From positions 1 through 53,322 of the forward strand of contig JALZVU010000211.1 of NCBI GenBank assembly GCA_023301795.1: DNA of 53,322 nucleotides, read 5' to 3'. The notes beneath the pieces were generated by a model that saw only the letters and a list, made by a program, of their open reading frames with translations, searched no databases and was not told the DNA's origin. Below are positions 1 through 53,322 of the stretch, in pieces. The stretch is from Granulosicoccus sp. GTDB taxonomy: Bacteria; Pseudomonadota; Gammaproteobacteria; Granulosicoccales; Granulosicoccaceae. Positions within the stretch are counted from its first letter, which is position 1. Each line of letters opens with the position of its first letter. A program made the position numbers and the translations under genes.

Positions 1-115
1 TATGGGGGCCGCCCAGGCAAGGAGCGGAATACAGACTGTATTTCCGACGGGGGCGCCCAGCCTGAGTAGGATTCGCTACAGGAAAAGGGGGCGCGGAAGT
101 ATTTGGTGTATTCAT
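1..115 (-). CDS. Possible 5' end of an unidentified gene, cut by the window edge
   Basis: Starting from an ATG at 113-115 on the minus strand, the frame stays open for 38 codons to the window edge. The visible part begins MNTPNTSAPPFPVANPTQ and then turns basic (GRPRRKYSLYS). It lies downstream of, and on the same strand as, the ADP-ribosylglycohydrolase gene, so it could be the next gene in that run. I do not recognise the family, and such a short open frame in a C-rich stretch may be chance. Confidence 0.3.
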   Translation of the reverse strand, partial: MNTPNTSAPPFPVANPTQAGRPRRKYSLYSAPCLGGPH

Positions 116-158
116 GGATAATCCGGGCTGGCCCGGCCCGCCCAATGGTGCGAAAATA

Positions 159-202
159 GCGTTTTCAAAATCTGCTTCTACTGGGCAGGCCATTGAAAAC
201 GC
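159..202 (-). terminator. Hairpin after the ADP-ribosylglycohydrolase gene
   Basis: A perfect 10-bp inverted repeat (GCGTTTTCAA at 159-168, TTGAAAACGC at 193-202) with a 24-nt loop lies just past the stop at 221. On the minus strand it is followed by a moderately T-rich CTATTTTC. It may be a weak terminator or an attenuating stem. Confidence 0.4.
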
Positions 203-220
203 TCGGTCGCAAATCCTGAG

Positions 221-1357
221 TTAATCAGGGTAGAACATGTCCAGATAACGTTCCAACTCATTATTGAGTTCGTCGTGAATACGTAAACCCTCATACCAAT
301 CAGCTGAGTAAGCGCCGCTTGCCAGTCCCACCAGAGTACCTAGCACCGATCCGCGATGCGCGTTTTCTCCTCCCAGATTGGTATTGGTTAACATTGCACG
401 TTTATCATCTGCTGAATATTTTGCTGCCAGATAACAGACGCTGGGCCATGAGTCGGTAATGTAGCAAGCTAACGAGTACGTCCTGCCGACAACATAGTTG
501 TCAGGCTTGTCAGCAGCTAACAGTTTGTCCAATCGTGTACCACTAATGACAGAGGCGGCTTCGATAAAAGCGGTATCCGCAGCTTCGTTTTCTTCGCGAT
601 TTAAAAGCGTGTCGATAAGCGTGACATAAGCGTCCACAACTTCCAGCAATTTCTTGTCAGGATGGGTCAGCCAGACATGCTCACGACACGTCTCGCACGT
701 GTCATGTAGAGAATCACCACGGCCCAGGAGCGCCAGTGCCAGCGGTGCGACGGTTACCAAAGCACCCATTGACGGCGTATCGTGAGTAACTGCGCCACAT
801 TGCAGCGGCGCTTTGCCGGTAGCAAGGTTTGCGAAAAACCCACGATGACAACTTTCGGCGTAGGTATCTGGATGGGCAGGCGGGTCGGCAGTCATGAAGC
901 TGATGTAGGCATCAATCCACTGGTCAGTTTGGTACTGAGGATGGCTTAGCAGGTGATTGACCAGTAGCCGTGCCCACCACGCATTCAGCGTATTGTCACC
1001 GGCTTGCATTCCATGGTGATAATGCCCGTTGGGTCGCCCCCAGAATTGTTGGCGACCTTTAAGGATAACGTCACCGACGATTTCCTGGCCACCTTGTGCT
1101 TGAACACGTGAACGCCCGCCACCTGTCGTTGAGTGCAATGACATGATAGAACTGGGATGCTTTTCGGGTGCTGCCTCAAGACCTGTGATACCCCATTTTC
1201 CAAATGCTCTGAGAATGTCACCGGGATTGTAGAACCAGTGAACTGGCATGGAAAGCGAATCCCCGATGAACAGGTTGGCCAACGCCGCTTTCACGCGTTT
1301 GCGTTTGAGTGCTTGCGGGGTATTGGCCGCACTCGCAATATCGGTGATTTGTGTCAT
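221..1357 (-). CDS. ADP-ribosylglycohydrolase (DraG/ARH) family protein, divergent metal motifs
   Basis: A 378-aa protein. DraG/ARH-family enzymes remove ADP-ribose from proteins or small molecules using a binuclear magnesium site. Family-like features are GDSLSMPVHW near residue 32 and the C-terminal GGENAHRGSVLGTLVGLASG, which occupies the place of the usual GGDTDT-x-GA-xx-G motif. The N-terminal DDT-like motif reads GDNT. Two metal-ligand motifs therefore differ from textbook DraG, so the reaction may differ. It is the last complete member of a minus-strand run, 16 bp after the AEC carrier gene and probably co-transcribed with it and with the FAD oxidase. Fold assignment is fairly safe; the substrate is unknown. 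Confidence 0.8.
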   Translation of the reverse strand: MTQITDIASAANTPQALKRKRVKAALANLFIGDSLSMPVHWFYNPGDILRAFGKWGITGLEAAPEKHPSSIMSLHSTTGGGRSRVQAQGGQEIVGDVILKGRQQFWGRPNGHYHHGMQAGDNTLNAWWARLLVNHLLSHPQYQTDQWIDAYISFMTADPPAHPDTYAESCHRGFFANLATGKAPLQCGAVTHDTPSMGALVTVAPLALALLGRGDSLHDTCETCREHVWLTHPDKKLLEVVDAYVTLIDTLLNREENEAADTAFIEAASVISGTRLDKLLAADKPDNYVVGRTYSLACYITDSWPSVCYLAAKYSADDKRAMLTNTNLGGENAHRGSVLGTLVGLASGAYSADWYEGLRIHDELNNELERYLDMFYPD

Positions 1358-1373
1358 GTCAGCATGCCTGTTG

Positions 1374-2318
1374 TTATAGATAACCTGTAGAAGACAGATA
1401 CAGGTACGTAGTAACGCTGATTATGGACAGACACGTGGACACAACAACCGCACTGGAGGCACGCTCTTCCCAGATGCCGTATTGCTGAGCTATAACAAAT
1501 ACATTGGTGGCACTGGGTAGCGCTGCCAGCAGCACTGCTGAGTGTAGCCATACAGGATCAAGATCCGGGATTTGACTCAGTAGGAAATACATCAGGGCAG
1601 GATGAGCGATTAGCTTGATGGGCACCAGATACCCTAACTCCAGAGGGATGCGTTGCAGAGGTCTGAGAGCTGCGGTGACGCCCATGACAAACAACGCGCA
1701 GGGTGCTGCAGCATTGGATAGTGTTGAAAGCAGGCTGCTTGCTGGCGCAGGCGGCACAAATTCGAAAAACGCTGCAAAGATACCGGCGATGGTCGCCAAA
1801 ATAAAAGGGTGTGTAAAAATCTTTACACCGATGCCGCGGATTAACTTCAACAAGCTTCTTTTGCGTCGGCTGCCCATCGCCATCAGCGATGGAGCCAGCG
1901 TGAAGTGCATGGCATTGTCCATGCAGAAAACCAATGCTACCGGGACACCTGCTTGTGGACCGAAAGCGGCAATGGCCAGAGGTGGGCCCATGTAGCCAAT
2001 ATTGCCATAGGCACCGGCAAAGCCCTGAATGGTGGACTCGCGGGTATTGGCTCGTCCAAGCACTTTTGCAATGAGAAACGTCAATACGAAAACGATGAAC
2101 GTGCCTAGGGTCGTGGTGAGCAGAAACGTGCCGTTGGCAAATTCGCTGACGGGTGTCTGCGCTAACAGGTTAAAAAATAGCGCGGGCAGTGCTATGTAGA
2201 CAATGAAAAAATTCATCCATGCCAGACCCTCTACCGGAATCCCTTTTAAGCGACCCGCCAGATATCCAAGCAATATCAGCCCGAATAATGGCATGACCAG
2301 TGTGCCGATCTGAAACAT
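1374..2318 (-). CDS. AEC family transporter (auxin efflux carrier/malate permease type)
   Basis: A 314-aa, very hydrophobic inner-membrane protein with about ten predicted helices. It opens with FQIGTLVMPLFGLILLGYLAGR, typical of bacterial AEC carriers, which export or import small organic acids or amino-acid-like anions. The mid-protein stretch GAYGNIGYMGPPLAIAAFG is the conserved half-helix region of the family. The gene lies 19 bp downstream of a 2-hydroxyacid oxidase gene and 16 bp upstream of the ADP-ribosylglycohydrolase gene, all on minus. A hydroxyacid or dicarboxylate substrate is a reasonable inference from the oxidase neighbour but is not shown by the sequence. Confidence 0.88.
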   Translation of the reverse strand: MFQIGTLVMPLFGLILLGYLAGRLKGIPVEGLAWMNFFIVYIALPALFFNLLAQTPVSEFANGTFLLTTTLGTFIVFVLTFLIAKVLGRANTRESTIQGFAGAYGNIGYMGPPLAIAAFGPQAGVPVALVFCMDNAMHFTLAPSLMAMGSRRKRSLLKLIRGIGVKIFTHPFILATIAGIFAAFFEFVPPAPASSLLSTLSNAAAPCALFVMGVTAALRPLQRIPLELGYLVPIKLIAHPALMYFLLSQIPDLDPVWLHSAVLLAALPSATNVFVIAQQYGIWEERASSAVVVSTCLSIISVTTYLYLSSTGYL

Positions 2319-2337
2319 GCGGCTATGCGTGCCCTTG

Positions 2338-3822
2338 TTAGTTAGAGCTGGACGGTGGATTGATGTCGATGATTTTCCCTCTATTCAGAAGGTTTTTCGG
2401 ATCAAGTGTCTGTTTCAGCGTTCTCATCAGGTTGATTTCCACAGGACTGCGTGACAGGGCAAGGTACTGTTTCTTTTGAAGCCCGATACCGTGTTCTGCT
2501 GATACTGATCCACCCAGTGCTTGCAGTGGTGAATAGACATAAGTATTGCTTTGCTCTCGCCAGTGTTTATGTCGCGATACGCTCTCCGAGGTGTTCTGGT
2601 CAGTGTTGTTGGCATCGGCACTCATTTTGTGCTCAGTGAGTTCAGGTGGCGCCACCATAATATGTAGATTGCCATCAGCGAGATGTCCGTATACAAACAG
2701 CTTGCAGTTGTGCCAGTACAGTTCCACATCGTGCTGAAGCTGCTTAACGTATTGCTCCATACTGGCAATCGGCAAACTGATGTCGTACACAAACAGCGGA
2801 TGGTGCTCCAGTGCAATGTCTATGTGTTCGCGGATGTACCAGATGTTGGCAGCCTCAGTCTTTGATTGTGCAATGACCGCATCCACGATTACATCCTTTT
2901 CCAGTAGATGCTCCAGGGCTGAGGTAAACGTTGTATCGCTTTGGTTTTGCGTGTCAGCAGCACTCTTGGCTTCGACAATTGCATACAAAGGATATTCTGG
3001 AGACAGCGGGGCACTTACGGTGTCGCTTCGGGTAGGATCTGTGTTCAGTTTGTAAAAAGGTTGCCAGATAACTTCAAAGGCATCCAGAGTGCCATTGAGT
3101 GATTTATCCAGATGGCCAAGTATTGCAACAACATCATCGAACTGCCGACATGCCACTAACGCTGTCTGCACGACAGGTGTTGCAGCACGCAATCGCAATA
3201 CCACGCGCGTTATAATGCCCAGCGTGCCTTCGCTGCCAATAAACAATTGCTTGAGATCGTAGCCTGCGTTGTTTTTCATCATGCTGTTCATGGACGAGAC
3301 AATCGTGCCATCAGCTAACACGGCTTCAAGGCCTAGCACCTGTTCTCTTGCCATGCCATAACGTAAAACCGAAAGACCACCCGCATTGGTCGATACGTTA
3401 CCGCCGATGGTGCAAGATCCACGCGCTCCCAAGTCGAGTCCCAGTTGTAGGCCGATATCTGTTGCTGCTTGTTGTACATCTTGTAAAATAGCACCGGCCC
3501 CCACAGTCATTGTTCGGCCAACAGGATCAACCGTTTCAATCTGTTTCTGGCGTTCCAGACTCAGGATAAGATCTTGATCGGTGGTTAGGTTTCCATCGAC
3601 TAACCCGGTTACCCCTCCGTGCGTCACCACAAGCTGATTGTTTGCATGGCACAGTTTCAGTACTTCGGCGGTTTCTGACGTGTTGGCGGGGCGCACTAGC
3701 ACGTGTGCAACCAGCGGCCGTGCATCCCAGAAATGGGTTGCACGTTCACTGACTCGGTGACTATCCAGAACATGCTCTATGCCTACGATCTTTCGTAGAG
3801 CTTCCAGGAAACTATCGTTCAT
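2338..3822 (-). CDS. FAD-binding 2-hydroxyacid oxidase/dehydrogenase (GlcD/D2HGDH-like)
   Basis: About 494 aa from the ATG at 3820-3822. The frame continues 34 codons upstream to 3924, but that extension is low-complexity and outside family length (E. coli GlcD is 499 aa). The N-terminal half carries the PCMH-type FAD domain: GGVTGLVDGN, GARGSCTIGGNVSTNAGG and NNAGYDLKQLFIGSEGTLGIIT. The C-terminal half has the cap domain and the SAEHGIG motif near the end, followed by a DPKNLLNRGKI tail. Such flavoproteins oxidise D-lactate, glycolate or D-2-hydroxyglutarate. It is the first gene of a three-gene minus-strand run with a transporter, which suggests uptake and oxidation of a hydroxyacid. The exact substrate cannot be told from sequence. 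Confidence 0.88.
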   Translation of the reverse strand: MNDSFLEALRKIVGIEHVLDSHRVSERATHFWDARPLVAHVLVRPANTSETAEVLKLCHANNQLVVTHGGVTGLVDGNLTTDQDLILSLERQKQIETVDPVGRTMTVGAGAILQDVQQAATDIGLQLGLDLGARGSCTIGGNVSTNAGGLSVLRYGMAREQVLGLEAVLADGTIVSSMNSMMKNNAGYDLKQLFIGSEGTLGIITRVVLRLRAATPVVQTALVACRQFDDVVAILGHLDKSLNGTLDAFEVIWQPFYKLNTDPTRSDTVSAPLSPEYPLYAIVEAKSAADTQNQSDTTFTSALEHLLEKDVIVDAVIAQSKTEAANIWYIREHIDIALEHHPLFVYDISLPIASMEQYVKQLQHDVELYWHNCKLFVYGHLADGNLHIMVAPPELTEHKMSADANNTDQNTSESVSRHKHWREQSNTYVYSPLQALGGSVSAEHGIGLQKKQYLALSRSPVEINLMRTLKQTLDPKNLLNRGKIIDINPPSSSN

Positions 3823-4001
3823 CGGTGAATTCCATGCGTTAACTTTCTTGTGACTGGTACGGTTCTGGCTGCCCGCTATCAAGGGTGGGGACTCAAAATA
3901 GCCGCCTTGTTGAATATACAACACTATGCGCTAACCGCTGGCCTGCTTGTTGCTGTGATGGTGCAGTAAGCCATTAGCAACTGACATCAGTGGAAAATGA
4001 C

Positions 4002-4910
4002 ATGATGGATGTATCATCAATCAGTAAGGTGACTCTCGACTCAACCGTTGAGCAGCCGCAGCACCGTGCTGGAAGATTACTCATCGTAGGACTTGTTGTG
4101 TCCTCAGGTCTTGCCGTGCTACTGCCAGGGCTAACGTGGGCGAACGGCGCAGCCGCTAATTTGCTGTCGGACATGGACTGTGTCATCGAACCAAGCCGCA
4201 CTGTGGAGCTTGGGTCAGCGGTGCCTGGATTGCTGGCTGAAACCTTCTATGACCGTAGTGATTTTGTTCCCGCTGGTACGCTTATGGCGCGCCTTGAAAG
4301 CGATGTAGAAAGAGTGACGCTAGCAATTGCTGAAGAGTCAGCAAACAGCTCTACCGCTATTGCTCTTCGCAAAGTAACAGCCAGTTTTGGCGATCGTACT
4401 CAGGTACGCAATGCGGAGTTGTTAAAAAGCTCTAGTATTTCGCGACAGGTAATGGATCAGGTAAACACTGAAGCGACGATCGCGCAACTACAGGTCAAGC
4501 AGGAACAAGAGTCAAATCGCTTGGCGTCGCTTGAAGTTGATCGAGCCAGGGCGTTGCTTGAGCGACGAGAAATTAAAACGCCTATTAGTGGATCGGTGAC
4601 TGAGCGCTACAAAACCTCAGGAGAATATGTTGACAGCGAACCGGTGTATCAGGTGGCGCAGCTGGATCCGTTGCACGTGGAGGTCATCGTGCCTGTTGAG
4701 TATTTAGGCAGCCTTAAAGCAGGTTCTTATGCTGGGGTAACTTTGCACATGCCGGGATTCGAAGGCAGAGTACTTGAGGCTGTTGTGCGGCGTATAGACG
4801 CCGTTGCTGATGCAGCGAGTGCAACGTATGGTGTTCGGCTGGTACTCGACAATCCGGACTTGAGCATACCCAGCGGCGTGCGCTGCTCGGTTGATTTTTT
4901 TACTTCTTGA
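4002..4910 (+). CDS. Periplasmic adaptor (HlyD/RND membrane-fusion) protein, orphan
   Basis: About 302 aa. A GTG at 3990 is also in frame, but the ATG at 4002 has a GGA seven bases upstream. A hydrophobic N-terminal segment (about residues 25-45) ending ...TWANG is a signal peptide or anchor. It is followed by a biotinyl-lipoyl-like half (EPSRTVELGSAVPG, RSDFVPAGTLMARL), a short helical hairpin (about 95-180), the second lipoyl half (IKTPISGSVTERYKTSGEYV) and a beta-barrel domain (LHVEVIVPVEYLGSL). This order is that of MFP adaptors, which link an inner-membrane pump to an outer-membrane channel. No pump or TolC-like gene is adjacent, so the partner is unknown. Confidence 0.82.
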   Translation: MMDVSSISKVTLDSTVEQPQHRAGRLLIVGLVVSSGLAVLLPGLTWANGAAANLLSDMDCVIEPSRTVELGSAVPGLLAETFYDRSDFVPAGTLMARLESDVERVTLAIAEESANSSTAIALRKVTASFGDRTQVRNAELLKSSSISRQVMDQVNTEATIAQLQVKQEQESNRLASLEVDRARALLERREIKTPISGSVTERYKTSGEYVDSEPVYQVAQLDPLHVEVIVPVEYLGSLKAGSYAGVTLHMPGFEGRVLEAVVRRIDAVADAASATYGVRLVLDNPDLSIPSGVRCSVDFFTS

Positions 4911-4948
4911 ACAGTTCTCACTCCCCGTTACTTTGAGGGCAGAACGTA

Positions 4949-6001
4949 TTACCCGGTATGTGCTGTGAGATCCGATAGCTGATTGTGATGGACGCAGCGA
5001 TTCCTGCCGCTATCCTTGGCGGCGTAAAGCGCCTTGTCTGCTTGAGCTACAAGCGCTCTACCAGAGAAAAACGCCTCTGCTGGCGTTAACATTGTCTTCA
5101 TCGATGCAGTCACGCCGGTCAGGTTGGTTGATACTCCGATGCTTACTGTGATTTGTACAGTACCCGAACTCACATTTATCGAGGCGGCTTCGACCATCGA
5201 TCGTATTTTTTCTGCGGCTGTGAGTGCTTCAGTTTCGTCGGTACCTGGCATAACGACAATGAACTCCTCACCGCCATAGCGACCCACAAGATCGGAATCC
5301 CGATTTATGTTCTTGAGCACGCTGGCAAGATGCCGCAGTACCTTGTCACCACTGTCGTGCCCGAGACTGTCGTTAATATTTTTGAAGTGATCAATGTCAA
5401 GAAGCAGCACTGAGTAGCTGGCTTCCAGGCTGGTGTTCGAGAAGGCGTAGTTCTGAATCCAGTCATCAATGTAGCGTCGGTTGTGCAATTGGGTGAGGCT
5501 ATCGGTAATTGCAAGCTTACGCAGTTGCTTGTTCAGCTGAAGAAGTCTTTTATTCGCTGAGTTAAGTTTGAGGTTGCTTTTTTGCACACGCTCCAGGAGC
5601 TTGCTGTTTTCCCTTGTCAAGCGGACGGTATTGTAGGCGCGCTCAACAGTGCTCACTATCTCTTCGTGGTTAGTGAGTGGTTTGTTGAGGTAGTCATACG
5701 CGTTGCCTCTGAGTGCGCGCTTAACCAGCTCGTTACTCTCATGCCCCGTCATCATGATCACTTGAATGTTGTCATCATGTTCCTTGATATGCTCCAGAAT
5801 TTCAAATCCAGATACTCCATCCATCATGATGTCTGTTACAACGACATCAATATTCTCATGCGCGAGAATGTCTATTGCCTGAAATCCATCTTGCGCGCTT
5901 ATAACACGCCGGTTTTCGCCTTGAAGAATGATGCTCAGCAGCTGGGTGATCGCGGGTTCGTCATCCACAACCAGAACTGTACTTTGTGTTTGGTGTGTCA
6001 T
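4949..6001 (-). CDS. Response regulator diguanylate cyclase (REC-GGDEF)
   Basis: A 350-aa cytoplasmic protein. The N-terminal receiver domain (about residues 8-122) has the acidic pair VVDDE, the phospho-acceptor Asp57 in VVVTDIMMDG, and Lys107 in NKPLT. A short coiled coil (about 125-162) leads to a GGDEF domain (about 165-335) with active-site GGEEF at 243-247 and an intact RxxD inhibitory site (RDSD, 234-237). It should make cyclic di-GMP from two GTP when phosphorylated, with product feedback. No cognate histidine kinase is adjacent. Its neighbours on either side are unrelated genes. Confidence 0.95.
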   Translation of the reverse strand: MTHQTQSTVLVVDDEPAITQLLSIILQGENRRVISAQDGFQAIDILAHENIDVVVTDIMMDGVSGFEILEHIKEHDDNIQVIMMTGHESNELVKRALRGNAYDYLNKPLTNHEEIVSTVERAYNTVRLTRENSKLLERVQKSNLKLNSANKRLLQLNKQLRKLAITDSLTQLHNRRYIDDWIQNYAFSNTSLEASYSVLLLDIDHFKNINDSLGHDSGDKVLRHLASVLKNINRDSDLVGRYGGEEFIVVMPGTDETEALTAAEKIRSMVEAASINVSSGTVQITVSIGVSTNLTGVTASMKTMLTPAEAFFSGRALVAQADKALYAAKDSGRNRCVHHNQLSDLTAHTG

Positions 6002-6284
6002 TGTGGGTGCGGTTTCTTATCGTTCCATTGCGTGAGTGGCGTTACTACAGAAGGTTAACGGCTCAGAGTCCTCGCACTCAAAGAGTGAGCCGCACAAAGT
6101 TGTGCGCACTGAGGCTTGTGTCGCGACTTTTACAGTTTTTTGTGCAAGTAGAAACAAAAATGTGATGTAGTGCCGTATCCGTCAAGTGCGCTATGGCTCG
6201 TGACTCAGAGGCATGGACGCAGATGTCTGGCAGGCTTCTTATGTTATCCCGATATAGATAGACTGAGCGCTAACGGACAACGGC

Positions 6285-7139
6285 TCAAGATTTTGGCGTG
6301 CTAATTCGATGCTCGGGAATAACCCAAGGCACACTATCGCAACCGGTTACAACGCTGACACCATAGACGTTGGCAATATTGTCGTTGGTCAGTACTGCGG
6401 CCGGTTCGCCAACTGCCACTAGCCTGCCTTCGTGCATCAGTGCCAGACGATGGCAATAACGTACAGCCAGTGACAAATCATGCATAACCGCAACTACTGC
6501 GTGCTGATTGCTTGCGTAGTCTCGAAGTAATTGCATGGTTTGTAATTGATGGCCAAGATCCAGAGCTGATACAGGTTCGTCGGCAAATAATAGTGAGGGT
6601 GTCGCGGCCAGTGCACGGGCCAGTAATACCCTGGCACGTTCACCGCCCGATAAGGTGGGCACCTTGCGATAGCGTATGCTCTGGCAATCGGCTTCTGTGA
6701 TGGCATTCTCAACCGCCGCGTAATCTGCATCTGTCACTTTGCTCCAGCGGGGCAGGTGCGGTATTCGACCCAGCATGATTAGCCGTTCAACACTCAGTGG
6801 CCAATGCACGTTGCCCAGTTGCTCCACCCAAGCTATACATCGAGCCCGCTCAGTTGAGGAGTAGCTTGTAAGGTCACGCTTGTCAATGACTACGCTACCG
6901 GATGTTGGACTATCGATACCCGCAATGCATGCCAAGGCCGTAGATTTGCCAGCCCCGTTGGGGCCAATTAATCCCAACATCTCGTTGGCCATGAGATCGA
7001 AGGAAATATTGTCAACAATGGCGCGTCCGCCACGTTCTACGGTGAGGTCCTGAACTTGAATTCGTACCGTGTCTGTGGCCATGTCCTGAACATCAGTTTG
7101 TGTCACATTCAGAGAAGTATGCTTTGTCGATTGTTTCAT
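6285..7139 (-). CDS. btuD: ABC transporter ATP-binding protein of the cobalamin-uptake operon (BtuD-like)
   Basis: A 284-aa ATPase. Walker A is GPNGAGKST (59-67), the signature is LSGGERARVLLARAL, and Walker B is LLFADEPVSALD with an H-loop in VMHDLSL. These fit the FecE/BtuD/HmuV subfamily that powers FecCD permeases. I chose the ATG at 7137-7139 because it overlaps the permease stop as ATGA; the frame is open further upstream but reads as non-protein. A second in-frame ATG lies 19 codons downstream (7082). Last gene of the riboswitch-headed operon btuB-lipoprotein-btuC-btuD. The substrate is inferred as cobalamin or a corrinoid from the riboswitch. Confidence 0.9.
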   Translation of the reverse strand: MKQSTKHTSLNVTQTDVQDMATDTVRIQVQDLTVERGGRAIVDNISFDLMANEMLGLIGPNGAGKSTALACIAGIDSPTSGSVVIDKRDLTSYSSTERARCIAWVEQLGNVHWPLSVERLIMLGRIPHLPRWSKVTDADYAAVENAITEADCQSIRYRKVPTLSGGERARVLLARALAATPSLLFADEPVSALDLGHQLQTMQLLRDYASNQHAVVAVMHDLSLAVRYCHRLALMHEGRLVAVGEPAAVLTNDNIANVYGVSVVTGCDSVPWVIPEHRISTPKS

Positions 7140-8140
7140 CGAGCGTAATCCCGCCGGCTTTTCAGGATCAGCACCAAAAAGAATGGCGCTCCGACCAGCG
7201 CTGTTAGTACGCCTACCTTGAGCGGCACGGGTACGTCGGTGTATAGCGAAACCAGGCGCACGGCTATGTCGGCAGCCAGCAACATGGCAGCGCCCCCTAA
7301 CGCTGCAAGAGGTAGTAGACGTGAGGGCTGGTATTGAGCAAACGGGCGAAGCAGGTGCGGGATTACCAGGCCGATGAAGCCGATCATGCCGGTGGTTGCC
7401 ACGGCGGCTCCCACGCACAACGACACCGCAATGAAAACCCGCCACGATAATTTGCGTGTATTAATGCCCATGCTGCTGGCGGTGCGCTCACCCAGCGTCA
7501 AGGCATCGAGTGAACGTCCAGTGCCTGTGAGTAACAACCAGCCCAGCAGTGTGCAGGGCAGCATCACCCAGACATCTTGCAGGCTTCGGTCTGCAATATC
7601 CCCTAAAGTCCAAAGCACCAGCTCACGTATGGCGAACGGACTTGGGGCAAGGTTTAGCAGCAGCGATAAACAGGCGGCCGCTAGTGCATTGATGGCAACG
7701 CCTGCCAGAATCAGTGTGGAGACGCTGGAGTCGCGCCCCGAGAGCAGATAGACAAGACTGGTGGTAATCAAGGCACCGATCATACCGGCCAGAGGTACAG
7801 ATTGTGGGTGCCAAGTGCCTGCAAAAAAATACAAGGCTGTCACCGCCCCCAAGGCTGCACCACTTGCGCTTCCGACAAGGCCCGGACTGGCGAGTGGGTT
7901 TTGTAGCAATCCTTGCATGGCAGCACCAGACACTCCAAGTGAGATCCCGGCGATGATCGCAATCAAGGTTCTGGGAAGTCTTATCTCTCGGGTGATTACA
8001 GCGGATACTGATTCTGGGTCAGCGAAGGGTAACACCAGTGTGTCATGTAAGGATGACCATTGTTCGCCAAGGCACAAACTCACAAGGCCCAGAAAAACGA
8101 CCGACACACAAAGGATAGCAAGGCAGAGTCGGTCGTTCAT
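7136..8140 (-). CDS. btuC: FecCD-family ABC permease, corrinoid uptake (BtuC-like)
   Basis: A 334-aa inner-membrane permease with about nine or ten helices. Hallmarks are REIRLPRTLIAIIAGISLGVSGAAMQGLLQNPLASPGLVGSASGA-like sequence in the N-terminal third (about residues 49-95) and GMIGFIGLVIPHLLRPF near the C-terminal third, both characteristic of BtuC/HmuU/FecCD permeases for cobalamin, haem or siderophores. Its 3' end overlaps the ATPase start by four bases (ATGA), indicating translational coupling. No periplasmic binding protein (BtuF) gene is present in this operon. Confidence 0.92.
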   Translation of the reverse strand: MNDRLCLAILCVSVVFLGLVSLCLGEQWSSLHDTLVLPFADPESVSAVITREIRLPRTLIAIIAGISLGVSGAAMQGLLQNPLASPGLVGSASGAALGAVTALYFFAGTWHPQSVPLAGMIGALITTSLVYLLSGRDSSVSTLILAGVAINALAAACLSLLLNLAPSPFAIRELVLWTLGDIADRSLQDVWVMLPCTLLGWLLLTGTGRSLDALTLGERTASSMGINTRKLSWRVFIAVSLCVGAAVATTGMIGFIGLVIPHLLRPFAQYQPSRLLPLAALGGAAMLLAADIAVRLVSLYTDVPVPLKVGVLTALVGAPFFLVLILKSRRDYAR

Positions 8141-8182
8141 TGTTCAGTCCTTTAGGTGCCTGTCGAATTGTTGATTTATCTG

Positions 8183-9502
8183 TTATCTATCAACTTCAAG
8201 AAACAGAACGTCATCAGGTATTAAGGTGGTCCTTACACGCTCTTGCGCGGGTACGCCGTCTTCCAGATTAACTCGGATAAATCCTGGGTTGTCGTCCTGA
8301 ATACCTACCCACAGGTGGTTGTCAGGGCCCAAGGCTATGGTTGTCAAAATCTGACCTGCAGTGCCATCGATAGGCTCAGATACTTCGCCAGTCTCAAGGT
8401 TCAGTGATCGCAGATTACTGATGAGATTAAAGTCTTCATCAAAACCATCAAACGTAATGGCATATCCCAGCGTATCGTCGATAACTACAAGGTTAGTGTA
8501 GAAGCCGTTGTTATCGGCCTCGGTGCCATCATCGATCAGTAGAGCTGTCTCGAACGTGTCTGGGTCGATCGATTGAACACCGCCAGAGTAGGCATCCGTG
8601 GTGACCGCCTCATTGCCGAAAGAATTGCCCCTGCCAGCAACATATAAAAGGCCTGTGGCTTCGTTGTAATGTAGAGAGACTGGGTTGGCGACGTCTAGCT
8701 GAATACCTTGCAGTTCGCCCACACCTTGTCCTGTTTCTATTTCCATGTTGGTACAAACATCGATTACCGCTAAATAGCCGGTTTCTACAGGTGCAAAGCC
8801 GTCAAGGTTTTCCAGCAGCACGAACAATTTGTCGCCAACCAGTATGGCATCTGTCATATCACCAAAATCTACAGCGCCTTCATCCCCTGGGCGGTTGTAT
8901 GCTGCCAGACTGATCTCACCCATAATAAGCGCTTCGGTGGTCAGTGGTTCTGGGCTCGGATCAAGGACTAGTAACGAATCGCTGGAACGTCTGGTCAGAT
9001 AAGCAAAATCGTTATTAACGAATACCAGTGACTGCGGGTTGGTTGTACTGGGTTCATCGGTTAGCAGTGATAGCTGGTATTGCGCCGCCGAGGTATCGAT
9101 AGCGTCAAACTTGGTCAGGTTATCAATGTCGAAGCGTCCAATCTGGAAAATGCTTGTTCCATCAGTTGCCAGTCTATGGTCTGAATCAGTCGCTGGATAC
9201 GTTCCGTCCACGACATTACCGTCGGTTAGTGAGATGCGCTCGATTTGTGCAGACTCACGCATCGGGCCACGGGTGAATACGTAGCTGTAGCTAGTAGCAC
9301 CATCGCCGGAAGCAGCAGCATCCGGTGTTTGTGTGTCCGGAGGAATCCCTGTTTCGCAAAAGGCTGGAGTAGGGGCTTGTGCGATGGGCGACAGACCAGT
9401 GTCCTCATCATTATCATTGCTTGAGCTACACGCACCAAGCAGGGTTAGCGTACTGGCAAAAGCCAGCGTGGTGTAAGCACGTCTATTGTTAATATGATTC
9501 AT
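8183..9502 (-). CDS. Beta-propeller-like lipoprotein in the cobalamin operon; BtuG-like candidate
   Basis: A 439-aa lipoprotein: signal peptide with lipobox LLGAC (Cys25), followed by SSS, which favours the outer membrane. After a low-complexity linker (about 26-65) come repeated strands of about 45-60 residues with short motifs such as IERISLTDGNV, YLAVIDVCTNMEI, GGVQSIDPDTFET, LRSLNLETGEV and FIRVNLEDG, spaced like blades of a six- or seven-bladed propeller. It sits between the BtuB-like receptor and the BtuC-like permease under one riboswitch. In Bacteroides, BtuG is a propeller lipoprotein that captures B12 on the cell surface above BtuB; an analogous role here is inference, and no family name can be assigned from reading alone. 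Confidence 0.75.
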   Translation of the reverse strand: MNHINNRRAYTTLAFASTLTLLGACSSSNDNDEDTGLSPIAQAPTPAFCETGIPPDTQTPDAAASGDGATSYSYVFTRGPMRESAQIERISLTDGNVVDGTYPATDSDHRLATDGTSIFQIGRFDIDNLTKFDAIDTSAAQYQLSLLTDEPSTTNPQSLVFVNNDFAYLTRRSSDSLLVLDPSPEPLTTEALIMGEISLAAYNRPGDEGAVDFGDMTDAILVGDKLFVLLENLDGFAPVETGYLAVIDVCTNMEIETGQGVGELQGIQLDVANPVSLHYNEATGLLYVAGRGNSFGNEAVTTDAYSGGVQSIDPDTFETALLIDDGTEADNNGFYTNLVVIDDTLGYAITFDGFDEDFNLISNLRSLNLETGEVSEPIDGTAGQILTTIALGPDNHLWVGIQDDNPGFIRVNLEDGVPAQERVRTTLIPDDVLFLEVDR

Positions 9503-9551
9503 AGTGATTTTTAATAGGTTCTATTTTTAGAGAATAACTGCTGGAAGGAAA

Positions 9552-11591
9552 TTAGAATTCGTGAGTTACAGAGATAAAGAAACTTCTACCTGGCTTTGCG
9601 AAACCATTGAATTCTTCAACGAAATCGTCACCGATATTCTGAACGTTGCCGCTCAGTTGCCAACGTTTGTGCTGCCACGTGAATCCCACTGAATGCAGTG
9701 AGGTATTCTCTGCAGGTCGAATGTTTGCGCTGTCGAAGAACCGGTCTCGTGTGGCAGTCCATTCATACCAATAGGCAATGCTGGAAGGTTGATACTGCAC
9801 TCGTACGAAAGCTGTGCGTTTCGCCTGGCCAGGTAGCGTTTTGTTTCGAAAGGCACCAAAGCTTCCCAGGTTTCGAGGATTCTGGAAAGTGGCGTTGGCA
9901 CTGAACTGCCACACAGCCGACGGTGTCCATGCAGCTTCTAATTCCAGACCTGACACTCGTGCTTTGCCCAGATTTTGTGGTCTGCCAATGCCTCGAGCAT
10001 CGAATGTTGTCGCGATGAGTTCATCTCGTTGATTGTAAAAAACAGTAGCATCAAGCTTGATAGTTTCCAACGCGTACTGAAGGCCGATATCTGTATTGAT
10101 TCCTTCTTCAGGCACCAGATCAGAGTTGCCTTCGATAAGTCCTACCGAGCCGAAAAGCTCACCAAACGAGGGTTCACGAAAATAATTGCCCACATTTGTT
10201 GTCACCGTCAGTTGGTCGGTAGCGTAGAGGGCAGCGCCCAGTTGTACACCAAAGTCATTCTCATCAGTTGTCGGTAAGTTGGCCGAGTCTTCCGGAGAGG
10301 TTGATCTGCGTGTTTGGCGACTCTGTTGCCATCGCACCGCTGGGGTTAGCATCCATCGATCTTTATCGTCCAGGATGGCCAGGTGTGCGGTGGCAAGGAA
10401 TCGTTGTCGCTGTGCTTTGAAGTCGTCAACGCGGTTGAACACATCTTGTTGATCGATAGTTTCATCGCGAAGATCCAGCGAAAATCCGGCAGTGCCAGCA
10501 CTGATAAATCGCTCCCAGTAGCTCTTCGCACCCAATGTGCGAATATCTGAATCAATAAGCTGACGGCCTAGTCCAATCTGGCTAAACCTGTCATCGAAAA
10601 GATTGTCAGTCTGATGCCAATATAGTGAGTGCCGAGTATTCCAGTTTCGCCATTCATCAATAGTGTGGGACAGTTGTAGCTGTGATCTAGTGGTGTCGAA
10701 CCGCGCGTTGTTGCCGAGCGTGTTATTTCTGTCGGGTACGGCCAGATCGCGTTCGGTAACCTGGAAAAGGATATCGGTTTTTGTCAGTTCTGAAGCCTTG
10801 TAGCCGCCTTTAAGCAGCAACGCTGAGCGTATTACATCGTTATTACGTCTATTTTCCGTCCGGTCGTCGCTGGTATTCAGACTGGTGCCGTTGTCGCTGA
10901 GAAAAGGAAAGTCATTGTCACTTTGCTGATGGCTCAGTGATGCAGTCCAGTCCAGGTTGTCGCGTCTGCCAAAGTGTGCGGCCGACACGGAAGCCTGGCC
11001 AAAGCTTCCCAAACCCAGCCTTAGCCGTGTGCTGCTAGTGTCACGGGTGTTTTCTCTGAGGGTGTTGAGATTAACCGCACCGCCTATGCCTGCATGCCCC
11101 AATTGCAGTGGGGTGCTGCCGCGATACAGATCAACGGATGACAGGTTGAGGATTTCGAGTGTGGATAAATCCACCACAGGCTCCCCGCCACTGTTGATAA
11201 GAATGCCATCGAGATAGACGGCCGTTTGCGCCGCGGACGATGCTCTTACGGTTATGCTTGAAAAAGTACCAAAGCCACCAGATTGGCGTTGCTGGACACC
11301 CGTGGTATTGCTCAGAATGTTCCCAAGCTGAGAACCGGGTTGCTCCAGGCGCAAGTAGGGGATACGCGTGTGACTACCGGTATGCTCGTCGGCGACCACG
11401 TCGCCCGTTTGTGTGACGCCTTCATCGTCCTTACCAGCAGTAATTTGCAGTTGCTCCAGCGTGGTGGTGGTGGGCTGGCTTGGTCTGGAATTTTCAGTTG
11501 ATGTGTCTTGGGCGACACTCTGGGTGGCTAACAAGATTAAAGTAGGTGCAACGACTAACACGAGCCCAGGGTTACGCAGCCAATTGCTCAT
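9552..11591 (-). CDS. btuB: TonB-dependent outer-membrane cobalamin receptor (BtuB-like)
   Basis: About 679 aa from the ATG at 11589-11591. The frame is open to 11717, but the extra 42 codons precede a normal signal peptide (MSNWLRNPGLVLVVAPTLIL...SVAQ). A TonB-box-like LEQLQITAG follows, then the plug (about 75-175) with LGNILSNTTGVQQRQSGGFG, ITVRASSAAQTAVYLDGI and the VDLYRGSTP...GIGGAVNLNT motif. The rest is a 22-strand barrel ending in ISVTHEF with terminal Phe. The upstream cobalamin riboswitch makes a corrinoid substrate very likely. The start has no strong Shine-Dalgarno, so translation may depend on upstream events (see the 36-codon ORF). Confidence 0.92.
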   Translation of the reverse strand: MSNWLRNPGLVLVVAPTLILLATQSVAQDTSTENSRPSQPTTTTLEQLQITAGKDDEGVTQTGDVVADEHTGSHTRIPYLRLEQPGSQLGNILSNTTGVQQRQSGGFGTFSSITVRASSAAQTAVYLDGILINSGGEPVVDLSTLEILNLSSVDLYRGSTPLQLGHAGIGGAVNLNTLRENTRDTSSTRLRLGLGSFGQASVSAAHFGRRDNLDWTASLSHQQSDNDFPFLSDNGTSLNTSDDRTENRRNNDVIRSALLLKGGYKASELTKTDILFQVTERDLAVPDRNNTLGNNARFDTTRSQLQLSHTIDEWRNWNTRHSLYWHQTDNLFDDRFSQIGLGRQLIDSDIRTLGAKSYWERFISAGTAGFSLDLRDETIDQQDVFNRVDDFKAQRQRFLATAHLAILDDKDRWMLTPAVRWQQSRQTRRSTSPEDSANLPTTDENDFGVQLGAALYATDQLTVTTNVGNYFREPSFGELFGSVGLIEGNSDLVPEEGINTDIGLQYALETIKLDATVFYNQRDELIATTFDARGIGRPQNLGKARVSGLELEAAWTPSAVWQFSANATFQNPRNLGSFGAFRNKTLPGQAKRTAFVRVQYQPSSIAYWYEWTATRDRFFDSANIRPAENTSLHSVGFTWQHKRWQLSGNVQNIGDDFVEEFNGFAKPGRSFFISVTHEF

Positions 11592-11685
11592 AGGCAGGGG
11601 CAGGTGATGTCTGCAGACGCCCGAAAGAGAAAAACGAACACGGCTATAGTGCCGGTATACACCGAAGAGCATTGACGCAGAAAAT

Positions 11686-11796
11686 CTAAAACAGGAACGC
11701 ACCCCGCGCCACCTCAAGGTTAAGCGTGACGAGGAATCGATTAGGGTGCAGGAGGGCGTGTGCGTCGTATTGGAAATCGAGCGACGCCAGGCTCAT
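11686..11796 (-). CDS. Small ORF (36 aa) between the cobalamin riboswitch and btuB
   Basis: An ATG at 11794-11796 opens a 36-codon frame (begins MSLASLDFQYDAHALL, ends ARGAFLF) closed by TAG at 11686-11688. It is preceded by a full GGAGGT at the ideal seven-base spacing, the best ribosome site in this part of the window, whereas btuB 95 bases downstream has almost none. The reading frame is different from btuB's. It could be a translated leader controlled by the riboswitch, or a small protein of the uptake system. I recognise no family; it may also be a fortuitous frame within the expression platform. Confidence 0.45.
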   Translation of the reverse strand: MSLASLDFQYDAHALLHPNRFLVTLNLEVARGAFLF

Positions 11797-11803
11797 CACA
11801 CAC

Positions 11804-11809
11804 ACCTCC
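11804..11809 (-). promoter_or_regulatory. Strong Shine-Dalgarno for the 36-codon leader ORF
   Basis: GGAGGT on the minus strand, seven bases before the ATG at 11796. The stretch CTGGAGG containing it (11805-11811) is perfectly complementary to CCTCCAG inside the riboswitch region (11939-11945), so ligand-dependent masking of this site is possible. Confidence 0.5.
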
Positions 11810-11834
11810 AGACCCCTCGTCCAGCTGTGGATTT

Positions 11835-12050
11835 TTTCGCAGGGCAGGTCTCCTGGCTTATAGCGTGACAATCTGAACGTTCTCGGTCGAGAATGAACGT
11901 GTTGTCCTGAAACGCCCTTCCCGAGCCAAGGTGTTGTCCTGGAGGCTCAGTGGTTACGCGTTACAGATTCACTACTTACAGTTGCGGGGGCAGCCAAGGT
12001 GTTGAACCTTGTTCCCTTTTCATCTTTTCAGAACCTTGCAAGCTCCAGAG
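11835..12050 (-). promoter_or_regulatory. Cobalamin riboswitch upstream of btuB
   Basis: Read on the minus strand, it contains the conserved core in order: an AAAAGGGAAC segment, GCTGCCCCCGCAACTGTAAG (about 11973-11992), variable stems, and the B12 box AGCCAGGAGACCTGCC (about 11843-11858). These are the signature blocks of the AdoCbl riboswitch class. It lies about 250 bases before the BtuB-like receptor start and should repress the operon when cobalamin is plentiful. No clear intrinsic terminator follows, so control is probably at translation. Exact 5' and 3' limits are approximate. Confidence 0.95.
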
Positions 12051-12260
12051 GATACACCCTTTGAGGCTATGTAACCTCCACAAGCTGCAATTTGTTCCGG
12101 CTCAGAGGGATAGGCACGATTGTCGAAAGGCAATCAAGTGGTTACTCCATTTATGAAAAGCACTGTGCGCGGCACTTTATCTGCAGCGTCCATCAGCAGA
12201 ACATTTCGTCGGCGCAGCCATATAGTGGCAAAGCCTCTCTCAACTGGGCAGTACAGTTTC

Positions 12261-13265
12261 ATGATAGACATCAAAGACTCCACGATATTGGTCACTGGCG
12301 GCACAGGATCGTTCGGCCATGCGTTTGTCCGACATGCTCTTGATTGCCATCAACCACGAAAAATCATTGTGTACTCGCGCGACGAGATGAAACAGTGGGA
12401 GATGGCCAAAACGTTCGGGCAGGACCCACGCATTCGGTTTTTTATCGGTGACGTGCGTGACAAGGAAAGGCTGTATCGCGCTTTGAGTGGCGTGGATTAT
12501 GTGGTGCATGCGGCGGCTATGAAAATAGTGCCCTCGGCTGAGTACAACCCGTTTGAATGTATCAAAACCAACATTGATGGCGCAATGAATGTAATCGACG
12601 CTGCTATTGATCGGAACGTGAAAAAGGTGGTGGCACTGTCTACCGACAAAGCCAGCAGCCCTTCTAATTTGTATGGCGCAACTAAACTGGCTTCCGATAA
12701 GTTGTTTGTAGCAGGCAATGCCTACAGTGGCGCAACCAGCACCTGCTTCTCTGTAGTGCGCTATGGCAACGTGATGGGTTCTCGAGGTTCTGTTATTCCG
12801 TTTTTCAGTGGACTACGTGACAAGGGTGTTGTGCCTATTACCGACAAACGAATGACTCGCTTCATGATTACGCTTGAGCAGGGCATTGAGGCTGTATGGA
12901 AAGCATTTGACGATATGGTAGGTGGTGAAATATACGTTCGCAAGATACCGTCAATGACCATTACAGACGTTGCTGAAGCCGTTGTACCAGGTGCACGCCA
13001 CGAGTACATCGGAATTCGCCCTGGAGAAAAACTGCATGAGCAGATGATTAGCTCAGAGGACTCCTACACGACCTATGAATACGATGATTACTATAAGATT
13101 TTGCCCGCCATTAACCACTGGGGGGATGATCCATTACGTATCAAGGATGGCGTCAAGGTCCGTGAGGGCTTCGAATACACCAGTGATCGCAACAGGCAAT
13201 GGATGAGTGCCGAAGATCTGCGTGCCTGGATGGGTGGCGAAACAGCACTTCAAAAGGTCGCCTGA
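12261..13265 (+). CDS. pseB: UDP-N-acetylglucosamine 4,6-dehydratase (inverting), PseB
   Basis: A 334-aa protein from the ATG at 12261; the frame is open from 12120, but the family starts at MIDIKDSTILVTGGTGSFG. Short-chain dehydrogenase with the NAD(P)-binding GGTGSFG motif (about 13-19), VDYVVHAAAMKIVPSAEYNP, STDKASSPSNLYGATKLASDK with the YxxxK pair, and a sequence closely matching FlaA1/PseB. It catalyses 4,6-dehydration with C5 inversion, the first step to CMP-pseudaminic acid. pseC follows after one base, so both are one operon. An alternative capsule-type role (FnlA/WbjB-like) is less likely because pseC, pseF and pseI are nearby. Confidence 0.94.
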   Translation: MIDIKDSTILVTGGTGSFGHAFVRHALDCHQPRKIIVYSRDEMKQWEMAKTFGQDPRIRFFIGDVRDKERLYRALSGVDYVVHAAAMKIVPSAEYNPFECIKTNIDGAMNVIDAAIDRNVKKVVALSTDKASSPSNLYGATKLASDKLFVAGNAYSGATSTCFSVVRYGNVMGSRGSVIPFFSGLRDKGVVPITDKRMTRFMITLEQGIEAVWKAFDDMVGGEIYVRKIPSMTITDVAEAVVPGARHEYIGIRPGEKLHEQMISSEDSYTTYEYDDYYKILPAINHWGDDPLRIKDGVKVREGFEYTSDRNRQWMSAEDLRAWMGGETALQKVA

Positions 13266-13266
13266 T

Positions 13267-14466
13267 ATGAACTCGGGTAGACTCCCTTATGGACGACAGG
13301 ATATCAATCAGGATGACGTTGATGCTGTGCGTCGAGTACTTGAGTCTGACCTGATTACTCAAGGTCCGGTTGTTGTCCAGTTTGAAAACGCACTGGCACA
13401 GTATTGTGGTTCTGATTTTGCGATAGCGGTTAACAGCGCTACCTCTGCACTGCACATCGCTTGCATGGCCTTGGGTGTAGGTCAAGGTGATACTGTGTGG
13501 ACCGTTCCCAATACCTTTGTTGCCAGTGCAAACTGTGCGCGCTATTGTCTGGCTGATGTGGACTTTGTCGATATTGATCCTAAAACCTACACAATGTGTC
13601 CGGATGCTCTTGCTAGTAAGTTAGAGCAAGCCAAAACCACCGGAACCGCTTTACCATCAGTGGTTATCGTTGTGCATTTTGCGGGGCAGGCTTGCGATAT
13701 GCGTGTAATCGCTCAACTGGCTGAGCGCTTTAACTTCAAGTTGATTGAAGATGCTTCACATGCTGTGGGTGCTCGTTACGAGAACAAACCGGTGGGCAAC
13801 TGTCAATACAGCGATATCACCGTATTCAGTTTTCATCCCGTGAAGATCGTGACATCGGGTGAGGGCGGTATGGCAACGACCAACAACAAGGCCTTAGCGG
13901 AAAAAATGCGACTTCATCGTAGTCATGGCGTATTTCGCCCAGAACCCGGTAGTGGCAGGGTAGATGACGAGCCGTGGATCTATGAGCAGTCAAGTCTGGG
14001 CTACAACTATCGAATGACTGATATTCATGCAGCGCTAGGACTTAGTCAGTTACAACGCTTGGACGAATTTGTCGAACGACGTCATCAGCTGGCTGATCGT
14101 TATGTGAGCAAGCTGGATCACCTGCCTTTTGTGCTGCCCTATCAATCAGCAAATTCCTACTCGGCCTTGCACTTGTACCCTGTGCTGGTACCTGCAAGTG
14201 AGCAACAGGCCTCTGTTCGTCGAGATTTGTTTGATTATATGCAGAGCCAGGATATCGGTGTGAACGTTCATTACATACCTGTGCACACGCAACCCTACTA
14301 CCAGCAACTCGGATTCAGGCAAGGTGATTTTCCTGCGTCCGAACACTACTATCAGCGTACTATCAGCTTGCCCCTGTTTAGCAGGATGACTGATGCTGAA
14401 CAGGATAGGGTCGTAAACTGTCTAGAAGTGTTTGCACATTCGCTAGGTGTGCGCTTCGCCGCTTGA
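13267..14466 (+). CDS. pseC: UDP-4-amino-4,6-dideoxy-N-acetyl-beta-L-altrosamine transaminase, PseC
   Basis: A 399-aa PLP-dependent DegT/DnrJ/EryC1 aminotransferase. The start is the ATG at 13267, one base after the pseB stop, giving MNSGRLPYGRQDINQDD as in the family. It shows the cofactor-binding region NSATSALHIACMALG, EDASHAVGARYENKPVG, and the Schiff-base lysine in FSFHPVKIVTSGEGG. PseC transfers an amino group to the 4-keto sugar made by PseB, the second step toward pseudaminic acid. It acts in the cytoplasm with the products of pseH, pseI and pseF further along. Confidence 0.94.
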   Translation: MNSGRLPYGRQDINQDDVDAVRRVLESDLITQGPVVVQFENALAQYCGSDFAIAVNSATSALHIACMALGVGQGDTVWTVPNTFVASANCARYCLADVDFVDIDPKTYTMCPDALASKLEQAKTTGTALPSVVIVVHFAGQACDMRVIAQLAERFNFKLIEDASHAVGARYENKPVGNCQYSDITVFSFHPVKIVTSGEGGMATTNNKALAEKMRLHRSHGVFRPEPGSGRVDDEPWIYEQSSLGYNYRMTDIHAALGLSQLQRLDEFVERRHQLADRYVSKLDHLPFVLPYQSANSYSALHLYPVLVPASEQQASVRRDLFDYMQSQDIGVNVHYIPVHTQPYYQQLGFRQGDFPASEHYYQRTISLPLFSRMTDAEQDRVVNCLEVFAHSLGVRFAA

Positions 14467-14756
14467 CCCGAGGGCGAACCTCTGTAGCGTTCACGTTGCT
14501 AAGACAAGACAACCTTGTTGTTTGCAATAGCGAGTGCCGATTTTCGTCTGTTTGAACGTCGTGTTTGGCACTGAGAGATCGAACAAGCATAGGCCCAAAT
14601 CAGGGCTGATCTTACGCATGCCCGTGTAGGGTCATATTCAATAAAATTAAATCAGGGATTGCCCGTCAACATACGTGAACTTTGCTGTCGCACATAGTAG
14701 CTGCCATTTATGTGGCAACCGTTTGAGCTCAGTATCCATTGCTCAGTGGCCTGTCC
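14467..14756 (+). other. Convergent intergenic stretch, nothing supported
   Basis: This 290-bp stretch lies between the ends of pseC (plus) and the maf gene (minus). It has only short inverted repeats (for example TGCCA/TGGCA near 14702-14717) and no convincing terminator, RNA or gene. Confidence 0.5.
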
Positions 14757-17273
14757 CTATGCTGCTTGTTCAGAGCTATCGCCCATAATCGCTTGCATCG
14801 CTCCATCAATTTTTCCCACATAGACCGGGTCGTTTTCCTGAATATTAGCCATCTCACTTCCTGGCATGAGTTCTGTGAGAAGAAGTCGCGCCTTTTTGTT
14901 GGTTGGATATAATTCAGTATACGATTCGAGCAGTTGAATGGAAAATTCGGTTTGACCGCAAAGATGGAGCAATTTTGCGTAGCTGACTATGTAGGATGGG
15001 AGCATCTCGCACAACATGCCTAGGGTTGTTGTGGCTGACTGATGGTCTCCAGCATCGATATAGGCGCTGGTCATTCGGACTAGGCAGTCTTCTATCAAGC
15101 GCTGCATTGACGCTAGAGACTCAGCTTCGTCCGCCAGCTGATTGCTACACGTATCAATGGCTAGCTGAAAAAAGGAAAGAGCGGAAGCTGAATCTTCTTC
15201 AAGTTCGGATACCAGTCCCGCTGTGTAGTGTCTCAGGGCTGAATAGGGCCACTCATTTTCATGCAGTTTCGATTCAATGGCCTGTAGTTCATTAAGGCTT
15301 TTGCTCTCACGCAAGAAAATCAGTGAACGCATGACGGTGTCGATATTGGAATTGTGCTGAGATAAATTGTCCGCAACTAACGTGTCAGGCTGATTCAGTG
15401 TCGACCTGAACTTACCGACAGCGCGTTGTACCCAGGCTCGATCCTCTGGTTTGACGTGTTGCCAGTATTGCTGCTTCCAGCGTAATATTCGGCCGGCTGT
15501 CTTGTCATCACGCCAGCGCTTTGCCAGCTCACGTATTTCAACGTCGCTGCTATGCTCATCTCGCCTAAGTTGAATTCTGGGAAGAAGTTTGTCGATGTGA
15601 TCTATCAAGGACTGTGCACCATCGCCTATCAAATCATAGTAGTGCTGTCCCCAGTCGATTAACTCCTCTGATGTCATGGCATCAAATTCGATGGGACCTG
15701 ATGTTTTGGCAAAATCAACACCATTATTATGAAGAATAGCGGTGAGGTAGGTCGTGAAGTCGTTTTGAATGTCTTTGCGTAAGCGCGTAAGTTTGTTTGA
15801 GTGCTTACGCTGTTTTTCAATAGTATCGGACTTGTGCATGCCAACAACATGTGTCTTGGCCTCTTCAGCAAGTGTATGCATTTTTGTGAATGCATGTCGT
15901 GCAGTCTTGATCTCTTTCTCTAACGCGTGCAGGTCCGCGAGCGATGAGCTCGGTTCTGTTGGCTGTAAGAATTGTGAAAAATCAGGTTTATCTGCTGATA
16001 AATCAATGCTCTTATAGTCAACAAAGGGTATCGACTGGCAACGAGTGGCTTCATAGCTAATGTTGTACAGAACGGGCTCAACGCGATTCACCATTGCTCC
16101 GATGGCATCCAGTGCCAAAGCCCAACTTTTGAGGCTGACTGAGGTGCCAGCTAAGCGACCACTGTAAGTCTCCACTTGTGCGTTACACAAAGAAGGCATT
16201 TGCTGAATCATCTGCTCGGGTGAGTCATTCGCATGAGTGGAAGCAGACTGTGAATAACACATATCGACCCCTGTCATCAGGATCTTTGAAAACCCCAGAT
16301 TGGCGGCAACGTGAACGGCAACATGGCTTACAGTTGGGCCAGATGATCTCACCATACCTGCGGTCTGTTTATTGGTATGCCACGGTAGTCGTTTCCCGAG
16401 GTAAAACGTCGGGCCTTGCCATTGCTGCACTAGCTCTGCTGCCACATGATAGTTGTACACAAGCGGTATGTCGGTCCACAAAATACCTGTTTTACAGAGT
16501 TCGTAGGACAGCGTCTGTGGATCAACAGATATAAGAAGATCAGGTTTTAATTCGTGCTTCTGGAGCTTGTTAGCAATTCTGGACACGGCAAGAACAAATA
16601 AGTTATCACGATTCTCCTTTATCCAGTCAAGATGAAGGTCAAGGGAAGGGCCGCCACCCAGAACCACTGCTACCTTGTTTTTACCAAAATCAAGATTACC
16701 TTTCAGTGCAACCTGGTTATCTGCAGCGTTTTTAAATTGCAGTTTGGTGAATGTTTCTCGACTCAACGTGATTGAAATGTCAGCAACACGTTCTTCAATC
16801 GATTTTTTTGTAGCCTGGAGGATGGGCATGTAGATACGAGAGTAATCAACCGTTGAACAATATGATTCAATAATCTCAACGCTTCCGCCCAGTATCCAGG
16901 GCTTATCTGATCCATCAAATACTTGTTCCACCCAACTGCTGTGGCTATGCAGGCTAAGCGGAATCCCGTTGCTGGAGAGATCTGCTTCATGAGTTGCCAA
17001 CAACCCTCGGTATTCAGCTGCAACGAGTGGATAGACGTCGTCGTGTTCTATGACCACAACCCGTGCGCCACGCCCTGTTACATGTTTTTTCAGGTAGGGG
17101 AGGAATAGACCGGAGTCGCTGCCGATGACGATGTACAGCACGTTGCTTTTGCAAAAATCAATGTCAATAATGCTATCGAGAAAAGATGCTGATGGCATGT
17201 TGGAAAAATTTGTACGATTGATTTCCTCAATGAACTTTTCGTCCCATTGATTGATGCTAAAACTGTAAGTCAA
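14757..17273 (-). CDS. Maf (motility-associated factor) glycosyltransferase, DUF115 family, with C-terminal TPR-like region
   Basis: An 838-aa protein starting at TTG (17271-17273) behind a GGGGA. The central DUF115/MAF_flag10 domain (about residues 195-430) has VAVVLGGGPSLDLHLDWI, PDLLISVDPQTLSYEL, SSGPTVSHVAVHVAANLGFSKILMTGVDMCY and the ETYSGRLAGTS segment, typical of Maf proteins that transfer pseudaminic or legionaminic acid onto flagellin Ser/Thr. An N-terminal Rossmann-like part (about 45-115) and a C-terminal helical, TPR-like tail (about 670-810) flank it. Located between pseBC and pseF/H/I, it is the likely user of CMP-pseudaminic acid. The flagellin gene itself is outside the window. 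Confidence 0.87.
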   Translation of the reverse strand: MTYSFSINQWDEKFIEEINRTNFSNMPSASFLDSIIDIDFCKSNVLYIVIGSDSGLFLPYLKKHVTGRGARVVVIEHDDVYPLVAAEYRGLLATHEADLSSNGIPLSLHSHSSWVEQVFDGSDKPWILGGSVEIIESYCSTVDYSRIYMPILQATKKSIEERVADISITLSRETFTKLQFKNAADNQVALKGNLDFGKNKVAVVLGGGPSLDLHLDWIKENRDNLFVLAVSRIANKLQKHELKPDLLISVDPQTLSYELCKTGILWTDIPLVYNYHVAAELVQQWQGPTFYLGKRLPWHTNKQTAGMVRSSGPTVSHVAVHVAANLGFSKILMTGVDMCYSQSASTHANDSPEQMIQQMPSLCNAQVETYSGRLAGTSVSLKSWALALDAIGAMVNRVEPVLYNISYEATRCQSIPFVDYKSIDLSADKPDFSQFLQPTEPSSSLADLHALEKEIKTARHAFTKMHTLAEEAKTHVVGMHKSDTIEKQRKHSNKLTRLRKDIQNDFTTYLTAILHNNGVDFAKTSGPIEFDAMTSEELIDWGQHYYDLIGDGAQSLIDHIDKLLPRIQLRRDEHSSDVEIRELAKRWRDDKTAGRILRWKQQYWQHVKPEDRAWVQRAVGKFRSTLNQPDTLVADNLSQHNSNIDTVMRSLIFLRESKSLNELQAIESKLHENEWPYSALRHYTAGLVSELEEDSASALSFFQLAIDTCSNQLADEAESLASMQRLIEDCLVRMTSAYIDAGDHQSATTTLGMLCEMLPSYIVSYAKLLHLCGQTEFSIQLLESYTELYPTNKKARLLLTELMPGSEMANIQENDPVYVGKIDGAMQAIMGDSSEQAA

Positions 17274-17468
17274 GTTCGTCCCCGGAAGTGCTTGGCGTAA
17301 GACGTAATATTCAATTAACCTGCCATTCCCGAATGGGCAGTGTTCATGTGTGTTAACTCGTCGCTAGCGTAACTCCTTAGTGGGCCAGCGGCCCTGAACA
17401 AGGTCTCCCGAGTAACCTCCTACTCGAAGGTCGGCAATCGTGTGCGACATTGGCTAAATCGTACAATA

Positions 17469-17510
17469 GAACGAAAAAACCCAGCTGGATAGCTGGGTTT
17501 TTTGTCGTTC
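17469..17510. terminator. Bidirectional rho-independent terminator
   Basis: AACCCAGCT, a GGAT loop and AGCTGGGTT form a strong stem flanked by A6 on the left and T6 on the right, so it can work in both directions. It lies 28 bases past the stop of the amino-acid symporter gene (minus strand), which it should terminate. Confidence 0.92.
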
Positions 17511-17537
17511 AAGCCATGAAGTTACAGGCTATACCTA

Positions 17538-19088
17538 CTAGGCAAATTTCTTGATTTCACCAGATGCCAGACGCTTGCTATAAGAGCTGAGTTCTGTACG
17601 GACAATGGACATCAAGAAATACAGACCCGTGATATTGACTACGGCCATTGCAAAGATCGCTGCATCCGAGAAGTCAATAACAGGTCCCAGACTTGCTGCT
17701 GCCCCAATGACAATGAAGATGCAAAAAATGACTTTGAACGTGATTTCAGCAATCTTGCCTTCACCAAACAGATAGGTCCAGGCTTTGAGGCCGTAGTAAG
17801 ACCATGAGATCATTGTTGAAAAAGCAAACAAGACAACTGCTAGCGCTAGGACGTACGGGAACCAGCTGATTGCTGATCCGAATGCCGCTGATGTAAGAGC
17901 AACGCCTGAGGTATCGCCTACTGTTGAAATTGCAGTGCCAGCTTCATTGAGAACATACAGTCCTGTCTCAGGGTCGGCGATCAGCTGATTGGTAATGATG
18001 ATAACCAAAGCAGTCATTGTGCAAATGACAACAGTATCAATCAGTGGCTCGAGCAGAGATACAAACCCTTCAGTGATAGGCTCTTTGGTTTTCACCGCTG
18101 AGTGAGCAATAGCGGCTGAACCAACACCGGCTTCGTTTGAGAATGCAGCTCGTTTGAATCCTTGAATCAAGGCTCCGACAAAACCGCCAGCAACACCAAG
18201 GCCTGTGAACGCGCCTTCGAAGATCTGACCGAAAGCCCAGCCAATTTGATCATAGTTTAGGCCGATAATGATAAGTGCTGCGCCGACATACATCAGACCC
18301 ATAAACGGGACAATTTTCTCAGTGACCTTTGCGATTGATTTTACACCGCCAACGATAACTGAAAAAACGACAACTGCAAAGACGACGCCGGTAATCCAGC
18401 CCGGGTAATCGCCAACTATGCCTGATATCTGAGCATGGGCCTGATTGGCCTGAAACATGTTGCCGCCACCTAGCGCACCGAGGATGCAGAAAATGGAAAA
18501 CAAAATGGCCAGAAATCTACCGCCCGGTAATCCGCGTTCTTTAAAGCCTTTTGAGATGTAGTACATCGGGCCACCTGAAACTGTACCATCCGGGTACTCG
18601 TTTCTGTATTTCACACCAAGCGTACATTCCGTAAACTTGGACGCCATTCCAAGAAGTCCTGCGAGTATCATCCAGAAGGTTGCTCCTGGACCACCGATGC
18701 CGATAGCCACTGCAACTCCTGCAATATTTCCAAGGCCAACTGTGCCTGACAATGCTGTGGTGAGTGCCTGAAAATGGCTGACTTCACCCGCATCGTTTGG
18801 ATCAGAGTAATCACCTTTAACCAGTGATACAGCGTGTCCAAACCATCGTAGTTGGACAAACGCAAAGTAGAACGTGAAGATAGTAGCGGCAACCACTAAC
18901 CACAGAACAATCCATGGAAATTCGGTGCCTGGTAGTGGGGCGAAGATAAAGGTGACAAACGGTTCAGTAAAGGACTTGAACATTGCGTTAACTTTTGCAT
19001 CAAGGCTTTCAGCTTCTTGTGCAAAGGCTGAACCTGAAGCTAGTGCCAGCGCCAAACCAGCCAGGCCTAGTCGGTAGAGATTTTTCAT
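17538..19088 (-). CDS. Alanine/glycine:cation symporter (AGCS family)
   Basis: A 516-aa inner-membrane protein with about ten or eleven helices and an N-terminal signal-like segment ending SAFAQ. Family signatures are [35 protein letters not shown] (about 107-140), [16 protein letters not shown] and [22 protein letters not shown]. It imports alanine or glycine with sodium. AAGGAG stands seven bases before the ATG. It lies 17 bp downstream of the universal stress protein gene and is probably co-transcribed with it. It has no evident link to the surrounding sugar-acid genes. Confidence 0.95.
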
Positions 19089-19105
19089 TTTTATTCTCCT
19101 TGTAA

Positions 19106-19543
19106 TCAGGCCACTACTGTGACGGGGACGCTGGCAGTCATGACCAGGTTTGAGGTGGCGCTGCCGAACACGCGCTTTGCGAATCCACCCTCAGAGTTAC
19201 GACTGACAATGATCTGTGCTGCATTGTGCTCAACCGCTACAAGGTTAAGCGTTGTGGCAACATCACCATGCTTAACGATACCGGATGCTTTTAGATTGTT
19301 GGCGCTTAGCTTGGCAACGGCAGGCGCTACCACTCTTTCCATCGCCATGGATATTTCCTCTTCACGTCGTTTGTGACGCTGCGCGTTCTCTTCTGCAGTT
19401 TGAAAAGAAAACGGAGACCACTCGATAACGTACACAACGAGAATCTCTGCATCACCGATCAGGCTTGATAGCCCAGAACTGTATGCTAAAGCTCTATCGC
19501 CCGAGCCTTCGCCGTCCAGGCCAACCACCAGTGTTGTGCTCAT
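19106..19543 (-). CDS. Universal stress protein (UspA family)
   Basis: A 145-aa protein with the Usp fold: [17 protein letters not shown] at the N-terminus, [10 protein letters not shown] after the first helix, [14 protein letters not shown], and the C-terminal nucleotide-loop region [34 protein letters not shown], which resembles the ATP-binding G-2x-G-9x-G(S/T) motif ([13 protein letters not shown]). An AGGAGGT lies ahead of the ATG at ideal spacing, so it is probably well translated. The next gene on the same strand, 17 bp away, is the AGCS symporter; small Usp proteins are often paired with transporters, possibly as regulators. Confidence 0.9.
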
Positions 19544-20277
19544 TCTTTACTACCTCCTGAAAAAATGACAATGATCGTCGCTAGGAATAAATTGGTATCC
19601 ACCAAATCCCACAACGCGATGCTGTATTTGTACTCGTTATGGTCGTTAATTGCTACCACGGAAAATCACAATGGAAAAATAAACGGGAATTGGTTTATTT
19701 TTGAACAACATCGTCTGAACTCTTTCTGCCTCCATTACAGACTTTCCATCATTCTCTCTAGCAGCATGGGAATCAGGTGCTTATCTTTGCAGTAGCGGCT
19801 GCAACACAAGCCTTGTTGTCAGATCTGTACAGATTTATGCCAATAGGATTTCCTATCAAATTCGCTCAGAATCAGGACGATAATGGTGTCCATGTCAAAC
19901 AGCTAGCTTGGATAGCAACATTTTTTGCGTGAGTCATGGTGAGGAAATCGCTCTTCATGAGCGTGCTTTCGCAGGGCTACGTAAATAATCCAGACCAGAC
20001 TCGACTAAAGCATAGTGATTGGACATTGAGTGTGAACTCCAAATTAATGGAGTTGGCTGATTTTGGCATTCTCAACGAAGATCTCTAATCAATTGATCTA
20101 TTAAGTTTGAAACAGGCTGGAGTGTGGGCGGCGGTGCAAGCGCCCAGAGTGTTCGATGTGCAACCATTTGCTGCGCCATGCGAATGGTTTATTCGGTTTT
20201 CCAGCTGGCTGTGATAAATTTGACGGCTTGTTATTGTACAAATCAACACAGTCGATCCACATAAAGGATGCAATACG
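19544..20277. other. 734-bp divergent intergenic region, no supported gene
   Basis: It separates the usp gene (minus) from the ThDP-enzyme gene (plus) and must hold both promoters. Short open frames (for example 31 codons from about 19836) lack ribosome sites and family likeness. AAAGGA precedes the ATG at 20278. I looked for a glycine riboswitch before the usp-agcS pair and saw none. Confidence 0.5.
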
Positions 20278-21852
20278 ATGAACGGTGCGACAAGCCTGGT
20301 TAAGTCATTAGTCGCTAACGGAGTAGAGGTGTGTTTTGCCAATCCCGGAACTTCCGAAATGCATTTTGTAGCTGCGTTGGATCAAGTTCCCGGGCTTCGC
20401 TGCATACTGGGTCTGCACGAGACGGTGGTAACAGGCGCTGCTGATGGGTATGCCCGTATGACAGGCAAGCCCGCCGTGACCTTGCTTCACACGGGGCCGG
20501 GGTTGGCTAATGGCTTATCCAATCTGCACAATGCGCGTAAGGCATGGACACCTGTGGTTAACGTGGTGGGTGAACATGCATTAAGCCATATTGAACATGA
20601 TGCACCTTTAACCTCAGACATTCAGGCCATTGCGGCGCCTATGTCTCACTGGGTTCATACATCGCAAAGTGCGGATTCTCTGGCGTCTGGTGGGGCTGAG
20701 GCTATCGCTCAGGCAAGTCGTCATCCTGGTCACGTTGCTACCCTGATATTGCCCGCCAATACTGCTTGGGATGAAGTGCTTGATGAAGCCGTAAATCCAG
20801 CTGCTACGGCAGACATCGCATTGACCGGTAGCAGAGTGTCAAATGAGCACATCAAAGGGATGACCAGCATTCTGCAAAAGGCGATGGCGAGCCATGAAGC
20901 CATAGCCATCGTATTAGGCGGGCATTGTCTGCACGCGCCGGGTCTTGAATTGGCAGATAAAATAGCGCAACACTGCAGCGCTACAGTTTTGGCTGAAACC
21001 TTCAAAGCCCGATTTCAGCGCGGTGCGGGGCGTGTATCAATTGTAGAAATACCCTACCCAATAGATGCTGCCATTAAGATGCTGTCGCCGTTCAAGCATA
21101 TCGTAACTGTCTGTGCGAAAGCTCCCGTTGGTTTTTTTGCTTACCCTGACAAGCCCAGCACGCTGTATCCGGACGATGCCCAAGTGCATAGTCTTGCAAG
21201 CATGCATGACGATGGTGTTCAGGCATTGCACGACTTGGTCAATGCACTCAAGGTTGCTGAGCTTACGCCTCGGCTTCAAGAACAACAGACGCACGAAGAG
21301 CCAACAGAGGCTGCGCTTGATAGCCATGCTGTGGGTGTCCTGTTGGCGAACCGTTTACCCGAGAATGCTATCGTCGTTGACGAAGCTATCACATCCGGTA
21401 TTGGTCCAACCAACAGTACAGCAAGCGCTGCTGCCCATGACTGGCTAGAGGTTTGCGGTGGCTCCATCGGTGGGGGTATGCCCATAGCCACGGGTGCTGC
21501 CGTGGCCTGTCCAGAGCGTTGTGTGATCAACTTGCAAGCCGATGGCAGTGGCATGTATTCATTACAGTCGTTATGGACGCAGGCTCGAGAAAATCTAAAG
21601 GTTGTTACTATTATTTTTGCCAACAGCAGTTACGCGATTCTCAAGCATGAACTGGACAATGTTCAGGCTACAAGTGGTCGTGTGGCGTTGGATATGATGG
21701 AGCTGGATCGCCCGACACTCGACTGGGTTGCCATGGCAAGCGGTATGGGCGTGACTGCGCAGCGAGCAACCACCGTTGATGAATTCAGGCGTGCGTTAGA
21801 TGTGGCACTCGCGCATGATGGTCCGTTTTTGATCGAGGCTGTGGTGCCTTGA
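20278..21852 (+). CDS. Thiamine-diphosphate enzyme of the acetolactate synthase/benzoylformate decarboxylase superfamily
   Basis: A 524-aa protein. The N-terminal Pyr domain has GVEVCFANPGTSEMHFVAAL and the catalytic glutamate Glu48 in LGLHETVVTGAADGYAR. The central domain spans about 190-330, and the C-terminal PP domain carries the cofactor motif. That motif reads ADGSGMYSLQSLWTQAREN...FANSSYAIL rather than the usual GDG...NN. This subfamily is commonly labelled acetolactate synthase large subunit, but no regulatory subunit is nearby and the true substrate is not known. It interrupts the pseudaminic-acid genes; no role there is evident. Confidence 0.85.
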   Translation: MNGATSLVKSLVANGVEVCFANPGTSEMHFVAALDQVPGLRCILGLHETVVTGAADGYARMTGKPAVTLLHTGPGLANGLSNLHNARKAWTPVVNVVGEHALSHIEHDAPLTSDIQAIAAPMSHWVHTSQSADSLASGGAEAIAQASRHPGHVATLILPANTAWDEVLDEAVNPAATADIALTGSRVSNEHIKGMTSILQKAMASHEAIAIVLGGHCLHAPGLELADKIAQHCSATVLAETFKARFQRGAGRVSIVEIPYPIDAAIKMLSPFKHIVTVCAKAPVGFFAYPDKPSTLYPDDAQVHSLASMHDDGVQALHDLVNALKVAELTPRLQEQQTHEEPTEAALDSHAVGVLLANRLPENAIVVDEAITSGIGPTNSTASAAAHDWLEVCGGSIGGGMPIATGAAVACPERCVINLQADGSGMYSLQSLWTQARENLKVVTIIFANSSYAILKHELDNVQATSGRVALDMMELDRPTLDWVAMASGMGVTAQRATTVDEFRRALDVALAHDGPFLIEAVVP

Positions 21853-21920
21853 CGGTAAGAGGTCAATCGGTGTTGCAATTGATTTTCCTCCCTGACTCTC
21901 AAGCCCCAAGAGTTTGAGAG

Positions 21921-22625
21921 TCAGAGAGCTTTAGTTTTCATTTCACTAATGACTCGAAACATCACCTCGGCGCGCTTGAGATCCTCTGGTGTGTCGATGT
22001 CTTGTGCCCTATGTCTTTCAATGATGATGGGTACGGAATTGGGTGAGAATATAGTGCGGCCCTGAGCCCAGGCATCGCGTTGCCCCCAGTAGAACTGACC
22101 AACGTCATGGTAGGCCTCTTCAAGATCCTGACTACGCGTTAATGCATGTTCGGGATGCAGCATCTCCATCCTTCCATTGTCTGTCAGTCTCATACCACGC
22201 TGAATGGGAAATGCAAAACTTGTTACCGGAAATACGTAGTCTGCATCTGTCTGATCCAGCACCTCGGCGGCTCGAGTCAAGTCGTCAGGCTGTATTAGCG
22301 GGGCGGTTGCATAAATACAGCAAACTGAGCCAACTACTCCCAGCGCATTCTCTGCCCAATCTATTGCGTGGGCAATGACTGGTGCCGTTGGTGTGAAATC
22401 ATCTGATAACTGAGTGGGTCGAACAAACGGTGCTATTGCGCCAAATTGTTCTGATATTTCAGCGATTTCACTGTCATCAGTACTAACGATAATATGGTCA
22501 AAGATATTGGCGTTGCGTGCGGCAAGAATCGACCATGCAATCATCGGCTTCCCGGCAAATAGCGTTATATTCTTGCGCAGTATGCGTTTGGATCCCCCAC
22601 GCGCGGGTATGACGGCGAGTTTCAT
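21921..22625 (-). CDS. pseF: Pseudaminic acid cytidylyltransferase, PseF
   Basis: A 234-aa protein with the CMP-sialate synthetase-type nucleotide motif AVIPARGGSKRILRKN at the N-terminus (the usual P in KRIPRKN is L here), FAGKPMIAWSI, DHIIVSTDDSEIAEI, the PseF-specific block VRPTQLSDDFTPTAPVI, VCCIYATAPLI, and RSQDLEEAYHDVGQFYWG. It activates pseudaminic acid with CTP to CMP-pseudaminic acid, the donor for Maf. It is transcribed away from the acetyltransferase-like and pseI genes across a 317-bp spacer. Confidence 0.95.
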   Translation of the reverse strand: MKLAVIPARGGSKRILRKNITLFAGKPMIAWSILAARNANIFDHIIVSTDDSEIAEISEQFGAIAPFVRPTQLSDDFTPTAPVIAHAIDWAENALGVVGSVCCIYATAPLIQPDDLTRAAEVLDQTDADYVFPVTSFAFPIQRGMRLTDNGRMEMLHPEHALTRSQDLEEAYHDVGQFYWGQRDAWAQGRTIFSPNSVPIIIERHRAQDIDTPEDLKRAEVMFRVISEMKTKAL

Positions 22626-22942
22626 AAATGGGGTTTCAATAAAATTGTTACGTATTACGATTCATGTTTTTTAACCTGAAAGATGATTTGTAGAAAATCG
22701 TTAGTCAACTTTTTGATCAATTCAGATCAGCAGAACGAAAATTCTACATCCCGTATTACTTGTCTAAGCAAAGAGCAAGCCGAGAAATGAAAACAAGCTG
22801 TATGACTGGCACGCTAACAGGTCAGGGGAGTGAGGTTACGATCGGGATGCAGAGCGCACCAGAACTGGCATCGAAGATGCGTGTGTAATAGAGTTCGTGT
22901 AACGTGTGGGATATAAATTTCTGATCGGATGGAGTTACTCAG
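22626..22942. other. Divergent spacer between pseF and the acetyltransferase-pseI genes
   Basis: This 317-bp region contains the promoters for both directions. A 28-codon frame at 22802-22888 lacks a ribosome site. GGAG at 22930-22933 serves the gene at 22943. I see no palindromic operator or RNA element that I can support. Confidence 0.45.
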
Positions 22943-23422
22943 ATGGTGATAAATAAAGTTGAGTTTGATCAGGTTCTGCCTACTGAAGATCAGATAGTTG
23001 CCCTGTACCAGTCTTTGCTGCAACGAAGCCATGTTATCAGCCATACCGAAATACCAACGTACGAGGCCCATAAGAAATTCGTGCTGGAAAACCCATATCG
23101 CGCTTGGTTCATCGTCAACGCTGATGACCAAAGTGTGGGTGCCTTTTACCTGTCAAATGAAAACACTGTCGGGATCAATATTGCTGATGAATTCATCGAA
23201 AGTGTTCTAAACAGAATTACAGACTATATTCGCGAACATTATATGCCGCTACCTGAAATTAAATCAGTGAGAGCATCATCATTTACTATCAACGTTGCAC
23301 CATCTAACAAGCGTCTTCGCGATGCACTGGAGCGTCGCGGCAAACAGGTCCTACAGACTACCTATCTATTCGATTCATGCGTTACGTGTACTGAAAATTT
23401 AGAATTGTCCTCTGGCGTATGA
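22943..23422 (+). CDS. Small GNAT-fold-like protein of nonulosonate/LPS gene clusters
   Basis: A 159-aa protein with GGAG nine bases before the ATG. It shows ISHTEIPTYEAHKKFVLENPYRAWFIVNADDQSVGAFYLSNENTVGIN, an order like the first half of a GNAT acetyltransferase (substrate loop, then beta4), followed by INVAPSNKRLRDALERRG, similar to the last GNAT helix where N-x-x-x-x-xxxxxG is common. The central acetyl-CoA loop (Q/RxxGxG/A) is not evident: at that place it reads DEFIESVLNRITDYI. It may therefore be a non-catalytic or altered member. I have the impression that such proteins occur beside neuB/pseI-type genes; the role is unknown. Confidence 0.6.
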   Translation: MVINKVEFDQVLPTEDQIVALYQSLLQRSHVISHTEIPTYEAHKKFVLENPYRAWFIVNADDQSVGAFYLSNENTVGINIADEFIESVLNRITDYIREHYMPLPEIKSVRASSFTINVAPSNKRLRDALERRGKQVLQTTYLFDSCVTCTENLELSSGV

Positions 23423-23476
23423 GAATGGAGTTTATTTGCGCCAGTTGCTGTTTCATGATTGCCTAGAATCACCCTG

Positions 23477-23938
23477 ATGGATTCTTTGACAATTCGCCCT
23501 GCGGGATTGAACGACGCTGAAGACATCTGGACTTGGCGCAATTCTGACGAGGCTTACAAATACTACAAGAACCCCCAGAGACAATCTCTGGAAGAGCATA
23601 TCTCCTGGATGTGCAGAGCAGTTGCTGATGCTGAAACAATATTGTGGATTGTCGAGGAGGGCTCGCTTTCAGTATCCCATGTTCGGGTAGATACTATCTC
23701 GCACTGCGATTCAGCAATAAGTATTGTTGTCGACGGGACTCGTCAGGGTGAAGGTATTGGCAAGCGCAGTTTGAGTTTGGCCATCGAACAGTTACGCCAG
23801 CTGGACAGCACAAAGCAGGTGTTCGCTGAGATTCATCGAGATAACAAAACGTCGTGCGGTTTGTTCAAATCAGCTGGATTTGAGCCCCATAGTCAAAGCG
23901 GCCCCTTTCTGAAATTCATGCTTTCACTCATAAGCTGA
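23477..23938 (+). CDS. pseH: GNAT acetyltransferase, PseH-like
   Basis: A 153-aa protein from the ATG at 23477; a TTG at 23459 is in frame upstream. It opens LTIRPAGLNDAEDIWTWRNSDEAYKYYKNPQ, with the W(R/N)N substrate loop of PseH/FlmH-like enzymes. It carries HISWM, then SIVVDGTRQGEGIGKRSLSLAIEQ with the acetyl-CoA loop RQGEGIG, and ends AEIHRDNKTSCGLFKSAGFE. PseH acetylates the 4-amino group of the PseC product. It lies between the GNAT-like gene and pseI on the same strand, consistent with this step, although sequence alone cannot distinguish it from related sugar acetyltransferases. Confidence 0.82.
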   Translation: MDSLTIRPAGLNDAEDIWTWRNSDEAYKYYKNPQRQSLEEHISWMCRAVADAETILWIVEEGSLSVSHVRVDTISHCDSAISIVVDGTRQGEGIGKRSLSLAIEQLRQLDSTKQVFAEIHRDNKTSCGLFKSAGFEPHSQSGPFLKFMLSLIS

Positions 23939-23962
23939 TTCGTAAAATTGGACAAGTTATTC

Positions 23963-25018
23963 ATGCAGCCAGAAGTTGTCATCGCTAGCCGGAAAATTGG
24001 ATCTGGGCACCCGCCGTATATTATCTGTGAGCTATCAGGAAACCATAACGGTTCTCTGGACAGGGCTCTGGCGTTAATTGATGCAGCGGCGGATACAGGT
24101 TGTGACGCGATAAAAATTCAGTCGTACACACCCGATACGATGACTATCGATCACACAGGGCCGCAATTTCAGATAGAAGGAGGGCTATGGAATGGTCGTA
24201 GTTTGTATGAGTTGTATGAAGAAGCCCACACACCGTTTGAATGGCATGCGGCAATGTTTGAGCGTGCTGCCGCTCGAGGCGTCACCTTGTTCTCATCTCC
24301 CTTTGACGAATCAGCCACTGATTTGCTGGATGATCTCGGCGCTCCTGCCTTTAAAATTGCCTCTTTTGAAATTGTAGATTTGCCACTGATTGCTTATGTT
24401 GCAAAGAAGGGCAAGCCGATGATCATATCAACAGGTTTGGCGGATTTGGGTGAGATTGAATTGGCGGTTAGTACAGCGCGGAATAACGGTTGTACTGAGC
24501 TTGTTCTGCTACATTGCATCAGCTCGTATCCTGCACCCTCAGAGCAATCCAACCTGCGCACCATGCCGCACTTAGCCACCGCGTTCAATGTGGTGTCTGG
24601 CCTGTCAGATCACACGCTTGGTACCGCAACATCTGTAGCTGCAATTGCACTTGGAGGTGCGGTTATCGAAAAACACTTTACATTAAGTCGGGCTGATGGA
24701 GGGCCGGATGCCGCCTTTAGTCTTGAGCCTGATGAATTCAAACGGCTATGCAAAGATAGTCGCGATGCTTGGCTTTCGCTTGGATCTATTAGTTATGAGG
24801 TAAAAAAAGCAGAACGTCAAAATTTGGGGTTTCGGCGATCACTTTACGCGGTTCAGGATATTTTAGCGGGGGAGAAGTTTACGCCCCTCAACACGCGCTC
24901 GATCAGGCCGGGCTATGGTTTGCCGCCCAGCGCGATGGGCGATATTCTCGGTAGACGTGCGTCTAAAGACGTTGTGCGTGGAACCGCTCTTTCGTGGGAC
25001 GCAGTACAACAAGTGTAA
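23963..25018 (+). CDS. pseI: Pseudaminic acid synthase, PseI (NeuB family)
   Basis: A 351-aa protein from the ATG at 23963; a TTG at 23948 is in frame. The NeuB barrel (about residues 15-270) has PYIICELSGNHNGSLDRALALIDAAADTGCDAIKIQSYTPDT-like sequence in short blocks, SSPFDESATDLLDDLGAPAFKIASFE, STGLADLGEIE, LLHCISSYPAP, GLSDHTLG and IEKHFTLSRADGGPDAAFSLEP. A C-terminal SAF antifreeze-like domain (about 285-345) contains RRSLYAVQDILAGEKFT and RPGYGLPPS. It condenses the 6-deoxy-AltdiNAc sugar with phosphoenolpyruvate. The PDAAFSLEP segment favours PseI over NeuB/LegI. Confidence 0.94.
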   Translation: MQPEVVIASRKIGSGHPPYIICELSGNHNGSLDRALALIDAAADTGCDAIKIQSYTPDTMTIDHTGPQFQIEGGLWNGRSLYELYEEAHTPFEWHAAMFERAAARGVTLFSSPFDESATDLLDDLGAPAFKIASFEIVDLPLIAYVAKKGKPMIISTGLADLGEIELAVSTARNNGCTELVLLHCISSYPAPSEQSNLRTMPHLATAFNVVSGLSDHTLGTATSVAAIALGGAVIEKHFTLSRADGGPDAAFSLEPDEFKRLCKDSRDAWLSLGSISYEVKKAERQNLGFRRSLYAVQDILAGEKFTPLNTRSIRPGYGLPPSAMGDILGRRASKDVVRGTALSWDAVQQV

Positions 25019-25049
25019 TTTTCAGCATAACGCCAGTACCAACAATGCC

Positions 25050-25080
25050 AAAAAAAAAGCCCGGCGATATACGCCGGGCT
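25050..25080 (-). terminator. Rho-independent terminator downstream of the 25153-26061 lipoprotein gene
   Basis: A perfect 9-bp stem AGCCCGGCG/CGCCGGGCT (25058-25066 and 25072-25080) with a five-base loop. On the minus strand it is followed by a run of nine T. It can also cap the pseI transcript end on plus, but without a T run there. Confidence 0.92.
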
Positions 25081-25152
25081 ACGTTCATCAGTTTTAGCGG
25101 AGGGGAATCAACCCCCCAACCAGAACAACGTTGACGCTATTATTGAAACGGT

Positions 25153-26061
25153 TTATTCGATAAACCAGTTAACAGCTTCGCCTCTGCCGCGTTCTTCAAC
25201 CAGGCTAAGTAGTCCGTCGGCAATCAAGCTGGCTACTTGGCATTCCAGCGGTCTTGATACACCATCCACTGAACCTTGTTGGCAGAGGAATTGATCGTCC
25301 CAGAACCAGACCAGATCGACATCTTGATCAACGGAACCGTCGGTAGTAATTCTGACTAGGGATCCATCAGATCGGAATTCAAATTGGGTGTTTTCATTTC
25401 TGATACCGCCCTCGCGTCGCAAAACCAGTCGCTGATCAACCACAGAATCCTCGAAGTCTTCAAGTGTGGTGATCTGGAACAGTTGAACGCTGGCATCTTG
25501 TAGTGATGTCAGAGTGTTGTTCACTGATCCCGTGTTGGAAACCAAATTGATCACATTCAGGTTGATTTCGAAATTTGCTGCACTAACGCCGAAGTTGATA
25601 GGCGATGAGCTGGCTGCCGCCGCAGAAGGAACGTCTATGCCGTCGTAGGGGTAGCCATCGGAGTCAAGAGTTTGCAGCAGGCGAGTAATATTAGTGGCGG
25701 TAACCACCGCATCTGTGGTACCAGCGCCCATGTCAAGCGGAGAGACAACAGCTTGTGCAGCGACAGCCGGGAAATCCAGATCGCCAATTGAAAATACGAT
25801 GGTTTCGCCTTCAAAGTACTGGAATTCTCCAGCAGCGTTGGTTTCACCTAATTGAGTAGCCGTGGCGAACGTGACGCCTGAAACCGCCGTGGGCGCAAGA
25901 ATACCGGTCATGAGCACGGGTGCTAACTCTTCTTCCTCTACCTCCTCCACCACGTCGTTAGGTGGAATTTCTTCGTCGTCTGAAGAGCTACTACTGCTGC
26001 AGCCGTAGAGAAAAGCGCAGCATGTGAGAAGCGCAAAAGATAGCCGAGTTCTTGAATTCAT
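25153..26061 (-). CDS. Lipoprotein of unknown function with a carboxypeptidase-regulatory-like domain
   Basis: A 302-aa lipoprotein with lipobox LYGC (Cys21), then a poly-Ser and acidic linker (about 22-48). The region about 50-100 (GILAPTAVSGVTFATATQLGETNAAGEFQYFEGETIVFSIGDL in short blocks) has the pattern 'xxGTTxxxGxFxYxxGExVxFxIGD' seen in many exported proteins of marine gammaproteobacteria. The stretch NITRLLQTLDSDGYPYDGIDVP follows. The rest is unrecognised. Ser after the Cys suggests the outer membrane. It is flanked by a good terminator and a long upstream spacer, so it is probably a single-gene unit. Function unknown. Confidence 0.82.
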   Translation of the reverse strand: MNSRTRLSFALLTCCAFLYGCSSSSSSDDEEIPPNDVVEEVEEEELAPVLMTGILAPTAVSGVTFATATQLGETNAAGEFQYFEGETIVFSIGDLDFPAVAAQAVVSPLDMGAGTTDAVVTATNITRLLQTLDSDGYPYDGIDVPSAAAASSSPINFGVSAANFEINLNVINLVSNTGSVNNTLTSLQDASVQLFQITTLEDFEDSVVDQRLVLRREGGIRNENTQFEFRSDGSLVRITTDGSVDQDVDLVWFWDDQFLCQQGSVDGVSRPLECQVASLIADGLLSLVEERGRGEAVNWFIE

Positions 26062-26824
26062 GATTTTGATCCGCTTGTGATATCGCTGGAAGTACTTTCA
26101 ACGTACATTTACCTTGTCTCTATAGGTATGTCACGTAAAAACGAAACAACGTCCGTGTCTGACGTTGCACTGTATTGACATAGAAGTGTAGTCGTTAGAC
26201 TGGAAATAAGAAGCTGTGAATATGCGCTAACAATAATTTTTTGGTGCATAAGCCGTTAGAGGCTCGTGCATTCAATTCTCGCAAAAACTACCTCTCTGCC
26301 AAAAACCACCTCATATGGGCAGGTGGGTACTGAAATGTCGTGGTTTCAGCACCAAAATATCAGTGCTGCGCTGGAAGTTCATCATACTTTTCGGGTGGAG
26401 ACTCTAAAAATATTCCTCACCGCTATGAGACAGGCTACTCTTTTTGTTTTCGCATTCAGTGCGCTGGGCCCCACAATACTGACTGGCTTGGACCGAACAC
26501 CTTACTCATTAGCGGTGGCCGCTTCAACGTGTTTTCGTCTAATTATCTTTTGTTTTGCGACAGCTATCTATTTTTTTATTACAAATCAGCAATGAAATGT
26601 TTGCGCAGCATGAATCATAATTGTGAATCACGTCACACATTTGGCAATGTACTTTTGCCCTGACTATCCGTGTTGATATGTATCTAGTCAGGTAGCAGTA
26701 AAGTAACTCACCACATTCAGCATATTCTCTGACACGTCGCTATAAGTCTGAGAGCGCCAAGTTTGCGGAAAATCTAATTGGTAAGGAATCCTCCAGCCTC
26801 TTCATTAGAGACTTACTACTGTCA
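26062..26824. other. 763-bp intergenic region, no supported gene
   Basis: Two overlapping plus-strand frames (26266-26595 and 26340-26663) are open, but one is only a chance hydrophobic stretch, neither has a Shine-Dalgarno, and no family is recognisable. A TTGACA at 26175-26180 with TAGACT 15 bases later is a weak promoter-like pair. The AT content is higher than in the neighbouring genes. Confidence 0.5.
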
Positions 26825-29095
26825 GTGGGAATAAAACAATTGATAGGCGAACTGATCCCTAGCACTCGCAGGCTACTACCTTCAAGCCTGCGTTCGCTAC
26901 TGGGTCCACGATACACTTTGCCGGTCTGTGTTTTTGTTCTGATAATGTGCTCCGGCCGATTTTTATTGGAGCAAAACCATAAGATTCACGACAACGACGA
27001 TCAACTCCTGATACAACACATTCTTGCAAACCAAGAATCTGAGTTGTCGCGCCGCTTGTCTTATATGCTCTCCTCAACGTACCTACTCGCTCAGGAAGTG
27101 GCACGCTCGCAAGGTAATTTCATACACTTTGACGTGTTCGCCGACACACTATTGCAACGTATGGAAGGGATATCAAACCTGCAACTGGCGCCCGATGGTG
27201 TCATTGCTCAGATCTATCCTATGGCCGGCAACGAGGCGGCGATTGGACACGATATTCTGAACGACGACATGCGAAAGGACGAGGCACGTGTAGCTGTTCG
27301 AGATCGAGAGCTGACGCTAGCTGGTCCTTTTGAATTGCTGCAAGGCGGTACGGCTGTCATTGGTCGCAATCCTGTATTCATGTTGCAGGCTAACGGCGAC
27401 GAGAAGTTCTGGGGATTTACCTCAGCTCTGATATTGCTGGAGGATCTGATCGGCGGATCGGGATTGAACGCACTGGCATCGACAAAATACGTTTACGAGC
27501 TCTCTCGTGTTCTTCCAGAAACGGGCTTAAAATCAGTATTTGCTGGCAGTGGCAATACCGTAGGTGTCGATATGCAATCGATCGAAATCATGGTGCCAAA
27601 TGGTAGCTGGATACTAGAAATCGGCTTGCGAGAACACGTACATCCAAGTTTTTATAGCGCATCACTGCTTGGCGTGATTTTCTTAGCCCTGTTGTTAGCA
27701 GCACTCACACGTCGCGTCGTTGACGAACCAGAAACCTTAAGGCGCAAAGTGGCAGCTCAAACGCAAGATTTACACAGGCTCGCCTACTTCGATGCGTTGA
27801 CAGGTCTGCCAAACCGGCATCACTTTAACGAGCGACTACGTACCGGTCTTCAGCATATAGGCGAGTCAAACAATGGAATTGCCTTATTGCTGCTGGATCT
27901 TGATCATTTCAAAGAAGTCAACGATTCTCTAGGTCACGATATGGGTGACAACTTACTGCGCGAGACTGGCAAAAGATTGTCTAGCATACTTCCCGATGAG
28001 GCTACTCTGGCACGCCTGGGCGGGGACGAATTCACAGTGATTGTCATTGCAGAGGACTTCACAGTCGTAGCAGAACAGATTGCCATAGATATCATTGAGT
28101 CCATTGCGCAGCCATTCGATTTGCAAGGAAACGTGGCGCACGTATCGGCGAGTATAGGCGTTGCGAGCGCATCGAAGCCTAATACAGATCCTGTTGAGCT
28201 ACTCAAGCGTGCCGACCAGGCGATGTACGAGGTCAAGAGAACCGGCCGCAGTGGATTCATACACTATTCTGAAACCATACAACAACAGATTGCACTTCGT
28301 TCAAGTCTTGCCAATGACTTACGCCACGCGGTCCACGCCAGCGAGCTGCAGCTGTTGTACCAACCGATCGTTTCATCTGTATCGGGAGGAGTCGAAAAGG
28401 CTGAGGCTTTGCTTCGATGGCATCACCCGGTCAGAGGCACTATCTGTCCCGCCGTGTTCATTCCATTGGCAGAAGAAGTGGGTTTGATTCACGAACTGGG
28501 TGACTGGGTATTTAACGAAGCAAGTCGCCAAGTGACACAATGGCGTCAGTCGTATAACAATCGCTTTCAGATCAGCGTCAACGTATCACCTATGCAATTC
28601 ATGTCAGGTGGGCATGTTAAGCGATGGATCTCTAGCGCGAATGCCACTGATTTTGAACCAGGCAGTATCCTGGTCGAAATTACCGAAGGCCTGCTTCTGG
28701 ACAACGACAGAAACTACATTCAGTTGTTAACCTCGCTTAAGGAGGCAGGCATCCAGATAGCACTCGATGATTTTGGTACGGGCTATTCATCCTTGTCTTA
28801 TCTGAAAATGTTGGATATCGATTACTTGAAGATTGACCGCTCCTTCGTAAAGGGTCTTACCGCTGAAAGTCTGGACTTCGTGCTGTGTCAGGCGATTGTT
28901 TCAATTGCGAAAAGTATGAATTTTTATGTTGTTGCAGAAGGCGTCGAGACACAAGAACAAGAGAAATTGCTATGCGACCTAGGTTGTCATTACCTGCAAG
29001 GCTATCTGTACACCAAGCCGATTAGCGCTTGTGAGTTCGAGCAAAAGTTTTTTATCTCCTCGCCTGGCAATTCGCTGCCTGGGAAGGCTGCCTGA
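26825..29095 (+). CDS. Membrane CHASE-GGDEF-EAL cyclic di-GMP protein
   Basis: A 756-aa protein starting at GTG 26825. There is a transmembrane helix at about 31-48, a periplasmic CHASE-like sensor (about 60-270, with [25 protein letters not shown] in its centre and [17 protein letters not shown]), and a second helix at about 279-297. The GGDEF domain has active-site GGDEF at 399-403, but the RxxD inhibitory site is absent. The EAL domain (about 495-745) has EALLRW (527-532), [27 protein letters not shown] and QGYLYTKP, all needed for phosphodiesterase activity. Both activities look possible. It should couple a periplasmic signal to c-di-GMP level. Confidence 0.94.
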
Positions 29096-29315
29096 TTCGA
29101 CTGAAATACGTCCCAGCCTCTTGCGCTCACGCGTGTTCACCGACCACCCCGTAGCCAGTGCGCTGCGCCTACTACAGTCAGTCAGTCGGCGACTATGTGA
29201 TCAACTGCGTGTCCGTTACCGGTGCGGTTTACAGGAACTAAAATAGGGTTTGGTAGACCAAAACCGCATCTACAAACGACTGAACTTTCCCCTTGGTACT
29301 ACTGTGATCAGATTG

Positions 29316-30644
29316 ATGAACCCAGCACGTAGCGCGGCAACAGCGAGGCTCTGGGTTCTTTGTGCACTTCTGTTTTTTCTGTCTGGCTGTAGTTTTAACA
29401 AAAGCGGCCTGGTAGATCCTGCCTTGTTGCAGCCAAGCGGCTGGAAATCGAACACACATATAGTAAATTCACGTTCGTTCGATCAGTACAGAATGGCAGT
29501 ACATGATGAGGTTCGAGCTTCTCGCGTACCCTTTGTTAAAAGCAATGGCCCAACCGAGTCCACTCTAGCGTCACCTGCAGAATTCTTGCCGGCAGCGAGA
29601 TGTGTTCAGGCTAGGGGCATTGTAGTGCTTGTCCATGGATTATCCGACAGTGCATTCTCAATGCGTGATTTGGCACAGACGCTGGCTGATGGTTGCTACA
29701 TTGCTCGTATAGCCTTGTTGCCTGGCCACGGTACCAAGCCCGGAGACTTATTGAATGTCAGGCTCAGTGATTGGAGCGACACGGTAACGTATCTGATCGC
29801 TGAGGCGGCACGGGAGCACGATAATGTTATTACAGTGGGATTTTCACTGGGTGCTTTGCTGACAATGGCTGAAGCCGTTAAACCTGGTGCACCTATCGAT
29901 GCAGCAATAACTATCTCCCCTGCCTTTTACCTGACAACGTCACCCTATGCGGAGTTGACTCGCTGGCTCTATCCGTTCAAACGCTGGCTTGATAAAGAAA
30001 AACCTGACGATACCTACCGCTACGAAGCCATACCCACCATCGCAGTAGCCCAAACAGTAAAGGCCAAGCAACGCTTTCACGAGCTTCTTGAGCTCGCAGG
30101 ATCGGTGGCGAAACCCTGGCTCGTTATTCAAAGCGACGATGATCTCGTCGTAGACACGTCGAAAAACCAGCAGCTTTTTGTTCGGCATGCAAAGCATGCG
30201 GCCAGCCGGCTGATAACCTACAGTGCCGACGTTGAATTATCAGAAGCAAACGGGCCTTCGACGAGCGCTAACTCCGCGGACGCCAAACTAATCGAGCTAA
30301 ACGCTTGGAGCGACGAGTATAAGGTTAGTGGCTTGACGCATGTATCGATTCTTCAATCCCCCGAGAACTCGCACTACGGTGTTCAGGGGGACTACCGCAA
30401 TTGTGGTGTCGGTGGGCCGCGGCCGCGGGTGGACGTAAGACTATGCCAGCAAGCAGATAGCCCCTGGTTAGGTCCCTGGGACCAACTTGCGCCGGATAAC
30501 GGGCCATACGGATTATCAACATTCAATCCAGACTATTCCAACATGGGACTGCATATTCTTGAATTTCTGGAGGAGTCTTTGCCCGCTCCCACTAGGGACA
30601 AATCTTTGCTTCAGGCCAGCACACGCGCAATCTCAGTCCACTAG
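29316..30644 (+). CDS. Alpha/beta-hydrolase lipoprotein (serine lipase/esterase type)
   Basis: About 442 aa from the ATG at 29316, whose signal peptide has lipobox FLSGC (Cys25). An in-frame TTG at 29250 would add 22 residues. The hydrolase core shows GIVVLVHGLSDSAFSMRDLAQTLAD (oxyanion HG), GHGTKPGDLLNVRLSDWSDTV, the nucleophile elbow VGFSLGAL (GxSxG), WLVIQSDDDLVVD (acid) and GLTHVSIL (His). This order is that of monoacylglycerol-lipase-like enzymes. The last 90 residues have unusual PRPRVDVRLCQQADSPW with GDYRNCG. Substrate unknown; probably envelope-anchored. Confidence 0.87.
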   Translation: MNPARSAATARLWVLCALLFFLSGCSFNKSGLVDPALLQPSGWKSNTHIVNSRSFDQYRMAVHDEVRASRVPFVKSNGPTESTLASPAEFLPAARCVQARGIVVLVHGLSDSAFSMRDLAQTLADGCYIARIALLPGHGTKPGDLLNVRLSDWSDTVTYLIAEAAREHDNVITVGFSLGALLTMAEAVKPGAPIDAAITISPAFYLTTSPYAELTRWLYPFKRWLDKEKPDDTYRYEAIPTIAVAQTVKAKQRFHELLELAGSVAKPWLVIQSDDDLVVDTSKNQQLFVRHAKHAASRLITYSADVELSEANGPSTSANSADAKLIELNAWSDEYKVSGLTHVSILQSPENSHYGVQGDYRNCGVGGPRPRVDVRLCQQADSPWLGPWDQLAPDNGPYGLSTFNPDYSNMGLHILEFLEESLPAPTRDKSLLQASTRAISVH

Positions 30645-30716
30645 AATTCAAACTAATGGCGCTGGATCGCTACGGATCGGGTAGGGCAGGGCTTGCTCTG
30701 ACGTATGTACAGACAT

Positions 30717-30741
30717 AAAAAAAGCGGCCCGAATGGACCGC
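30717..30741 (-). terminator. Terminator left of the ssrA 3' fragment
   Basis: A seven-base stem (GCGGUCC/GGGCCGC, one G-U pair) with a four-base loop at 30724-30741, followed on the minus strand by seven T. It lies 12 bases beyond the duplicated ssrA 3' end, matching the distance between a tmRNA gene and its terminator. Confidence 0.88.
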
Positions 30742-30753
30742 CTGATTTACGTT

Positions 30754-30834
30754 ATTGGTGGAGCTGGGGGGAGTCGAACCCCCGTCCGAAAGCACTCTGC
30801 CATTGGTACTACATGCTTAGTTCCGTCATTGGCT
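30754..30834 (-). repeat. 81-bp duplicate of the ssrA 3' end (att-like direct repeat)
   Basis: Identical base for base to 32334-32414, offset 1580. It contains the tmRNA T-arm, the 3' acceptor strand and CCA, but none of the 5' half, so it cannot make a tmRNA. Integrative elements that target ssrA leave such a copy at their far end. The repeat also supplies the last two bases of the stop codon of the OmpA-like gene (stop at 30833-30835). Confidence 0.93.
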
Positions 30835-31987
30835 AGGGCTGTCGAAGGACAATGTCTACACGTCTATTCTGTCGCCTTCCATCTTCTGTAGCATTGCTTG
30901 CAATCGGATAATCCGCTCCGTAGCCAGCTGCAGATATAGTCTCATTCGGGATGCCTTGATTGCGCAGAAACCGCAGCGTGGAGGCGGCGCGTGCAAAAGA
31001 AAGCTCTTCGTTGCTGGTGTAGGTATTGCCGCTACCAACAGGGATGTTGTCGGTGTGTCCGACAACAGTAATATTGGCATCTTGCCCCGCTAGTTCTTTT
31101 GCGATCACTGACAGCAGTGCACTGCCGCTATTGCTCAGGGAGGTTCCACTGGTTCGGAACAGGCCATTGTTGCCGACCTGTACTAATACGTTATTGTCGC
31201 TTGTTGTGACAATCGATGTGCCGTCCAGACCACCTATGCCAGCTTCTAAAGACGAACTCACAGTTGAAGCCCAATTAGCCCCGGCATTCAAGTTCGCGGC
31301 TAACTTGCTTTTATTTTCACTTGAAATTGCCAAAACTCGCTGAAGCCTGGTGCGCACAAATGCGCGGTCAGCAGTCACCGTATCGAGCTCATCACCGAGT
31401 TCTTTTGAGTTCGTTAATACGCGGTTGAGCCGGGTGCGCACGAATGCTCGGTCAGCGCTCACTGCATCGAGCTGATCACGGAGCTCTTTTGAGTTCGTTA
31501 ATACGCGATCGAGTCTGGTGCGCACGAATGTTCGGTCAGCAGTCACTGTATCGAGCTTATCACCGAGTTCTTGTGAGTTCGTTAGTACGCGGTTGAGCCT
31601 GGTGCGCACGAATGCTCGGTCAGCAGTCACTGCATCGAGCTTATCACCGAGTTCTTGTGAGTTCGTTAATACGCGGTTGAGCCTGGTGCGCACGAATGCT
31701 CGGTCAGTAGTCACTGCATCGAGTTTATCACCGAGTTCTTGTGAGTTTGTTAATACGCGGTTGAGCCTGGTGCGCACGAATGCTCGGTCAGCGGTCACTG
31801 CATCGAGCTTATCACCGAGTTCTTGTGAGTTCACTAATGCGCGATCGAGCCTCTGTAGCAGCTGCGCTTTTTCCTGTTGCAGCGTTGTGATTTTACCTTC
31901 AAGCTCCGCGGAGGTATTGCCATAAGCGCTACAAGTAGCAGCGAGAAGCAGTAAAGATAGAATTGCGTTGACGGCAAATTTTGACAT
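30833..31987 (-). CDS. OmpA-family protein with a 28-residue tandem-repeat coiled coil
   Basis: A 384-aa exported protein. The signal peptide is about residues 1-22. Residues 46-213 are six near-identical 28-residue units (pattern RLNRVLTNSQELGDKL then DAVTADRAFVRT), i.e. four heptads each, followed by a partial seventh: a long coiled coil. The C-terminus (about 255-384) is an OmpA/MotB peptidoglycan-binding domain with GHTDNIP, LSFARAASTLRFL and GRRQNRRVDIVL. GGAGGG lies ahead of the ATG. It probably spans part of the periplasm and binds the cell wall. It is the only intact gene in the 1.58-kb segment bounded by ssrA 3'-end copies, so it is probably a cargo gene or acquired. Confidence 0.88.
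   Translation of the reverse strand: MSKFAVNAILSLLLLAATCSAYGNTSAELEGKITTLQQEKAQLLQRLDRALVNSQELGDKLDAVTADRAFVRTRLNRVLTNSQELGDKLDAVTTDRAFVRTRLNRVLTNSQELGDKLDAVTADRAFVRTRLNRVLTNSQELGDKLDTVTADRTFVRTRLDRVLTNSKELRDQLDAVSADRAFVRTRLNRVLTNSKELGDELDTVTADRAFVRTRLQRVLAISSENKSKLAANLNAGANWASTVSSSLEAGIGGLDGTSIVTTSDNNVLVQVGNNGLFRTSGTSLSNSGSALLSVIAKELAGQDANITVVGHTDNIPVGSGNTYTSNEELSFARAASTLRFLRNQGIPNETISAAGYGADYPIASNATEDGRRQNRRVDIVLRQP
31349..31852 (-). repeat. Six tandem 84-bp coding repeats
   Basis: Six consecutive 84-bp units encode the coiled coil of the OmpA-family protein; units differ by a few base changes each, most similar in the middle. Copy number is likely to vary between strains by slipped replication or recombination, always in frame because 84 is a multiple of three. 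Confidence 0.92.
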
Positions 31988-32098
31988 TTGTGCCCTCCAG
32001 TAAGATTATTGAAATATGAGCGTTTTTGCATAAAGGCGGTTTGTAGTGACGGCAAAGCTGGACGCCCCCAGAGTAGGAAGTTTAGGATATATATTCGC

Positions 32099-32287
32099 TT
32101 AGGAGGGTAATAAATCCTTAAACGCGCGCTCGTAATACCCACAATATACGAATGGTCTACTAAAGTCTTCGGCAGCGATCGAAATTAGTATGTGAAGCAA
32201 TTGTGGAGGCTCGGCATGAGCGGCTCCATGATGGTAAATTCGGATAATGTCAGCCTTTGCGTTCTCGGATAATTTAAAAGTGCGCAA
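32099..32287 (-). pseudogene. ParE-like toxin remnant beside ssrA
   Basis: From a TTG at 32285-32287 the minus strand reads MRTFKLSENAKADIIRIYHHG, which fits the N-terminus of ParE toxins (the FxLSExAKADLxxIxxYG pattern). After about 20 residues the likeness is lost in this frame; bits such as FDRCRRL appear in another frame, suggesting frameshifts. No ParD antitoxin gene is present: ssrA begins immediately upstream. It looks like a truncated or frameshifted toxin left by an element inserted at ssrA. The frame to 32099 may still be translated, but a working toxin is unlikely. Confidence 0.5.
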
Positions 32288-32295
32288 GCCAAAAC

Positions 32296-32330
32296 CAAAA
32301 AAGGCCCAACCCGTTAACGAGTTGAGCCTT
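32296..32330 (-). terminator. Terminator immediately after ssrA
   Basis: A 13-bp stem with two G-U pairs (32301-32313 with 32318-32330) and a TTAA loop, followed on the minus strand by six T. It starts five bases beyond the tmRNA CCA end. Confidence 0.93.
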
Positions 32331-32335
32331 GGCAT

Positions 32336-32709
32336 TGGTGGAGCTGGGGGGAGTCGAACCCCCGTCCGAAAGCACTCTGCCATTGGTACTACATGCTTAG
32401 TTCCGTCATTGGCTTTAGCCGCTACAGTGCAGGACGGGCACCATAAAGAGCAGCGAGCCCATTATTGTTTTAGCGATCCAGTGTAAGGGCGACCTTTCAC
32501 GCGATCCTGTGTCTATTGCCCCCGCCCAAACCCACAGGCAGATCCGGAACGGGGCAGTACGTACAACTAAACCCTAAGGTTTAATTATGCGGCCATTGCG
32601 TAGTTGTCATCGTTAGCAACTATAAGTTTTCAGCTGGATTTACGAGGTGGTCTGAATCCTCGGCATGCACCTCAGGGTTTGCAACTCCCGTCGAAACCAT
32701 GTCAGCCCC
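32336..32709 (-). ncRNA. ssrA: Transfer-messenger RNA (tmRNA)
   Basis: A 374-nt one-piece tmRNA. The 5' end GGGGCTGAC pairs with the 3' CAGCTCC, followed by A and an encoded CCA. The T-arm GGGTTCGACTCCC and the conserved 5' GGTTTCGACGGG are present. The resume codon GCT starts the tag ANDDNYAMAA, then TAA (32585-32617). It rescues stalled ribosomes together with SmpB and tags the product for proteolysis. The gene is divergent from purL, and its 3' end has been used as an insertion site (see the 81-bp repeat). Confidence 0.97.
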
Positions 32710-32851
32710 GTTGGTCGATACTTACCACCCAACAAGTATGCGGCCATGGCACAGGTAAATCAATGGCAAATGCCGTTATTTTGAACCAACCTCCAGTATC
32801 ATGGCCTCCCTTGAAGGCCCTCAGGCCGTAACCTCTAGGATTGGTAACTGG

Positions 32852-35800
32852 ATGATCTGCCTAATCGGTGCTCAAGCCGTTTCAGACTTCCGTCTGGAGC
32901 GATTGCTGGCCCAGATCCGCAACATTGCACCTGGCGCTAATGTGCTTTCAGCGCGTTATATATACATTATCCAGAAAGCTGGTTTGAATGATAGTGCGCT
33001 GCCGGCCGACAGCGCACAGCATGCCGACAGCGAACTGTTATCGCTTTTAGATGCCTCAGGGCCTTTCAGCCATCCAGGCGGTGGTTTGTCACTTAACGTC
33101 GTGCCGCGCTTTGGCACACGCTCTGCCTGGTCATCCAAAGCCACAGATATCGCCCAGCGTTGCGGTATGAACGATATTGAACGCATCGAACGTGGCATCC
33201 ACTTTCAGATCGATGGCCTGGCAAAAGATGCGGTAAGTGCGGACGCGCTGCAGCAAATATCGCTGCTGCTGCACGATCGCATGACAGAAACCCTCATCGC
33301 CATACCGCAGCAGCTTGACCAGCTTTTCGCCAAATCTGAGCCTGCACCGATGGTTACTGTGCGTGTGCTGGAGCAGGGTATAGCAGCTCTCGAAGCGCAC
33401 AACAGCTCTATGGGGCTGGCGCTGTCTGCTGGTGAACTTGAATACCTGGAAGAAAATTTCGTAGCACTGCAGCGCAATCCCAGTGATGCGGAGTTGATGA
33501 TGTTCGCCCAGGCCAACTCAGAGCATTGTCGCCACAAGATCTTCAACGCGTCATGGACTCTCGATGGTACAGAGCAAGACCTTTCGCTATTTGGCATGAT
33601 CCGCCACACACATAAGGTGTCGCCAGACGGCGTGTTGTCTGCTTATCACGATAACGCTGCGGTTATCGAGGGCTCGGAAGCCGCTCGCTGGATGATCGGT
33701 GCTGATGGTCAGTATCAAAGTTTCACAGAACCTACACACATCCAGATAAAAGTAGAGACGCATAACCACCCCACGGCAATTTCTCCGTTCCCTGGAGCTG
33801 CAACTGGCTCTGGCGGAGAAATTCGTGATGAAGGAGCTGTGGGTAATGGCTCCAAGCCCAAAGCAGGTCTGTGTGGTTTTAGCGTCTCCAATCTTGCCAT
33901 CCCGGATTGGAAGCAGCCTTGGGAGCGCTTCACCGACAAACCAGATCGCTTGGCTTCTGCCTATCAAATCATGCAAGAAGGTCCTATTGGTGCGGCAGCG
34001 TTCAATAACGAATTTGGCCGCCCCAATCTTGGCGGCTACTTTCGTACATTTTGCCAAGAGGTGAGCTTCCCTGATGGCGTCACCGAGATGCGTGGTTACC
34101 ACAAGCCCATCATGATCGCTGGGGGCATGGGCAATATCCGGCCTGGCAATATCAACAAACTGGCAGTGCCTGTTGGAACCGCCATTGTCGTGTTGGGCGG
34201 TCCATCCATGCTCATTGGTCTGGGCGGCGGGGCGGCCTCATCGGTCGCCAGCGGTGAAGGCGACAGCGAGCTGGATTTTGCATCCGTGCAGCGCGGTAAT
34301 CCTGAAATGCAGCGACGTTGTCAGGAAGTGATTGATCGTTGTGTAGCGATGGGCGAGCAAAGCCCGATTCTTTCCATACATGATGTCGGTGCTGGTGGCT
34401 TGTCAAACGCACTGCCCGAGCTTATCAACGACGCAGGGCGGGGCGGGCAGTTTGAGCTTCGAAAAATTCTCAACGATGAACCTGGCATGTCACCCATGGG
34501 CGTCTGGAGTAACGAATCGCAAGAGCGCTATGTCATGGCGGTGGCCGAAGATCGACTGGCGCACTTTGAGGCCTTGTGCCAGCGAGAGCGTTGTTTATAT
34601 GCTGTAGTGGGTAGTGCCACAGAAGAGCAGATGCTGCAGGTAGCAGATTCTGTATTTGAAAATTATCCAGTGAACATGCCGCTTGATGTTTTGCTTGGCA
34701 AGCCGCCAAAACTTGCAATAGAAGCCAGTCATCGCACATTCGCCAGTGATGATTTCAACACTGCGAACATTGATCTTGATGACGCCATTCACCGTGTTCT
34801 GAATCTGCCCAGCGTGGCGGCCAAGAATTTCCTTATCACCATTGGTGATCGTAGTATTACAGGCCAGGTAGCACGCGATCAACTGGTGGGTCCTTGGCAA
34901 ATGCCTGTTGCCGATGTTGCCGTCACCATCGCTGATTACACAGGCTATTCGGGTGAAGCGATGGCTATGGGTGAGCGTACCCCACTTGCATTATTGAATC
35001 CTGCAGCATCAGCCAGAATGGCATTGGCAGAATCTCTGACGAACATTGTTTCTGCAAATATTGGCGACACCTCCAAGGTTAAATTATCTGCTAACTGGAT
35101 GGCAGCCTGTGGGCATTCGGGCGAGGATGCGGCATTGTTTGATGCGGTACAGGCGGTTGGGCTGGAACTGGCGCCTGCACTGGGCATCGCCATCCCTGTT
35201 GGCAAAGATTCCTTATCCATGAAAACCTTGTGGGAGCAAGACGGTCAACCGCGTAGCGTTACCGCACCTTTATCGTTGGTGGTCACAGCGTTTGCAGCTG
35301 TAAAGGATGTACGAAAAACGCTAACCCCGCAGCTACAAACTGATCGTGGGGATAGTCAGTTGTTACTGATCGATCTTGGTGCTGGCAAAAACCGTATGGG
35401 CGGATCAGCTATTGCACAGGTACACAACAAACTCGGGGCGCAATCTCCCGATGTGGACGAGCCGCTCCTACTCAAAGGCATGTTCAATGCTATCCAGCAA
35501 CTGATCGAGCAAAACATGATTCTGGCCTGGCATGATCGTTCAGACGGAGGCTTGTTTACCTGTCTGGCGGAAATGGCGTTTGCGTCCAATGCCGGTTTGA
35601 AAATCAATCTGCACAGTTTGCCGCCTGATGAAATAGCAACGCTGTTCAACGAAGAGCTAGGTGGTGTGTTACAAATACAAGATCAGGACTTCGCCCACGT
35701 GATGGCGGTCATGGAAGAGCACGGTCTGAGTGATATTGTCCACATGCTGGGTACGTTCAATGAGCGGCCAGACTTGGAAATCTGGCAAAGCGAGAATCTA

Positions 35801-36763
35801 CTGTACACGCAAGGTGTGGCGCAGCTGAGAGCGGCATGGTGGCAAACCAGCTACCAGATGCAGCGCCTGCGTGACAATCCGATAGCGGCTGATCAAGAGC
35901 TTGCACAAGTAAGCCTGGCCGATGATCCCGGTGTGTCGCCCATAGTGACTTTCGATGCCAACCTCTCACCCTTGAGCCATGCGCCTGCATTGGCAGGCAC
36001 GCGTCCGGCTGTTGCAATCTTGCGAGAGCAGGGCGTTAATGGTCATCTGGAAATGGGCGCAGCTTTCCATGCTGCAGGCTTTGATGCCATCGATGTGCAC
36101 ATGAGCGATTTGTTGCATGGACGCCATGATCTTGCCCACTTTAAAGGCTTGGCAGCGTGTGGAGGATTCTCTTTCGGCGATGTGCTGGGTGCCGGTGGGG
36201 GTTGGGCAAGTTCTATTTTATTTAACGAACAGTTATCGAACATGTTCCGCCTGTTTTTTGAGCGTGATGATACCTTCTCGCTCGGCGTGTGTAATGGCTG
36301 TCAGATGTTATCCAGACTTAGCAGTCTCATCCCCGGAACTAATAATTGGCCTCGTTTCGAGCGCAACGCCTCAGAGCAGTTCGAAGCTCGTGTTGCCACG
36401 GTTGAGATTTATCAATCCGCCTCACTGTTTTTCACTGATATGGTGGGTTCACGCTTGCCGGTAGCGGTAGCGCATGGGGAGGGGCTTGCAGTATTTAATT
36501 CAGCGGATCAGGCAAAAGCTGCACCTGTGGCGCTGGGCTTTGTGGACAACCATGGGGCGATGACAGAAAGTTATCCGTTGAACCCGAATGGTTCACCGTT
36601 TGGTATCACCGGGCTGTGTAGCGAGGATGGACGAACCACTATCATGATGCCGCATCCGGAGCGCGTGTATCGCACTGTGAGTAATTCGTGGGCGCCGTCC
36701 GCTTGGAATGAGCGAGGTCCTTGGTTAAGAATGTTTGAAAACGCGAGAGTATGGGTAGCATGA
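32852..36763 (+). CDS. purL: Phosphoribosylformylglycinamidine synthase, large single-chain type
   Basis: A 1303-aa protein from the ATG at 32852; an in-frame ATG at 32801 exists, but alignment with the start of E. coli PurL and an AGGA upstream favour the later one. It converts FGAR to FGAM using glutamine and ATP. It has a linker domain, an ATP-binding half with FAQANSEHCRHKIFNA, KVETHNHPTAISPFPGAATGSGGEIRDEG in blocks, LGGGAASS, and a second half with PVGKDSLSMKT. The C-terminal glutamine amidotransferase (about 1040-1300) has the nucleophile in GVCNGCQMLS and MMPHPERV. Its end overlaps the next gene. It is divergent from ssrA. Confidence 0.97.
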   Translation: MICLIGAQAVSDFRLERLLAQIRNIAPGANVLSARYIYIIQKAGLNDSALPADSAQHADSELLSLLDASGPFSHPGGGLSLNVVPRFGTRSAWSSKATDIAQRCGMNDIERIERGIHFQIDGLAKDAVSADALQQISLLLHDRMTETLIAIPQQLDQLFAKSEPAPMVTVRVLEQGIAALEAHNSSMGLALSAGELEYLEENFVALQRNPSDAELMMFAQANSEHCRHKIFNASWTLDGTEQDLSLFGMIRHTHKVSPDGVLSAYHDNAAVIEGSEAARWMIGADGQYQSFTEPTHIQIKVETHNHPTAISPFPGAATGSGGEIRDEGAVGNGSKPKAGLCGFSVSNLAIPDWKQPWERFTDKPDRLASAYQIMQEGPIGAAAFNNEFGRPNLGGYFRTFCQEVSFPDGVTEMRGYHKPIMIAGGMGNIRPGNINKLAVPVGTAIVVLGGPSMLIGLGGGAASSVASGEGDSELDFASVQRGNPEMQRRCQEVIDRCVAMGEQSPILSIHDVGAGGLSNALPELINDAGRGGQFELRKILNDEPGMSPMGVWSNESQERYVMAVAEDRLAHFEALCQRERCLYAVVGSATEEQMLQVADSVFENYPVNMPLDVLLGKPPKLAIEASHRTFASDDFNTANIDLDDAIHRVLNLPSVAAKNFLITIGDRSITGQVARDQLVGPWQMPVADVAVTIADYTGYSGEAMAMGERTPLALLNPAASARMALAESLTNIVSANIGDTSKVKLSANWMAACGHSGEDAALFDAVQAVGLELAPALGIAIPVGKDSLSMKTLWEQDGQPRSVTAPLSLVVTAFAAVKDVRKTLTPQLQTDRGDSQLLLIDLGAGKNRMGGSAIAQVHNKLGAQSPDVDEPLLLKGMFNAIQQLIEQNMILAWHDRSDGGLFTCLAEMAFASNAGLKINLHSLPPDEIATLFNEELGGVLQIQDQDFAHVMAVMEEHGLSDIVHMLGTFNERPDLEIWQSENLLYTQGVAQLRAAWWQTSYQMQRLRDNPIAADQELAQVSLADDPGVSPIVTFDANLSPLSHAPALAGTRPAVAILREQGVNGHLEMGAAFHAAGFDAIDVHMSDLLHGRHDLAHFKGLAACGGFSFGDVLGAGGGWASSILFNEQLSNMFRLFFERDDTFSLGVCNGCQMLSRLSSLIPGTNNWPRFERNASEQFEARVATVEIYQSASLFFTDMVGSRLPVAVAHGEGLAVFNSADQAKAAPVALGFVDNHGAMTESYPLNPNGSPFGITGLCSEDGRTTIMMPHPERVYRTVSNSWAPSAWNERGPWLRMFENARVWVA

Positions 36764-37674
36764 ATTTAGTAGAGATCGAGGCGCCAACCGCCGCCATGGC
36801 CGTTGCGCGTTATGAGGCTATTCAACCTCGTTTGCCTACCGCCACATTTCCTAGTGTCTCCATTCATCGAGAGAACCTGGGCGAACTCACGGACGACATA
36901 GATTGTTATGTGCTCGATGGCTTCGGAGTGCTGAATGTTGGTGAAACAGCAGTGCCTGGTGCCATGGAGAGGCTGATTCAGCTTCGAGATGCGGGAAAGC
37001 AACTACGCGTGTTGACCAACGGTGCAACGCTACCGGTATCCAACACGTTGGCAAAGTACCTGCGATGGGGCATGAATTTCGAGGCATCAGAGGTGGTTTC
37101 CAGCCGTGATGCGCTAGCGCGTGAACTTAAAAAACAGGGCAAAATGCGCTGGGGTTTTGTCTGTGTTGAAGAATCGCAATTGTCAGAACTTGTACCGGAT
37201 GGTGTCATGCTTGAAGACGATGAATCTGTGTACGATGGCTGTGACGGCTTTGTGCTGCTTGGTGCGAGAGTGTGGAACGGCCAACGCCAAGAGCTTCTCA
37301 CAAAAGCACTGGCAAAACGCCGCCGCCCTGTGCTGGTGGGCAATCCCGACCTGGTTGCACCGTTTCCCAGCGTTTTCACAAAAGAGCCCGGGCTGTACGC
37401 CCATGCTTTGCAAGACGCAGGTGTTGCAGAGCCTGAATTTTATGGCAAACCTTTCGACAATGCGTTCGCTATTGTGCGTGAGTCACTAGAGGGTATTGAC
37501 CCGTCCAGAATCGCCATGGTGGGTGACACATTGCACACCGATATCCTGGGAGGTGCGCAAGCAGGATGGAAAACGGTGTTGATAACAGGGCATGGATTGC
37601 TCAGAGATCAGGATGCAGAGGCGGCAATTGTTCGTAGTGGTATTCGGCCAGACTATATTGTTCCGACCACCTAG
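36760..37674 (+). CDS. HAD-superfamily IIA protein, second catalytic Asp replaced
   Basis: A 304-aa protein from the ATG at 36760, which overlaps the purL stop as ATGA; an ATG at 36751 is also in frame. NagD-like features include the nucleophile loop CYVLDGFGVLNVGETAVPGA with Asp53, a cap region, LTNGATLP (motif II), a C2 cap, GNPDLV, GKPFDNAF (Lys) and MVGDTLHTDILGGAQAGWKT (motif IV). Position +2 from the nucleophile is Phe, not the usual acid/base Asp. Phosphatases usually need that Asp, so activity may be altered, as in the hyp4-type IIA subfamily with DxWGV. Translational coupling suggests a link to purine metabolism. Confidence 0.85.
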   Translation: MNLVEIEAPTAAMAVARYEAIQPRLPTATFPSVSIHRENLGELTDDIDCYVLDGFGVLNVGETAVPGAMERLIQLRDAGKQLRVLTNGATLPVSNTLAKYLRWGMNFEASEVVSSRDALARELKKQGKMRWGFVCVEESQLSELVPDGVMLEDDESVYDGCDGFVLLGARVWNGQRQELLTKALAKRRRPVLVGNPDLVAPFPSVFTKEPGLYAHALQDAGVAEPEFYGKPFDNAFAIVRESLEGIDPSRIAMVGDTLHTDILGGAQAGWKTVLITGHGLLRDQDAEAAIVRSGIRPDYIVPTT

Positions 37675-37732
37675 GAGGCCGTCCGAGAATAACGCTCTCG
37701 GCCGATCAGCTTATTCTCGGACAGCCTCCTAG
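37671..37732. repeat. 22-bp inverted repeat between convergent genes
   Basis: Two 22-base arms (37671-37692, 37711-37732) match in 21 of 22 positions around an 18-base loop. The left arm includes the HAD-gene stop codon and the right arm ends six bases before the stop of the minus-strand gene. No T run follows on either side, so it may be a terminator of unusual type or a dispersed palindromic repeat. Confidence 0.85.
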
Positions 37733-37738
37733 TCCGAA

Positions 37739-39817
37739 TCAGGCAATCTGCAACCGCTCAACAATCGAGTCCACATCCAGTTCGCTGGCTGTGGCAGCCG
37801 CGCTTGCTTGTGTGAGCCATTCCAGCGTCTCGCTTATCTGGTCAAGGCTGATTTCGCCATCTGATAGCTGTTGACGGATACGCACCTGCGCCTCATCAAC
37901 CTGTGTTTCTACTAAAACATGATCCATAGCAGGGCCAGAAAAGCTCGATAACACCATCTCTGCAGTTTTTTCGGCATGGTCCTCTACTGCGCCATACTCG
38001 GAGCTCCACTCTTGCAGACGATTAGAGATCAACGTTGCTTGAGTAGACAAAGCGGATACTGATTGTTTCTGCCAGCGCTTACCAACAATGGACAACAAGC
38101 GTCGACTACCATCGCCGGCATGTTGTAGCGTTTCCAGGTCGAGAACAAAGCTGCGCCTGAACTCCTGCCAATTATTAATGATGGAGGCGGCCATGGTTTC
38201 GGACCCCAACACCTCGGCCAGTTCACGCGCATAGTCGCTCATTTGGATCAGTTGCGGCCAGACGGTACGCAGACCTTTGTAGCCAGTACCGAATGCTGCA
38301 CGGTATTCCACGTTGTTGATAAATAGCTCTCGAAAACGCAGAACCTTTGCAAGTTGGGACAGTGCACGACGATGGTCTGGTGTCAGGTTCGCAGGCTTTT
38401 TGGTGCTGAACTCCATAAACTGGCGTCGCGCGTTGAAGTAGTCTGCATTAACCAGGTCTGGCTCATTTTCCATGCTACCCCCCAACTCGTTCATCAAGCT
38501 CAGCAGTTGGGATTTTGCGGGTACCTTGTCGAGATGGAAATGCTCTTGCAGGGCTTCCAGTTCGTCTTCAATCAGTTTGGCCTGATGTTGTGCACGGCGA
38601 AGTAGCACGGTACTGCTGGCAAAGCAAAGATCGCCGTGTCCCCACTGTTCGATAGTGTCGGGTGCTTTATCGATAAGTTCTATGATGCCAGAGAGCTTGA
38701 TAAGCTCGCGAGAGGACATGTCTTCAAGCGACAAAACCGACGCTATCGTTGTGGTCTCAAGAGCTTTGTTCATGGCACCGATACATTTGCCAATTATTGA
38801 TGGCAATGAAGGCAATTGTCTGAACTCCACATGATCAAGGCCTTCAGCTGCTACTTTGGCAGCAAATCGTCGTAATCGTGCTGCGCTGTTGGTGCTTTGT
38901 TCGGGGGGTGTGGCATGGGCTGTTGATTCGGCGGTGCCGGCATGCCGGAAATCAGGAATCAGCTGCAACACAGCAGTCAGGTGGTTCAGGCTGTTGTTGC
39001 CAGTGATGCTTATGGCAAGGGCTGCATCAAAATTTGCTGGAATGTCGGGTAGCTGAACCTTTTTGTCTGCTGGTTGTGCGTCGACCAAGGCTGCGCTGCC
39101 CAGAGCAACTTCAAATTCCAGTGTTACCGGTGTCGCACTTCGTAGTGATTCTGCCACCTGGGCAAAAAAATCAACAAGCGGTGTGTCTTCGTCAAATTCG
39201 GGAATCTTGAGTGCATACCGCTCTTCGATGTGCTGAGAGAGGGTCGTGTTAACTTCAGGGGTGCCACCCGCCAGGCGTATTTCGTATCGCTGCTCATCAG
39301 TGATTCTTACCAATAGTGCGGGGAACAGCAAAAGAGGTGCTCGTTTCTTCACGCTTGGATCGCTGACATCAGGCCAGCTTATGAAACCTGCGGAAAGATA
39401 CAGCTGACGTTCCCCTTTGTTTTTGACGAGCGCGTTTTCCACCAGGATTTTTTTGCATTGACGTAACAGTTCGGATTCTGTGTGAGCTGTTAGTAAATTG
39501 AATCGGTTGCGCGGCGTTCGTTTATTGTCACGGCCAGATGCGTGATTGCTGTTCTGCAGCTGGGTGCCGTTTTCATCGTCTTGGCGGTTTGTTGCCACGC
39601 AATTTTCATCGCGTTGCGGAATGAGATCCAGATAACCCCCCTCCTGTGTCAAGACATCAGCCAGAGCCAGTGGTGAATGCGGTTGCAGCGTGATATCGGC
39701 ATCGCAAGTTGCCCAATCCAGCAGTCGGTTTTCGCCCAGAGAAAAGCGATCAGAACGCCTTCTCGAATATTTAGAGCCGGCTTGATTACCGTGTAGTACT
39801 TCCACGAAAAATAGCAC
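37739..39817 (-). CDS. DUF4011-like protein without a helicase domain
   Basis: A 692-aa protein, GTG start at 39815-39817. The N-terminal part has NRLLDW, an RFNLLTAHTESELLRQCKKI helix, and GERQLYLSAGFISWPD...RAPLLLFPALLVRI, closely following the pattern of DUF4011, which normally heads large superfamily-1 DNA helicases found in defence-type loci. Here the protein ends after about 690 residues with no Walker motifs and no nuclease motif. Late regions are helical and acidic. It stands alone between an inverted repeat and the msrPQ region. It may be a stand-alone regulator or defence remnant; function unknown. Confidence 0.65.
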   Translation of the reverse strand: MLFFVEVLHGNQAGSKYSRRRSDRFSLGENRLLDWATCDADITLQPHSPLALADVLTQEGGYLDLIPQRDENCVATNRQDDENGTQLQNSNHASGRDNKRTPRNRFNLLTAHTESELLRQCKKILVENALVKNKGERQLYLSAGFISWPDVSDPSVKKRAPLLLFPALLVRITDEQRYEIRLAGGTPEVNTTLSQHIEERYALKIPEFDEDTPLVDFFAQVAESLRSATPVTLEFEVALGSAALVDAQPADKKVQLPDIPANFDAALAISITGNNSLNHLTAVLQLIPDFRHAGTAESTAHATPPEQSTNSAARLRRFAAKVAAEGLDHVEFRQLPSLPSIIGKCIGAMNKALETTTIASVLSLEDMSSRELIKLSGIIELIDKAPDTIEQWGHGDLCFASSTVLLRRAQHQAKLIEDELEALQEHFHLDKVPAKSQLLSLMNELGGSMENEPDLVNADYFNARRQFMEFSTKKPANLTPDHRRALSQLAKVLRFRELFINNVEYRAAFGTGYKGLRTVWPQLIQMSDYARELAEVLGSETMAASIINNWQEFRRSFVLDLETLQHAGDGSRRLLSIVGKRWQKQSVSALSTQATLISNRLQEWSSEYGAVEDHAEKTAEMVLSSFSGPAMDHVLVETQVDEAQVRIRQQLSDGEISLDQISETLEWLTQASAAATASELDVDSIVERLQIA

Positions 39818-40195
39818 TCACTGTTGGTTAAAGGGTTGGGTCGTCATTGACCGATGTGCTGGGGATTCAGGAATCGGGCCAAAGGCAGATATTTAAAGCC
39901 TGTTATTTGAAGTGTGCGAAAAGTGAACCGTTTTGGCTAAGGGTTATCATATGAGTATAGCTGGCTGAACATTGGACCGTGTCGACAAGTAGGTATACCT
40001 AGCAAATCTTGTAATTTTCGCTGGGGTATGAAATTCTGATGCCGATAGCCTGTAAGTGTCGGCTGAATCGCCTAAGTTCCTCGGCGATTCAGTTTCTGCT
40101 GTGTCGTTGCCGACATAGTTTTACCGTTGTTTGCAATTGTTGCAGGTGATGGTGCGACGATCTCACATCAAGAGTACTCAAGAAAGAGCAAACGC
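39818..40195 (+). other. Structured spacer upstream of msrPQ
   Basis: This spacer holds no gene. From 40057 to 40115 nested inverted repeats can fold in the msrP leader (separate entry); the rest is featureless. Confidence 0.5.
40057..40115 (+). other. Nested hairpin in the msrP leader
   Basis: A perfect 10-bp stem (CTGAATCGCC at 40063-40072, GGCGATTCAG at 40083-40092) lies inside an outer 7-bp stem (TGTCGGC at 40057-40063, GCCGACA at 40109-40115). The two share one base. It ends about 80 bases before the msrP start. It could be a 5' UTR structure or a terminator-like element; no known riboswitch motif is seen. Confidence 0.5.
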
Positions 40196-41164
40196 ATGAC
40201 AGACTGGATGACATTGGCGGGTATTCGCAGTAGCGATATAACTCCCGAAGACGTATTTCGAAAGCGCCGTCAGTTGCTCAAAGCATCGGTGGCTGCAGGG
40301 ATTGGTGGTGTTATCGCTGCACCCGGTGCTGCGTTAGCTAACGATTTGACTGGCCCCATCATAAAAAAAGCCGAATTCAGTACCGATGAAGAGCTCAGCT
40401 CGTTCAAAACCATCACCACCTACAATAATTTCTATGAACTTGGCACTGATAAGGGCGACCCTGTACGTTACGCCAACCGCCTGAAAACAGAACCGTGGAG
40501 TGTCACGATTGACGGCGAGTGCGCCAACCCTGGCGTATTCACTTTAGAGGACATCCTTAAGCCTCATGCTATAGAAGAGCGCATCTATCGTATGCGTTGT
40601 GTAGAAGCCTGGTCCATGGTTATTCCCTGGAACGGATTTTCACTGGCTGATTTGATCAAGCGTGCAGAACCCAATTCAAAGGCCAAGTACGTGGCGTTCG
40701 AAACCGTCGTCCAGGACGACCTTCCGGGCGTTCGTCGTAACGTGTTGGAATGGCCCTATCGTGAAGGCTTGCGTATGGACGAGGCAATGCATCCTCTCAC
40801 TATGTTGGCGATGGGGGTCTACGGGCAAGAAATGCCCAATCAGAATGGTGCACCCATTCGTCTGGTAGTGCCTTGGAAGTACGGCTACAAAAGCATCAAA
40901 TCTGTCGTACGCATAAGCTTTGTTGAAGAGGTGCCTGTGACGAGCTGGAATATGTCGGCGCCTCAGGAGTATGGTTTCTTCAGCAACGTGAATCCTGAAA
41001 GAAGCCACCCGCGTTGGTCTCAAGCAAAAGAACGTCGTTTGTCAGGCGACACGGGCGGGTTGAGTTCGTTGTTTTCCAGTAAGCAGGAGACGCTTTACAT
41101 GAACGGCTATGCCGATGAAGTGGCCAGTTTGTACGCCGGTATGGACCTGGAAAAATTTCACTAG
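40196..41164 (+). CDS. msrP: Protein-methionine-sulfoxide reductase catalytic subunit MsrP
   Basis: A 322-aa molybdoenzyme (E. coli MsrP is 334 aa). The ATG at 40196 gives a Tat signal with the twin arginine in RKRRQLLKAS (Arg24-25). The sulfite-oxidase fold follows; Cys135 in YRMRCVEAWSMVIPW ligates the molybdenum. The motifs VRRNVLEWPYREGL, GAPIRLVVPWKYGYKSIKS and SWNMSAPQEYGFFSNVNP are typical of the family. Exported folded to the periplasm, it repairs oxidised methionines, taking electrons from MsrQ, encoded 40 bp downstream. Confidence 0.95.
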   Translation: MTDWMTLAGIRSSDITPEDVFRKRRQLLKASVAAGIGGVIAAPGAALANDLTGPIIKKAEFSTDEELSSFKTITTYNNFYELGTDKGDPVRYANRLKTEPWSVTIDGECANPGVFTLEDILKPHAIEERIYRMRCVEAWSMVIPWNGFSLADLIKRAEPNSKAKYVAFETVVQDDLPGVRRNVLEWPYREGLRMDEAMHPLTMLAMGVYGQEMPNQNGAPIRLVVPWKYGYKSIKSVVRISFVEEVPVTSWNMSAPQEYGFFSNVNPERSHPRWSQAKERRLSGDTGGLSSLFSSKQETLYMNGYADEVASLYAGMDLEKFH

Positions 41165-41204
41165 ACGAGCGCCTCACTCACTTTAATTCCAAAGCGCCCA
41201 TACC

Positions 41205-41822
41205 GTGGCAATCAACCAAGCCATCCTATCGCGTGCACAGCCGTTAGTGCACCTGAAAAAAATCGCCAAGCCCGCTGTTTTTTTGCTGGCTTTGGCGCCT
41301 TTTATATACTTGCTGCAGTCTTTGCTAACAGGTGGGTTGGGACCTAACCCCATTGATTCACTGACGGATAGCACGGGCACCATTGCTATCCGGATGTTGA
41401 TGATCAGTCTGGCGGTGACGCCGCTACGGCATGTGCTGAAGCAGACGTGGCCATTGCGGTTTCGGCGTATGTTGGGATTATTTGCGTTTTTTTACGTGGC
41501 GTTGCACGTATCCATCTACACCGTGCTTGATCAGCAGCTGGACATTGGGTCTATCTGGGAAGACCTGGCCGAGCGTCCCTATATTTTGGCAGGGACTACA
41601 GCGTTTCTGTTGCTGGTGCCATTAGCATTCACATCCACGCGCGGCATGGTCAGGCGCTTGGGCAAACGGTGGGCGTTGCTTCATCGTGCTGTGTATATTG
41701 CAGGCGCTGCTGCTGTCGTGCACTATGTCTGGCTGGCAAAAGGCGATTTGATCGAACCTTATGTGTACTTAGGCGTGCTGTTTTTACTGTACAGCTACCG
41801 GCTAGTGCGATCGTTGAAATAG
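41205..41822 (+). CDS. msrQ: Protein-methionine-sulfoxide reductase haem-binding subunit MsrQ
   Basis: A 205-aa inner-membrane protein (GTG start) with about six helices. Family motifs are GPNPIDSLTDSTGTIAIRMLMISLAVTPLRH (about 46-76), RRMLGLFAFFYVALHVSIY with a haem-ligand His, and WALLHRAVYIAGAAAVVHYVWLAKGD with two more His. It moves electrons from the respiratory pool to MsrP. In the same operon as msrP, in the usual order. Confidence 0.95.
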   Translation: MAINQAILSRAQPLVHLKKIAKPAVFLLALAPFIYLLQSLLTGGLGPNPIDSLTDSTGTIAIRMLMISLAVTPLRHVLKQTWPLRFRRMLGLFAFFYVALHVSIYTVLDQQLDIGSIWEDLAERPYILAGTTAFLLLVPLAFTSTRGMVRRLGKRWALLHRAVYIAGAAAVVHYVWLAKGDLIEPYVYLGVLFLLYSYRLVRSLK

Positions 41823-41853
41823 CATTCGGGCCAATATCGACAACTAACAAAAC

Positions 41854-41884
41854 ACTGCGGGTTTGAATAGAACAAACCCGCAAT
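41854..41884. terminator. Stem-loop between convergent msrQ and mdh
   Basis: A perfect 10-bp stem TGCGGGTTTG/CAAACCCGCA (41856-41865, 41873-41882) with a seven-base loop. There is no long T run; ACA/TGT outside the stem extends it by three pairs after a C-A mismatch. It probably ends both transcripts. Confidence 0.7.
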
Positions 41885-41905
41885 GTCAGTTAACTTGATA
41901 CGGGA

Positions 41906-42889
41906 CTAAGAGGGCAGCAAATGAGCCACAGTCTCGCGCTCATCACGAAGCTCTTGCTGACTGGCAGCCATCTTCTCTTTAATGACGTCGCTGACATCCA
42001 GATCGCTGACGATGGTGTAGTCACCATCCTTACATTCCACAGGAAAAGAGTAGATCAGACCCTCGTCGATGCCGTAGCTGCCATCGCTGGGAACTGCCAT
42101 GCTAACCCAGTCTCCATCAGGCGTGCCAAGCACCCAGCTTGCCATGTGGTCGATGACGCCATTCGCAGCTGAAGCAGCACTGGAGCTGCCACGTGCATTG
42201 ATCACCGCTGCGCCTCGTTTGGCAACTGTCGGGATGAACTCATCGTGTGCCCAGGCATTGTCGACCATATCGCTGGCCGCTTTTCCTGAAATGGCTGCGT
42301 AGGAAATATCTGGCACTTGTGTGGTTGAATGATTTCCCCAGATAACCATACGATTGATGTCAGAGATTTTTGATCCTGTCTTGCTGGCCAACTGCGACAA
42401 TGCGCGGTTGTGATCAAGGCGGGTGAGGGCGGTGATGTTGCGTGGGTCGATGTTTGGTGCATTCGCCTTGAGGATGTATGCGTTTGTGTTAGCAGGGTTG
42501 CCCACCACACACACTCTGCAGTCTTTAGCGCCTACTTCGTTCAGGATGGCACCCAGCGCGCTGAATATCTTGCCGTTATCTGTAATCAGGTCGCTGCGTT
42601 CCATGCCTGGGCCGCGAGGTTTGGCTCCGACAAATAGCGCAGCATCAACGTTGGTTAAAGCCACTTTCGGGTCGTCGGTGACGATCACGTCGTTAAGCAG
42701 TGGGAAAGCACAATCATCCAACTCCATTTTTACCGCTTCCAGCAAACCAAGGGCCGGGGTAATTTCCAGCAGGTGCAAGCTGACTGGCTGGTCTGGGCCG
42801 TAGATATCGCCTGCAGCAATGCGAAACAGCATGGAATAACATATTTGTCCGGCGGCGCCTGTTATGGCAATGCGCTTTGGCTGGGTCAT
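41906..42889 (-). CDS. mdh: Malate dehydrogenase (NAD-dependent)
   Basis: A 327-aa cytoplasmic enzyme with the nucleotide-binding [17 protein letters not shown] at the N-terminus, [47 protein letters not shown] (the Asp-His relay: Asp in TRLDHNR and His in [12 protein letters not shown]). It belongs to the type found in Thermus and many proteobacteria, longer than E. coli Mdh. It interconverts malate and oxaloacetate in the TCA cycle. It is transcribed divergently from nrdR. Confidence 0.97.
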
Positions 42890-42992
42890 GATGGGTGCAT
42901 CCTAAATAAGAGTTGGTCGGGCTGTAAATACAGAATGTTAACACAGGCTCATGTGGTAACCTGACGAGCTAACAGTGGTGCGGAGAGCACTC

Positions 42993-43520
42993 ATGAGGTG
43001 CCCATTTTGCGGCGCTATCGATACACGAGTGGTAGATTCGAGACTGGTTGGTGATTCTGATCAGGTTCGGCGAAGGCGCGAATGTACCGAATGCGAAGAG
43101 CGATTCACAACTTATGAATCGGCGGAGTTGAATCTTCCCCGAATTGTAAAGTCTCGCGGCAACCGTGAACCTTTTTCAGACGCGAAGCTTCAGGCAGGAT
43201 TTCAGAAATCTCTGGAAAAACGCCCTGTCAGCGTCGAACTCATTGATGGTGCGGTTGCTCGGGTAAAGCACCGTTGTCTGGTGGCTGGTGAGCGTGAAAT
43301 CGACTCTCGCAGAATTGGTGAGTGGGTGATGAACGAATTAAAGGAACTGGATGAAGTGGCTTACATTCGTTTTGCTTCGGTGTACCGCCAGTTTGCAGAT
43401 GCAGCCGCCTTCCGTGAAGCCCTTGAAACACTGGAAAATTCGCCTGACGCCAAAGCGGCTGCTAACCAGCTGTCACTCCTACCCAAAACAGCTAATCGAT
43501 CGGGCAAAAAGGCAAAATAG
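42993..43520 (+). CDS. nrdR: Transcriptional repressor NrdR
   Basis: A 175-aa protein from the ATG at 42993, with GGAG a few bases upstream. A zinc ribbon has Cys3, Cys6, Cys31 and Cys34 (CPFC...CTEC). The ATP-cone follows (about 49-139), beginning [21 protein letters not shown]. It senses dATP/ATP and represses ribonucleotide reductase genes. The C-terminal tail (about 150-175) is short and basic. In many gammaproteobacteria nrdR is next to ribD or glyA; here it is followed by a peptidase gene. Confidence 0.97.
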
Positions 43521-43660
43521 ACAGGCATTCACTGCTGCGAGGAACGCGCAAAGCCGATCAGTGTCTACCTCGTTAGCCAGATACGCCGAATATCTGGTCA
43601 TAGACCCTCTCAAAGGGTGTGCTGATGTCCGTCGCACCCGGTTTTCGGTTAGCTTTATGT

Positions 43661-43676
43661 GGAGCGAATGAATTTG
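43661..43676 (+). promoter_or_regulatory. Ribosome site that selects a TTG start for the proteasome-type peptidase
   Basis: GGAG at 43661-43664 lies three bases before ATG 43668 but nine before TTG 43674. Nine is near ideal, three is too short. The TTG would give Met-Ser-Thr-Ile, so methionine removal leaves an N-terminal Ser at the place of the catalytic Thr1. Confidence 0.5.
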
Positions 43677-44243
43677 TCTACTATTGTGGTTGTTCGCAAA
43701 GGCCGATCGGCGTGTATTGCCGCTGATACCTTGACGACCTTTGGGGATGTCCGGCTTGACAGTAAGCTTGATGCCCATCATTCAAAGATTCAGACCTTTG
43801 GCAAGACTCACATGGGTATTGTGGGTAGTGCAGCCCACACGCTGGTTGCCGAGCGAGCTTTTAATGACAAAGACGTGGACGCTGATTTTTCGACGCGTGA
43901 TTCATCTTTCGACACGCTGATTCGTTTACACCCGATTCTCAAGGAACGTTATTTTCTCAACAGCAAGGACTCAGAGGAAGACCCTTACGAAACGAGCCAG
44001 ATTGATGCGGTATTTGTCAATCCTAATGGCATATTTGCCTACTTTTCATTGCGTGAGGTGTACGAGTACACTCGTTTTTGGGCGGTTGGCTCGGGTTCGT
44101 ATTACGCTCTGGGCGCGATGCATGCGGTTTACGATAAGTACAAGAGCGCAAAGGACATAGCCCGCGCTGGTGTAGAAGCAGGTGCCACCTTCGATACGTC
44201 TTCGCAATTGCCGTTCACTTTCAAGAGCGTGAAGTTAAGTTAG
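43674..44243 (+). CDS. Proteasome/HslV-type Ntn hydrolase (Bph-like), predicted N-terminal Ser nucleophile
   Basis: About 189 aa if started at TTG 43674 (191 from ATG 43668). The N-terminus STIVVVRKGRSACIAAD aligns with mature HslV TTIVSVRRNGHVVIAGD; with Ser as residue 1, Asp17 falls exactly in place and Lys37 may be the base equivalent to HslV Lys33. KIQTFGKTHMGIVGSAAHTLVAERAF matches HslV-like strands, and AVGSGSYYALGAMHAVY with DIARAGVEAGATFD matches the HslV C-terminal half. No hslU ATPase is adjacent. It probably belongs to a stand-alone bacterial proteasome-homologue group (Bph-like); I cannot confirm that without a search. It probably assembles as rings. Confidence 0.82.
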   Translation: MSTIVVVRKGRSACIAADTLTTFGDVRLDSKLDAHHSKIQTFGKTHMGIVGSAAHTLVAERAFNDKDVDADFSTRDSSFDTLIRLHPILKERYFLNSKDSEEDPYETSQIDAVFVNPNGIFAYFSLREVYEYTRFWAVGSGSYYALGAMHAVYDKYKSAKDIARAGVEAGATFDTSSQLPFTFKSVKLS

Positions 44244-44374
44244 CGTTGGACTGTGTCAGCTTCTTGCTAATTTTGCGATGCAAAACAGGCTGTATCCCCA
44301 TCTGTAGAGCCTTATCAGCTACAATAGTCGGCTGATTATCTTGCATCCCTATCTCATTTTCCCAGGAGCCAATC

Positions 44375-44806
44375 ATGGCCGTTGAACGTACTCTTTCCAT
44401 CATCAAGCCCGACGCCGTAGCCAAGAATGTTATTGGTGAAATCTACTCAACATTCGAGAAAGCTGGTTTAAGCATTGTCGGCGCGCGCATGATGCACCTG
44501 ACGAAAGAGCAGGCTGGTGAGTTCTACGAAGTCCATAAAGAGCGTCCTTTCTACAACGATCTGGTTAGCTTCATGACATCTGGACCGGTTATCGTTCAAG
44601 TACTCGAAGGTGAGAACGCTGTGCTTGCTCACCGTGACGTGATGGGTGCCACTAACCCGGCAGAAGCTGCCGAAGGCACAATCCGCAAGCGTTTCGCAGC
44701 CTCTATTGACGAAAATGCTGTACACGGTTCTGATGCCACTGACACTGCTGCTGTAGAAATCGCTTTTTTCTTCGGCGAAGACGGTGTTTGCGCTCGCACT
44801 CGATAA
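44375..44806 (+). CDS. ndk: Nucleoside diphosphate kinase
   Basis: A 143-aa enzyme with AGGAG upstream. It contains [12 protein letters not shown], the phosphate-binding [34 protein letters not shown], and the phospho-histidine His117 in [17 protein letters not shown]. It transfers the gamma phosphate between nucleoside triphosphates and diphosphates. It heads the conserved ndk-rlmN-pilW-hisS-yfgM-bamB-der series. Confidence 0.98.
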
Positions 44807-44888
44807 GCTCTTTGCCAATAGTCTCCCCGCAAGTTGACTGATCGAGCCGTGGTTACTCTGGCTTCGATCACCACTCACAGGTAGGCTT

Positions 44889-44936
44889 GCAGGAGTCTGT
44901 TGGCAGGTTATTGACCTATGCCGCTCAGACTCCTGG
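44889..44936 (+). other. Long hairpin between ndk and rlmN
   Basis: A perfect 10-bp stem CAGGAGTCTG/CAGACTCCTG (44890-44899, 44926-44935) encloses a second small stem (GGCAGGT/ACC..TGCC). No T run follows; it may be a transcript-processing or attenuation hairpin downstream of ndk. Confidence 0.6.
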
Positions 44937-45018
44937 CTTGGCGATATTGCCGTTGTTTGTATTGACGTCTGACGGAAGTTGAACGTAATGTTGACATCAG
45001 ACGTACAAATTAATGCGG

Positions 45019-45091
45019 GTAGGCCGCTAGCCCCGGGCTCAACTAACGCCGGATGTTTGAACATTCATTCTCCACCAGCCGGTAGCCCGGC
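45019..45091 (+). repeat. REP-like imperfect palindrome
   Basis: GTAGGCCG at 45019-45026 and CGGCCTAC at 45089-45096-like sequence just before rlmN form the ends of a GC-rich imperfect inverted repeat, with the GCTAGCCCCGGGC and GCCGGTAGCCCGG blocks inside. It resembles palindromic intergenic repeats of other bacteria; only one copy is visible in this window. Confidence 0.3.
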
Positions 45092-45103
45092 CTACAAGTT
45101 CCG

Positions 45104-46231
45104 ATGACAAACAGCGACCCCATCAATCTGTTCGACCTGGACCAGGATGCTCTGACCGCCTTTCTGGTGGAGCAGGGCGAAAAGCCTTTCCGCGCAAAAC
45201 AAATCCTCAAGTGGCTCTATCAGCACAATGTGCGCGATATCGACGCCATGACTGACGTCTCCAAAGCCACGCGCCTCAAGCTATCCACGATAGCTACCAC
45301 TCGACTGCCTACGGTGGCTGAGTCTCAGTTGAGTAAAGATGGCACGGCCAAATGGCTGTTTGAGCTACACGATGGCAACTCCATCGAAACCGTTTTCATC
45401 CCTGAATCAGAACGTGGGACTCTATGCGTCTCCTCACAAGTTGGCTGTGCTCTGGACTGTTCGTTCTGCTCAACGGGTCGCCAGGGCTTCAACCGTAACT
45501 TGTCTGTGTCAGAAATCATCGGTCAAGTCTGGTTAGCCACCAATCTGTTGGCCTTAGATCCCGCCACCGCCCACAGACGCATAACCAACGTGGTGATGAT
45601 GGGCATGGGTGAGCCCTTGCTCAACTATAAAAAGCTGGTGCCTGCCTTATCGCTGATGATGGACGATCTCGCCTACGGGCTGAGCAAGCGGCGAGTGACG
45701 GTGAGCACATCAGGTGTGATCCCCTATATGGATCAACTGATTAGTGAAGTGGACGTCTCTCTTGCAGTCTCGCTGCATGCGCCCAACGATAAGCTGCGCG
45801 ACGAGTTGGTCCCGATTAATCGAAAATACCCTATCAGTGAGTTGATGGCTGCCTGCTGGCGGTATGTAGAAGGTGAAGAGGCCGCCTCACAGCGCAAGAA
45901 GCATGTGTTATTCGAGTACGTGATGCTCTCCGGCGTCAATGATAAGGTGGAGCAGGCACACGAGTTGGCCGAACTGTTGCGTGGGTTTCCGGGAAAAGTT
46001 AACTTGATACCGTTCAATCCTTTTCCAGAGTCGGGTTACACGCGCTCCTCGCGTAATGCGGTGGAGCGTTTTGCGCGCGTGCTCAATGACGCAGGTGTAC
46101 TAACCTTAAAACGAACCACACGTGGCGACGATATAGATGCTGCCTGTGGGCAGTTGGCTGGAGATATTGACGATCGTAGCAAACGGCACGTGAAATTCAT
46201 GGAGCCGCGTTTTGGAGAGCAATTCCCATGA
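45104..46231 (+). CDS. rlmN: Dual-specificity 23S rRNA/tRNA adenine-C2 methyltransferase RlmN
   Basis: A 375-aa radical-SAM enzyme. The N-terminal helical domain (KPFRAKQILKWLYQ) precedes the cluster motif Cys115-x3-Cys119-x2-Cys122 in QVGCALDCSFCSTG. MGMGEPLLNY binds SAM, and the two catalytic cysteines fit the family, with the C-terminal one in AACGQL. It methylates A2503 of 23S rRNA and A37 of some tRNAs. Its stop overlaps the pilW start by four bases (ATGA). Confidence 0.97.
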   Translation: MTNSDPINLFDLDQDALTAFLVEQGEKPFRAKQILKWLYQHNVRDIDAMTDVSKATRLKLSTIATTRLPTVAESQLSKDGTAKWLFELHDGNSIETVFIPESERGTLCVSSQVGCALDCSFCSTGRQGFNRNLSVSEIIGQVWLATNLLALDPATAHRRITNVVMMGMGEPLLNYKKLVPALSLMMDDLAYGLSKRRVTVSTSGVIPYMDQLISEVDVSLAVSLHAPNDKLRDELVPINRKYPISELMAACWRYVEGEEAASQRKKHVLFEYVMLSGVNDKVEQAHELAELLRGFPGKVNLIPFNPFPESGYTRSSRNAVERFARVLNDAGVLTLKRTTRGDDIDAACGQLAGDIDDRSKRHVKFMEPRFGEQFP

Positions 46232-47001
46232 AAGTGACGGTTTTTCACGCAGGGCTTAAATTCTTGTGCCTGGCAGCGATTGTTTTACTGGTGCAGGGGT
46301 GTGTCAGTTCGGGTAAAGTTACCGAAGACGATGCGCTGGATGCAGCCCAGTTTAATGCCCAGCTAGGCGCGCAATACTTGAAGCGTGGTGAGTTGGAGCA
46401 AGCGCGCGAAAAACTGACTAAAGCTCTGGATCAGGACGACAACAACGCACTGGCGCATGTTACTTATGCGCAATTGCAAGCCCGTGTTGCTCGCCCGGAC
46501 AGCGCACTTGTTCATTTTGAACGTGCCTTGGAGCTCGAACCTGAAGAGGCTGACCACCGAAATAGCTTCGGTATCTATCTTTGTCAGCAAGAACAATACG
46601 ACGAAGCCAAAAAGCAGTTTCGTTCAGCGGCTGACAACGCCTATTACCGGACGCCAGAATTTGCCTTGGACAACGCGGGTATCTGCATGCTAGATGCCGA
46701 CCGGCTTAGTGATGCCGAAGGTTTCCTGCGCGAAGCACTAAGAGCGAATCCTCAGTTTGCTAATGCCTATCTGCACATGGCGGATCTGATGCACCGCAAG
46801 CAAAGATTGACTGTCGCTGATGCGTACTATCAACGCTTCACGGCCTACGGCGCGGAATCGGCCGAGAGCTTGTTGCTTGGACTGAATATCAAACGTGATT
46901 CAGGGCAACTAAGCTCGGCTGAGCGTTTCGCTAGTCGGTTGCTGAATGAATTTCCTGCATCAACCGAGGCTGGAGAATACCTGTCTCGTCCCATTCGCTA
47001 G
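46228..47001 (+). CDS. pilW: Type IV pilus biogenesis TPR lipoprotein PilW/PilF
   Basis: A 257-aa lipoprotein with lipobox VLLVQGC (Cys25) and about six TPR motifs (for example NAQLGAQYLKRGELEQAREKLTKALDQDDNN in short blocks, FGIYLCQQEQYDEAKKQFRSA, ALRANPQFANAYLHMADLM). It is the pilotin that places the PilQ secretin ring in the outer membrane. It overlaps rlmN by four bases, so the two are translationally coupled. Confidence 0.94.
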   Translation: MKVTVFHAGLKFLCLAAIVLLVQGCVSSGKVTEDDALDAAQFNAQLGAQYLKRGELEQAREKLTKALDQDDNNALAHVTYAQLQARVARPDSALVHFERALELEPEEADHRNSFGIYLCQQEQYDEAKKQFRSAADNAYYRTPEFALDNAGICMLDADRLSDAEGFLREALRANPQFANAYLHMADLMHRKQRLTVADAYYQRFTAYGAESAESLLLGLNIKRDSGQLSSAERFASRLLNEFPASTEAGEYLSRPIR

Positions 47002-47142
47002 GAGATTGTTCTAGCAAGCTCTGAACGAGAACAGCAACCTGCGGCGGATCTCGCAGTCTAACTTGTTCGGCTAATCACGCAGCAGGCTGTCCAAGGACGC
47101 CTGGCTACACACAAGAAAACAAGGACCCATACGCTCCAGCTC

Positions 47143-48423
47143 ATGAAAACTCAATTTACGCGGCTTCGCGGCATGGCCGATCAGCTGCCAGCCACAATCG
47201 CACCGTGGCAATTGCTGGAGAAGGCGGTCAGAAATGCCATGAGCGCTTATGGTTATGGCGAGATGCGCACGCCGATAATCGAGCGGACGAATCTGTTCAA
47301 ACGCTCCATCGGCGAGGCCACTGACATTGTCGAGAAGGAGATGTACACCTTCCCCGACCGGCATGATGAGTTGCTGACACTGCGCCCGGAAAACACGGCA
47401 GGCTGCGTTCGTGCTGCTATTGAGAACGGGCTTCTACAGCCCGGCAGCGTTAACAGAGTCTGGTACACAGGCCCCATGTTTCGCTACGAACGCCCTCAAT
47501 TGGGTCGCCAACGCCAGTTTTTTCAGACCGGCGCTGAAGTCTATGGACTTGCTGGCCCCGCCATCGAAGCCGAGCTCATACTGCTGAGTGCTAGATTGTG
47601 GAGAGAATTGGGTATTTTTGATGCCGTGCAGCTAGAGATCAATACTCTAGGGGACACGGACGATAGAGCGACTTACCGTGAGCTGCTGGTAAGCTATTTT
47701 AAAGAACACGAACACTTGCTCGACGAAGACAGTCTGCGCCGACTCGATCGCAATCCATTGCGAATTCTTGATAGCAAGAACCCTACGATGCAGGAAGTTA
47801 TCGCCGGAGCGCCAGCACTGCGGAGCAGCTTGAGTGAGGCATCGAACGAACATTTCGAGCAGCTCAAAGCGCTATTGGCTGCATCGGGCATCGAAGCTAT
47901 CGAGAACCCTCGACTGGTACGTGGGCTGGATTACTACTCACACACGGTTTTCGAGTGGACGACAGACAAGCTTGGCTCGCAGTCGGCTGTATGCGCTGGT
48001 GGTCGCTACGATGGCCTGCTGGAACAGTTAGGGGCGAAGAACATGCCCGGCGTGGGTTGGGCCTTCGGAATGGAGCGTGTGATCGGTTTGATGGACGTGC
48101 TGGAGCTGACGCCCGCCCAATCCACGCCTGACATCTTTGTCATGTGCACCAACGACGTATCACCTATTCACTCTCTTGCGCTTGCAGAAAGTGTAAGACA
48201 GCTTATGCCGACGAGTTCTGTGTTGCATAATACGGGTGCCGGAAGCCTGAAGAGTCAGTTTCGCAAAGCTGATAAAAGCGGTGCGGCGGTGGCTGTCATC
48301 GTGGGTGCGGCTGAAATGGACGACGGTACCGTGACGTTGAAACCTCTGTTAGATAAAGCAGAGCAGGTGACGGTCACGAAAGAGGGGCTACAAAGTGCCT
48401 TGCAGGGTTTTTTGGGTGGCTGA
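47143..48423 (+). CDS. hisS: Histidyl-tRNA synthetase
   Basis: A 426-aa class II synthetase. It has RLRGMADQLP, IERTNLFKRSIGE (motif 1 region), LTLRPENTAGCVRAAIE, GPMFRYERPQLGRQRQF (motif 2), the histidine-specific LVRGLDYYSHTVFEW and AVCAGGRYDGLLEQLG, motif 3 in VGWAFGMERVIGL, and a C-terminal anticodon-binding domain (about 330-426). It charges tRNA-His. In many relatives rodZ and ispG lie between pilW and hisS; here a 141-bp gap is all there is. Confidence 0.98.
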   Translation: MKTQFTRLRGMADQLPATIAPWQLLEKAVRNAMSAYGYGEMRTPIIERTNLFKRSIGEATDIVEKEMYTFPDRHDELLTLRPENTAGCVRAAIENGLLQPGSVNRVWYTGPMFRYERPQLGRQRQFFQTGAEVYGLAGPAIEAELILLSARLWRELGIFDAVQLEINTLGDTDDRATYRELLVSYFKEHEHLLDEDSLRRLDRNPLRILDSKNPTMQEVIAGAPALRSSLSEASNEHFEQLKALLAASGIEAIENPRLVRGLDYYSHTVFEWTTDKLGSQSAVCAGGRYDGLLEQLGAKNMPGVGWAFGMERVIGLMDVLELTPAQSTPDIFVMCTNDVSPIHSLALAESVRQLMPTSSVLHNTGAGSLKSQFRKADKSGAAVAVIVGAAEMDDGTVTLKPLLDKAEQVTVTKEGLQSALQGFLGG

Positions 48424-48615
48424 GGTAGTGGCGCTCAATGCTGGGCCTGCGCTTTGGAGATTGCGCCTTTTCGGAAAGTAGTAACGCAAGACGGGCATTT
48501 ATAGCCTCAGAAGACATTAAATTGCGCCGAGTGGCGCGAATGAACAGACTATTGCCCGGTGAGGCGTTATGCTCTCGCTGCTGACGGTAAGCGCCTTGTT
48601 GCGCGGAGAAACGAC

Positions 48616-49275
48616 GTGGAATACGAAACAGAAGAACAACAAGTTGAAGCACTGAAAGATTGGTGGACTGAAAACGGCAAGGCCGTTATCGCGGGAGTGG
48701 TACTCGGCGCGGCAGTCATTGGTGGCTGGACATTCTGGCAAAGCAGCGCTGAGAAGAAAACCGTTGCTGCCAGTGATGCGTTCAGTCAAACGCTTGAGGC
48801 CGTTAACAGCGCTGAGCTTGACACTGCACTTACGCTGGCTGATGAAGTGCAAGACGATAATTCGGGTCATTTGTACGCAACTTACAGCAGCTTTGCAGCG
48901 GCAAGAATTGCGATAGAAAACAATGACCTTGACGAGGCAGCCTCACGCTTGGAGTGGGTGGTGGACAACGCCCCACAAGATGATGTCAAGGTAATCGCCC
49001 AGGTGCGATTGGCTAGAGTGCAGGGCGCTATCGGCAATGCATCAGAGGGCTTGTCTACGCTTCCGAATAGCTTTCCTGATTCTTTCATCGGCCTGGTTGA
49101 AGAGGCTCGAGGCGATCTTCACGTTCTGGCAGGCGACGCCGCTGCTGCTCGCGAAGCCTACCAGGCTGCTGCAGAAAGTGACTATGTTGCCAACAGAGAA
49201 GGATTGGTCATGAAGCTCAATGAGCTAGCAGAGCCAGGTGATATGGACGACAGTAGCTCCGAAAGCACCAGTTAA
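48616..49275 (+). CDS. yfgM: YfgM family: ancillary SecYEG translocon subunit
   Basis: A 219-aa protein. I place the start at GTG 48616 because GGAG lies seven bases before it and EYETEEQQVEALKDWWTENGKA matches the family N-terminus; an earlier frame start at 48559 does not. A transmembrane helix (about residues 23-42, VIAGVVLGAAVIGGWTFW) is followed by a periplasmic TPR-like domain. It works with PpiD at the SecYEG translocon in handing over exported proteins. Followed by bamB as usual. Confidence 0.92.
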   Translation: MEYETEEQQVEALKDWWTENGKAVIAGVVLGAAVIGGWTFWQSSAEKKTVAASDAFSQTLEAVNSAELDTALTLADEVQDDNSGHLYATYSSFAAARIAIENNDLDEAASRLEWVVDNAPQDDVKVIAQVRLARVQGAIGNASEGLSTLPNSFPDSFIGLVEEARGDLHVLAGDAAAAREAYQAAAESDYVANREGLVMKLNELAEPGDMDDSSSESTS

Positions 49276-49402
49276 GTTAGTCGTTCTGCATTTTTTTGGA
49301 TATATCCGAGGCTGTACAGAGATATTCTGTTGTGGACGCCTCTTATCGTTTGTGTTCCTGGCGTAAAACGTCACTCAGTATCAAGGTTGCTACACTTCTC
49401 GA

Positions 49403-50605
49403 ATGAGCAAAAAAATCGATACACCGTGGGGCTTCGCTTGGATGGGTAAATCTTCCAGGCTTGCGCCGTGCGTCCGGCTCCCGGCAATCTGCGTACTAAC
49501 TGCTGCAATGCTGGTGGGGGCTTGTGCATCTGATCCACCTCCCACACCTCCGACTGCGCTCGAAGCGATAAGCAGCGAAGTGCAGCTACTGCGGCTTTGG
49601 TCCTCCAAAGCGGGTGAGGCTGGCCGTGGCTTGTTTGAGCCGCTAGTGGTAGATGACCAGGTTGTCGTGTCAAACCGTGCTGGTGTGATCTCCTCTTTCG
49701 CCACCGATTCCGGTGTACGCCGATGGCGTAAGAATCTGGACGTTACCCTCACCAGCGGTGTTGGTGGCGATTCTGAGGTTATCTACGTTAGCGACGTTAA
49801 CGCCCAAGTTCATGCTTTTGATGCATCCACCGGAGAATCTCTGTGGGAATCTGGAGCCTCATCTGAAGTACTGATGCCCGTTGTGTCAGGTTTTGGAGTT
49901 GCCGCTTTTCGCAGTGCCGATGGACGCGTAGTCGCTCTGGAGCCGGAGGATGGGACCGAGCGTTGGAGTGTCTCGAACACGCCTCCAGCACTCACTCTGA
50001 ATGGCTATAGTCGACCTTTGTTGCTTGATGGAGGCGTATTAGTCGGCTTGGATGACGGCCGCCTGCTCGCGCTGGACACGGCATCCGGCAGACTTATCTG
50101 GGAGACGGTGTTGAGTGTGCCCAGTGGTCGTTCTGAAGTGGAAAGGCTCGTAGACCTTGACGCTGACATTGCCATTGATGACGAGGGCATCTACGTTGCG
50201 AACTATCAGGGCCGCGCCGCCAGACTAGAACCGGGACGCGGGCAGATCGTTTGGTCAACACCTTTGTCCGTAGGTTCAGGAATAGCTCTCGACGACTCAG
50301 GTTTGATTGTAGTCGACGACGAAGACAATATTATTAAACTCGACAAAGAGACGGGTCAGCAAATCTGGAAAAACGACACCATGACAAGCCGTCGTTTTTC
50401 ACCGCCAGCATTCACCCCTGAGGGTGACATTGTGCTTGGTGATGTTGAAGGGTATTTGCATGTGCTGGACGCCGATGATGGAACCGTTCTGGGTCGTGCG
50501 CGTCCCGCCAGCGATGCAATCAAGGCTCGCCCATTACGCGTGGACAACACGCTTTACATACAAGCCACCAGTGGTGTGCTTGCTGCCTACAGGCTGACAC
50601 GTTAG
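49403..50605 (+). CDS. bamB: Outer-membrane protein assembly factor BamB
   Basis: A 400-aa lipoprotein: signal with lipobox MLVGAC (Cys41, with an unusually long n-region) and a PQQ-like eight-bladed propeller, for example VVSNRAGVISSFATDSGVRRWRKN, SDVNAQVHAFDASTGESLWES, GLDDGRLLALDTASGRLIWE, YQGRAARLEPGRGQIVWS and LDKETGQQIWKND. BamB is part of the BAM complex that folds beta-barrel outer-membrane proteins. It sits three bases before der. Confidence 0.95.
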   Translation: MSKKIDTPWGFAWMGKSSRLAPCVRLPAICVLTAAMLVGACASDPPPTPPTALEAISSEVQLLRLWSSKAGEAGRGLFEPLVVDDQVVVSNRAGVISSFATDSGVRRWRKNLDVTLTSGVGGDSEVIYVSDVNAQVHAFDASTGESLWESGASSEVLMPVVSGFGVAAFRSADGRVVALEPEDGTERWSVSNTPPALTLNGYSRPLLLDGGVLVGLDDGRLLALDTASGRLIWETVLSVPSGRSEVERLVDLDADIAIDDEGIYVANYQGRAARLEPGRGQIVWSTPLSVGSGIALDDSGLIVVDDEDNIIKLDKETGQQIWKNDTMTSRRFSPPAFTPEGDIVLGDVEGYLHVLDADDGTVLGRARPASDAIKARPLRVDNTLYIQATSGVLAAYRLTR

Positions 50606-50608
50606 ATC

Positions 50609-52204
50609 ATGAAACCCACCATTGCCTTGGTGGGCAGACCCAATGTCGGTAAGTCGACTCTGTTCAATAAGCTTACTCGCACGCAGGATGCCCTCGTTGC
50701 TGATCTTCCAGGATTAACCCGTGATCGCCAATATGGCGATGGCAAGGTTGGCGGCTGGCCCTATCTGCTGGTTGATACCGGCGGCTTGAGCGGAGCCCCG
50801 GACTCTCTGGATGCTGCCATGGCAGACCAGACCTTAAGCGCTGTTATCGAAGCCGACCTGGTCGTTTTTCTGGTGGACGGGCGTGCCGGATTGGTATCGG
50901 TCGACGAGGAAATAGCCATAATTCTTCGTCGTCAGGCAAAGCACGTGGTGCTGTGTGTCAACAAGATCGATGGTATTGGTGAGGATCGCGCTGAGCTGGA
51001 ATTCCATCAACTCGGTTTCGACAGCATGGTGTCTACAGCTGCCTCGCATAACCGCGGCGTACATCAACTGATAGATACGCTTGCAGATTATTTTGAAATT
51101 CCCGAAGAAGAGCGTATCGAGAACTCGCGCAAGCGCCGTAGTAGAAAGAAAAAGATTGAAACTGATGAATTCGGAGAGCCCATCGCGCAGGCACCCTTTG
51201 TGCCCGAAACCGACCATGGTGATATTCGAATCACGTTTGTAGGCCGGCCGAACGTAGGCAAGTCAACGTTAATTAATCGTTTGCTGGGTGAAGATCGCGT
51301 TATCGCTTATGACCAGCCTGGCACCACTCGAGATTCTGTCTCTGTGCCGTTTGAGCGCGCAGGCAAGCAATACATGCTGGTTGATACTGCAGGCGTTCGA
51401 AGGCGCGGTAAGGTCAGTGAGAAAGTTGAAATCTTCAGTATTATCAAAACGCTTCAGTCCATTGATAAAAGTAATGTGTGTGTGATGCTACTCGATGGTT
51501 CTGACGGTATCACCGAGCAAGACCTGTCCTTGCTCGGGTACATTATCGAGAAGGGTCGTGCCCTGATTGTCGCGGTGAATAAATGGGACTGTCTGGATGC
51601 AAAGCAACGCGAGTTGGTTCGAGAGGATCTAGAGCGGCGAGTGGAATTTCTCAAGTTCACTCGTATCCATTTCATCAGTGCCTTGCACGGCTCTGGCGTG
51701 GATGATGTGTTCAAGTCCATCAACAAGGCTTACACCTCAGCCTTTGTTGATATGGCGACACCAACGCTTACGCGTATGCTGGAAGTGGTCACTACCCAAC
51801 ATCAGCCTCCGATGGTTAACGGACGTCGCATCAAGCTTCGTTATGCACATCAGGGCGGTCAAAACCCACCGATAATCGTTATTCATGGCAAGCAAGCACT
51901 GAAGGTGCCGCAAAGCTACCAGCGCTATTTGGTGAATCATTTCACCAAATCCCTACGCCTGTTTGGTACGCCATTAAGAATCGAATTTCGTCAAGACGAT
52001 AACCCTTATGAGGAAAACAAACGCGTTAAAGCTCCTCGGGTAAAGCCTGCTGAGCGGCAACGGCAAAAACGTAATGCACCGGCAGGGCAGGAGCGTGGCG
52101 CTGAGCGTCACGGTGGCAAGAGCGAGCGCGGTAAGGCTGAACGTGGGCCTGTTGCCAAGCGCGGTAGTGTCAAGAAGTCACGCGGTTCGCCGAAAGCGCG
52201 ATAG
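50609..52204 (+). CDS. der: Ribosome biogenesis GTPase Der (EngA)
   Basis: A 531-aa protein with two GTPase domains, each with GRPNVGKST (about residues 8-16 and about 211-219), DxxG switch regions (DLPGLTRD, DTGGLSG; DQPGTTRD, DTAGVRRRG) and NKxD (NKID, NKWD). A C-terminal KH-like domain (about 385-470) follows. The last 60 residues are a basic, Gly/Arg/Lys-rich tail, longer than in E. coli Der (490 aa). It helps 50S subunit assembly. It is last in the block. Confidence 0.97.
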   Translation: MKPTIALVGRPNVGKSTLFNKLTRTQDALVADLPGLTRDRQYGDGKVGGWPYLLVDTGGLSGAPDSLDAAMADQTLSAVIEADLVVFLVDGRAGLVSVDEEIAIILRRQAKHVVLCVNKIDGIGEDRAELEFHQLGFDSMVSTAASHNRGVHQLIDTLADYFEIPEEERIENSRKRRSRKKKIETDEFGEPIAQAPFVPETDHGDIRITFVGRPNVGKSTLINRLLGEDRVIAYDQPGTTRDSVSVPFERAGKQYMLVDTAGVRRRGKVSEKVEIFSIIKTLQSIDKSNVCVMLLDGSDGITEQDLSLLGYIIEKGRALIVAVNKWDCLDAKQRELVREDLERRVEFLKFTRIHFISALHGSGVDDVFKSINKAYTSAFVDMATPTLTRMLEVVTTQHQPPMVNGRRIKLRYAHQGGQNPPIIVIHGKQALKVPQSYQRYLVNHFTKSLRLFGTPLRIEFRQDDNPYEENKRVKAPRVKPAERQRQKRNAPAGQERGAERHGGKSERGKAERGPVAKRGSVKKSRGSPKAR

Positions 52205-52417
52205 GAAGTTAAATACAGCTCGTACCCCGCGCTGGGAATTGACTCAAATCATCCCTTGCGCTGCTACACGCAGAGCCGCCCCGAGGTAATTGCACCGAGT
52301 AGCTAACATACATTTTCGTATACCATCTTTCCAGTTCGCAATGATTTCGAATGCTGGCTTGTTTGATCAACATATCGTTGCCGATACCGTTGTTCAATCA
52401 AGTAAAAGGAATCCCTG

Positions 52418-53322
52418 ATGGTGAGCGTATTAAAGAATGTGTTGGTCGCAACAGTGCTTTTGTCGACCCCACTCGTTGGAACGGCCCTGGCGCAATCAAG
52501 CTATTCCGTTGGTGAATCCCAGTTCTGTACGCTACAGGATGATGGTCAGGTTGACTGCGTTGTACCTCCCGGATTCAGCCGTCTGACACCTCCGCAAGGA
52601 TTACCCGAACTGACAGCGGTGAGTGCAGGCGATGCACACGCTTGTGGAATAACGTTTGAAGGTCAGCCCATCTGCTGGGGCCAAAATAATTTTGCTCAAT
52701 TGGATGCTCCTGTTGTGGATCTTCCTCTTGTGCAGATCAATGCAGGTCAGAATCACACCTGCGCCGTTGATTCAGCGGGAGCAGTAATGTGCTGGGGCTT
52801 GAACGGTAACGGTCAGTTAGATCCACCCGAAAACGAGATCTTTACGCGGGTGGCTGCAGCATTCACCTCATCTTGCGGGATTCTGAGCAACGGTGACATC
52901 ACGTGTTGGTCGACAGACACCACCCGCGCTCCTGCGTTGCTGGCCGGTCCATTTGTCGATCTGGATATTCAAAATACGGGTGTTTGCGGTCTTCTCGCCG
53001 ATGGGAGCATTCGATGTTCAAGTGGCGTAACTACCACGCTACTGCAGAATGGCCCGTACACAGATTTTGCATCGACTCAAGCTGCCCTTTGTGCTCTAGG
53101 TACCGATGGTATTCTCGAGTGTGAGATTTCGCGTTTTGGCAATGCAGATGATTACCCTGTGGGTGAGCAGTTTGCTTCCATTCAGTCCGCAGAAACAGGG
53201 TTCAATGGCATAGGAGCCTCTGACGAACGCAACCGCCAATTTGGTACCACCATGTGTGGTGAACGTTTTGATGGATCTTTTTTATGCTGGGCCCAGTCAA
53301 CAAATTTCCCGAATCTGGATGA
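52418..53322 (+). CDS. Exported RCC1-like repeat protein with paired cysteines, 3' end outside the window
   Basis: The ATG at 52418 has AAAGGA at good spacing; I followed the frame codon by codon to the window edge (301 codons) without a stop. A signal peptide ends TALAQ. At least five 30-40-residue repeats follow, of the pattern VSAGDAHACGITFEGQPICWGQNNFAQL, INAGQNHTCAVDSAGAVMCWG, ...SCGILSNGDITCW, ...VCGLLADGSIRCS, ...LCALGTDGILEC. This is the RCC1/BLIP-II-type propeller signature with a cysteine pair in each blade that could form disulfides. Function unknown; probably extracellular or surface. The gene is incomplete at the 3' side. Confidence 0.85.
   Translation, partial: MVSVLKNVLVATVLLSTPLVGTALAQSSYSVGESQFCTLQDDGQVDCVVPPGFSRLTPPQGLPELTAVSAGDAHACGITFEGQPICWGQNNFAQLDAPVVDLPLVQINAGQNHTCAVDSAGAVMCWGLNGNGQLDPPENEIFTRVAAAFTSSCGILSNGDITCWSTDTTRAPALLAGPFVDLDIQNTGVCGLLADGSIRCSSGVTTTLLQNGPYTDFASTQAALCALGTDGILECEISRFGNADDYPVGEQFASIQSAETGFNGIGASDERNRQFGTTMCGERFDGSFLCWAQSTNFPNLD

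Follow-up and report, generated by a model that had tools for sequence, protein, structure and literature searches.

Why a cobalamin importer should encode a lipoprotein between its receptor and its permease is the question raised by this locus. The window (the whole stretch of DNA analysed, 53,322 nt) was described in the earlier note as holding an operon of riboswitch, receptor, lipoprotein, permease and ATPase, and this description was confirmed by RF00174, Pfam and the open reading frames, all on one strand:

11826..12053, reverse strand: cobalamin riboswitch aptamer heading the operon (RF00174, full model 1-189)
9552..11591, reverse strand: BtuB-type TonB-dependent receptor (Pfam Plug 1e-12, TonB_dep_Rec 5.5e-32)
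8183..9502, reverse strand: lipoprotein of 439 aa that includes a propeller domain; proposed to bind corrinoids as a lid on BtuB (lipobox, model, BtuG matches)
9428..9430, reverse strand: codon of the lipid-anchor cysteine (Cys25), with Ser as the next residue (sequence)
7136..8140, reverse strand: FecCD-type permease, BtuC (PF01032 9.6e-83)
6285..7139, reverse strand: ABC ATPase, BtuD (ABC_tran 1e-28)

The riboswitch match reached 98.4 bits, where the gathering score is 31.5. The receptor frame (9552-11717, reverse strand) is open from 11717, and its probable start is the ATG at 11591, which appears to begin the signal peptide. The top NCBIfam models for the permease and the ATPase were BtuC PRK03784 (2.4e-67) and the corrinoid ABC ATPase PRK09536 (1.7e-72), each under its cut-off, and the btuD start and btuC stop overlap as ATGA. 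Since all five elements lie on one strand and relatives repeat the gene order, the operon is not a chance assembly. Like the BtuB-BtuF-BtuCD system of E. coli, it has a BtuB-type receptor, a FecCD permease and an ATPase, and the source genome also has a btuF ortholog; in E. coli K-12, however, murI comes after btuB and no propeller gene adjoins it, whereas here a lid gene accompanies btuB.

The lipoprotein carries the lipobox LLGAC, and its anchor residue Cys25 is kept in 40 of 40 rows of the family alignment A1. A Pfam scan of the protein gave no family at E values up to 1, hence neither DUF5074 nor PF01497, and no Pfam or NCBIfam model named the family in this analysis. The predicted structure of residues 60-439 (pLDDT 93.7, pTM 0.92) has 27 strands of at least 3 residues, which, when the strand list was read by eye, formed seven blades. 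The best 13 Foldseek matches among PDB chains were all BtuG, and VIA gave 11 BtuG entries at Z 30.3-31.5 with the next protein at 27.9; XusB ranked below BtuG in both. Thus, the propeller that the earlier note had supposed is confidently predicted. With blades and loops delimited manually on the strand list, conservation showed no enrichment on the "top", presumed ligand face (mean 0.46 at 135 top loop positions versus 0.50 at 56 bottom positions, one-sided p 0.96).

A first scan with the source lipoprotein as a single query found no relative. Relatives are present among Gammaproteobacteria and in genomes of the Desulfobacterota type, in genera including Colwellia, Pseudoalteromonas, Marinobacter and Alcanivorax (names as in the records). 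The family is patchy, being found in 16 of 274 genomes sampled evenly across the class, source genome included; when plasmid records were searched with four relatives, two matched, both from Bacteroidota. At 98 of 101 distinct loci btuB lies immediately upstream of the propeller gene on the same strand (95 by script, 3 with overlapping open frames judged by coordinates). One of the remaining three is on a broken contig, and in the other two (L106 and L129) btuB is convergent and the propeller gene and btuB each have their own riboswitch. A riboswitch was found upstream in 51 of 60 loci of one set of relatives and in 35 of 42 genomes of a second set, the seven misses of which have only 200-2680 upstream bases; at L130, L137, L144, L157 and L161 upstream DNA is present and gave no riboswitch at the gathering score. 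Both the shared gene order and the riboswitch linkage are therefore present in related genomes, and together with the BtuG-like fold they support the idea of a BtuG-like design outside Bacteroidota. Two of the earlier note's refuting conditions, a structure that is not a propeller and absence of the gene from riboswitch-linked loci of relatives, were thus examined and neither was borne out, the first by prediction.

The earlier note had further placed this lipoprotein in the position of the expected BtuF. A search of the genome agreed with this only within the window, where no PF01497 binding protein is encoded: the four matches of the source genome lie on other contigs, and contig C20 encodes an ortholog of the binding protein that adjoins the propeller in relatives. 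Orthologs of this type were present in 18 of 48 other genomes searched (46-62% identity). Against solved structures the C20 protein matched heme-binding proteins best (5.4e-10), hence it is the gene order of relatives that supports calling it BtuF. In favour of the propeller replacing BtuF as donor to BtuCD, btuC comes directly after it, with no btuF between, in the source operon and in 14 of 40 relative loci; yet 14 others of the 40 have btuF immediately behind the propeller gene. Partial distance correlations over 31 loci were 0.70 for propeller-BtuB, 0.71 for BtuC-BtuF and -0.12 for propeller-BtuC, and with three proteins over 44 loci they were 0.73 for propeller-BtuB and -0.02 for propeller-BtuC. 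Propeller distances thus track BtuB while BtuF tracks BtuC, the opposite of what a BtuF role implies. Given the btuF adjacency, the C20 ortholog, the lack of a propeller-BtuC correlation after allowing for BtuB and the lack of a PF01497 match, a substitute for BtuF was rejected as highly improbable, and the claim "in place of the expected BtuF" is not supported.

The tight pairing with BtuB fits a lid on the outer face of the membrane, and it would also fit a lipoprotein on the periplasmic side that takes over the corrinoid between BtuB and BtuF. In Pseudomonadota most outer-membrane lipoproteins face the periplasm, according to the consulted text of PMC12578637. The Slam flipping machinery (PF04575) was unmatched in the source genome, but the control genomes gave no match either. 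A relaxed pattern detected a lipobox in all 80 distinct non-desulfo loci but in just 2 of the 21 desulfo loci (groups assigned by hand from record names). Instead, 12 of the 21 desulfo proteins, 11 of them without a lipobox, have a CFI motif in their C-terminal part; of nine proteins scanned with the NCBIfam CFI-box sorting model, one passed the cut-off of 15.9 (17.0) and two scored under it (15.6 and 12.8). By the E. coli rule, an Asp directly after the lipobox Cys would not favour outer-membrane placement, and such an Asp occurs in 5 of 82 lipobox proteins. The different, putatively surface-sorting tail of the desulfo homologs argues against the periplasmic side, as does the presence of BtuF as well. 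In addition, the structurally characterised relatives BtuG and XusB, propeller lids paired with TonB receptors, are described as surface-exposed in the consulted part of PMC10404256 and in PDB entry titles. We therefore consider a periplasmic position unlikely and a surface lid the better reading.

The closest known lids are those of BtuBG and XusAB. BtuG of Bacteroides thetaiotaomicron (BtuBG; PDB 8BMY, 8OKV, 8BLW; Pfam DUF5074) shares with the lipoprotein family the propeller fold, the lipoprotein nature and a gene adjoining btuB in a cobalamin-riboswitch locus. The order riboswitch-btuB-lid-btuF-btuC is common to the BtuG locus in Prevotella and the lipoprotein family; it is found at the Bacteroidota BtuG locus L166 (btuF and btuC labelled by eye) as in many relatives. 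The family differs from BtuG in its phyla and in its many desulfo forms, which lack the lipobox and have another tail. Structural alignment with BtuG gave 12-20% identity, and against the family profile four BtuG sequences scored 8-15 bits, with no row for a fifth DUF5074 protein. DUF5074 matched 5 of 40 relatives at E <= 0.1 (best 4e-6) and 8 of 80 at E <= 0.01 (best 8.3e-6), one match seen in detail giving 17.4 of 27.2 bits; since E. coli and Methanosarcina control genomes also gave DUF5074 matches, the model does not serve as a clean marker. The second system, XusAB (the Bacteroides xenosiderophore receptor and its lid), and the Prevotella/Phocaeicola pairs L162 and L163 share a receptor gene followed by a propeller lipoprotein gene. 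With the family profile, the L162 and L163 lids reached 76-78 bits and were the closest by sequence of all proteins found outside the family, while an Aureibacter DUF4374 lid scored 14.7 bits. Since these uncharacterised Bacteroidota receptor lids score far better than BtuG, the family is not BtuG by sequence. In unrooted comparisons, in which long branches meet, BtuG and the XusB/DUF4374 lids each lay on a branch separate from the lipoprotein family, joined to it by long stems. True BtuG membership was accordingly rejected by sequence, given the unmatched DUF5074, the low BtuG scores and the separate branch, and the lipoproteins probably work like BtuG yet form a separate lid family.

This kinship raises the alternative that receptor and lid together take up a ligand other than a corrinoid, such as a metal chelate needed in B12 synthesis, with the riboswitch only coordinating its expression. 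Unlike the source operon, the L162 and L163 pairs have no cobalamin riboswitch nearby; the L163 pair adjoins a peptide-synthetase gene, and the L162 receptor matches XusA best among PDB sequences. Fold and motif alone thus do not fix the ligand. The source receptor fell short of the NCBIfam TIGR01779 (BtuB) cut-off (101.2 versus 599.7 bits), and its family profile gave three L162-type receptors 196-205 bits versus 147-174 bits for five BtuB proteins. Foldseek placed XusA first for the receptor model (pLDDT 90.9), with BtuB1 just behind and PqqU third, and a second cobalamin riboswitch in the source genome precedes genes resembling those of B12 synthesis. On the other hand, the best match of the family profile among PDB sequences was BtuB1 of B. 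thetaiotaomicron (4.5e-49), with BtuB1 and BtuB3 ahead of XusA. VIA aligned the receptor best with BtuB1 (8blw_A, Z 40.1, some E. coli BtuB entries being level to within 1); its top seven were BtuB entries (Z 39.0-40.1), most of them tied by PqqU at 39.0. Moreover, btuF, btuC and btuD are added in many loci, and BtuG gives the propeller a better alignment than XusB does. Another ligand therefore seems improbable, and a BtuB-type partner is supported.

The operon and its riboswitch, the predicted fold, the tight btuB pairing, the matching tempo and the separate BtuF ortholog are established by computation, and the product of 8183-9502 is likely to serve as a lid, placed in the outer membrane, of a corrinoid receptor made of two parts. 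Under scarce cobalamin, the riboswitch, judging from its class, would permit expression of the operon. Cys25 would anchor the lipoprotein in the outer membrane, and an acidic linker may allow the propeller to cover the BtuB barrel from the outside. The propeller would then bind the corrinoid and hand it over to BtuB for import with TonB energy, and in the periplasm the orphan BtuF from contig C20, assigned by orthology and gene order, would deliver it to BtuCD.

In their consulted parts, a 2018 paper on BtuG homologs and a 2023 paper on lipoprotein-capped TonB receptors (PMC10404256) both describe these as confined to Bacteroidetes and tie them to gut competition; no report of the lipoprotein family outside Bacteroidota was found in the text available from the literature searched. 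B12 capture by a propeller lid is probably more widely spread than thought. If this is true, lipoprotein-aided B12 capture, with a lid family present in both Gammaproteobacteria and Desulfobacterota-type bacteria, would be a general strategy and not a gut adaptation, with bearing on B12 sharing outside the gut, and it proposes a function for proteins without a Pfam or NCBIfam name. Isolates of the four genera named above could serve to test the lid role.

As for the origin of the pair, we tentatively suggest, as a rather doubtful scenario, that lidded B12 receptors have two origins: the pair of the proteobacteria and desulfobacteria may have come not from BtuBG but, as a unit, from XusAB-like pairs re-targeted from another ligand to corrinoids, reaching the same gene order, with the source subclade again changing its ligand site. 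Loss of 7 of 46 conserved residues, two of which are invariant in the other 37 rows, sets apart the source lipoprotein together with the two relatives nearest to it, and counts against the lid role.

The earlier note described a riboswitch-headed operon of a receptor, a lipoprotein, a FecCD permease and an ATPase, and this arrangement was confirmed, with all of its elements on the minus strand of the window:

6285-7139, minus strand, ABC ATPase gene
7136-8140, minus strand, FecCD permease gene
8183-9502, minus strand, lipoprotein gene, 439 aa
9552-11591, minus strand, TonB-dependent receptor gene
11826-12053, minus strand, cobalamin riboswitch (98.4 bits), preceding the four genes

Divergent genes at 12120-14466 begin near this riboswitch, and we take them to resemble genes for steps one and two of pseudaminic acid synthesis. 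One other cobalamin riboswitch was found in the window's genome, in the stretch 1131-11278 of locus L037 (G000:C79). Since the genes behind it presumably resemble those for cobalt uptake/transport and cobalamin synthesis, the organism may be a producer of B12 as well as an importer.

To describe the fold of the lipoprotein, residues 60-439 were modelled with AlphaFold2 using an alignment of 79 relatives (mean pLDDT 93.7, pTM 0.92). The strand list of the model can be read as 27 strands forming seven blades, the C-terminal strand closing the first blade. Foldseek against 350,542 PDB chains returned BtuG chains as the 13 best matches of this propeller, with XusB, the lid of the Bacteroides xenosiderophore receptor XusA, next. 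VIA-align gave Z values of 30.3-31.5 for 11 BtuG entries (2.9-3.1 A, 308-313 residues) and 27.9 for the next protein. When a 40-relative profile was searched against 177,635 PDB sequences, BtuG structures were found at E 0.003-0.008, behind a histidine kinase propeller; an 80-row profile also ranked the histidine kinase first (5.6e-9, over many weak repeats), followed by BtuG entries (0.0017-0.095). The likeness to BtuG is weak by sequence alone and clear by fold rank.

Of 95 genomes near the window, 42 carry a propeller relative, as do 16 of 274 genomes sampled evenly across the class, the window's own genome being included in both counts. When 84,980 species were scanned by pattern, 113 propeller loci emerged, 80 of which were kept; Colwellia, Pseudoalteromonas, Paraglaciecola, Marinobacter, Alcanivorax, Solimonas, Panacagrimonas and several Desulfobacterota are among the names in their record titles. 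After duplicate removal, 101 loci were obtained, the window counted in. A btuB gene lies directly upstream of the propeller gene in 95 of these 101 by script, and also in L098, L150 and L160, where the open frames merely overlap; one remaining locus is a cut contig, and btuB is convergent in the other two (L106, L129).

A cobalamin riboswitch was located upstream in 51 of 60 distinct named loci. Among the nine others, btuB is cut in L105, L123 and L154, about 356 bases precede btuB in L141, and no riboswitch match was found upstream in L130, L137, L144, L157 and L161 (5 of the 60). Within the window's neighbour set, 35 of 42 genomes have the riboswitch upstream, the upstream DNA of the other seven spanning only 200-2680 bases. 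L106 and L129 have a separate riboswitch just before the propeller gene (102.5 and 105.8 bits) plus one for btuB, so the propeller's link to B12 is independent of a shared btuB operon:

L106, 6724-6927 and 10969-11192, riboswitches of convergent btuB and propeller genes
L129, 901-1088 and 4917-5124, riboswitches of convergent btuB and propeller genes

Fold, gene order and riboswitch control lend good support to the BtuG-like lid outside Bacteroidota that the earlier note proposed; that the protein binds the ligand, is exposed at the surface and acts as a lid is predicted. PMC6143338 gives BtuG as confined to Bacteroidetes and PMC10404256 gives lipoprotein-capped TonB receptors as apparently exclusive to Bacteroidetes. 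No title among the literature matches listed, whose coverage mostly excludes subscription papers, reports such lids in Proteobacteria.

The window propeller matched no Pfam family. DUF5074 was matched weakly by 8 of 80 relatives (17.4 of 27.2 bits in the one examined in detail), and also matches in two control genomes outside Bacteroidota. The family profile gave four BtuG proteins 8-15 bits and a fifth DUF5074 protein no score; by this sequence test the family is not BtuG. The Prevotella loci L165 and L166 show the order riboswitch, btuB, btuG, btuF, btuC (the last two genes labelled by eye), and their BtuG matches 12 PDB sequences, BtuG entries included. The same profile gave 76-78 bits for Bacteroidota lids behind other TonB receptors and 14.7 for a DUF4374 lid. 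In profile-profile comparison BtuG reached 97.6% and the other lids 99.4% (one-to-one, with no unrelated-propeller control). The two lids at 76-78 bits, the closest sequence kin of the propeller outside its own family, belong to two uncharacterised loci in which no cobalamin riboswitch was found:

L163, 91-8852 (Phocaeicola), receptor and propeller lid
L162, 4806-9089 (Prevotella), receptor and propeller lid

The L163 pair presumably adjoins a peptide synthetase gene, and the L162 pair stands behind what we take to be a TetR-like regulator gene. XusA is the best match of the L162 receptor. The receptor family profile repeats the lid pattern, placing three XusA-like receptors (196-205 bits) above five BtuB (147-174 bits). 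For the window receptor, Foldseek ranked XusA narrowly ahead of BtuB1; BtuB1 came first with VIA and among PDB sequences, so the two structural rankings differ. The trees keep the groups separate (unrooted, with long branches meeting). The propeller family probably works like BtuG and is a sister or cousin family of it, perhaps independently recruited.

The earlier note placed the propeller in place of btuF, and this part of the proposal did not hold. In 14 of 40 relative loci the gene right behind the propeller gene encodes a binding protein, and in two more such a gene is nearby. The ortholog of this gene lies on contig C20 of the window's genome, without transporter genes around it; replacement of btuF by the propeller is therefore not supported. 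Orthologs of the C20 protein occur in 18 of 48 other genomes (46-62% identity). In another genome (G029:C82, 52647-55600), a riboswitch lies about 2 kb before the orthologous btuF, the btuB operon being on a different contig.

The tempo of change agrees with the absence of replacement. Partial correlations of pairwise distances, calculated for 31 loci having all four proteins, were 0.70 for propeller-BtuB, 0.71 for BtuC-BtuF, -0.12 for propeller-BtuC and 0.29 for propeller-BtuF; with three proteins and 44 loci, propeller-BtuB was 0.73 (bootstrap 0.68-0.78) and propeller-BtuC -0.02. The propeller-BtuB correlation would support contact between the two proteins, short of proof because distances share history.

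With a relaxed pattern, a lipobox was detected in all 80 distinct loci outside the Desulfobacterota-type group, and was absent from 19 of the 21 loci within it (groups made by hand from record titles). The residue following the lipobox Cys is mostly Ser or Gly, and Asp in 5 of 82. A CFI motif, the putative sorting motif of an NCBIfam model (cut-off 15.9), is present in the C-terminal part in 12 of the 21, and 11 of these 12 lack a lipobox:

L100, L110, L118, L126, L128, L132, L135, L143, L150, L157, L158, Desulfobacterota-type homologs without lipobox, CFI motif in the C-terminal part

When the model was run on nine proteins (seven from this group), one scored above the cut-off (17.0) and two under it (15.6, 12.8). 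Two distinct predicted anchors on one domain would fit an outer-surface role without proving it.

Out of 46 positions that are conserved in 37 other relatives, 7 are changed in the window propeller and likewise in its nearest relatives, L042 and L043; two of the 7 never vary among the 37. The end branch of the window propeller measures 0.79 against a median of 0.26, and was not flagged as long. The cause may be a changed ligand or partner, or drift. Elsewhere in the window, a tmRNA gene was located at 32336-32709 on the minus strand (202.3 bits). The homolog at L145 (6735-9092) carries two PKD stretches ahead of the propeller; PKD domains occur in Bacteroides B12-binding lipoproteins too, according to PMC8941943.
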